Below are positions 1 through 39,064 of a stretch of DNA of 39,064 bases, one piece after another. This DNA comes from Hydrogenophaga sp. (GTDB taxonomy: Bacteria > Pseudomonadota > Gammaproteobacteria > Burkholderiales > Burkholderiaceae_C). The translations under genes were made by a program, and so were the position numbers. The notes under the pieces were generated by a model. That model saw only the letters and a program-made list of their open reading frames with translations, did no database searches and had not been told where the DNA came from. Location: assembly GCF_028698005.1 (NCBI RefSeq), contig NZ_JAQVEJ010000003.1:5006-44069 (forward strand), written 5' to 3'. Each line of letters starts with the position of its first letter. The first letter of the stretch is position 1.

Positions 1-4
1 GCGC

Positions 5-703
5 TCAGCCGGGAATCGTCAGGCCGCGCTGCACGGCCGGGCGGGCGAGGAAGGCCTGCAGCACGCGGTCGACCTCGGGGAAGTCCTGGAAGCCGACCAG
101 ATCGCCGGCGCCGTAGAAGCCCACGAGGTTGCGCACCCAGGGGAAGGTGGCGATGTCGGCGATGGTGTAGTCGCTGCCCATGATCCAGTCCTTGCCCTTG
201 AGATGGCGATCGAGCACACCCAGCAGGCGGCGCGACTCGGCGGCGTAGCGGTCGCGCGGCCGCTTGTCCTCGATGTCCTTGCCGGCGAACTTGTGGAAGA
301 AACCGAGCTGACCGAACATCGGGCCGATCCCGCCCATCTGGAACATCACCCACTGGATGGTCTGGTAGCGCGCGGCCGGGTCGGCGGGCAGGAAGCGGCC
401 GGTCTTCTCGGCCAGGTAGATCAGGATGGCACCGGACTCGAACAGCGGCAGGGGCTGGCCGCCCGGGCCGTCGGGGTCGAGGATGGCCGGGATCTTGTTG
501 TTGGGGTTGAGCGAGAGGAACTCGGGCGAGAGCTGGGCATTGGTGTCGAAACCCACGCGGTGGGCCTCATAGGGCAGGCCCAGCTCCTCCAGCAGGATGG
601 TGACCTTGACGCCGTTGGGGGTGGGCAGGCTGTACACCTGCAGGCGGTCGGGGTGCTGCGCAGGCCATTTGTGGGTGACGGGGAAACGGGACAGATCGGT
701 CAT
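5..703 (-). CDS. Glutathione S-transferase, Nu class (YfcG/YghU-like)
   Basis: A 232-residue cytosolic glutathione transferase-like protein. The N-terminal thioredoxin fold carries the Thr-Pro-Asn-Gly motif at residues 28-31, followed by NPNNKIPAI near residue 66 (cis-Pro loop) and FESGAI near residue 88, whose Glu-Ser normally holds the gamma-glutamyl end of glutathione. The C-terminal half is the helical GST domain, with IADIATFPWV near residue 180. This pattern fits the Nu class (E. coli YfcG, YghU), whose members show disulfide-bond reductase and peroxidase activity; that activity is inferred here. The ATG at 703 gives the usual family length plus a short leader. It is divergent from the ychJ-like gene, with 127 bp between the starts. 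The gene is complete; its stop lies at the left edge. Confidence 0.9.
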   Translation of the reverse strand: MTDLSRFPVTHKWPAQHPDRLQVYSLPTPNGVKVTILLEELGLPYEAHRVGFDTNAQLSPEFLSLNPNNKIPAILDPDGPGGQPLPLFESGAILIYLAEKTGRFLPADPAARYQTIQWVMFQMGGIGPMFGQLGFFHKFAGKDIEDKRPRDRYAAESRRLLGVLDRHLKGKDWIMGSDYTIADIATFPWVRNLVGFYGAGDLVGFQDFPEVDRVLQAFLARPAVQRGLTIPG

Positions 704-830
704 GCAAGGTGCTCCACGGGAAGGGGAAAAGTCAGATCAAAGTCTGGTCGACAACGCGAGCCTGTGCGGCCGCTTCCTCCAACCGTACCACCGGCGGTCG
801 CGACGTGCAGGGCCCGGCTAACATTGCCCC

Positions 831-1226
831 ATGACGATGAATCCTTGTCCCTGCGGCCGGGTCGATGCCAGAGGCCGGCCGGTCTCCCTGGAGCGCTGCT
901 GCGGGCCTTTTCTGGACGCCGGCGAACCGGCGCCCGATGCCGAGCGCCTGATGCGCTCGCGCTACAGCGCCTTTGTGCTGGGGCGCACCGACCACCTGCT
1001 GGCCACCTGGCACCCCGACACGCGTCCGGACCGGCTGACGCTGGAACCCGGCACGAAGTGGCTGGGGCTGACCGTCAAGAACTTTCAGGTGCAGGATGCC
1101 GACCACGCCACGGTGGCGTTCGTGGCGCGCTCGCGCGTGGGCGGCCGGGGAAACCGGTTGCATGAGACCAGCCGCTTCGTGCGCGAAGGCGGCCGCTGGT
1201 ATTACGTCGATGGGGTGTTTGCATGA
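831..1226 (+). CDS. YchJ-like SEC-C/UPF0225 family protein
   Basis: A 131-residue protein of the YchJ (UPF0225) family. The N terminus has a zinc-binding Cys pattern, NPCPCG at residues 4-9 and ERCCGPFL near residue 22. Then comes the family signature with LMRSRYSAFVLG and a W..T...D segment, and an NTF2-like C-terminal part ending in RWYYVDGVF. The biochemical role is not established; SEC-C type zinc motifs often mediate protein binding. The stop overlaps the next start in an ATGA arrangement, so the two genes are probably translationally coupled. The start at ATG 831 is chosen because the Cys motif begins five residues later, leaving no room for a later start. Confidence 0.88.
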   Translation: MTMNPCPCGRVDARGRPVSLERCCGPFLDAGEPAPDAERLMRSRYSAFVLGRTDHLLATWHPDTRPDRLTLEPGTKWLGLTVKNFQVQDADHATVAFVARSRVGGRGNRLHETSRFVREGGRWYYVDGVFA

Positions 1227-1909
1227 GGAGCGGGACGGTGTTCGAGGCGGTGCTGTTCGACTGCGATGGTGTCCTGGTGGACAGCGAGCCGATCACCAAC
1301 GGCGTGCTTCGGGACATGCTCAACGAGGCCGGCTGGGCACTGACGCAGGCCGAGTGCGAGCACCACTTCATCGGGCGCGCGGTGCGCGACCAGCGCGCCC
1401 TGATCGAGCACCACACCGGTCGGCCGCTGACCGAGGCATGGATGCGCGCCTTCTATGCCCGGCGTGACGAACGTCTGCGTGCCGAGCTGCAACCCGTCCC
1501 CGGGGCGTTGCGGGCGGTGGTGGCCGCGCACGGCCATGCCGGCGGCCGCATTGCCTGCGCGTCCGGTGCCGACAAGGCCAAGGTGGTGATGCAGATCGGC
1601 ATGGCCGGCATGGCGCCGTACTTCGGGGACCGCATCTTCAGCGGGCACGACCTGCCGCGCTCCAAGCCGCACCCGGACGTGTACCTCGCGGCCGCGGCGC
1701 ACCTGGGTGTGGCGCCCTCGCGCTGTCTGGTGATCGAGGACACCGCCACCGGCGCCCAGGCGGGGCTGGCCGCCGGTGCGACGGTCTGGGGCTACTGCCC
1801 CGGCGGGCATGGGCGGGCCTTCGCGTCGCTGGACGTGGCCCGGGTTTTCCGCGACATGGGCGAGATCGCCGCCGCGCTGGCGGCCGGCGCCGGCCTCAGC
1901 GCGCCGTGA
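1223..1909 (+). CDS. HAD-superfamily phosphatase (phosphoglycolate/beta-phosphoglucomutase-like)
   Basis: A 228-residue HAD subfamily IA hydrolase. Motif I is [11 protein letters not shown], with nucleophile Asp13 and acid/base Asp15. An alpha-helical cap follows (to about residue 85). Motif II is the Ser in CASGADK, motif III the Lys in RSKPHPDVY, and motif IV the acidic IEDTATG. The expected reaction is hydrolysis or transfer of a small phosphoester such as a sugar phosphate or phosphoglycolate; the substrate cannot be read from sequence. The start codon overlaps the stop of the ychJ-like gene by 4 bp. The 3' end overlaps the convergent dehydrogenase gene by 14 bp, so no independent terminator fits between them. 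Confidence 0.9.
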
Positions 1910-3338
1910 CGGACACGACCTTGGTGTCGACGTAGGCTTCCAGGGCTTCCGGCCCGCCCTCGCTGCCGTAGCCGGAGTCGCGGATGCCGCCGAAGGGCAG
2001 CTCGGCCGATGGTGTCGCACCCTGGTTGATCCACAGCATGCCGGCGCGCACCTCGCGGCTGAGCCGGTGCACGTGGCTGAAGGACGAGGTGAACGCATAG
2101 GCCGCCAGTCCGTAGGGCAGACGGTTCGCTTCGGCCACGGCCTCGTCCAGTGTGTCGAAGGTCGAGATGCCGGCGATGGGACCGAAGGGTTCCTGGTTGA
2201 ACAGCGCGGCCTCGCGCGGCACGTCGTCCACCAGCGTGGGCGCAAAGAAGTAGCCTGCCCCGTCCAGCCGGTCACCGCCGGTGAGGATGGTGGCGCCTTG
2301 CGCACGCGCATCGTCCACGAACTGTGCCATGGCGGCAACCCGGCGCGCATGGGCCAGGGGGCCGAGGGTGGTCTTCTCGTCCAGCCCGTTGCCCACGTTC
2401 AGGCCCTGCACGTGCGCCAGCAGCGCCTGGACGAAGTCCTGCTTGACCCGGCGGTGCACGAGCAGGCGGGTCGGCGAGATGCAGACCTGGCCGGCGTTGC
2501 GGAACTTGGCGGCGGCGATGGTGCTGGCGGCGTGCGTGACGTCGGCATCGTCCATGACGATGACCGGCGCATGGCCGCCCAACTCCATGGTGACGCGCTT
2601 CATGTGGCTGCCGGCCAGCGCCGCCAGCTGCTTGCCCACGGCCGTGGACCCGGTGAACGACACCTTGCGGATCACCGGATGGGGGATCAGGTAGGACGAG
2701 ATCGCCTGCGGGTCGCCGAACACCAGGCCGACGGTGCCGGCGGGCACCCCCGCCCGCACAAAGGCGTCGATCAGCGCCGCGGCCGACGCCGGGGTCTCCT
2801 CGGCCGCCTTGACGAGGAACGAGCATCCCGTGGCCAGTGCCGCACAGAGCTTGCGCACGATCTGGTTGATCGGGAAGTTCCAGGGCGTGAACGCGGCCAC
2901 GGGGCCGATCGGTTCCTTGGTGACCCATTGCTGCACGTTGGCGTTGCGGGACGGCACGATGCGGCCGTACAGCCGCAGGCCCTCCTCGGCGAACCACTCG
3001 ATGATGGCCGCGGCCGCGGCCACCTCGCCCTGGGCCTCGCGCAGGGGCTTGCCCTGTTCGAGCGTGAGCCAGCGTGCGGTGCGCTCGGCGTCGGCGCGCA
3101 GCAGACCGGCGGCCTTGCGCATGATCGCACAGCGCTCATGGGGGCTCATGCGGCTCCACTGCGTGAAACCCTGCCAGGCGGCCTCCAGCGCGCGGTCGAG
3201 GTCGGCGGTGTCGGCATGCGCCACCTCGCCGATGATCTCGCCCGTGGCCGGATTGAGGACCTCGCGTGTGCGCCCGGAGGCGGCGTTGACCCACTCGTTG
3301 GCGATCAGCAGTTGGGTCGAAGGATAGTCATGGGACAT
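1896..3338 (-). CDS. NAD(P)-dependent succinate-semialdehyde-type dehydrogenase
   Basis: A 480-residue aldehyde dehydrogenase of the GabD group. The general-base Glu252 lies in [10 protein letters not shown] and the catalytic Cys286 in NAGQVCISP. The cofactor-loop motif FTGSTAVGK is near residue 229, and the PWNFP motif near residue 152. Family knowledge: such enzymes oxidise succinic semialdehyde to succinate, and relatives accept malonic, malic or glutaric semialdehyde. It is the last gene of the operon that begins with the ggt-like gene, starting 10 bp after the Rieske oxygenase stop. That suggests it oxidises the semialdehyde left when the oxygenase splits a C-N bond (inference). Its 3' end overlaps the convergent HAD gene by 14 bp. 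The substrate is not proven by sequence. Confidence 0.88.
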
Positions 3339-3348
3339 GGTGTATGGC

Positions 3349-4518
3349 TCAGAACGGTTCGTTGTAGGCCGCGATGCCGATGCGCTGGCGCACCCATTCG
3401 CCCATGGTGTGGACGACGTCGTCGCGCGGCGACAGCAGGCCGGGTTTGAACAGCACGGAGCTTACGCCTTTTTGCTGTCGTTCGAGTATGCCGGCGTCCT
3501 CCCTGGCCACAGCTTCCCAGCGGGTGAAATACGGCTGGGCAAGTTCCTGGAAGTTCGGCATCTCGACGTATTCCTTGGGGAAACAGCCGCCCACGCTGAG
3601 CACCGAGCGTTCCGGTGACACCGGCCGCACGGCCAGCCACCACATGCAGTCCTGCGCGAACACGAACTGGATGGTCGGGTACAGCAGCGTGAAGTAGGTG
3701 CCTTTGCGGGCCTGTTCGTCCAGCCCCTCGATCTGCGGGAAGGGGGCCGGTGCCGACTTGTCGAGCACGGCCGTGGTCATGGTGGACTGCACCTGGATCG
3801 CGGCCCAGTTGTCTTCACCCTGGAAGGTGACGCTGGTCTGCGCGCCGACCGTGCGGGCATGCACGGTGGCCGTGTGGTAGGACTCCATGGCGTTCTCGAG
3901 CAGCATCTTCCAGTTGCAGGCCGCCTGGATCTCGACACCGAACACCCAGCGCATGTCCTCGACCCGGTGCGTGGCGAACAGATCGGGGAAGTTGCCCATG
4001 TGTGCCATGAGGCCCGGTGCGGATTCGTCGTAGTTGATGAACACGTTGCCGGCCCACTGCTCCATGCGGATCGGAATCAGCGATTCCTTGGCGTGATCGA
4101 AGTGGGGCACCTCCTCCATGCCGGGCGCACGCAGCAGGCTGCCGTCGAGGCCGAAGCTCCAGGCGTGGTAGGGGCACACCAGGCGCTGACGGCGTCCGGC
4201 ACCCTCGGCCAGTTGCGCGCCACGGTGGCGGCAGTAGTTGGCGAAGGCATGCAACTCGCCGTGCTGGTCGCGCGTGAGCAGCACGGGCCCACCCACCGTG
4301 TCCACGGCGAGGTAGGTGTTGGGCTCGGCGACCTGATCGGCGCGACCGATGAAGATCCAGTTCTTCAGGTGGATATGGGCCATCTCGGCGTCGAAGATGG
4401 CCTGCGAGGTGTAGAAGCTGCCCGGGGCGCTGCGGGCTTCGCCCAGCGGCTTGCCGGTCCAGACATAGGGTTGCGGGGTCTGCGTGCAGTGGCCCTCGGA
4501 TGTGGCGGCACAGGTCAT
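3349..4518 (-). CDS. Rieske non-haem iron oxygenase, alpha subunit (quaternary-amine oxygenase-like)
   Basis: A 389-residue ring-hydroxylating-type oxygenase component. The Rieske [2Fe-2S] ligands are Cys96, His98, Cys115 and His118 (CRH and CPYH). Mononuclear iron ligands are His215 and His220 in ESYHTATVH, with Asp341 as probable third ligand in EDAGILE. The residue three before His215, which links the Rieske centre of one subunit to the iron of the next, is Glu212; naphthalene dioxygenase has Asp there. Glu at this place is reported for carnitine monooxygenase CntA and related quaternary-ammonium oxygenases. I infer cleavage or demethylation of an N-methylated amine. No flavin/ferredoxin reductase is encoded in the window, so its electron donor must lie elsewhere. 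Upstream is the Liv-type binding protein gene, downstream the semialdehyde dehydrogenase. Confidence 0.88.
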
Positions 4519-4545
4519 GTCGTGGATGCTTTCTGTCGGAAGGAT

Positions 4546-5661
4546 TTACTTGGCCAGTGTGAACTTGCCGTTCTGGACGGTGAAGAACAGCACGGACGCC
4601 TTGCGGTCGCCGGAGGGCTCGAACTGGACCTGGCCGGTGGCGCCGGGCAGGCCGCTGAGGGCGCCGAGCCGGGCATGCAGGCGGGCGCGGTCGATGCCCC
4701 CCTGGGTCTTGGCCGCGTCGATGGCGGCGGTCAGCGCCAGGCCGGCGTCGTAGCCCAGTGCGGCCCAGCTGTCCGGTTCGGTCTTGTACTTGGCCACGAA
4801 GGTCTTGACGAAGCTGGCGGCCACGGGCGAGGCCTCGGTCGAGGCGCCGGGGTCGAAGGTGCCATACAGGGTCATGCCTTCGGCGGCGCCGTTGCTCAGC
4901 GCCATCAGCTGGGGCGAGAGCGAGCCGTCGTTGGCCAGCATGCGCGCGTTGATGCGCATCGCCTTGGCCTGGGCGACCAGGCTGGCCGCCTCGGTGTAGA
5001 AGCCCGCGATGAAGATGCCTTCGGGCTTCTTGCTCTTGACGCGGGTGAGCAGGGTGCGGAAGTCCTTGGTGCCGAGCATGTAGGGATCGTTGCCCATCAG
5101 CTTGCCACCCGCGGCCTCGAAGGCCGCCTTGAAGGCCTGCTGCACGCCGATGCCGTAATCGTCCTGCTGGTACAGCAGGTAGATGTTCTTGAGGCCCAGC
5201 GTCTTGGCCACGTATTCGCCCATCAGCTTGCCCTGGGTGGCATCGGTGAGCGCCACGCGGCGGAAGTAGGGGCTGGTGCCCGACAGTTGCGGGCTCGTCA
5301 CGGCGGTGCCGATCACGGGCAGCTTGCACTTGTCCAGGATGGGCATGGCGGCCAGCGCGACCGAGCTGAAGGTGTAGCCGACCACGGCCGACATGTTCTT
5401 GTCGGCGCAGAAGCGGTTGGCGGCCATCACGGCGTCACCCGGGTTGCCATGGTCGTCGACCACGGTGACCTCCACCTGGGGCCCTTTTTGGGCGTTGTAG
5501 GCCTCGATGGCCAGATCAAAGCCCTGCTTGCCGGTGACCCCGTAGGAGGCGAAGTCGCCGGTCAGCGTGCCGGTGAAGGCCACGGTGACCTTCTCCTGCG
5601 CCGAGGCGCCCAGCGATGCACCCAGGAGGGCGGCGGCGAGAAGCGAAGCAGATGTGCGCAT
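4546..5661 (-). CDS. Periplasmic branched-chain amino acid-type ABC substrate-binding protein (LivK-like)
   Basis: A 371-residue type I periplasmic binding protein. The open frame extends further upstream, but I place the start at ATG 5661. From there a clear signal peptide follows: MRTS, a hydrophobic core, then Ala-Ser-Ala at 19-21 before Gln22. AAGGAA lies about seven bases ahead. The mature part begins VTVAFTGTLTG and continues with the Peripla_BP_6 pattern, including VVDDHGNPGDAV and AVVGYTFSSVA. It should capture the operon's substrate and hand it to LivHM/LivG/LivF. In this family the ligand ranges from leucine to amides, betaines and aromatic acids, so it is not fixed by homology. The 65-bp gap to livF is rich in T runs on the coding strand. 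Confidence 0.9.
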   Translation of the reverse strand: MRTSASLLAAALLGASLGASAQEKVTVAFTGTLTGDFASYGVTGKQGFDLAIEAYNAQKGPQVEVTVVDDHGNPGDAVMAANRFCADKNMSAVVGYTFSSVALAAMPILDKCKLPVIGTAVTSPQLSGTSPYFRRVALTDATQGKLMGEYVAKTLGLKNIYLLYQQDDYGIGVQQAFKAAFEAAGGKLMGNDPYMLGTKDFRTLLTRVKSKKPEGIFIAGFYTEAASLVAQAKAMRINARMLANDGSLSPQLMALSNGAAEGMTLYGTFDPGASTEASPVAASFVKTFVAKYKTEPDSWAALGYDAGLALTAAIDAAKTQGGIDRARLHARLGALSGLPGATGQVQFEPSGDRKASVLFFTVQNGKFTLAK

Positions 5662-5726
5662 GTGTGATTCCTTGGGAACGCGGGATGAAAAAAAACGAAG
5701 GGAAAAAAGCGGGAAGGCGAAAGGGG

Positions 5727-6442
<716 letters not shown>

Positions 6443-6446
<4 letters not shown>

Positions 6447-7237
6447 TGCATTTTTCCCAGGTAGGCGTCCTGCACGCGCGGATCGGACAGGACATCGGTC
6501 GCGCTGCCTTCGGTCAGCTTGCGTCCCTGATGCATCACCGTGACGCGTTCGGCCAGGCTGCGGATCACGTCCATGTCGTGCTCGATCATGAGCACCGCCA
6601 CGCCCTGGCGGCGGATGACGCGGATCAGTTCGCTGACCTCGGCCTTCTCGCTGACGTTCATGCCGGCCAGGGGCTCATCCAGCACCAGCACGGCGGGCTC
6701 GGACATGAGCGCGCGCGCGATCTCCACGCGTCGCTGGTTGCCGTATGAAAGCGACTGGGCCGGCTGGCCGACGGTGGCGTCGGGCAGGCCGACGAAGCGG
6801 ATCAGTTCGCGCGCGCGCTCCTCCTGGCGCTGCTCTTCGGCGCGGGCGGTGGCGCAGCGCCACAGCAGCGCGGGCAGCGAGCCGCGGAACAGCTTGTGGG
6901 CGCCGACGAGCACCGTCTCGAGCACGGTCATGCCGCCGAACAGGCGGATGTTCTGGAAGGTGCGCGCCAGGCCGGCCTGCGCCATCTGGTGCGATGTCCA
7001 GCGGTCCCGGGTGACGTTGCCGATCCAGACCTGGCCCCGGGTGGGTGGCTGGAAGCCCGAGAGGGCATTGACGGCCGTGGTCTTGCCGGCGCCATTGGGA
7101 CCGATGATGGCGTGGATGCTGTGACCCATGACGTCGAGGTCCAGGGCATCGACGGCGGTCAGGCCGCCGAAGACGACGCCCAGTCCGCGCGCCTTCAGGG
7201 CGATGTCCGGCATGGCGGTGGTTGGCAGGGTGTTCAT
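6443..7237 (-). CDS. livG: Liv-type ABC transporter ATP-binding protein LivG
   Basis: A 264-residue ABC ATPase. Walker A is GPNGAGKT at residues 46-53, the signature LSYGNQRRVEIARAL, and Walker B VLVLDEPLAGM. The LivG-specific C-terminal BCA_ABC_TP segment ends DPRVQDAYLGK. LivG pairs with LivF to energise the permease. A Shine-Dalgarno-like TGAGGA lies about ten bases before the start, 14 bp after the fused permease stop. The degenerate SYG in place of SGG in the signature is common in LivG proteins. Confidence 0.93.
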
Positions 7238-7251
7238 GGTGGTTCAGGTCC

Positions 7252-9252
7252 TCATCCCATCGTCAGTCGGCTGCGCGCCTTGCCCGCCAGACCGTCGGGG
7301 CGGTACAGCACCAGTGCGATCAGCAGGATGCCCAGCAGGGCGAAGCGCAGTTCGGGGAACTCGGTGACCAGCGGGATGTGCATCGACAACTGCAGGAACA
7401 GCAGCCAGACCGCGGCACCCAGGAAGGGGCCGGCCAGCGTGCCCAGGCCACCGAGCACGACCAGCAGCAGGATCAGGATGTTTTCGAACAGCGTGAAGTT
7501 GGCCGGGCTGATGTAGCGCATGAAGTGGGCGAAGAACACGCCGACCACGCCACCGACGAAGCCCGAGCAGGCGTAGGCCATGAGCTTGTAGCGCGTGCCC
7601 GAGATGCCCATGGCCTCGGCCGCTTCTTCGTTCTCGCGCAGGGCCACCCAGGCGCGGCCCACATAGGAGCGTGTGAGCCGGCTCACGAACAGGACGATGA
7701 TCACGGCCAGCGCCAGGGCGAAGAAGTACTGCGAGCGCGGGGTGTCGAGCACCCAGCCGAACAGCTGGGGCGAGGGAATGCCGCGCAGGCCCATCGGTCC
7801 GTTGGTGAAGCCGACCCAGTTGGTGGCGACGATGCGGATGATCTCGCCGAAGCCCAGCGTCATGATGGCCAGGTAGTCACCGCGCACGCGCAGCGTGGGA
7901 TAGCCGATCAGCATCGCGGCCAGTCCGGCGACCAGGCCGCCAGCCAGCAGGTTCACGTACAGCAGCCACCACCAGGCCGACGGATCCAGGCCCCAGGCCT
8001 GCTGGATGATGTCGATGAACAGGATGGAGGTGAAGTACGCGCCGATGGCCCAGAAGGCAACGAAGCCCAGGTCCAGGAGGCCGGCGAAGCCCACCACCAC
8101 GTTCAGGCCCGTGGCCAGCAGGCCATAGATCAGCACCATCACGAAGATGCCGAGCCAGTAGTCCGACGGCACCGCCAGGCCCAGCACCACGGCCGCGGCC
8201 AGGACGATCAGCTTGGCGTTGGGCTTTTGCAGCCAGGCCGCGGTGAACAGGCGGTCGATCCCGGCCAGCACGGCGGCCATCGTCCGGCCCGGCCGCACAC
8301 CGCGACCCGAGGTCAGGCTGCCGGGGGCGGCGCTGTTCATTTCCTTCTTGCCCAGCAGGCCTTGCGGGCGGAACACGAGCAGCAGGATCAGCAGCACGAA
8401 GCTCACCACGTCCTGGTACACGGCCCCTTCGGGCAGGTAGCCGGCGGCCAGTGATTCGATCAGACCCAGCAGCAGACCGCCGAGGGCGGCGCCGGGCACG
8501 CTGCCGATACCACCCAGCACGGCCGCCGTCAGCGCCTTCAGGCCGGGCAGGAAACCCATGGTGGCGCTGGTGAACTGGAAGGTCTGCGCATAGAGCAGGC
8601 CGGCCAGCGCGGCCAGGGCCGAGCCGATCATGAACGCGGCGCCGACCACCCGGTTGACCGGCACGCCGACCAGCGAAGCGGCCATGGGATCGACGGCGGC
8701 GGCGCGCATGGCACCACCGAGCACGGTGCGGTGCACGAACAGGTGCACGCCCACCATGGCCAGGACGGCGGCCAGCATGACCACCCATTCCGTGCCTTCG
8801 ATCACCAGGTCGGGGCCGAGGGCGATGGCCGGCACGTGCTCGAAGGGCTGGCCCGGGAAGAGCTGCGAACCCGGTCCCCAGGCGGCCTGCGCGAGGCTCT
8901 GCAGCACCACCGACACGGCGATCGAGGTGATCAGCGGTGCCAGGCGGGGTGCGCTGCGCAGCGGCTTGTACGCGATCCGGTCGATCAGGCCGCCGAGCGC
9001 CGCCACCATGGCCATGGCCAGCGCGGCGGCGGTGCCGAAGCCCATGCCGGGCATGGCCATGGCATGGCCGAACAGCGTGACCTGGTCCATCATCAGCGTG
9101 GCGGTCAGGAAGGCGCCGAGCATGAACAGTTCGCCAAAGGCGAAGTTCACCATCTTCACCACCCCGTAGACCAGGGTGTAGGCCACGGCCGCCAGGGCAT
9201 AGATGGCGCCCATGAGCAGGCCGTTGAGCACGAGTTGTTCGAAGTAGGCCAT
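7252..9252 (-). CDS. Fused LivH-LivM ABC transporter permease
   Basis: A 666-residue membrane protein joining both permease subunits of a Liv-type importer in one chain. Residues 1-304 are a full LivH domain, starting MAYFEQLVLNGLLMGAIYAL and ending FRPQGLLGKKE. Residues 305-666 are a full LivM domain, containing GLNVVVGFAGLLDLG, GFGEIIRIVATNW and the coupling segment around AWVALRENEEAAEAMGI, ending YRPDGLAGKARSR. In most bacteria livH and livM are separate genes. Here the old livM start survives as Met305 (position 8340), and no stop separates the halves. GGGAGGT sits about nine bases before the start. The gene begins 4 bp after the GntR gene. Many transmembrane helices are evident throughout. 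Confidence 0.92.
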   Translation of the reverse strand: MAYFEQLVLNGLLMGAIYALAAVAYTLVYGVVKMVNFAFGELFMLGAFLTATLMMDQVTLFGHAMAMPGMGFGTAAALAMAMVAALGGLIDRIAYKPLRSAPRLAPLITSIAVSVVLQSLAQAAWGPGSQLFPGQPFEHVPAIALGPDLVIEGTEWVVMLAAVLAMVGVHLFVHRTVLGGAMRAAAVDPMAASLVGVPVNRVVGAAFMIGSALAALAGLLYAQTFQFTSATMGFLPGLKALTAAVLGGIGSVPGAALGGLLLGLIESLAAGYLPEGAVYQDVVSFVLLILLLVFRPQGLLGKKEMNSAAPGSLTSGRGVRPGRTMAAVLAGIDRLFTAAWLQKPNAKLIVLAAAVVLGLAVPSDYWLGIFVMVLIYGLLATGLNVVVGFAGLLDLGFVAFWAIGAYFTSILFIDIIQQAWGLDPSAWWWLLYVNLLAGGLVAGLAAMLIGYPTLRVRGDYLAIMTLGFGEIIRIVATNWVGFTNGPMGLRGIPSPQLFGWVLDTPRSQYFFALALAVIIVLFVSRLTRSYVGRAWVALRENEEAAEAMGISGTRYKLMAYACSGFVGGVVGVFFAHFMRYISPANFTLFENILILLLVVLGGLGTLAGPFLGAAVWLLFLQLSMHIPLVTEFPELRFALLGILLIALVLYRPDGLAGKARSRLTMG

Positions 9253-9256
9253 GGCG

Positions 9257-9934
9257 TCACACCTCCCGGATCAGGCTGCCGGCGAACGGCGGGATCGTGG
9301 ACAGCACATGCGAGCGCAGGACCTGTTCCGTGGTCGCGCGGTCGCCATGGCGCAGCGCCACCATGATGTGCTCGTGGCAGTTTCTCGATTGCATGGAGTT
9401 GACCTCGCGCGAAACCCAATCGCGCATGTACGGTTCGATGACGGTGTGCAGCACGGCGATCTGGCGGCTGACGCGCGGCATGCCGGCCAGATCGGTGAGG
9501 TATTCGTGGAACGCGCGGTGGCGGGTGACCCAGGTCTGGTGCTCCAGGTTCGCCTCTTCCATGCGGTCCAGCAGCCGCTCCAGGTCGCGCATCTGCGACG
9601 GCGTCATGCGGGTGGCGGCAACGCCGGCCGCCAGCCCTTCAAGCACCGCGCGCATCTCGAACACTTCCCGGATGTCCTGCTCGCCGAGCGAGGAGACGAT
9701 GGCGCCGCGGTTGGCGCGCAGCATGATCACGCCGTCGCTGGCCAGCCGGCGGAAAGCCTCGCGCACCGGCATGCGGCTCATCGACAGTTCGGCCGCGATG
9801 TCGTCGGCCACCAGCCGCTGCCCGGCGCCGTAGACGCCGCTGCGGATGCGGGCATCGATGAAGGCGTAGGCCTCCTGCACCGCCGACAGCTGGTGCTCGC
9901 CGGCCATCCGCTGGAGTTCAGTATCCAAGCGCAC
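9257..9934 (-). CDS. GntR-family transcriptional regulator, FCD subfamily
   Basis: A 225-residue regulator. Residues 15-80 form the winged helix-turn-helix (IRSGVYGAGQRLVADDIAAEL, then SRMPVREAFRRL). The rest is the helical FCD effector domain, with EVFEMRAVLEGLAAGVAA and HRAFHEYLTDLAG, where His and acidic residues usually bind a metal and a carboxylate ligand. I chose the GTG at 9934 because GGAAGGA precedes it by five bases. This start overlaps the end of the ggt-like gene by 17 bp. It lies inside the operon, between the enzyme and transporter genes, so it probably controls it in response to a pathway acid. A candidate operator is the palindrome at 11541-11558. Confidence 0.9.
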   Translation of the reverse strand: MRLDTELQRMAGEHQLSAVQEAYAFIDARIRSGVYGAGQRLVADDIAAELSMSRMPVREAFRRLASDGVIMLRANRGAIVSSLGEQDIREVFEMRAVLEGLAAGVAATRMTPSQMRDLERLLDRMEEANLEHQTWVTRHRAFHEYLTDLAGMPRVSRQIAVLHTVIEPYMRDWVSREVNSMQSRNCHEHIMVALRHGDRATTEQVLRSHVLSTIPPFAGSLIREV

Positions 9935-11534
9935 AGCCGTCCTTCCGGTGGTCGGAGGCGCCGGTCAGCGTGCCGCCCTCCCAGTCGATCTCGATCGCCT
10001 GCGCGCCGCCGATGGCCCAGTCGGGCGGCACCATCTCATAGCCGCGGGCGCGCAACGCGTCCACGGTGGCCGCCGGTAGCGTGGCTTCATGCTCCACCGT
10101 CCAGCCACCGGGCTTGGCGAACACGCGGGGCAGGTCCATGGCCGACTGCATGTCCATGCCATCCTTGAGCACGCGCGAGAGGAACCACGCGTGGCCCATG
10201 GCCTGGTAATGGCCACCCATGACGCCGAAGCTGTAGCGCACGCGCCCGTCGCGCGTGACCATGCCCGGAATGATGGTGTGCATGGGCCGCTTGCCGGGAC
10301 CGATGGCGTTCGGGTGTCCCTCGGTGAGGTTGAAGCTCTGGCCACGGTTGTGCAGCAGCACACCGGTGGCCGGCGACACGCGGCCGCTGCCGAACGGGTG
10401 GAACACCGAATTGATGAAACTGGCGCAGTTGCGGTCCTTGTCGACCACGGTGATGTAGACGGTGTCGCTGTGCGGGGGCGGCACGAAGGCCGGGATGGTC
10501 TTGTTGACCACGCCATCGAGGAGCTGGGCGCGCAACTGGCCGATGAGCTCGTCCGACAGCAGCCAGTCGGCACTGGCGCTGTGGCCGGCCGGATCACCGA
10601 GCACGGCGTCGCGCACGGAATACGCGAGGCGGCAGATCTCCAGTTCACGGAACAGGCGCTCGGCATCGAGCGGGTCGGTGCCGGCCGGCATGTCCTCGAG
10701 CAGCCGCAGCATCATCAGCGCGATCACGCCCTGGCCGCCGGGCGGGCACTCGTGCACGCGGTGGCCGGCGAACGTGGTGCTGACGGGTTCGACATAGTTG
10801 CCCTGGCAGGCGGCGAAGTCATCGAGGGTGTGCAGGCCGCCGAGCGAGCGCAGGTAGTCCACGATGTCCTGCGCGACCGGTCCGCGGTAGAAGGCGTCGC
10901 GGCCACCGGCCGCAATGGCCCGGAAGGTCTGCGCCAGGGCCGGCTGGCGGTGCACGCTGCCGATGGCGGGTGCCTGGCCATCGATCAGAAGGTGGCGGCG
11001 CGCGTTCTCGTCGGCCGCCAGCAGGGCGGTCTGCCGTGCCCAGTCGGTGCCGGCGCGCTCGGCCACCACGTAACCCTGCTCGGCCAGGGCAATGGCCGGC
11101 GCGAGCACCTCGGCCAGTGGCAGGGCGCCGTGATCGCGCAGCAACTGGCACCAGGCGTCCACCGCACCGGGTACGGTGATGGCGTGCGGCGACGAGCGCC
11201 CGATGCTGTCCACGCCGGCCGCCCGCAGCGCCGACACCGACGCGGCCTGCGGTGCGCGGCCCGAACCGTCGAAGGCGAGGATGCGGTCGCTTCCACCGGG
11301 GGCATACAGCGCGAAGCAGTCGCCGCCGATGCCGGTCGAGCCCGGTTCGACGACGCACTGCACGGCGCAGGCCGCCACGGCCGCGTCCATGGCGGTGCCG
11401 CCTTTTTGCAGCGTCTGGATGGCAGCCAGCGTGGCGGCGGCGTGCGAGGTCGCGGCCATGCCCTGGGTGGAGCGGGCCATCGAGCGCCCGGGCTGTTCGA
11501 AGTCGCGTGTCTGTCTTGCCATGGTTTTCTTCAT
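9918..11534 (-). CDS. Gamma-glutamyltransferase-family (Ntn) hydrolase, no signal peptide
   Basis: A gamma-glutamyltranspeptidase-like protein of about 538 residues. The family cleaves itself into two chains before a Thr that then becomes the nucleophile. The matching site is the Thr in HSDTVYITVVDKDRN, followed by the FGSG and LLHNR motifs of the small subunit. The large subunit shows GGTAMDAAVAAC and GIGGDCFALY. The known reaction is hydrolysis or transfer of gamma-glutamyl groups from glutathione or gamma-glutamyl amides. Classical Ggt is periplasmic, but this N terminus is charged and polar with no signal peptide, so a cytoplasmic role is likely. The open frame allows a TTG at 11570, but that would include a palindrome (11541-11558). 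ATG 11534 or ATG 11522 fits better. Confidence 0.85.
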   Translation of the reverse strand: MKKTMARQTRDFEQPGRSMARSTQGMAATSHAAATLAAIQTLQKGGTAMDAAVAACAVQCVVEPGSTGIGGDCFALYAPGGSDRILAFDGSGRAPQAASVSALRAAGVDSIGRSSPHAITVPGAVDAWCQLLRDHGALPLAEVLAPAIALAEQGYVVAERAGTDWARQTALLAADENARRHLLIDGQAPAIGSVHRQPALAQTFRAIAAGGRDAFYRGPVAQDIVDYLRSLGGLHTLDDFAACQGNYVEPVSTTFAGHRVHECPPGGQGVIALMMLRLLEDMPAGTDPLDAERLFRELEICRLAYSVRDAVLGDPAGHSASADWLLSDELIGQLRAQLLDGVVNKTIPAFVPPPHSDTVYITVVDKDRNCASFINSVFHPFGSGRVSPATGVLLHNRGQSFNLTEGHPNAIGPGKRPMHTIIPGMVTRDGRVRYSFGVMGGHYQAMGHAWFLSRVLKDGMDMQSAMDLPRVFAKPGGWTVEHEATLPAATVDALRARGYEMVPPDWAIGGAQAIEIDWEGGTLTGASDHRKDGCALGY

Positions 11535-11540
11535 CAATGG

Positions 11541-11558
11541 ATCCAAAAATCTTTGGAT
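11541..11558. promoter_or_regulatory. Perfect palindrome upstream of the ggt-like gene, candidate operator
   Basis: ATCCAAA, four spacer bases (AATC), then TTTGGAT: two 7-bp arms in perfect inverted repeat. It ends 7 bp before the ATG at 11534 on the minus strand. It is strikingly A/T-rich for this neighbourhood. GntR/FCD regulators bind short palindromes near the promoter of their own operon, and the operon's second gene encodes such a regulator. Assignment as its operator is inference. Confidence 0.4.
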
Positions 11559-11573
11559 GAAGAAAAGCAATGC

Positions 11574-11727
11574 CCATGCCAGGTTGGCACGGGCATGGCG
11601 CCGACAGGAAATGGAAGCAAAAGGTTTGCGCTTCTGATTCAGGAGCGCAGGCTTCGCCTCTTGTCAGTGCATGGGCGCCCAACATGGGGCGCACCGGCCG
11701 CTGGTGGTGCGGCCCCGGTCGGGGCCG
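11574..11727. other. Intergenic region with three dyads between symporter and ggt-like genes
   Basis: Between the symporter stop (11731) and the ggt-like start (11534) there is no gene. CCATGCC at 11574-11580 pairs with GGCATGG at 11592-11598. Nested in it, TGCCA (11577-11581) pairs with TGGCA (11585-11589). CGGCCCCG (11710-11717) pairs with CGGGGCCG (11720-11727) immediately after the symporter stop. The last could be a terminator stem for the symporter transcript, although no T run follows. The first two lie where the promoter of the ggt operon should be. No clear -35/-10 pair was recognised. Confidence 0.3.
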
Positions 11728-11730
11728 GAC

Positions 11731-12699
11731 TCAGTCGGCCGGCCTGGCCGCGAAGCGCTTCGAGAGCACGGCACACACCAGCAGCTGGATCTGGTGGAAC
11801 ACCATGATGGGCAACAGCACGGCGCCCATGGCCGAGCCGGCAAACAGCACCTGCGCCATGGGCACGCCGGTGGCCAGGCTCTTCTTGGAGCCGGCAAACA
11901 GCAGCGTGATGCGGTCTTCCAGCGAAAAACCCAGGCGCCTGCCCAATCGCCAGGTCAACTGCAGCACGATGAACAGCAGGCCCGCGCACGCGGCCGCCAG
12001 CAGCAGGAGCTGCGCCAGGGGCAACTTTGACCACAGGCCGTCCACCACCGCCTTGCTGAACGCGGTGTACACCACCAGGTAGATGGACCACTGGTCCACA
12101 TGCTTGAGCCACGACTTGTTGCGGTCGACCCAGGCGCCGATCCAGGGGCGTGCGATCTGGCCGAGCACGAAGGGCAGCAGCAGTTGCAGCATGATCTTGA
12201 GCACCGCGTCGCCCATCGACAGGCCATGGCCGGCCTGGCCGAGCAGCAGCACCACCAGCAGCGGCGTGACGAACACGCCCAGCAGGCTGGAGGTGGCGGC
12301 GGCGCAGATCGCGGCAGGCACGTTGCCGCGCGCCACCGAGGTGAAGGCGATGGCCGACTGCACCGTCGAGGGCAGGGCGCTCATATAGAGCAGGCCACGG
12401 TACAGGTCCGGGCCCACCAGGGGCAGCAGCACCGGTTTGAGCAGCACGGCCAGCAAGGGGAACAGCAGGAAGGTGCAGGCGAACACCAGCGAGTGCAGCC
12501 GCCAGTGGCCCAGGCCGGCGATCACGGACTGCAGGGGCAGCTTGGCACCGTGCAGGAAGAACAGCAGCGCGATCGCCGCATTGGTGAGCGTGGCGGCGTG
12601 CCCGGCATAGACCCCGCGCACCGGCAGGACGCTGGCGGCCACGATGAGCGCCAGCAGGATGAGCATGAAATTGTCGGGCAGGAAGCGGGGGCGGGCCAT
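11731..12699 (-). CDS. Bile acid:sodium symporter-family (SBF-like) transporter
   Basis: A 322-residue integral membrane protein with nine or ten predicted transmembrane helices. Matches to the SBF-like (PF13593 type) group include ALLFFLHGAKLP, YMSALPSTVQSAIAFTS, ARGNVPAAICAAA and FAGSKKSLATGVPMA. The last two correspond to the helix-crossing sodium/substrate region of this fold. Members import organic acids, bile acids or other anions with sodium; many bacterial ones have no known substrate. The frame is open upstream, but ATG 12699 (MARPRFLPDNFML) gives the family's normal N terminus. The gene is divergent from an AraC-type regulator, with 87 bp between their starts. That arrangement suggests the regulator controls the transporter. 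Confidence 0.87.
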   Translation of the reverse strand: MARPRFLPDNFMLILLALIVAASVLPVRGVYAGHAATLTNAAIALLFFLHGAKLPLQSVIAGLGHWRLHSLVFACTFLLFPLLAVLLKPVLLPLVGPDLYRGLLYMSALPSTVQSAIAFTSVARGNVPAAICAAATSSLLGVFVTPLLVVLLLGQAGHGLSMGDAVLKIMLQLLLPFVLGQIARPWIGAWVDRNKSWLKHVDQWSIYLVVYTAFSKAVVDGLWSKLPLAQLLLLAAACAGLLFIVLQLTWRLGRRLGFSLEDRITLLFAGSKKSLATGVPMAQVLFAGSAMGAVLLPIMVFHQIQLLVCAVLSKRFAARPAD

Positions 12700-12786
12700 G
12701 GGAAAGGGTGAACGATGCGTGGTGCGGCCAGGCCGCGAAGGCAGGCACTGTAGTACGCTGCGGATTTTCCTGCTAACGCTATTTGC

Positions 12787-13650
12787 ATGCCGAATATCGC
12801 GAATACGCCAAGCCGGGCGGAAGACCGGCCGCCCCGGACCGCCCGCCGCCCGGTCCCGGCGCTGGGCGCACTGCCACGGCCCGTGTACGCGCGCGCCGAG
12901 CAGATGCGCCGGCGTGCGCGCACCGTGGCGCATGCGCATCCGTGGGTGCAGTTTTCCTACGCCAGCGCGGGCGTGCTGCAGGTGCGCACCGCACAGGGCC
13001 TGTTCATCGCGCCGCCGCAGTGGGCGATCCTGATCCCGCCGCAGGTGGTGCACACGGTGGCCAACGCGCCGCACACCGAGATCCGCAGCCTGTACATCGA
13101 CACGCCCGCGCTGGAGATGGCCGGCACCGAATGCCGGGTGATCGGGGTTTCGCCCCTGCTGCGCGAGATGATCCGCCGCTTCGCCGACATGCCCGTGCAG
13201 TACGACGAACGTGGCGCGCACGGCCGTTTCGTGCAGGTGATGCTGGACCAGATCCATGCCGCGCCGCGTGCCGACCTGCAGTTGCCCTGGCCGGCGGATG
13301 CCGGGTTGCAGGGGCTGTGCCAGCAGGTGGTGGACCATCCCGACGAGCCGGCGTCGATGCAGGATTGGGCGCAACGGCTCGGCGTGTCGGTGCGCACCCT
13401 GGGGCGCATGTTCCAGCGGCAGACGCAGCTGAGCTTTCGCCAGTGGTACCAGCGGGCGCGCCTGATGGCGGCGCTGCCGCTGCTGCAGGCCGGCCAGAGC
13501 GTGACCGAGGTCGGGCTTGGGTGCGGTTACGACTCCACCTCGGCCTTCATCGCCGCGTTCCGGCGCCTGTTCGGCGCCACACCGGGTCAGTTGCTGCCGG
13601 CGACCGCGCCGTCGTCGCGGCCGGTGGCCGGCACCGGGTCCGCGTGCTGA
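12787..13650 (+). CDS. AraC-family transcriptional regulator with N-terminal cupin (NimR-like)
   Basis: A 287-residue regulator. After a Pro/Arg-rich start, a cupin sensing domain (about residues 45-110) shows HAHPWVQFSYASAG and WAILIPPQVVHTV. The C-terminal double helix-turn-helix (about 190-275) shows DWAQRLGVSVRTLGRMF and VTEVGLGCGYDSTSAFIAAFRR. This layout matches the YeaM/NimR group, whose members usually control a divergent transporter gene. Here the divergent gene is the SBF-like symporter. The last 64 bp overlap, on the other strand, the end of the next AraC gene. The exact start is uncertain: ATG 12787 lies just after the symporter promoter region. Confidence 0.87.
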   Translation: MPNIANTPSRAEDRPPRTARRPVPALGALPRPVYARAEQMRRRARTVAHAHPWVQFSYASAGVLQVRTAQGLFIAPPQWAILIPPQVVHTVANAPHTEIRSLYIDTPALEMAGTECRVIGVSPLLREMIRRFADMPVQYDERGAHGRFVQVMLDQIHAAPRADLQLPWPADAGLQGLCQQVVDHPDEPASMQDWAQRLGVSVRTLGRMFQRQTQLSFRQWYQRARLMAALPLLQAGQSVTEVGLGCGYDSTSAFIAAFRRLFGATPGQLLPATAPSSRPVAGTGSAC

Positions 13651-14684
13651 CCGGCACGCGCCGGGCCGGCGCGCCGAACATCACCGGGGGCAAGGCCCGT
13701 CCAGCCCCTGAACGCGCGGATGAAGCTTTTCTCGTTGCGAAAGCCGGCGGCGAGCGCGACCTGCTTGATGGGACGCTGGCTGCGCTGCAGCAGCTCGATG
13801 GCGCGTTCGCGCCGGGCCTCGTCCTTGAGGGCCTGCAGCGACGTGCCTTCGGCGGCCAGTTGCCGTTGCAGCGTGCGGGGCGAGAGTGACAGCGCGGCGG
13901 CCAGCGATTCCGTGCCATGGGCCGGGTCGTGGCGCAGCAACTGGCCCACACGCAGGGCCAGCAGGCGGTCGCGCCGGTAGGGCAGCACCATGATCGGCAG
14001 GGCGCGCCGCAGCATCTGCGCCAGTGCCGCGTCGTCGCGGCGCAAGGGCAGGTCCAGGTAGGCCACGTCAAAACGCAGGGCGGCGCGCGGCGGTTCGCCG
14101 AAGCGCACCGGGCCCGGGAACAGGGGTCCGTACACGTCGGCATGCGGCGGACGCGGCACCGGAAATTCCGCCGCGCGCAGCGGGATGTGCGAGTCCACCA
14201 GCCAGCACGAGAGCCCGTGCACATTGCGCAGCAGCGAGATCAGCGCGAACTCGCGCAGCGGCCCCATGTCGCGCTGCTCGTGCACGGTGACGCTGGCCGT
14301 GCCGTTGGCGTCACCGCGTTCGTCCAGCGTCAGCACCACGTCTCGCGTGAGCAGGCCGTGGTGCCGGCACCAGCGCCGCAGGGCGACACGCAGGTTCGGC
14401 GCGCTGATGGAGGCGCGCGCCAGCATGCCGTAGCTGCCCCAGGGCAGCGGGCGGGAGAACCAGCCCAGCGCCTCGTCGTCGAGTTCCTGCATGGCCGCGG
14501 CGCACAGGCGCTCGAACTGCAGCGACGATACGCGCGCGGGCCAGCGTCCCTGCGCATCTGGCGCAATCTGTGCTTTCTCGAGCGCATCTGCGGCATCCAT
14601 GCCGCGCCGCGTGTAGGCCGTCATCACGCTCTGAACGAAGGCGAACGGCGTCCGCGCGGCCGGGGAACTGGTTCGTGGAGGCAT
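13587..14684 (-). CDS. AraC-family transcriptional regulator with Arabinose_bd-type sensor domain (OruR/ArgR-like)
   Basis: About 365 residues from ATG 14684 ([16 protein letters not shown]); the frame is open up to 14774 but the family start fits 14684. The N-terminal two thirds is the PF12625-type sensor of proline- and ornithine-regulator relatives ([32 protein letters not shown]). The C-terminal DNA-binding part has [20 protein letters not shown] and [25 protein letters not shown]. It is divergent from the acyl-CoA synthetase gene (139 bp between starts), so it may control that gene and the leucine-degradation genes behind it (inference). The last 64 bp are antisense to the end of the convergent AraC gene. 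They encode a tail of about 20 residues beyond the normal AraC domain. Confidence 0.85.
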
Positions 14685-14722
14685 CGCCGGGAGATTTTGG
14701 GGGTTGGTGGCGTATTTTGCAA

Positions 14723-14803
14723 CCTTGCTGACGCCTTGCGTGGCGGTGGGGCGGGTATCCTGCCTGTTCGGCAATGCGCTGGAACGCTACATTGCCAAGG
14801 CGT
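14723..14803. promoter_or_regulatory. Candidate AraC-type operator region between divergent araC and acyl-CoA synthetase genes
   Basis: CCTTGC occurs at 14723-14728 and 14734-14739, a direct repeat with an 11-bp period, one helical turn. ACGCCTTG (14731-14738) also has its exact inverse, CAAGGCGT, at 14796-14803, 65 bp away. AraC-family proteins contact direct half-sites about one or two turns apart and can loop DNA between distant sites. These repeats sit in the 138-bp space between the regulator and the gene it may control. This is a pattern observation only. Confidence 0.3.
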
Positions 14804-14822
14804 TTCCGAGGAGACATCACGC

Positions 14823-16529
14823 ATGGCGACCTTTACCGACAGTTATGCCCGTGGCGACACGAACCTGCCGCTGATCGATCAACCCATCGGCGCATTTTTC
14901 GATGACATGGTCGAGCGCTTCCCCGAGCGCGAGGCGCTGGTGGTGCTGCATCAGCAGCGCCGCTACACCTACCGGCAGTTGCAGACCGAGAGCAACCGGC
15001 TGGCCAGTGCCTTGCTGGGCCTGGGGCTGAAAGCGGGCGACCGCATCGGTATCTGGTCGCACAACAACGCCGAATGGGTGCTGATGCAGATGGCCACGGC
15101 CAAGGCCGGTCTGGTGCTGGTCAACATCAACCCGGCCTACCGCGTGTCCGAGGTCGAATACGCCCTCAACAAGGTGGGATGCCGGGCGCTGGTGACCATG
15201 CCGCGCTTCAAGACGAGCGACTACATCGGCATGCTGCGTGAACTGGCGCCCGAGCTGGCGCAGGCCGCGCCGGGTGAGTGGCGTGCCGAGCGGCTGCCGC
15301 AACTGCGGCACCTGATCTGGATCGACGTCGAGGGCCAGGGCGAGGACGAGGCCGGCTTCATGCGCTTTTCCGACCTGATGAAGACGGGCGACCCGGCCGA
15401 TGCGCAACTGGCGTCGGTGGCGCGGCTGCTGACGGCGCGCGACCCCATCAACATCCAGTTCACCAGCGGCACCACGGGCTTCCCCAAGGGTGCCACGCTG
15501 ACGCACCGCAACATTCTGAACAATGGCTTTTTCATCGGCGAGGCCATGAAGCTGACCGAGCAGGACAGGCTGTGCATTCCCGTGCCGCTGTACCACTGCT
15601 TCGGCATGGTGCTGGGCAACCTGGCCTGCCTCACGCACGGCGCCTGCATCGTCTATCCCAACGACGCCTTCGAGCCGCTGTCGGTGCTGCAGGCCGTGCA
15701 GGCCGAGCGCTGCACCGGCCTGCACGGCGTGCCCACGATGTTCATCGCCGAGCTGGATCACCCGCGCTTCCAGGCGTTCGACCTGTCCACGCTGCGCACC
15801 GGCATCATGGCCGGCTCGCCGTGCCCGATCGAGGTGATGAAGCGCGTGCAGTCCGAGATGCACATGCAGGAGGTCACCATTGCCTACGGCATGACCGAGA
15901 CCAGCCCCGTGAGCTGCCAGAGCCGCACCGACACGCCGCTGGACAAGCGCGTCTCGACCGTCGGTCAGGTGCAGCCGCACCTGGAGGTCAAGATCATCGA
16001 CCCCGACAGTGGCCAGACCGTGCCGGTGGGCGAGCGTGGCGAGCTGTGCACGCGCGGCTATTCCGTGATGCAGGGCTACTGGGATGACCCGGCGCGCACC
16101 GCCGAGGCCATCGACGCCGAGGGCTGGATGCACACCGGCGACCTGGCGACCATGGATGACGAGGGCTACGTCAACATCGTCGGCCGCATCAAGGACATGG
16201 TGATCCGCGGCGGCGAGAATGTCTACCCGCGCGAGATCGAGGAGTTCCTTTATCGCCACCCCAAGGTGCAGGACGTGCAGGTGGTGGGCGTGCCCGACCC
16301 GAAGTACGGCGAGGAGCTGTGCGCCTGGGTCATCGCCAAGCCCGGCCAGGCGCTGACGGACGAGGACATCCGCGCCTTCTGCAAGGGCCAGATCGCCCAC
16401 TACAAGGTGCCGCGCTACATCAAGTTCGTTGACGCCTTTCCCATGACCGTGACCGGCAAGATCCAGAAGTTCAGGATTCGCGAGGCGATGAAGGAAGAAC
16501 TGGGCCTGGCCGAAGCCAAGACCGCCTGA
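14823..16529 (+). CDS. Acyl-CoA synthetase (AMP-binding, medium/long-chain type)
   Basis: A 568-residue ANL-superfamily ligase that activates a carboxylic acid to its acyl-CoA via an acyl-adenylate. The P-loop [12 protein letters not shown] is near residue 213. Then come YGMTETSP near 355, GWMHTGDLA near 435, the hinge [20 protein letters not shown], and the catalytic C-terminal Lys546 in TVTGKIQK. I chose ATG 14823 ([11 protein letters not shown]) with GGAGA 11 bases upstream; the open frame extends far upstream but that part is non-coding on this strand. It stands first in the leucine/isovalerate gene set, so isovalerate or another short/branched acid is a plausible substrate. The sequence alone only supports a fatty-acyl-CoA synthetase. 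The carboxylase beta gene starts 14 bp downstream. Confidence 0.9.
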
Positions 16530-16543
16530 CCTACCGACACGCC

Positions 16544-18151
<1,608 letters not shown>

Positions 18152-18155
18152 TGGC

Positions 18156-18665
18156 ATGGACGCGCGCACCCACTTCCTGCAACTGGCCCGTTACAACGTC
18201 TGGGCCACACAGCGCCTGCTCGATGCCGTGGCAGCGGTGTCCGACGCCGACTACCGCCAGGACGTGGGGCTGTTCTTCGGGAGCATCCACGGCACGCTGA
18301 ACCACCTGCTGGTGGGCGAGCACATGCTCTGGTATCCGCGGTTTGCCAGCGGCACATCGCCCACGGTGGCGCTGAACGCCGAGGTCGAACCCGACCGCGG
18401 ACGGCTCGCGCAGGCGCTCAGGGGTGGCGCGGCCAACTGGCTGCCGCTGATCGCGTCCTGGCCCGGCGAGCGCTTCGATGGCGCGCTGGGCTATACCAAC
18501 ATGCGTGGCCAGGCGGTGCGCCTGCCTTTCGCGGCCACGCTGGCCCATGTGTTCAACCACGGTACCCACCACCGCGGCCAGGTCACCGCCGCGCTCACCG
18601 CGCTCGGCCACACCAGCCCGGAACTGGATCTGGTCTACCTGCTGCAAGAGGAATCCAAGGCATGA
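18156..18665 (+). CDS. DinB/YfiT-family putative metal-dependent protein
   Basis: A 169-residue four-helix-bundle protein of the DinB family. Metal-binding histidines are visible in NHLLVGEH (His50 region) and in FNHGTHHRGQ near residue 130, the usual three-His site. Family members include thiol-dependent S-transferases and proteins of unknown activity; despite the name there is no link to DNA polymerase IV. Its stop overlaps the start of the hydratase gene by 4 bp, so it is translated as part of the leucine-degradation operon. What it does for this pathway is not known to me. A role in thiol or CoA-adduct handling would be a guess. Confidence 0.87.
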   Translation: MDARTHFLQLARYNVWATQRLLDAVAAVSDADYRQDVGLFFGSIHGTLNHLLVGEHMLWYPRFASGTSPTVALNAEVEPDRGRLAQALRGGAANWLPLIASWPGERFDGALGYTNMRGQAVRLPFAATLAHVFNHGTHHRGQVTAALTALGHTSPELDLVYLLQEESKA

Positions 18666-19447
18666 GCTCCGCACTGACCCTGACGGTCCACGACCGCATC
18701 GCCCGCATCACGCTTACCCGCCCCGAGGTGCGCAACGCCTTCAACGACGAGGTGATCCAGCAACTCAAGGCCACGTTTGCATCGGTCGGTGCGCGGGACG
18801 ACGTGCGCGCCGTGGTGCTGGCTGCCGAAGGTCCGGCCTTTTGCGCCGGTGCCGACCTGAACTGGATGCGCCGCATGGCCGACTACACCCGCGCGGAGAA
18901 TCTGGCCGATGCCGGCGAACTCGCGGCCATGCTGCGGACCATCTACGAGTGCCCCAAGCCCACGATCGCGCGCGTGCAGGGCGACGTGTACGCGGGCGGC
19001 ACGGGTCTGGTGGCCGCATGCGACGTGGTGGTCAGCCTGGAGACGGCGGCCTACTGCCTGAGCGAGGTCAGGCTGGGGCTCATCCCCGCCACCATCAGCC
19101 CGTACGTGATCCGCGCCATGGGCGCACGCGCGGCGCACCGCTACTTCCTGACCGCCGAACGCTTCAGCGCCGCCGAGGCGCAGCGCATCGGCTTCGTGCA
19201 CGAACTGGCGGCGACGACCGAGGAGCTCGATGTCAAGGTGGACGGCTTCGTCAAGGCCTTCCTGGCCGCCAGCCCGAACGCGCTGCGGGCGTGCAAGCGG
19301 CTGGTGCAGGACGTGGCCGAGCGCGAGATCGGCGCGGCGCTGATCGCCTCGACGGTCGAAGGCATTGCCGACATCCGCGCCACTGATGAAGGCCGCGAGG
19401 GCGTGCAGTCCTTCCTGCAAAAGCGCAAGCCCTCCTGGCTCGCCTGA
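18662..19447 (+). CDS. liuC: Enoyl-CoA hydratase/isomerase family, probable methylglutaconyl-CoA hydratase
   Basis: A 261-residue crotonase-fold enzyme. The CoA-binding/oxyanion segments are FCAGADLNWMRRM and GDVYAGGTGLVAACDVV, followed by the RLGLIPATISPYV segment typical of methylglutaconyl-CoA hydratases. It would hydrate 3-methylglutaconyl-CoA to HMG-CoA, the step between the carboxylase and HMG-CoA lyase. The start ATG 18662 overlaps the DinB gene stop by 4 bp. The assignment to this step rests mainly on operon position; a general short-chain enoyl-CoA hydratase cannot be excluded by sequence alone. Confidence 0.9.
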   Translation: MSSALTLTVHDRIARITLTRPEVRNAFNDEVIQQLKATFASVGARDDVRAVVLAAEGPAFCAGADLNWMRRMADYTRAENLADAGELAAMLRTIYECPKPTIARVQGDVYAGGTGLVAACDVVVSLETAAYCLSEVRLGLIPATISPYVIRAMGARAAHRYFLTAERFSAAEAQRIGFVHELAATTEELDVKVDGFVKAFLAASPNALRACKRLVQDVAEREIGAALIASTVEGIADIRATDEGREGVQSFLQKRKPSWLA

Positions 19448-19452
19448 TCCCC

Positions 19453-20076
19453 ATGGACCAGGCCCTGCAAGCCCTCGACATGCCCGGCCTGCTGGCGCTG
19501 GCGGCGGCGCTGGGCTGGGCCAGCGGTTTCCGTCTCTACGCGGTGGTGTTCCTCGTGGGCGCCCTGGGGGCCGTCGGCGGGATCGAGCTGCCGCAGGGCC
19601 TGGCGCTGCTGCAGCACCCGGCCGTGCTGGCCACCAGTGGCGCGCTGCTGTTCGTCGAGTTCTTCGCCGACAAGATCCCGGGGCTGGATTCGCTCTGGGA
19701 CATCGTCAACAGCGTGATCCGCGTGCCGGCCGGCGCGGCGCTGGCCGCCGGCGTGTTCGGCGCCGACAACGCCACCATGGCCCTGGTCGCCGCGCTGATG
19801 GGCGGCACGCTGGCCGCCACCAGCCAGGCGGCCAAGACCAGCACGCGCGCGGCCATCAACGCCTCGCCGGAGCCGTTCTCCAACGTCGGCATGAGCCTGG
19901 CCGAGGACGGCATGGTCGTGGCGGCGGTGTGGCTGGCCACGACCCACCCCTTGCTGTTCGGTGTGCTGCTGGTCTTCGTGGTGATCCTGATGTGGATCGT
20001 CACCTGGTTCCTGTTCAAGTTCCTGCGCGCCGCCCTGCGTCGTCTGCGCGCCTTCCTTTCGTCTGCCCCTGTCTAG
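19453..20076 (+). CDS. DUF4126 family membrane protein
   Basis: A 207-residue integral membrane protein with about five hydrophobic segments: LLALAAALGWASGFRLYAVVFLVGALG, the ALLFVEFFADKIPGLDSLWD region, the Ala-rich repeats near residues 90-125, and a long C-terminal pair before a basic tail. It matches the DUF4126 family, which has no established function. It lies between the hydratase and carboxylase alpha genes with short gaps (5 and 8 bp), so it is co-expressed with leucine degradation. I recall this linkage in other Burkholderiales, which hints at a membrane role tied to the pathway, but no activity can be named. Confidence 0.83.
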   Translation: MDQALQALDMPGLLALAAALGWASGFRLYAVVFLVGALGAVGGIELPQGLALLQHPAVLATSGALLFVEFFADKIPGLDSLWDIVNSVIRVPAGAALAAGVFGADNATMALVAALMGGTLAATSQAAKTSTRAAINASPEPFSNVGMSLAEDGMVVAAVWLATTHPLLFGVLLVFVVILMWIVTWFLFKFLRAALRRLRAFLSSAPV

Positions 20077-20084
20077 AGCCTGCC

Positions 20085-22103
<2,019 letters not shown>

Positions 22104-22140
22104 CGACGCGCATGGGCCAGGCGCGGTACGCTCGTGTCCC

Positions 22141-23073
22141 ATGAAGATCGCTTTCTGCTGTGCCAATATCAAGGCCGAGCCCTGGCTGCAGGGGCTGGCC
22201 GCCGCCTTGCAGGACATCGACGGCGGGGTCGAGGTCAGCGCCTGGGAGCCCGGCGCGCCGCCGGCGGACTACGCCGTGGTCTGGGTGCCGCCGCAGCAGT
22301 TCATCGACGAACAGTCGGCGCTCAAGGCCGTGTTCAACATCGGCGCCGGTGTGGACCGCCTGCTGGAGCTGCGCCTGCCGCCGTCCTTGCGTGTCGTGCG
22401 GATGGATGACGCGGGCATGGCGGTGCAGATGGCCGAGTACGTGAGCCAGGCGCTGATCCGCCATTTCCGGGGACTGGACCTGTACGAAGCCCGGATGCGC
22501 GAGGGCGACTGGAGCTACATCCACCCCCCACGGCGCGAGGATTTTCCCGTCGGTGTGATGGGACTGGGGGTGCTGGGCGAGCGCGTGGCGCGCACGGTGG
22601 CGCAGTTCGAATTTCCGGTGCTCGGCTGGAGCCGCTCGCCCAAGGCCATCGAGGGTGTGCGCAGCTTCAGTGGCGCTTCAGGCTTCGACGAATTTCTGGC
22701 CGCCACGCGCGTGCTCGTCAACCTGCTGCCGCTGACGCCCGAGACGCAGGGCATCATGAACCGGGGCACGCTCTCGCGCCTGCGTGCGGGCGCCTACGTG
22801 ATCAACGTGGCGCGCGGCGCGCACCTGGTCGAGGAAGACCTGCTCGCGCTGATCGACGAAGGCCACATTGCCGGCGCCACGCTCGACGTGTTCCGAACCG
22901 AGCCACTGCCGGCGGGGCACCCGTTCTGGCAGCACCCGAAGATCACCATCACACCCCATACCTCGGCGCGCACGCTGCGCGACGAAAGCATCGCGCAGAT
23001 CGCCGGCAAGATCCGTGCGCTCGAACGCGGCGATGCCGTGACCGGCGTCGTCGATACCGCGCGCGGCTACTGA
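22141..23073 (+). CDS. D-isomer 2-hydroxyacid dehydrogenase, glyoxylate/hydroxypyruvate reductase A-like
   Basis: A 310-residue NAD(P)-dependent reductase of the GhrA group. The Rossmann motif GLGVLGERVA is near residue 141. The catalytic set follows: Arg in INVARGAHLVEE, Glu in DVFRTEPLP and His in ITPHTSA. It should reduce glyoxylate or hydroxypyruvate to glycolate or glycerate; substrate choice is inferred from GhrA similarity. It is inserted between two leucine-degradation genes, 37 bp after liuD and 31 bp before the HMG-CoA lyase gene, on the same strand. It is probably co-transcribed although no step of leucine breakdown needs it. The start at ATG 22141 gives the standard MKIAFCC N terminus. 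Confidence 0.88.
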   Translation: MKIAFCCANIKAEPWLQGLAAALQDIDGGVEVSAWEPGAPPADYAVVWVPPQQFIDEQSALKAVFNIGAGVDRLLELRLPPSLRVVRMDDAGMAVQMAEYVSQALIRHFRGLDLYEARMREGDWSYIHPPRREDFPVGVMGLGVLGERVARTVAQFEFPVLGWSRSPKAIEGVRSFSGASGFDEFLAATRVLVNLLPLTPETQGIMNRGTLSRLRAGAYVINVARGAHLVEEDLLALIDEGHIAGATLDVFRTEPLPAGHPFWQHPKITITPHTSARTLRDESIAQIAGKIRALERGDAVTGVVDTARGY

Positions 23074-23104
23074 GTGCCGAACGACTTTCAGGAGAACCTC
23101 ACCG

Positions 23105-24031
23105 ATGAACCCGCACCTCCCCACCCACGTCAAGATCATCGATGTCGGCCCGCGCGACGGCCTGCAGAACGAAAAGCAGCCCGTGTCCGCCGAGGTCAAG
23201 ATCGGGTTGGTGCACCGCCTGCAGGCCGCCGGCCTGAAGGAGATCGAGGTCACCAGCTATGTGTCGCCCAAGTGGGTGCCGCAGATGGCCGACAACCATG
23301 CCGTCATGAGCGGCATCACGCGCCAGCCCGGCGTGCTGTATTCGGTGCTCACGCCCAACCTGAAGGGCTACGAGGCGGCGGCACTGGACAAGCCCGACGA
23401 AATCGTCGTTTTCGGCGCCGCCAGCGAGGCCTTCAGCCAGAAGAACATCAACTGCTCGATCGCCGAGAGCATCGAACGCTTCGCGCCCGTGGTCGAGGTG
23501 GCGCTGGCGGCCGGCATCCGGGTGCGCGGCGCCATGAGCTGCACGGTCGGCTGTCCCTACGAGGGCGAGGTGGACCCGGAGCGCGTGGCCTATCTGGCCG
23601 GTCTCATGAAAGGCATCGGCGTGCAGCGCGTGGACGTCGCCGACACCATCGGCGTGGGCACGCCGCGCCAGGTGCGGGCCGCGTTCGAGGCCGCTCTCCG
23701 GCACTTCGACATCGACCACGTGTGCGGGCATTTCCACGACACCTACGGCCAGGCGCTGTCCAATACCCTGGCCGCGCTGGAGCTGGGCGTGTGGAACTTC
23801 CAGTCCTCGGTCGCCGGTCTGGGTGGCTGCCCCTACGCCAAGGGCGCCACCGGCAATGTCGCCACGGAAGACGTGGTCTACATGCTGCACGGCATGGGCA
23901 TTGACACCGGCATCGACCTCGATGCCCTGGTCGATACCGGTGCCTGGATCAGCGAGCAGCTCGGTCGCCCCACGGGATCACGCGTCGGCCGTGCGCTGCT
24001 GGCCAAGCGGGCATCGGCGGTCTGCGCCTGA
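23105..24031 (+). CDS. liuE: Hydroxymethylglutaryl-CoA lyase
   Basis: A 308-residue TIM-barrel enzyme of the HMGL-like family. The N-terminal DVGPRDGLQNE contains the essential Arg17. The metal-binding HFHDTYG lies near residue 210, and the signature loop SVAGLGGCPYAKGATGN carries catalytic Cys242. It cleaves HMG-CoA to acetyl-CoA and acetoacetate, the last step of leucine degradation, and completes the pathway begun by the carboxylase subunits upstream. The start ATG 23105 is preceded by CAGGAGA. No clear terminator follows; the next gene, lysE-like, starts 74 bp later. Confidence 0.94.
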   Translation: MNPHLPTHVKIIDVGPRDGLQNEKQPVSAEVKIGLVHRLQAAGLKEIEVTSYVSPKWVPQMADNHAVMSGITRQPGVLYSVLTPNLKGYEAAALDKPDEIVVFGAASEAFSQKNINCSIAESIERFAPVVEVALAAGIRVRGAMSCTVGCPYEGEVDPERVAYLAGLMKGIGVQRVDVADTIGVGTPRQVRAAFEAALRHFDIDHVCGHFHDTYGQALSNTLAALELGVWNFQSSVAGLGGCPYAKGATGNVATEDVVYMLHGMGIDTGIDLDALVDTGAWISEQLGRPTGSRVGRALLAKRASAVCA

Positions 24032-24064
24032 AACCCCGGGCCGGCAAGGCACGGGCGGCGATGG

Positions 24065-24108
24065 CATCATGACGGCCTGAACATCTTCGTCGTCTTGCCG
24101 TCATCATG
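24065..24108. promoter_or_regulatory. Inverted repeat covering the lysE-like start codon
   Basis: CATCATGACGGC (24065-24076) and GCCGTCATCATG (24097-24108) are complementary at 11 of 12 positions, with a 20-base loop. The right arm contains the ATG (24106) of the lysE-like gene and the bases before it. In RNA this could fold into a hairpin hiding the start; in DNA it could be a regulator site. No Shine-Dalgarno sequence is obvious in the loop. The functional reading is inference. Confidence 0.3.
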
Positions 24109-24756
24109 GATCTGCACGTCTGGCTGGCCTACCTTGCCGCTGCCTGGGTCATCGCCTTGTCGCCGGGCTCGGGTGCCGTGCTGTCGATGACGCACGGACT
24201 GGCCTATGGCGTGCGCGCCACCCGTGCCACCATCGCCGGCCTGCAACTGGGGCTGGCGGCGGTCCTGCTCGTGGCCGGTCTGGGCGTGGGCGCGCTGCTG
24301 GTGGCCTCGGCCACCGCCTTCACCGTGGTCAAGGTCGTGGGCGCGGTCTATCTCCTCTGGCTGGGCTGGCGGCAGTGGATGGCGCCGGTGCCGCAGGGCG
24401 AGGCGCCGAAGCCCGGTCCGGCCGATGCGGTGCCGGCCGGCGTGCCGGACGTGCGCGAGCGCCTGCTGCTGGGTTTTCTCACCAATGTCACCAACCCCAA
24501 GGGCATCGTGTTCATGGTGGCCGTGCTGCCCCAGTTCATCGACCCGGCGCGGCCGCTGTGGCGGCAACTGCTCATTCTGCTGGCCACCACCATCGTTACC
24601 GACGTCATCGTCATGCACGGCTATGCCTTCCTGGCTTCGCGCGCGCAACGCTGGCTGGCCACGGCGCGCGCCCGGCGGGCCCAGAACCGCGTCTTCGGCG
24701 GCGTCCTCATGGCCATGGGGGCCGGCCTGTTCATGGTCAAGCGGGCGGCAGCCTGA
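24106..24756 (+). CDS. LysE-family amino acid/metabolite exporter
   Basis: A 216-residue inner-membrane protein with about six transmembrane helices. The N terminus has the RhtB/LysE signature SPGSGAVLSMTHGLAYGVRATRA (residues about 19-40), then TVVKVVGAVYLLWLGWRQW and FLTNVTNPKGIVFMVAVLPQF. The family exports amino acids, homoserine lactones or similar small metabolites by proton antiport; the substrate is not readable. It follows the HMG-CoA lyase gene by 74 bp on the same strand, a space that contains an inverted repeat over the start codon. Confidence 0.88.
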   Translation: MDLHVWLAYLAAAWVIALSPGSGAVLSMTHGLAYGVRATRATIAGLQLGLAAVLLVAGLGVGALLVASATAFTVVKVVGAVYLLWLGWRQWMAPVPQGEAPKPGPADAVPAGVPDVRERLLLGFLTNVTNPKGIVFMVAVLPQFIDPARPLWRQLLILLATTIVTDVIVMHGYAFLASRAQRWLATARARRAQNRVFGGVLMAMGAGLFMVKRAAA

Positions 24757-24783
24757 CGCAACGCGAGCTACCATCACCACCCT

Positions 24784-25314
24784 ATGAGTGACACCGTATC
24801 TGTATTTGCCCCTTCCCGGGCCAGTCTGCCGCCGGGCGTGCGCCGGGTGGCCGATGCCCTGGCCGCGCTGGGCCATCCGCATGTCCCGGTCATGCTCGAC
24901 GACGCGGCGCGCACGGCCCAGCAGGCGGCCGACGCGCTCGGCGTGGCGCTTGGCCAGATCGCCAAGAGCATCATCTTCCGCCGCAAGTCGGACGACCGCG
25001 CCGTGCTGGTCATCACCTCCGGCGACCTGCGGGTGGACGAGAAGAAGGTGCAGGCCATCGTCTGCGGCGAAGCGGGTGGCAAGCTGGGTCGGGCGGATGC
25101 CGATTTCGTCAAGGCCAAGACGGGCTTCTCGATCGGCGGCGTGTCGCCCCTGGCGCATGCCGAGCCACCGCTGACCCTGATTGACGAGCAATTGTTCCGC
25201 TTCGACACGATCTGGGCGGCGGCCGGGCATCCGCACGGCGTGTTCCGGCTGTCGCCCGATGACCTGCGCCGCCTGACGGGCGCGCCGGTGCACGACGTGA
25301 CGGTTGTGGTCTGA
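24784..25314 (+). CDS. YbaK/EbsC-family aminoacyl-tRNA deacylase
   Basis: A 176-residue single-domain protein of the YbaK/ProX editing family. Characteristic parts are GVALGQIAKSIIFRRKSDDRAVLVITSGD, with the conserved Lys in AKSI, and the later GGVSPLAHAEPPLTLIDE and WAAAGHPHGVFRLSPDDL. Family members remove wrongly attached amino acids (Ala or Cys from tRNA-Pro, for example) in the cytosol. Which mis-charged tRNA it corrects cannot be told. It starts 27 bp after the LysE gene and is followed closely by the DUF1289 gene, so these are probably one transcript. Confidence 0.9.
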   Translation: MSDTVSVFAPSRASLPPGVRRVADALAALGHPHVPVMLDDAARTAQQAADALGVALGQIAKSIIFRRKSDDRAVLVITSGDLRVDEKKVQAIVCGEAGGKLGRADADFVKAKTGFSIGGVSPLAHAEPPLTLIDEQLFRFDTIWAAAGHPHGVFRLSPDDLRRLTGAPVHDVTVVV

Positions 25315-25327
25315 GGGGGCCGGTGCC

Positions 25328-25606
25328 ATGGGTTTGTTCGACAGACTGTTCGGCCGCCGCAGAAGCCCCGCGCCGCCGCGCCCGCGCCCCCTGATCAACC
25401 TCGACGATGCGCGCGCACGCCATGTGCCGGGGGAGGTCCCGTCGCCCTGCATTTCGGTATGCCAGATGGACGAGCAGACCGGGCTGTGCCGAGGCTGTTA
25501 CCGCACGCTCGACGAAATCGCCGATTGGGCGCGCCTGACCGACCGTGAGCGACTGGAGGCCTGGGCGCGGATCGAGGCACGGCAGATGCCGGCGGCGCGG
25601 AGCTGA
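25328..25606 (+). CDS. DUF1289 domain protein
   Basis: A 92-residue protein. A basic Pro/Arg-rich N terminus (MGLFDRLFGRRRSPAPP) precedes the DUF1289 domain, seen as SPCISVCQMDEQTGLCRGCY with four Cys, then RTLDEIADWARLTDRERL. The Cys spacing suggests metal or Fe-S binding; no activity is established for the family. The ATG at 25328 is used because it lies 13 bp after the previous stop and gives a sensible N terminus; an upstream start would run into the preceding gene. Confidence 0.85.
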   Translation: MGLFDRLFGRRRSPAPPRPRPLINLDDARARHVPGEVPSPCISVCQMDEQTGLCRGCYRTLDEIADWARLTDRERLEAWARIEARQMPAARS

Positions 25607-25637
25607 CGGGGTGGGCGCAGGACAAGGAGACACGGCG

Positions 25638-26327
25638 ATGGGTCAGCGGCACGTACACGACATCACCTTCTGGTACGACCCGATATCGCCGTATGCCTGG
25701 CTGGCCTTCGAACGTCTGCCGCAGACGCTGATGGGACTGAGCGGGCGGGTGCGCTACCGGCCCTTGTTCCTGGGCGGTCTGCTCAAGGCGCGGGGACAAC
25801 TGGGGCCGGCCGAAATTCCGGACAAGCGGGAGTGGACCTTCCGCCATGCCCAATGGCTGGCGCAGCAGCAGGGGACGGTGCTGGAGCTGCCGGCGGCGCA
25901 TCCGTTCAATCCCCTGCCGCTGCTGCGGCTGGGGCTGGCCGCCGCGAGCAGCCCGCTGCCGGGCGACACCAGCCGCTACGTGACCGGGCTGCTGTTTCGC
26001 CACGTCTGGGAGGGCGGCGCCGATGCGGCATCACCCGAGCGCCTGCAGGGCCTGGAGCGGCTGCTGCGCGACCACGTGGCCGAGCGGGGCGGCGAATGGC
26101 CGGGTGCCGACAGCGAGCCGGTTCGCGCGCAGTTGCGCGCCAACACCGATGAGGCCATGGCCGCTGGCGTGTTCGGCACGCCCGCCATGGTGGTCGATGG
26201 CCGGGTCTTCTGGGGACTGGATGCCCTGCCCATGCTGCGCGACGCGCTCGACGGCGGCGCCTGGTTCCAGGGCGAGGGCTGGGCCGCGGCGGCGCGCCTG
26301 CCCGGCGCGGCCCAGTCCCGGGCCTGA
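25638..26327 (+). CDS. DsbA-family 2-hydroxychromene-2-carboxylate isomerase-like protein
   Basis: A 229-residue kappa-class GST/DsbA-fold protein. The active-site segment is FWYDPISPYAWLAFERLP, in which Ser stands where DsbA has its first Cys; this is the mark of HCCA isomerases. The helical insert follows, and the C-terminal GVFGTPAMVVDGRVFWGLDAL provides the cis-Pro loop. The named reaction is glutathione-dependent isomerisation in naphthalene catabolism. No naphthalene genes are near, so a broader glutathione-linked role is more likely. I chose ATG 25638, preceded by AAGGAGA. It converges on ehuA, with 20 bp between the stops. Confidence 0.88.
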   Translation: MGQRHVHDITFWYDPISPYAWLAFERLPQTLMGLSGRVRYRPLFLGGLLKARGQLGPAEIPDKREWTFRHAQWLAQQQGTVLELPAAHPFNPLPLLRLGLAAASSPLPGDTSRYVTGLLFRHVWEGGADAASPERLQGLERLLRDHVAERGGEWPGADSEPVRAQLRANTDEAMAAGVFGTPAMVVDGRVFWGLDALPMLRDALDGGAWFQGEGWAAAARLPGAAQSRA

Positions 26328-26347
26328 CCGGCACCCCCGCGGGACGC

Positions 26348-27160
26348 TCAGACCGCTTCCATCACCGCGCGCAGGAACTGCTGCGTGCGGGCCTCGCGGG
26401 GCTGGGCGAAGAAGGCCTCGGCAGGCCCCTGTTCCAGGATGCGGCCCTGATCGAAGAAGCACACGCGGTCGGCGAACTCGCGCGCAAATCCCATCTGGTG
26501 CGTGACCATGAGCATGGTCAGCCGATGTTCGCGGCCCAGCGTCCGGATCACGCTGAGCACCTCGCCGCACAGTTCGGGGTCCAGCGCCGAGGTCACCTCG
26601 TCGAACAGCATCACCTTGGGGCGCATGGCCAGGGCCCGTGCGATGGCCACGCGCTGCTGTTGGCCGCCCGAAAGTTGCGAGGGATAGTGATCGAGCTTGT
26701 CGCCCAGGCCCACCATCGACAGCAACTCGCCCGCGCGCTCGCGCGCCTCGTCCCGGCTCAAACCCAGGACGGTGATGGGCGCCTCCATGCAGTTCTTCAG
26801 CGCCGTCATGTGGGGAAACAGGTTGAAGTGCTGGAACACCATGCCGATGTGGCCGCGCATCCGCCGCAGATGCTGGGGGTCGGCGCGCACCAGCGCACCT
26901 CCCCGCTCCATGTGCGTCAATGGCTCGCCATCCACCCAGATGGTGCCATCGTCGATGGTCTCCAGTGTCATGAGCATGCGCAGCACGGTGGTTTTGCCCG
27001 ATCCGGAGGGCCCGATGATGGCAACCTTTTCGTGTGCGGCCACATCGAGGTCGAGCGAGTCGAGCACGACCAGGTCGCCGTAGCGCTTGGTCACGCCGGC
27101 AAAGCGCACCATGGGTGGTGCGTCCTCGGCCCCGGGCGTCGTGTCGTTCCTGTTGTTCAT
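26348..27160 (-). CDS. ehuA: Ectoine/hydroxyectoine ABC transporter ATP-binding protein EhuA
   Basis: A 270-residue ABC ATPase of the polar amino acid group. Walker A is GPSGSGKT at residues 50-57. VFQHFNLFPHMTALKN is the Q-loop region, LSGGQQQRVAIARAL the signature, VMLFDEVTSALD Walker B, and VTHQMGFAREFADRV the H-loop. It drives uptake through EhuC/EhuD. The open frame continues far upstream, but ATG 27160 overlaps the ehuD stop by 4 bp and gives the normal N terminus. It is the last gene of the ectABCD-ehuBCDA operon; the name rests on that context plus similarity. Confidence 0.9.
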   Translation of the reverse strand: MNNRNDTTPGAEDAPPMVRFAGVTKRYGDLVVLDSLDLDVAAHEKVAIIGPSGSGKTTVLRMLMTLETIDDGTIWVDGEPLTHMERGGALVRADPQHLRRMRGHIGMVFQHFNLFPHMTALKNCMEAPITVLGLSRDEARERAGELLSMVGLGDKLDHYPSQLSGGQQQRVAIARALAMRPKVMLFDEVTSALDPELCGEVLSVIRTLGREHRLTMLMVTHQMGFAREFADRVCFFDQGRILEQGPAEAFFAQPREARTQQFLRAVMEAV

Positions 27161-27828
27161 GTGCGCCTCCCCGCGCGCGGTTGCAGTGCCTTTTCCACCT
27201 GCCGGATCAGTGCCGCCGAAACGAGGCTGAAGGCCAGAAAAAACAGGCCCACCAGCGTGATGGGCTCGGTGTACTGGAAGCTCTCGGAGCCCAGGATCTT
27301 GGCGGTCTGCATCAGTTCCAGCACCGCGATCACCGACAGCAGGGGCGTTTCCTTGAACAGGGCCACCAGGTAGTTGCCCAGTGCCGGCACGATGGGCGGA
27401 ATGGCCTGCGGCAGGATCACGCGGCGGAAGGTGACCCAGGGCGAGAGGTTGAGCGCGATGGCCGCTTCCCACTGCCCCCGGGGCACGTTGTCCAGCCCGG
27501 CACGGTACACCTCGGCACAGTAGGCACCGTAGTGCAGGCCCAGGGCCAGCACGCCCGTCGGCATGGCGTCGAGCGTGATGCCGAACTCGGGCATCACGTA
27601 GTACAGGAAGAAGATCTGGATCAGCAAGGGAGTGGAACGCAGAAACTCCACCACCCCCGTGACCGACCAGCGCAGCCATGCCGGACCGGTCATGCGACCC
27701 ACGGCGAACAGCAGGCCCACCACCAGCGCCAGCAAGAAGCCAGCCAGGGTGGCCTGCAGCGTCACCACCGACGCTTCGGCCAGGATGGGCAGCACTTCCC
27801 AGGCGTAGTCCCAGTCCCAGATCTTCAT
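27157..27828 (-). CDS. ehuD: Ectoine/hydroxyectoine ABC transporter permease EhuD
   Basis: A 223-residue membrane permease of the HisM/GlnP type with about five helices. The cytoplasmic coupling loop (EAA motif) is GQWEAAIALNLSPWVTFRRV followed by ILPQAIPPIVPALGN. Together with EhuC it forms the channel fed by EhuB. Its ATG follows the ehuC stop with no intervening base and its stop overlaps the ehuA start, so translation of the three genes is likely coupled. Confidence 0.9.
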   Translation of the reverse strand: MKIWDWDYAWEVLPILAEASVVTLQATLAGFLLALVVGLLFAVGRMTGPAWLRWSVTGVVEFLRSTPLLIQIFFLYYVMPEFGITLDAMPTGVLALGLHYGAYCAEVYRAGLDNVPRGQWEAAIALNLSPWVTFRRVILPQAIPPIVPALGNYLVALFKETPLLSVIAVLELMQTAKILGSESFQYTEPITLVGLFFLAFSLVSAALIRQVEKALQPRAGRRT

Positions 27829-28569
27829 TCAGGCCACCTTGCCCCGGCGCAGGCCACGGGAGGCGCGCCGCTCCAGCGAGCGCATGCCGGCGGTGATGAG
27901 CAGGGACATCGCCAGGTACACCAGCAGCACGGAGCCGAATATCTCCACGGTGCGCAGCGTGTTCTGGTTGAGCTGCTGGGCCTTGAAGGCCAGGTCGGAC
28001 AGCGTGATGAGCGAGACCAGTGAGGTGGCCTTGAGCAGCTCGATCAACAGGTTGCCCCAGGGGGGAATCATGGCCACGAAGGCCTGAGGCAGCACGATGC
28101 GGCGCAGTGTCTGGGCGCGGCTCAGGTTCAGTGCGGCGGCGGCCTCCCACTGCCCCTGGGCCACCGAACCGATGGCCCCACGCACCACTTCGGCCCCGTA
28201 GGCACCCACGTTCAGGCCCAGCGCCATGATGCCGACGGCCATGGGCGCGAGCGTGATGCCGAAGTGTGGCAGAACGAAGAACAGCCAGAACAGTTGCACC
28301 AGCGCCGAGGTGCCGCGAAAGGTTTCGATGTAGGCGAAGGCGAGCCAGCGCAGCGGCGCGGGGCCGTACAACCGGGTCAGGCCGGCCAGCAGTGCCATCG
28401 CCAGCGCGAACAGCGACCCGCCCAGGGCCACCACCGCCGTGACCTGGGCGCCGCGCAACAGCTCGGGTATCAGATCACCCAGCGGGGTCAGGCTGGCCAC
28501 GTACAGGCCGGCCGCGAAGGCCAGGGTGCCTGCCACGAGGGCCAGCGTCAGTTTGGGGGGCATCGCCAC
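27829..28569 (-). CDS. ehuC: Ectoine/hydroxyectoine ABC transporter permease EhuC
   Basis: A 246-residue permease of the polar amino acid ABC family. After an N-terminal helix it shows YIETFRGTSALVQLFWLFFVLP and the EAA coupling loop GQWEAAAALNLSRAQTLRRI, then VLPQAFVAMIPPWGN. A GTG at 28569 has GGAG five bases upstream and is used here; ATG 28563, two codons later, is the alternative. It starts 12 bp after the ehuB stop. Confidence 0.9.
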   Translation of the reverse strand: MAMPPKLTLALVAGTLAFAAGLYVASLTPLGDLIPELLRGAQVTAVVALGGSLFALAMALLAGLTRLYGPAPLRWLAFAYIETFRGTSALVQLFWLFFVLPHFGITLAPMAVGIMALGLNVGAYGAEVVRGAIGSVAQGQWEAAAALNLSRAQTLRRIVLPQAFVAMIPPWGNLLIELLKATSLVSLITLSDLAFKAQQLNQNTLRTVEIFGSVLLVYLAMSLLITAGMRSLERRASRGLRRGKVA

Positions 28570-28581
28570 GGCGGCTCCGTC

Positions 28582-29448
28582 TTACTCGCCGGCGCAGTGC
28601 TGATCGGCCGTTTTTTCGGGCAGGTTGGATTCGTCGAAGCCGAATTCCTTGACCATCGCCAAGTGCTCGGGCGTGCCGATGAACCGGGCCAGCTCGGCAT
28701 TGACTGCGTCGCGCAGCGCGGTGTCGTCGGGCCGGAAGGCGAATGAGCCTTCGCCGCGGTAGCTCTTGCCCTCGTGCTCGAAGGTGAAGGGCTTGGCGCG
28801 CTCGATGGCGTCGTCCTTGCTGGCGAGGTCTTGCGCCGTCAACGAGGTGAACGCGGCCGCGGCGGTGCGGCCGGACTTCACATTGGCCACCGCCGCGGCG
28901 AAGTCGGGCACGATGACCTGCTGGTCCCACTTCATGCCGGCCATGCGGCCATGCTCGATCTCGGCCGTGCCGGCAACGAAGGCGATCTTGGCGCCTTTCT
29001 TCGCCGCGTCGTCGTAGGTGTCGATGCCCTCCGGATTGCCTTTCTTCACCACCAGTGCTTCGCCGATACCGTAGGTGGGGTTGGCGAAGATGACCTGCTT
29101 GCAGCGAGTGGGTGTGATGTACATCGAGGCCACGATGGCATCGAAGCGGCCGGCACGCAGTCCTGGGATCAACGCGCCCCATTCGGTGAGAACGCCGTCC
29201 ACTTCTTTCACGCCCAGCTTCTGCATGATGTGGCGAAACACGGTGGGCGACTCGCCGGTGAGTTGGCCCGAGGCCGTCGCGAACGAGTAGGGTGACTCGT
29301 TGGCAAAGCCGACGCGGATGTAACCCTGCTCGCGCAGCTTGTCCAGCGTGGTCTGCGCCTGTGCCATGCCGGTACCCAGCAGGGCACAGGCGCCGGCCAG
29401 CGCCACCAGGGCGCGACGCAGGGGGGATGTTTGCGGTGTGACTTTCAT
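28582..29448 (-). CDS. ehuB: Ectoine/hydroxyectoine periplasmic binding protein EhuB
   Basis: A 288-residue solute-binding protein. The signal peptide has two Arg, a hydrophobic stretch to about residue 27 and an Ala-Gln-Ala site at 29-31. The mature part has GYIRVGFANESPYSF near the ligand-contacting N-terminal strand and GLRAGRFDAIVASMYITPTRC further on, as in S. meliloti EhuB. In that protein Glu and aromatic residues of the first segment and an Arg of the second hold ectoine; the match is by recall, not alignment. It delivers ectoine or hydroxyectoine to EhuCD. GAGGAG precedes the start by about eight bases, and the gap to ectD is 24 bp. Confidence 0.9.
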   Translation of the reverse strand: MKVTPQTSPLRRALVALAGACALLGTGMAQAQTTLDKLREQGYIRVGFANESPYSFATASGQLTGESPTVFRHIMQKLGVKEVDGVLTEWGALIPGLRAGRFDAIVASMYITPTRCKQVIFANPTYGIGEALVVKKGNPEGIDTYDDAAKKGAKIAFVAGTAEIEHGRMAGMKWDQQVIVPDFAAAVANVKSGRTAAAAFTSLTAQDLASKDDAIERAKPFTFEHEGKSYRGEGSFAFRPDDTALRDAVNAELARFIGTPEHLAMVKEFGFDESNLPEKTADQHCAGE

Positions 29449-29472
29449 GGCTATGACTCCTCGGTGGTGGTA

Positions 29473-30405
29473 TCAGCGGGGCGCGGGGTACGGCAGGGGG
29501 GTGAAGTCCTGTCGCTCGGCGATGAAGTTGGGGCGCGGGGCCAGGCCACAGAAGGGGGCCACCGGGGTGTTGTCCACGCTGTTGTAGACAATGAAAATGT
29601 TGCTGCGCGGCAGGGGCGTGATGTTCGAGTTCGAACCGTGCATGATGTTGCACTCGAAGAAGGTCACGGCGCCGGCCAGCCCCGTGGGGGCTGTGATGCC
29701 GAAGTCGTTGACCAGCTGGGTCAGGCTGTCGTCGTCGGGTACGCCCACTTCCTGGCGACGCAGCGAATCCCTGTAGTGCTGCTCGGGCGTTGCGCCCACG
29801 CATGAAATGTAGCGCTGGTGCGAGCCCGGGATGAGCATCAGTGGCCCGTTGTGCGGGGTGTTGGCGGTCAGGCTGATCGAGCAGCTGACCATGCGCATGG
29901 CCGGAACGCCGTCCTCGACGTGCCAGGTCTCGAAGTCGGAGTGCCAGTAGAACTCCTTGCCCCGGAATCCCCCTTTGTAGTTGACGCGTGACTGGTGGAT
30001 GTAGACATCGCCGCCGAGCAACTGACGTGCGATTGCCACCAGCCTGGGGTGTTGGCTCAGCCGGTGCAGGACCTCGCTGGAGCGGTGCACGGCAAAGATC
30101 GAGCGCAGTTCGCGGCTGTCGGGCTCAATCACCGCTTCATCCATGCGCTTGGTGGCCTCGTCATGGCGCAGCCGGTGCAGTTCCTGCAGGGCGGCGCTGA
30201 TGTCGGCTTCGTCCAGCAATGCGTCGAAGCTGAGGTAGCCGTTGTCTTCGTAGAACAGCAACTGGTGCTGTGTCAGCGGTCCTTCGCCGGTCTTGCCGTG
30301 AACCACCGGATCCTGACGCGGGCTGATTTGCGCCACCGGTGCGTGGCGCGAAGGGTAGCGGTCGTCCGCCCGGACGTGGGCGGTGTGGGCGGTGCTTTGC
30401 ATCAT
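29473..30405 (-). CDS. ectD: Ectoine 5-hydroxylase EctD
   Basis: A 310-residue Fe(II)/2-oxoglutarate dioxygenase that converts ectoine to 5-hydroxyectoine. The iron ligands are His155, Asp157 and His256. The first two lie inside the EctD signature FYWHSDFETWHVEDGVP; the third is in NIMHGSNSN. Arg267 in PLPRSNIF probably anchors 2-oxoglutarate. The frame is open upstream, but ATG 30405 has AAGGAGG nine bases before it and lies 20 bp after the ectC stop. The N terminus is about ten residues longer than in many EctD proteins. It requires oxygen, so hydroxyectoine is made only under oxic conditions. Confidence 0.95.
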   Translation of the reverse strand: MMQSTAHTAHVRADDRYPSRHAPVAQISPRQDPVVHGKTGEGPLTQHQLLFYEDNGYLSFDALLDEADISAALQELHRLRHDEATKRMDEAVIEPDSRELRSIFAVHRSSEVLHRLSQHPRLVAIARQLLGGDVYIHQSRVNYKGGFRGKEFYWHSDFETWHVEDGVPAMRMVSCSISLTANTPHNGPLMLIPGSHQRYISCVGATPEQHYRDSLRRQEVGVPDDDSLTQLVNDFGITAPTGLAGAVTFFECNIMHGSNSNITPLPRSNIFIVYNSVDNTPVAPFCGLAPRPNFIAERQDFTPLPYPAPR

Positions 30406-30425
30406 GGTCGGGGCCCTCCTTGTCT

Positions 30426-30815
<390 letters not shown>

Positions 30816-30852
30816 GTGAGAGTTCCTTGTTGAATGGGGGTGGCGGGCGGGT

Positions 30853-32118
30853 TCAGGCAGCCTGGCGCAGCCCCTGGCTCAGGGCCGCGCGCAGACCCTG
30901 ATCGATGATGTCGAGCCCATGTGCGAGCTCGTCTTCCCGGATGGTCAGACTGGGCAGCAGCTTGAGCACCTGGTCTTCGATGCCGGCGGTTTCAATCACC
31001 AGACCGCGCTCGAAGCAGGCCTGCGAGATGCGGGACGCCAGCGACGTGTCTGCAAACTCGACGCCGTGGATCAGGCCTCTGCCGCGCACGCTGCCTTCGA
31101 CACCGTGCTGGTGCAGCATGCGTTCAAGATGCGTCTGCACCAGGGCGCACTTGCGATCGACTGCCTCCTGCAGTCCGGTATCGCGCCAGTACCCCAGCGC
31201 CGCCGTGGCCGTGACAAAGGCGGGGCAGTTCCCGCGGAAGGTGCCGTTGTGCTCGCCGGGTGCCCATTGGTCCAGATCGGGCCGGATCAGCACCAGCGCC
31301 AGTGGCAGGCCGTAGCCCGAGAGTGATTTGGACAGCGTGACGATGTCCGGCACGATGCCGGCTTCCTCGAAGCTGAAGAAGTGCCCCGTGCGTCCGCAGC
31401 CCACCTGGATGTCGTCGACGATGAGCACGATGCCGTGGCGTTGCGTGACCTCGCGCAGCCGGCGCAGCCAGTCGGCACTGGCGACGTTGACGCCACCCTC
31501 GGCCTGCACGGTTTCGACGATCACGGCAGCCGGCAGCTCGGTGCCGCTGCCGTTGTCCAGCAGCACGGACTCCAGGTAGTCCAGCGTGTCCGTGTTCTCG
31601 CCCATGTAGCCATCGAACGGCATGAAGGCCGCGTGGGTCAGCGGAATGCCGGCGCCGGCGCGCTTGAAGCCGTTGCCGGTGACCGACAGCGAGCCCAGCG
31701 ACATGCCGTGGAAGGCGTTGGTGAAGCTCACCACCGTTTCACGGCCGGTGACCTTGCGGGCCAGCTTCAGGGCCGCTTCGACGGCATTGGTGCCGGTGGG
31801 GCCGGGAAACTGCAGCTTGTAGGTCAGTTGGCGCGGTGCGAGGATGGTTTGCTGGAAGCCCTCGATGAAGGCGGCCTTGGCCTCGCTGTACATGTCCAGC
31901 GTGTGCGTGATGCCGTCGCGCATCAGGTAAGCCAGCAGGGCCTGCTTGAGGCGATCGGGATTGTGGCCGTAGTTCAGCACGCCGGCACCGCTGAAGAAAT
32001 CCAGGTAGCGGCGGCCGTTGGTGTCGGTCATCCAGGCGCCTTTGGCCGATGCGAACACCGTCGGAAAGCTGCGGCAATAGCCACGCACCTCTGATTCGTG
32101 CTGTTCGAAAATATTCAT
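30853..32118 (-). CDS. ectB: Diaminobutyrate-2-oxoglutarate transaminase EctB
   Basis: A 421-residue class III PLP aminotransferase that makes L-2,4-diaminobutyrate from aspartate semialdehyde with glutamate as donor. Features are YLDFFSGAGVLNYGHN, PGPTGTNAVEAALKLARK, the Asp of IVDDIQVGCGRTG that contacts PLP, and PLP-Lys264 in TLSKSLSGYG. The frame is open upstream, but the start MNIFEQHESEVRGYCR at 32118 is canonical and is preceded by AGGAGAGGAG, the strongest Shine-Dalgarno sequence in the operon. The gap from ectA is 76 bp. Confidence 0.95.
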   Translation of the reverse strand: MNIFEQHESEVRGYCRSFPTVFASAKGAWMTDTNGRRYLDFFSGAGVLNYGHNPDRLKQALLAYLMRDGITHTLDMYSEAKAAFIEGFQQTILAPRQLTYKLQFPGPTGTNAVEAALKLARKVTGRETVVSFTNAFHGMSLGSLSVTGNGFKRAGAGIPLTHAAFMPFDGYMGENTDTLDYLESVLLDNGSGTELPAAVIVETVQAEGGVNVASADWLRRLREVTQRHGIVLIVDDIQVGCGRTGHFFSFEEAGIVPDIVTLSKSLSGYGLPLALVLIRPDLDQWAPGEHNGTFRGNCPAFVTATAALGYWRDTGLQEAVDRKCALVQTHLERMLHQHGVEGSVRGRGLIHGVEFADTSLASRISQACFERGLVIETAGIEDQVLKLLPSLTIREDELAHGLDIIDQGLRAALSQGLRQAA

Positions 32119-32194
32119 GAAAACTCCTCTCCTTTCTCGGGGCATGGGGACGTGCGCAGGCGTGCGGTGCACGCCGGCTCTGCGGGGCAACCCC

Positions 32195-32734
32195 TCAGCG
32201 GGGGTGACCGGGCTCGTCCCGGGGAATCGGTCCGATCCGCAGCAGCGGCTCGGCCGGGTGATCGACAGGAAACAGGTCGGGTGTGAAGTGCGGCTGCACG
32301 GCCAGAGGGGCACACAGCCGGCGGGCCAGGGCGCCGAAGAGCGCACGCGAAGCACGGTTGTCCGGATCGACCGTGGCGGTGATCCAGCGCGCATCCCGGT
32401 TGGCCGGCAGCTGGTGCCAGGCCTCAAGCATCTGCAGACCCAGCCCTTGGCCGCGGTAGGCGGGCAGTACGCCCACCTGCCACACGAAGGCCGCCTCAGG
32501 CTCGCGCGGAGACCGGTAGCCGATCACGGCGCCGGCGGGCTGGCCCTGATACCGGGCCAGCAAACAGGTGTCGCCGAAGTCGGTGGCCATCAGCAGGTAC
32601 AGGTACGGGGAGTTCAGCTCCAGTGTGCCGGTGGCCTGCACCAGGCGCCACAGCGTGGCGCCATCGGACGTACGAGCGGGTCGGAAATCGAAGGAAAGCG
32701 AAGATGCGGGTGCGCCTGTGCCTGAAAGGGTCAT
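32195..32734 (-). CDS. ectA: Diaminobutyrate acetyltransferase EctA
   Basis: About 179 residues, GNAT fold. It acetylates diaminobutyrate at the gamma amino group with acetyl-CoA. The family segments are LVQATGTLELNSPYLYLLMATDFGDTC, the acetyl-CoA loop VGVLPAYRGQGLGLQML, and ATVDPDNRASRALFGALAR. ATG 32734 is used; a GTG at 32770 would add twelve residues, and neither has a convincing ribosome-binding site. It is the first gene of the ectABCD-ehuBCDA operon. No ectR (MarR-type) gene and no dedicated aspartokinase gene adjoin it in the window. Confidence 0.92.
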   Translation of the reverse strand: MTLSGTGAPASSLSFDFRPARTSDGATLWRLVQATGTLELNSPYLYLLMATDFGDTCLLARYQGQPAGAVIGYRSPREPEAAFVWQVGVLPAYRGQGLGLQMLEAWHQLPANRDARWITATVDPDNRASRALFGALARRLCAPLAVQPHFTPDLFPVDHPAEPLLRIGPIPRDEPGHPR

Positions 32735-33157
32735 GCCATGGGTTGTTTGTGGGGAAGCGTGGCTCCGCACGAGCGGAACTGCTTCTGGCGAACGGTCATG
32801 TGCGCCGAAACGGCTTGCCGCATGACCGGTCGGCCCCTCGAAGGGGACCTACAAAAAAACTCAAGCGACCCAGCAGGCCGTTGAACGAAGCAGGCGCGAC
32901 CGGTGTCCGTAAGACGGGCCGCTGGCCTGCAGAGCCAAGTCGAAAAAATCCGCTTGGTCTTTTTTCAGTGTAACCGCATGGCATGGCCGGCGCAAGCGCG
33001 ATGGCGCCCGGTTGCCCTTGACACGTCGCAAGCCGGCCGGGCGGTGACTGCGCTAGGATGCAGGTTCCGATGCGCCGGTGGAGCGTTGTGTGCAGGGCAC
33101 CTTGCGGGGTTCGCTGGCGCGCCACCGATGCCCTAATGACTTAGCAGGAGATCGATC
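32735..33157. promoter_or_regulatory. Divergent intergenic region of the ectoine operon and the stress protein gene
   Basis: A gap of about 420 bp with no credible gene; small open frames on both strands show no family features. It must hold the promoters of ectA (leftward) and usp (rightward). CCAAG at 32935-32939 and CTTGG at 32953-32957 flank an A/T-rich core (32941-32949), an imperfect dyad that could be a regulator site. CCCCT (32834-32838) pairs with AGGGG (32842-32846), a small stem about 100 bp before ectA, next to a run of seven A (T on the ectA strand). I could not define a convincing -35/-10 pair for either direction. Confidence 0.45.
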
Positions 33158-33595
33158 ATGTTCAAGAAAATCCTCGTCCCGACCGATGGCTCCGAACTGG
33201 CCGCATCGGCCGCCACCATGGCTGCCCAGCTGGCCCAGAGCCAGGGCGCCGAAGTGGTGGGCGTGTACGTGATCGACCCGTTTCCCTACATCGGTATTGG
33301 TGATGCTTCGGCGGTTGGTCTGCAGGCCTACCTGTCCGAGGCCAAGCTGGCAGCCAGCGAGGCGCTGGATGCCATCAGCAAAGCGTGCGCGGCTGCAGGC
33401 GTGCGTTTCTCTGGCGACACCATCGAACGCAACGTGGTCTATGAAGGCATCCTCGATACCGCCAAGGCCGAGGGTTGCGACCTTATCGTCATGGCCTCGC
33501 ACGGGCGCAAGGGCGTCACGGCGCTGATCCTGGGCAGCGTCGCGCAGAAAGTGCTGACACATTCGCCGATCCCCGTGCTCATCGCCAAGGGCTGA
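33158..33595 (+). CDS. Universal stress protein, UspA family
   Basis: A 145-residue single-domain Usp. It begins FKKILVPTDGSELAASAA, with the Asp of the nucleotide pocket. It ends IVMASHGRKGVTALILGSVAQKVLTHSPIPVLIAKG, the ATP-binding loop of the family, except that the first Gly of the classical G-2x-G-9x-G-S pattern is Ala (a common variant). It binds ATP or AMP and helps survival under stress; the partner is unknown. AGGAG lies about eight bases before the start. It is divergent from the ectoine operon and shares its upstream region, so both may answer to osmotic or general stress (inference). Confidence 0.93.
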   Translation: MFKKILVPTDGSELAASAATMAAQLAQSQGAEVVGVYVIDPFPYIGIGDASAVGLQAYLSEAKLAASEALDAISKACAAAGVRFSGDTIERNVVYEGILDTAKAEGCDLIVMASHGRKGVTALILGSVAQKVLTHSPIPVLIAKG

Positions 33596-33619
33596 AGGGG
33601 CTGCCCCGGCAGAGGGCAG

Positions 33620-33644
33620 GCGCCGGCCGCCGTGCGGTCGGCGC
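33620..33644 (+). terminator. Possible terminator stem after the universal stress gene
   Basis: GCGCCGGCC (33620-33628) pairs with GGTCGGCGC (33636-33644), nine pairs including one G-T, around a seven-base loop. It lies 24 bp after the usp stop and before uvrA. No T run follows, so intrinsic termination is uncertain. Confidence 0.35.
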
Positions 33645-33730
33645 AGATCATGGGGGCATCGCGAAAGTCCCCTTCAGGGCACGACGGCGCTCCGTAGAAT
33701 GGCAGGCTGCCTGTCTGGAGCCGCTGCCCT

Positions 33731-36700
33731 ATGCCTGCTGATGTGCCACCCCCGTCCCCCGGCGCCCGCGCCCAAGATGACGCCAGCCCGCCGGTGACCG
33801 GCAAACATGCCCAGGTGGCCGGAGAAGGGGTGGGCTTCATCCGCATCCGGGGTGCCCGCCAGCACAACCTCAAGAACCTCGACCTGGACATCCGCACCGG
33901 CGAGTTGACGGTGGTGACGGGCCCGAGCGGCTCGGGCAAATCGAGCCTGGTGTTCGACACCCTGTTCGCCGAGGGTCAGCGGCGCTATGTGGAGACCTTC
34001 AGCGCCTACGCGCGCCAGTTCCTGGACCGCATGGACAAGCCGGCCGTGGACCGCGTGGAAGGGGTGCCACCGGCCATCGCGATCGACCAGACCAACCCGG
34101 TGCGCTCTTCGCGCTCCACGGTCGGCACGATGACCGAGTTGAACGATCACCTGAAGCTGCTGTTTGCGCGCGGTGCCCGGTTGTTCGACCGCGACACTGC
34201 CCTGCCGGTGCGGCACGACTCGCCCGAGACGATCTGCGCCGAGCTGCAGCGGCGGGCGGCTGAGCAGGGGGACCCCAGGCTGGTCGTGACCTTCCCGGTC
34301 GAACTGCCGGCCAGCGCCACGCCCGAGGAGGTCGAACAATGGCTCTCGGCCAGCGGCTACACGCGCGTGCAGGCCGAGCGCATTGTGCGGCGTGAGGCGC
34401 AGACCGTCGAGGCGCAGCCGGCGAAAGGCCGCAAGGCCAAGCCGGTGCCCGCGCAGGAGGTTCGTGTGCTTGATGTGGTGGCTGACCGATTCCGCCTGTC
34501 GAGCGCCGAGCCGGCGCGCGTGATGGAGGCGATCGAGGTCGGCCTCAAGCGTGGCAGCGGCAAGCTGATGGTGTACGCGCTGCGCGAGGAGGGCGAGCCC
34601 GACATCTGGCGTTTTTCGACGGGCCTGCATTGCCCCGAGAGCGACATCCGCTACGCCGACCCGGTGCCGTCGATGTTCTCGTTCAACTCGGCAGTGGGTG
34701 CCTGTGAGGCCTGCCGGGGGTTTGGCCGGGTCATCGGCGTCGATTACGGGCTGGTGATCCCGGACGAGCGACTGAGTCTGCGCAACGGGGCGGTGAAGGT
34801 GTTCCAGACGCCGGCCTGGAAGGAGTGCCAGGACGACCTGATGCGGCACGCCGAGGCGGCGGGCATTCCGCGTGATACGCCGTGGAACAAGCTGACGCCC
34901 GAGCAGCAGCACTGGGTGAAGTCCGGCTCGCCGAACTGGAACGGCAAGTGGAACCAGCAGTGGTACGGCATCGCCCGCTTCTTCGAGTACCTGGAGAGCA
35001 AGGCGTACAAGATGCACATCCGGGTGCTGCTGTCCAAGTACCGCAGTTACACCGAGTGTCCGGTGTGCGCGGGCGCACGGCTCAAGGGCGACAGCCTGCT
35101 GTGGCGCATCGGCACCAAGGCCCAGGCCGACGCCGTGCTGCCACCGGAGCGTCGCCACATGCCGCAGGGCGTGGCATGGACGCGCGCGCGGCTGGAGGCG
35201 CTGCCCGGCCTGTGCCTGCACGACCTGATGCTGATGCCGTTGTCGGATCTGCGGCGGTTTTTTGATTCGCTGACCGATTCCCTGGCACTGGCGAGGTCCG
35301 ATTCACCGGGGGGTGAGCCGTATGAGGAACCCGGCGTGAGCCCTGCCGGACCAGCGAGTCCCCAGGAGCCTGCCAGGCCCACTGGCGAACAGCAGGCCCT
35401 CAAGCTGCTGTTCGACGAAATCAACACCCGCCTGCGCTACCTCTGCGAGGTCGGCATCGGCTACCTCACGCTGGATCGCCAGAGCCGCACCCTCAGCGGC
35501 GGCGAAGTGCAGCGCATCAACCTGACCACCGCGCTCGGCACCTCGCTGGTCAACACCCTGTTCGTGCTCGACGAGCCCAGCATCGGCCTGCACCCGCGCG
35601 ACATGGCGCGCATCAACGACGCCATGCTGCGCCTGCGTGACGCCGGCAACACCCTGGTGGTGGTCGAACACGACCCGGCCGTCATGCTCGCTGCCGACCG
35701 TCTCATCGACATGGGGCCCGGCCCCGGCGAGCGCGGCGGACAGATCGTGTTCGACGGCACGCCCGCAGCCATCCGCCAGGCCGACACCCTCACCGGCGCC
35801 TACCTCGGCGCGCGCAAGCAGGTCGGCATGGGTTTCAAGCGCATGGTCACCGACAGCACGCCGCGCCTCATCCTCGAAGGCGCGCGCGAGCACAACCTGC
35901 AGCACATCGACGTCGAGATCCCGCTGCAGCGCCTGGTCGTCGTCACCGGCGTCTCGGGCTCGGGCAAGTCCACGCTGATCCAGGATGTGCTGGCGCCCGC
36001 TTTGCTGCGTCACTTCGGCAAGGCCACCGAGTCGCCAGGCGCGCACGACCGCCTGCTGGGTGCCGATCACCTGAGTGACGTGGTCTATGTCGACCAGTCA
36101 CCCATCGGCAAGACGGCACGCTCCAATCCGGTCAGCTACGTTGGCGCCTGGGATGCGATCCGTGCCCTGTTCGCCGATGCGCCGCTGGCACGCCAGCGCG
36201 GCTACACCGCCGCCAAGTTCAGCTTCAACAGCGGTGACGGGCGCTGCCCGACCTGCGGCGGATCGGGTTTCGAGCACGTCGAGATGCAGTTCCTCTCCGA
36301 TGTGTACCTGCGCTGCCCCGACTGCGACGGCAAGCGCTACCGGGCCGAGGTGCTGGAGGTGCGCATCGAGCGCGGCGGCCGCCTCATGACGGTGGCCGAG
36401 GTGCTGGCGCTGACGGTGAGCGAGGCGGCGCAACTGTTCAAGGCCGACCGAGAGGTGATCCGCGCCCTGCAGCCGATCGTGGACGTGGGGCTGGAATACG
36501 TGCGCCTGGGCCAGCCGGTGCCCACGCTGTCCGGTGGCGAGGCACAGCGCCTGAAGCTTGCGGGTTTTCTGGCCGAGGCCGCCCGCAGCGCCGCCAAGGG
36601 GCCGCGCAGCCAGCCGCTGGCGCGCAAGGGCACGCTGTTCTTGTTCGACGAGCCGACCACCGGCCTGCATTTCGACGACATCGCCAAGCTGATGCGCTCC

Positions 36701-39064
36701 TTGCGCAAGCTGCTGGAGGCGGGCCATTCGCTGATCGTGATCGAGCACAACCTCGACGTGATCCGCAGCGCCGACTGGCTGATCGACCTCGGGCCCGAGG
36801 GTGGCTCGGGCGGCGGCCGCATCGTGGCCGAAGGGCCTCCCGAGGAGGTGCGCAAGCACCCCGCCAGCCACACGGCGCAGGCGCTGCGCGACTATGCGCA
36901 GGTGATGGGGGAGTCTTTGGTGGCGCGGGAGTCTGGGGCTTTGTCTTGGGTGCTCGCTGCCGGGGATGGGGGGCTGCCGGGCTCCTCATACGCTCTCGCC
37001 AAATCGTCGCCCGGCAGCCCCCCATCCCCGGCGAACCCTCGTCGATCCAACATCGCGGGCATGCCAGTGTCCGCCAAGGGGCGGGGGGCGCCGGGCGACG
37101 ATTTGGGCTTGCCGTATGAGGAGCCCGGCGCCCCCCGCCCCTTGGCAGCGCCTGCCCATAAAAACGCGATCCGCATCGTCAACGCCAAGGAACACAACCT
37201 CAAGAACCTCAGCGTCGACATCCCGCGCGGCCAGTTCAACGTCATCTCCGGCGTCAGCGGTTCGGGCAAGTCCACGCTGGCCTTCGACATTTTGTTCAAC
37301 GAAGGCCAGCGCCGCTACCTCGAAAGCCTCAACGCCTACGCGCGCTCCATCGTGCAGCCCGCCGGCCGGCCCGAGGTCGATGCGGTGTACGGCATCCCGC
37401 CCACCGTCGCCATCGAGCAGCGCCTGAGCCGCGGCGGCCGCAAATCGACCGTCGGCACCACCACGGAGGTCTGGCACTTCCTGCGCCTGCTCTACGTCAA
37501 GCTCGGCACCCAGCACTGCGTGCACGACGGTGCCGCCGTGCAGCCGCAAAGCCCCGACAGCATCGTCGCGGCCATTCTCACACGCTACCGCGGTCGCCAC
37601 ATCGGCCTGCTGGCGCCCCTGGTCGTCAACCGCAAGGGTGTCTATACGGAACTGGCCGACTGGGCGCGCCCGCGCGGCTACACGCATCTGCGCGTGGATG
37701 GCGAGTTTCTGCCGACCAGCGACTTCCCGCGTATCGACCGCTTCAAGGAACACACCATCGAGCTGCCCGTGGCCGACGGTCTGATCGACCCGGCCAACGA
37801 GGCCTGGCTGCGCGGCCAGCTTGCCAAGGCGCTGGAGATCGGCAAGGGCACGGTGCATGTGCTGGCCCCGCTCGACGGGTTGGCGCAGGCACTGGCCGAA
37901 GGCCGCTCGACCCAGGGCCTGGGGTCGCTGGAGGTGTTCTCCACCATGCGGGCCTGTCCCGCCTGCGGCACCAGCTACCCGGAGCTCGATCCGCGCCTGT
38001 TCTCCTACAACAGCAAGCACGGCTGGTGTCCGGACTGCGTGGGCACGGGCGTTCGGCTCACGCGCGAACAGCGCAAGGCACTCGACGATTCCGTGCGCGA
38101 TGACGACCAGCGCGGGCGCGAGCAGAGCTTCGCCGAGCCCGAGGTGGACGGCCTGGTGGACGAGGCGTGCCCCAGTTGCGCGGGTACGCGCCTGAACGCG
38201 CAGGCGCGGGCCGTGCGATTCGGCGGCACGTCGATCACCGACATCGCCCGCCTCTCGGTCAGCGAAGTCCGACAGTGGGTCCGCGCCATGATGGGTGTTG
38301 ACGGTGCGAATGACGATCCGGCGCCGGGCCGCCCCAAGCCGGATCAGCCCCCCCGGGGGGCAGCGACCCGCGAAGCGGCGGAGCGTGGGGGCAACGATCC
38401 GGCGCCGGGCCGCCCCCAGCCGGATCAGCCCCCCCGGGGGGCAGCGACCCGCGAAGCGGCGGAGCGTGGGGGCAACGATCCGGCGCCGGGCCGCCCCCAG
38501 CCGGATCAGCCCCCCCGGGGGGCAGCGACCCGCGTCAGCGGCGGAGCGTGGGGGCCTTTGTCCCGGCGCGAGGCCGATATCGCGCGCGACCTGCTGCCCG
38601 AGATCGAAAGCCGCCTGGCCTTCCTCGAAGACGTCGGGCTGGGTTACCTGACGCTGGACCGCGGCGCGCCGACCCTCTCGGGCGGCGAGGCGCAGCGCAT
38701 CCGGCTGGCGGCGCAGCTCGGCAGCCATCTGCAGGGTGTGTGCTACGTGCTGGACGAGCCGACCATCGGCCTGCATCCGCGCGACAACCAGATCCTGCTG
38801 GACGCCCTGCACAAGCTGGGCGACATGGGCAACACGCTGGTGGTGGTGGAGCACGACGAGGACACGATCCGCCGCGCCGACCACATCATCGACATCGGCC
38901 CGAGCGCGGGCAAGCGCGGCGGCCGCGTGGTGGCGCAGGGCTCGGTGGCCGACCTTTCGGCGTCCGCGGATTCGCTGACCGGGCGCTATCTGCTGCACGC
39001 GATGAAGCATCCGCTGCAGGCACGGCGGCCTGTCTTGGCTTCCTCTTCCGCAACGGGGGATGGG
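33731..39064 (+). CDS. uvrA: Giant tandem UvrA, excinuclease ABC subunit A (3' end beyond the window)
   Basis: The frame from ATG 33731 stays open to the right edge: 1,778 codons, no stop. It holds one full UvrA (residues 1 to about 1055) and most of a second. Half 1: Walker A at 64 (GPSGSGKSS) and 740 (GVSGSGKST), signatures SGGE at 589 and 934, Cys pairs 325/328 and 443/446, and the C-terminal zinc finger Cys839, 842, 862 and 865. Half 2: Walker A at 1174, a CPACG...CPDC finger and SGGE at 1650; its last ATPase domain lies outside. UvrA scans DNA for bulky damage and loads UvrB. Tandem UvrAs near 1,900 residues are known in Burkholderiales. Repeat-derived inserts interrupt it near residues 522-552, 1077-1139 and 1528-1609, all in frame. 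Confidence 0.93.
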   Translation, partial: MPADVPPPSPGARAQDDASPPVTGKHAQVAGEGVGFIRIRGARQHNLKNLDLDIRTGELTVVTGPSGSGKSSLVFDTLFAEGQRRYVETFSAYARQFLDRMDKPAVDRVEGVPPAIAIDQTNPVRSSRSTVGTMTELNDHLKLLFARGARLFDRDTALPVRHDSPETICAELQRRAAEQGDPRLVVTFPVELPASATPEEVEQWLSASGYTRVQAERIVRREAQTVEAQPAKGRKAKPVPAQEVRVLDVVADRFRLSSAEPARVMEAIEVGLKRGSGKLMVYALREEGEPDIWRFSTGLHCPESDIRYADPVPSMFSFNSAVGACEACRGFGRVIGVDYGLVIPDERLSLRNGAVKVFQTPAWKECQDDLMRHAEAAGIPRDTPWNKLTPEQQHWVKSGSPNWNGKWNQQWYGIARFFEYLESKAYKMHIRVLLSKYRSYTECPVCAGARLKGDSLLWRIGTKAQADAVLPPERRHMPQGVAWTRARLEALPGLCLHDLMLMPLSDLRRFFDSLTDSLALARSDSPGGEPYEEPGVSPAGPASPQEPARPTGEQQALKLLFDEINTRLRYLCEVGIGYLTLDRQSRTLSGGEVQRINLTTALGTSLVNTLFVLDEPSIGLHPRDMARINDAMLRLRDAGNTLVVVEHDPAVMLAADRLIDMGPGPGERGGQIVFDGTPAAIRQADTLTGAYLGARKQVGMGFKRMVTDSTPRLILEGAREHNLQHIDVEIPLQRLVVVTGVSGSGKSTLIQDVLAPALLRHFGKATESPGAHDRLLGADHLSDVVYVDQSPIGKTARSNPVSYVGAWDAIRALFADAPLARQRGYTAAKFSFNSGDGRCPTCGGSGFEHVEMQFLSDVYLRCPDCDGKRYRAEVLEVRIERGGRLMTVAEVLALTVSEAAQLFKADREVIRALQPIVDVGLEYVRLGQPVPTLSGGEAQRLKLAGFLAEAARSAAKGPRSQPLARKGTLFLFDEPTTGLHFDDIAKLMRSLRKLLEAGHSLIVIEHNLDVIRSADWLIDLGPEGGSGGGRIVAEGPPEEVRKHPASHTAQALRDYAQVMGESLVARESGALSWVLAAGDGGLPGSSYALAKSSPGSPPSPANPRRSNIAGMPVSAKGRGAPGDDLGLPYEEPGAPRPLAAPAHKNAIRIVNAKEHNLKNLSVDIPRGQFNVISGVSGSGKSTLAFDILFNEGQRRYLESLNAYARSIVQPAGRPEVDAVYGIPPTVAIEQRLSRGGRKSTVGTTTEVWHFLRLLYVKLGTQHCVHDGAAVQPQSPDSIVAAILTRYRGRHIGLLAPLVVNRKGVYTELADWARPRGYTHLRVDGEFLPTSDFPRIDRFKEHTIELPVADGLIDPANEAWLRGQLAKALEIGKGTVHVLAPLDGLAQALAEGRSTQGLGSLEVFSTMRACPACGTSYPELDPRLFSYNSKHGWCPDCVGTGVRLTREQRKALDDSVRDDDQRGREQSFAEPEVDGLVDEACPSCAGTRLNAQARAVRFGGTSITDIARLSVSEVRQWVRAMMGVDGANDDPAPGRPKPDQPPRGAATREAAERGGNDPAPGRPQPDQPPRGAATREAAERGGNDPAPGRPQPDQPPRGAATRVSGGAWGPLSRREADIARDLLPEIESRLAFLEDVGLGYLTLDRGAPTLSGGEAQRIRLAAQLGSHLQGVCYVLDEPTIGLHPRDNQILLDALHKLGDMGNTLVVVEHDEDTIRRADHIIDIGPSAGKRGGRVVAQGSVADLSASADSLTGRYLLHAMKHPLQARRPVLASSSATGDG
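35295..35352. repeat. Degenerate palindromic repeat inside uvrA, partial copy of the linker element
   Basis: Bases 35317-35336 match 37111-37130 at 19 of 20 positions, the right end of the loop and inner arm of the hairpin element at 37073-37146. Flanking GGTCCG (35295-35300) pairs with CGGACC (35347-35352), and TCACC/GGTGA forms an inner stem. It encodes the Pro/Gly/Glu-rich stretch around SPGGEPYEEPG, absent from ordinary UvrA, just before the conserved segment leading into the first SGGE signature. Confidence 0.6.
36959..37032 (-). repeat. 74-bp perfect hairpin element A in the UvrA inter-half linker
   Basis: Two perfectly complementary 24-bp arms, 36959-36982 and 37009-37032, flank a 26-base loop. 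Read on the minus strand the loop begins GACGATTTGG and ends GTATGAGGA, as in element B on the plus strand. Pairing stops exactly at the arm ends. The element is translated through in frame as part of a low-complexity linker (GLPGSSYALAKSSPGSP). Confidence 0.85.
37073..37146 (+). repeat. 74-bp perfect hairpin element B in the UvrA inter-half linker
   Basis: Arms 37073-37096 and 37123-37146 are perfectly complementary over 24 bp, with a 26-base loop (37097-37122) starting GACGATTTGG and ending GTATGAGGA. It is the same family as element A but inverted and 40 bp away. Arm sequences agree with A at 17 of 24 positions; all seven differences are matched on the opposite arm. It encodes GAPGDDLGLPYEEPGAP in the uvrA frame. 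Confidence 0.85.
38313..38555. repeat. Three tandem 81-bp GC-rich palindromic units inside uvrA
   Basis: Units are at 38313-38393, 38394-38474 and 38475-38555. Units 1 and 2 differ by one substitution. Unit 3 gains one base near its end (CGCGTCAGCGG for CGCGAAGCGG), which shifts its last codons but leaves the uvrA frame open. Each unit has GATCCGGC and GCCGGATC as inverted arms, then CCCCCCCGGGGGG and a GCAGCGACCCGCGAAGCGG segment ending GAGCGTGGGGGC. Each adds 27 residues. I recall very similar dispersed repeats in Comamonadaceae intergenic regions; this needs a search. Confidence 0.88.

Follow-up and report, generated by a model that had tools for sequence, protein, structure and literature searches.

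A family of palindromic hairpins with freely varying stems and a conserved internal loop, represented by a divergent pair in a giant uvrA gene of Hydrogenophaga

Known palindromic repeats and the design of the new hairpins

The closest described systems are the REP, BIME and REPIN elements, which, like the hairpins considered here, are small palindromic repeats, often in inverted pairs, that are intergenic and sometimes intragenic. TnpA-REP (RAYT) recognises its hairpin as a single strand with a conserved mismatch zone (PMC8266576), and compensatory changes have been noted in REPIN hairpins (PMC3116915). CGTC-tagged REPs and Rickettsia palindromic elements (RPE) are alike in being palindromic, predominantly paired head to head and without a dedicated transposase, and their copies have been described inside DNA-repair genes, including uvrA and uvrB, of other bacteria (PMC3733652). 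The same source (Di Nocera et al. 2013, PMC3733652) describes some TIR families of TIRYT transposases as self-complementary and as occurring in close dimers.

The hairpins of Hydrogenophaga and its relatives share with REPs and REPINs the pairing of inverted units. Their conserved part, however, is an internal loop, and the stem is about 24 bp long and free in sequence, compared with 5–13 bp in the GTAG REP families (PMC3733652). In the short palindromic repeats known so far it is largely the sequence that is conserved; in this family it is the shape, the stem length and a short non-canonical core. Its copy number is 2 to 26 per genome (matches to the broader structure model, R2, in 16 genomes), while REPs usually exceed 100 per genome (PMC2817692). 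The family does not carry the GTAG tag of REPs and REPINs (within 12 nt of the stem base, GTAG was found in 121 copies twice on the 5′ side and once on the 3′ side, and CTAC two and two times), and no RAYT (Y1_Tnp) gene flanked by the repeats was found in the neighbourhoods discussed below. The CGTC REP families, mostly from alpha-proteobacteria, have stems of 8–9 bp, loops of 4–5 nt and mostly CCA tails; the present family has neither such stems and loops nor the terminal tag, CGTC typically lying within the core (on the reverse strand), and there are 6 occurrences of CGTC and 10 of GACG beside the stem base in the 121 copies. Unlike the TIRYT repeats, the hairpins do not form the inverted ends of a Y1 gene; in two g112 genomes, the Y1 genes have inverted ends of their own, TTTAATTGGGGTCAGATCCCAATTAA, which are unlike the hairpin. 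Integron attC sites have variable arms, a conserved structure and few conserved unpaired bases, and are recognised as a folded single strand; here the likeness would be an analogy of recognition only.

A full-text search of an open literature library returned no recognisable description of the core, the peptides or a family of such design. The motif Burkholderiales-1 (Weinberg 2010) is named without an Rfam accession in the table where it appears (PMC2864571).

The uvrA hairpins and their relatives

The window, that is, the whole analysed stretch of 39,064 nt of Hydrogenophaga DNA, ends within a gene for a giant UvrA, both pieces of which match UvrA domains in Pfam. Hairpins A and B lie in frame in this gene (Table 1). 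Among the 25 longest of 40 inverted repeats in the window with arms no more than 150 nt apart, A and B alone are perfect over 24 bp. The perfect pairing reported by the first-pass annotation was confirmed. The two loops, GACGATTTGG-CGAGAGC-GTATGAGGA in A (minus strand) and GACGATTTGG-GCTTGCC-GTATGAGGA in B (plus strand), are, as had been stated, nearly identical once A is reversed, with the first 10 and the last 9 bases the same; the 5′ arms, compared in loop orientation, do differ at 7 of 24 positions, all of them compensated on the partner arm (counted by eye). As single-stranded DNA, the loop strands are predicted to fold with z = −7.6 (B) and −10.1 (A), none of 200 shuffles being equally stable. 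The complementary strands are predicted to fold almost equally well (z −7.8 and −8.9), and the energy model alone gives no clear strand preference for A and B.

Table 1. Features of the uvrA locus in the window
Feature	Positions	Strand	Description
Giant UvrA gene, internally duplicated	33731..39064	+	ORF open at window end; A/B pair in the linker between two UvrA copies
Possible degenerate relative of a sense hairpin, first uvrA linker	35288..35349	+	CGTATGAGGAACC, encodes GGEPYEEPG; weak (22 bits, E 0.022)
Hairpin A	36959..37032	minus	24-bp perfect arms and 26-nt core, read antisense to uvrA
Hairpin A, coding side	36959..37032	plus	gives ..LPGSSYALAKSSPGS..
Arms of A	36959-36982/37009-37032		each 24 nt, 100% complementary, 26 nt between
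Hairpin A core	36983..37008	minus	GACGATTT / apical region / ATGAGGA
Spacer between the divergent hairpins A and B	37033..37072	+	40 nt
Hairpin B	37073..37146	plus	24-bp perfect arms and 26-nt core, sense to uvrA; encodes ..APGDDLGLPYEEPGA..
Arms of B	37073-37096/37123-37146		each 24 nt, 100% complementary, 26 nt between
Hairpin B core	37097..37122	plus	GACGATTT / apical GGCTTGCC region / ATGAGGA

A and B each represent one unit of a palindromic element family whose known occurrences lie almost entirely within the GTDB family of Hydrogenophaga. In that family, 55 of 399 genomes, from 27 of 141 genera, have matches to a structure model, and an order-wide draw yielded 5 positive genomes of 399, all belonging to it. 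In total, 159 model matches were obtained, the best 150 of which were aligned and, after both-strand duplicates and overlapping loci had been merged, gave 122 places. The annotation had proposed that the element is dispersed, its loop conserved and its arms co-varying. Further loci and other genomes do contain the loop, between arms that are different and still pair; dispersal does not extend to the Hydrogenophaga genome itself, where the loop sequence is restricted to the A/B locus even with 3 mismatches allowed, and where R2 has two matches, A and B. Viral contigs gave no match to two exact core patterns (the Hydrogenophaga pattern not being one of the two), and plasmids gave none for one intergenic pair.

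The face-to-face layout had been taken for an oddity of this locus, and it proved to be nearly the rule. Among 150 listed places with R2 matches, which are fewer than the total found, 84 are in pairs, and all 42 close pairs are divergent; in an earlier set this held for 34 of 35, the exception being a same-direction neighbour in G437. The 40-nt gap recurs in flank-matched uvrA pairs of four other genomes (G225, G370, G428 and G110). A long-gap pair in G441, 835 bp, encloses a reading frame that by eye we take to be superoxide dismutase-like; a transposase had been considered for this position and was rejected.

The arms vary from copy to copy and nevertheless pair, in 97.1% of cells compared with 59.0% in shuffles (114 copies, 111 distinct), so that the covariation check proposed by the annotation, run on copies from other genomes, shows pairing kept while the sequence changes. 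On the same copies, in an alignment fitted to the model, the covariation score is 0.930, against 0.197 after shuffling and at most 0.139 in slid controls; two-sided changes occur at all 24 outer pairs, a measure on which shuffles reach 23/26. A model-free alignment of 15 exact-pattern copies scores 0.601 versus 0.148. Beyond the stem, pairing falls to 0.60 of 121 places at position 25 and then to 0.11–0.37. These counts are drawn from related sequences, and the copies are not independent. The turnover of stem sequences can be regarded as a natural covariation experiment for a structure read as a single strand.

The loop had been described as conserved, which it is, but it is not an open one. 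Its conserved part is a G·A-rich internal loop, GACGATTT//ATGAGGA, with opposite bases that are fixed or covary, capped by a variable paired apical stem; the core is 23–35 nt long. In 120 cores (the 122 places minus two with a shifted core register), one opposite pair is C-G in 116 and T-A in 3, and another is G·A in 115 and A·C in 4. The opposing motifs are GACGA/GAGGA in 84 cores, GCCGA/GAGGC in 8 and GGCGA/GAGCC in 3. The internal loop could stack as G·A, A·G, C-G, G·A, A·G, T·T, T-A.

Mispairs, conservation and the strand that is read

In 2928 cells, the mispairs read on the loop strand comprise 166 G·T, 22 A·C and 74 others, whereas random re-pairing of arms gives 303 G·T to 216 A·C. With hairpin G008 58265 set apart because its reading frame had been misassigned, the G·T:A·C ratio is 31:8 in UvrA-antisense copies, 26:8 in UvrA-sense copies and 108:6 elsewhere; among near relatives in UvrA (sets hand-picked from flank clusters, plus a G302 copy included for its similar core and arms), it is 17:2 antisense and 11:2 sense. 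G-U pairs are favoured by the RNA prior of the covariance models, and the copies found by DNA pattern alone show 14 G·T to 3 A·C, a small number. In 13 orthologous hairpins of G139 and G242 (twelve pairs taken from flank clusters and one, G139 2159082 with G242 230099, by position), one-sided changes from Watson-Crick pairs led to G·T 24 times, to A·C once and to other mispairs 7 times.

The annotation had left two causes open, selection on the palindrome and rewriting of one arm from the other. Template-switch (quasipalindrome) correction would yield long arms, almost perfectly paired, that stay so as their sequence changes, with no need of selection on structure, and 20 of the 57 changed cells in the 13 orthologous hairpins are two-sided Watson-Crick changes. 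Such rewriting is blind to the strand that bears the core, so that G·T and A·C intermediates are expected to be equal, and the observed 24:1 and 166:22 are far from that; it also leaves the conserved covarying internal loop, the stem length and the divergent pairing unexplained. It is this comparison of G·T with A·C that distinguishes the reading of a structure from template switching. Because the mispairs are strand-asymmetric, selection on the palindrome is favoured, and rewriting appears an unlikely cause.

Something in the cell, then, probably reads the folded single strand. We give a probability of roughly 55% to a REP-like palindromic family of new design whose loop strand is recognised in trans by a putative factor. 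Each unit would be a rod made of a free-sequence stem of about 24 bp, the conserved internal loop and a short, variable, mostly paired apical stem. A trans-acting protein would recognise the loop strand in its folded state, the simplest case being single-stranded DNA, much as TnpA-REP does with a REP stem and its conserved mismatch zone, and would either move the element or use it as a site. The long stem may serve to hold the internal loop at a fixed distance, in which case only pairing and length would be selected. The trans partner, the function and the DNA-versus-RNA nature of the element are what we infer from these patterns.

The strand argument leaves DNA and RNA undistinguished. It is possible, though we doubt it, that the hairpins act when transcribed, as 3′-end stabilisers, terminators or regulatory RNAs: G-U tolerance is typical of RNA, some intergenic pairs sit between convergent reading frames, and Di Nocera et al. 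take GT pairs as an argument that many REPs function as RNA (PMC3733652). However, the loop strands of close pairs are opposite strands, and the antisense uvrA hairpins show the same G·T excess on the strand that is not the mRNA (31:8 and, in near relatives, 17:2). The window has no Rfam match at or above the gathering score; 15 loci searched at E ≤0.5 gave 16 matches, all below gathering and of the kind expected of chance-like hairpins (15 microRNA models and one Streptococcus sRNA).

Recognition of the folded loop strand is also consistent with conservation at fixed sites. In 10 intergenic orthologues of G139 and G242, mean conservation is 0.88 in the arms and 0.98 in the core, compared with 0.65 in the adjacent 60-nt flanks and 0.74 at 60–200 nt out, and in 9 of the 10 the arms score higher than the two adjacent flanks averaged. 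Two orthologues do not fit this picture: the arms at G139 344886 (0.77) show no advantage over their flanks (0.85 and 0.72), and those at the HrpA site (0.69) fall below theirs (0.75 and 0.73). Because of the G·T/A·C asymmetry together with arms that outlast their flanks, selection on the folded single strand explains the data better than template switching. The same comparison bears on the rather improbable proposal that the hairpins are what is left of a miniature transposable element (REPIN or TIRYT-type MITE), inert and decaying slowly. Relics should decay like their flanks, which the arms in 9 of 10 orthologues do not, and pairing is kept across genera at flank-matched uvrA sites. The inverted pairing seen in REPINs (PMC3116915) would suit relics, as would presence and absence at two sites between genomes of the same genus, namely a hairpin at the LeuRS site in G140 that is absent in G243, and a 374-nt stretch of G139, with a complete pair in it, that corresponds to 11 nt in G242. 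Such differences, which could reflect gain or loss, speak only indirectly for the mobility assumed in the annotation; inspection by eye of the cleaner of the empty sites showed no target-site duplication, and insertion boundaries could not be placed in uvrA linker 2, where the linkers are too divergent.

The arms might instead be made at insertion by inverted copying of the target flank, each arm reflecting its site. This would account for arms that differ from copy to copy, and the hairpin-free LeuRS relative matches one arm at 17 of 24 positions. That figure is within the reach of chance (mean 14.4 and maximum 17 in 200 shuffles of the stretch), arms of unrelated sites share a loose consensus, and arms turn over between relatives at one site; copying of this sort is highly improbable.

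Host genes, neighbours and a possible partner

A REP-type Y1 transposase had been put forward as the partner, and the search did not support it. None of 14 Y1 neighbourhoods (L120–L133, two of them cut by contig ends) has an R1 match at E ≤1, and the presence of Y1 does not track the hairpins, since 19 of 20 genomes have the gene and a PF01797 match is absent from the Hydrogenophaga genome. Among the listed R2 matches of G139, the one nearest the Y1 gene lies about 3.9 kb away. When the reading frames around 86 loci were clustered, UvrA alone recurred in more than two genera: of the 34 multi-genus clusters, 10 consist entirely of loci labelled UvrA, another 7 contain in addition just L039, itself a copy of UvrA locus L027, and each of the other 17 joins no more than two genera; these 17 fall on five sets of shared sites (the HrpA site; L063/L072; L064/L092/L115; L072/L107; L085/L098).

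UvrA is also the commonest single host, with 49 of the 122 places derived from the best 150 of 159 matches, the label resting on protein motifs in the relatives and on Pfam in the window's gene. The description of the element as non-coding holds for many copies and not for these. In-frame copies occur in five kinds of gene, and Pfam gave no family for 5 of the 10 reading frames outside UvrA that were submitted, which may be spurious. In giant UvrA, hairpin pairs are found at up to three linkers, across genera, so that a selected nucleic-acid structure would be placed within the coding sequence of a repair gene.

In all 55 in-gene copies examined, from the five kinds of gene, the core is read in the same phase at its 3′ end, and core lengths in UvrA are 26, 32 or 35, by which the frame is kept. 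Both facts would suit selection on the encoded linker peptides, GSSYGKPKSSPG and GDDLGLPYEEPG, with the hairpin as a by-product. We regard this as very unlikely: the pairing of free-sequence arms and the G·T excess of non-UvrA copies (108:6) lie beyond what selection on the UvrA protein can produce, and a fixed phase can equally be a filter for harmless peptides. Under recognition in trans, coding copies would persist where a hydrophilic linker peptide does no harm, hence the giant UvrA linkers.

The retention of hairpins across genera at flank-matched sites fits host use better than simple mobility. Tentatively, the hairpins could be structured single-stranded DNA sites used by the host, in which a protein reads the G·A-rich rod on an exposed strand; divergent pairing would present one copy on each strand and thus serve either direction of replication. 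The giant UvrA might then use its linker pairs in its own reaction or expression. Relatives carry hairpin pairs also at the first uvrA linker, the place of the possible degenerate copy in Table 1, which by pattern alone is near chance level.

The uvrA hairpins and their host gene

The first-pass annotation had placed two mutually inverted hairpins in the linker of a uvrA gene, and both were confirmed, with perfect 24-bp arms, 26-nt loops, and arms that differ between the copies at seven positions, each compensated on the partner arm. Both also lie, as had been stated, in frame within a single long reading frame. Pieces of this frame match UvrA domains, and the host gene is a giant uvrA with an internal duplication. 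The folding stability of A and B is far above that of shuffled sequence on either strand. No further copies were found in the same genome by loop pattern or covariance-model search. In 19 of the 22 Hydrogenophaga genomes searched (this one included), the linker region finds its best match within an open frame of 1,300–2,200 aa; a second match, within a frame of some 1,000–1,100 aa, is present in several.

Features in and next to the window
Feature	Position	Strand
Hairpin A	36959–37032	-
Hairpin B	37073–37146	+
81-bp GC-rich unit, three tandem copies (98% matches), in frame, second UvrA half	38313–38555	
Run of N, then a repeated stretch (locus L023)	directly after 39064	

The assembly gap at the end of the window corresponds to the third UvrA linker, where relatives bear a hairpin pair; hairpins at this linker may therefore have broken the assembly. 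The 81-bp tandem unit may be a further repeat that has come to lie in a UvrA loop. In locus L150 (genome G007), uvrA linker 2 is occupied by a palindrome-like insert of another type (peptide LPSWGRAGVG...PHPNPPPAGEG), so that this UvrA linker may be a site that receives inserts generally.

Occurrence and arrangement

An exact loop scan of 84,980 species (contigs of at least 3 kb) gave 20 stretches. Seven of them, from Hydrogenophaga, a Comamonadaceae MAG, and a beta-proteobacterium, contain 13 copies whose arms are paired but different in sequence, as had been anticipated for a dispersed loop with co-varying arms; with A and B this makes 15 copies. Another stretch, from Roseateles aquatilis (Sphaerotilaceae in the NCBI taxonomy, where Hydrogenophaga belongs to Comamonadaceae), has paired arms around a shorter core, while the remaining 12, lacking arms, look like chance matches. 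A first covariance model, built from the 15 copies, matched 12 of 60 relatives and, with 12 candidates scored per genome, at least 55 of 399 genomes and at least 27 of 141 genera of the window's GTDB family. A second model, built from 114 copies, matched at least 5 genomes in a set of 399 from the order, every one from that family (12 candidates scored), and gave 2–26 matches per genome in 16 known positive genomes. The observation is real and applies more generally than originally supposed.

Among the 150 places (hairpin positions) listed for 16 genomes, 84 lie less than 400 nt from a partner, giving 42 pairs with spacers of 32–224 nt, and in all 42 the minus hairpin precedes the plus hairpin, as in A and B. 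An earlier set of 122 places contained 35 such close neighbours, of which 34 are divergent, the exception being a same-direction neighbour in genome G437. Intergenic copies lie between reading frames of various orientations; coding copies are in frame, and in 55 of 55 examined the core's 3′ end has the same phase. The UvrA class comprises 49 of the 122 places (28 antisense, 20 sense, one set apart) in 23 of the set's 41 genomes. Across genera, uvrA linkers contain antisense and sense sites whose flanks match, and genome G225 alone has three uvrA-linker pairs. Other coding sites belong to NuoG-like, HrpA-like (DUF3418), MmeI-type methyltransferase, and leucyl-tRNA synthetase (LeuRS) frames. Among the reading frames around 86 loci, UvrA alone is a neighbour in three or more genera.

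Anatomy and maintenance of the arms

In the 122 places, the unit is built from a stem of roughly 24 bp that carries an internal loop, GACGATTT//ATGAGGA, topped by an apical part varying between genera and copies (CTGGTACCCCAG, CTGCTCGCAG, GGCTTGCC, GGCGTACCCCCGCC, and others). The opposites in the internal loop are G.A, A.G, C-G, G.A, A.G, T.T, and T-A in 93–117 of 120 cores, and its variants are mostly changed on both sides; the internal loop is constrained, not free. Tandem G.A pairs stack in both DNA and RNA. Across 114 copies (111 distinct), 97.1% of cells are paired, with a covariation score of 0.930 versus 0.197 for shuffled and at most 0.139 for slid arms; the first 15 copies, aligned without a model, gave 0.601 versus 0.148. 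The paired fraction drops to 0.60 at position 25 and to 0.11–0.37 past it. Several copies within a genome or genus often have the same apical stem but arms that change from copy to copy (e.g., G139, G242, G225, G321); CTGGTACYCCAG forms this stem in most copies of G139 and G242, and several kinds occur in G321 and G441.

It had been proposed that either selection or a template switch keeps the arms complementary, and the mispairs speak for the former. Among 2928 cells, the core strand (the one reading the loop) carries 166 G.T, 22 A.C, and 74 other mispairs, the expectation from re-pairing arms of different copies being 303 G.T and 216 A.C. The G.T:A.C ratio is 31:8 with the core strand antisense to uvrA and 26:8 with it sense (17:2 and 11:2 among near relatives). 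The copy-finding models carry an RNA prior; copies found from the DNA pattern alone gave 14:3. In 13 orthologous hairpins from two congeneric species, one-sided departures from Watson–Crick pairing produced 24 G.T, 1 A.C, and 7 other mispairs, and 20 changes were two-sided. Mean identity in the 10 intergenic orthologues is 0.88 for arms, 0.98 for cores, 0.65 for the adjacent 60-nt flanks, and 0.74 for the next 140 nt. Arm identity is above the average of the two adjacent flanks for 9 of these 10; the exceptions are G139 344886 (intergenic) and the coding HrpA site. The G.T excess, together with arms kept above their flanks, indicates that, at most of the fixed places compared, the folded core strand is probably under selection. 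A template switch or cruciform process is an improbable keeper of the arms, since it is blind to strand and would not yield G.T far above A.C on the core strand. Judged from these sequence comparisons, the best explanation of the hairpin is a palindromic element of conserved structure that is recognised in its folded single-stranded form. Single-stranded DNA would be a simpler substrate than RNA because the two members of a pair have their cores on opposite strands, and within uvrA one of these is the antisense strand; antisense transcripts may nevertheless supply the folded core strand as RNA.

Presence, absence, and known relatives

The LeuRS site bears a hairpin in G140 and none in G243 of the same genus, G140 being longer by 29 codons. 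G243 contains no exact copy of either arm, and its best ungapped arm match, 17/24, equals the top of 200 shuffles; an origin of the arms from the insertion target, very unlikely overall, is compatible with this case. At another site, a 374-nt stretch of G139 contains both hairpins of a pair; its counterpart in G242 measures 11 nt, the flanks being about 90% identical, and no target duplication was seen there by eye. G317 has 162 nt at this site, and none of its eight model matches is on that contig.

The family resembles REP, REPIN, and TIR repeats in layout and perhaps also in recognition mode. Di Nocera et al. (2013; PMC3733652) describe repeats of the GTAG and CGTC kinds, pairs arranged head to head, copies inside uvrA and uvrB genes, and self-complementary TIR repeats; compensatory changes are reported for REPIN hairpins (PMC3116915) and recognition of a mismatch zone for the REP stem (PMC8266576). 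Tests for the REP tag (121 copies) and for a Y1 transposase association (14 neighbourhoods) both failed, so the family is not filed as REP. The element may have REP-like mobility or a host use.

The suggested REP-type Y1 partner was not found: Y1 transposase matches occur in 19 of 20 genomes with or without hairpins, the window's genome has none, and no hairpin lies in any of 14 Y1 neighbourhoods, two of which are truncated at contig ends. Genome G074 has twenty Y1 matches, several with equal scores, and no hairpin match in the family-wide model scan (12 candidates scored per genome). The Y1 genes of two genomes of one genus (loci L122 and L123) have 26-bp inverted ends of their own, TTTAATTGGGGTCAGATCCCAATTAA, which fit the GGGGWSAS motif reported for TIRYT genes (PMC3733652).
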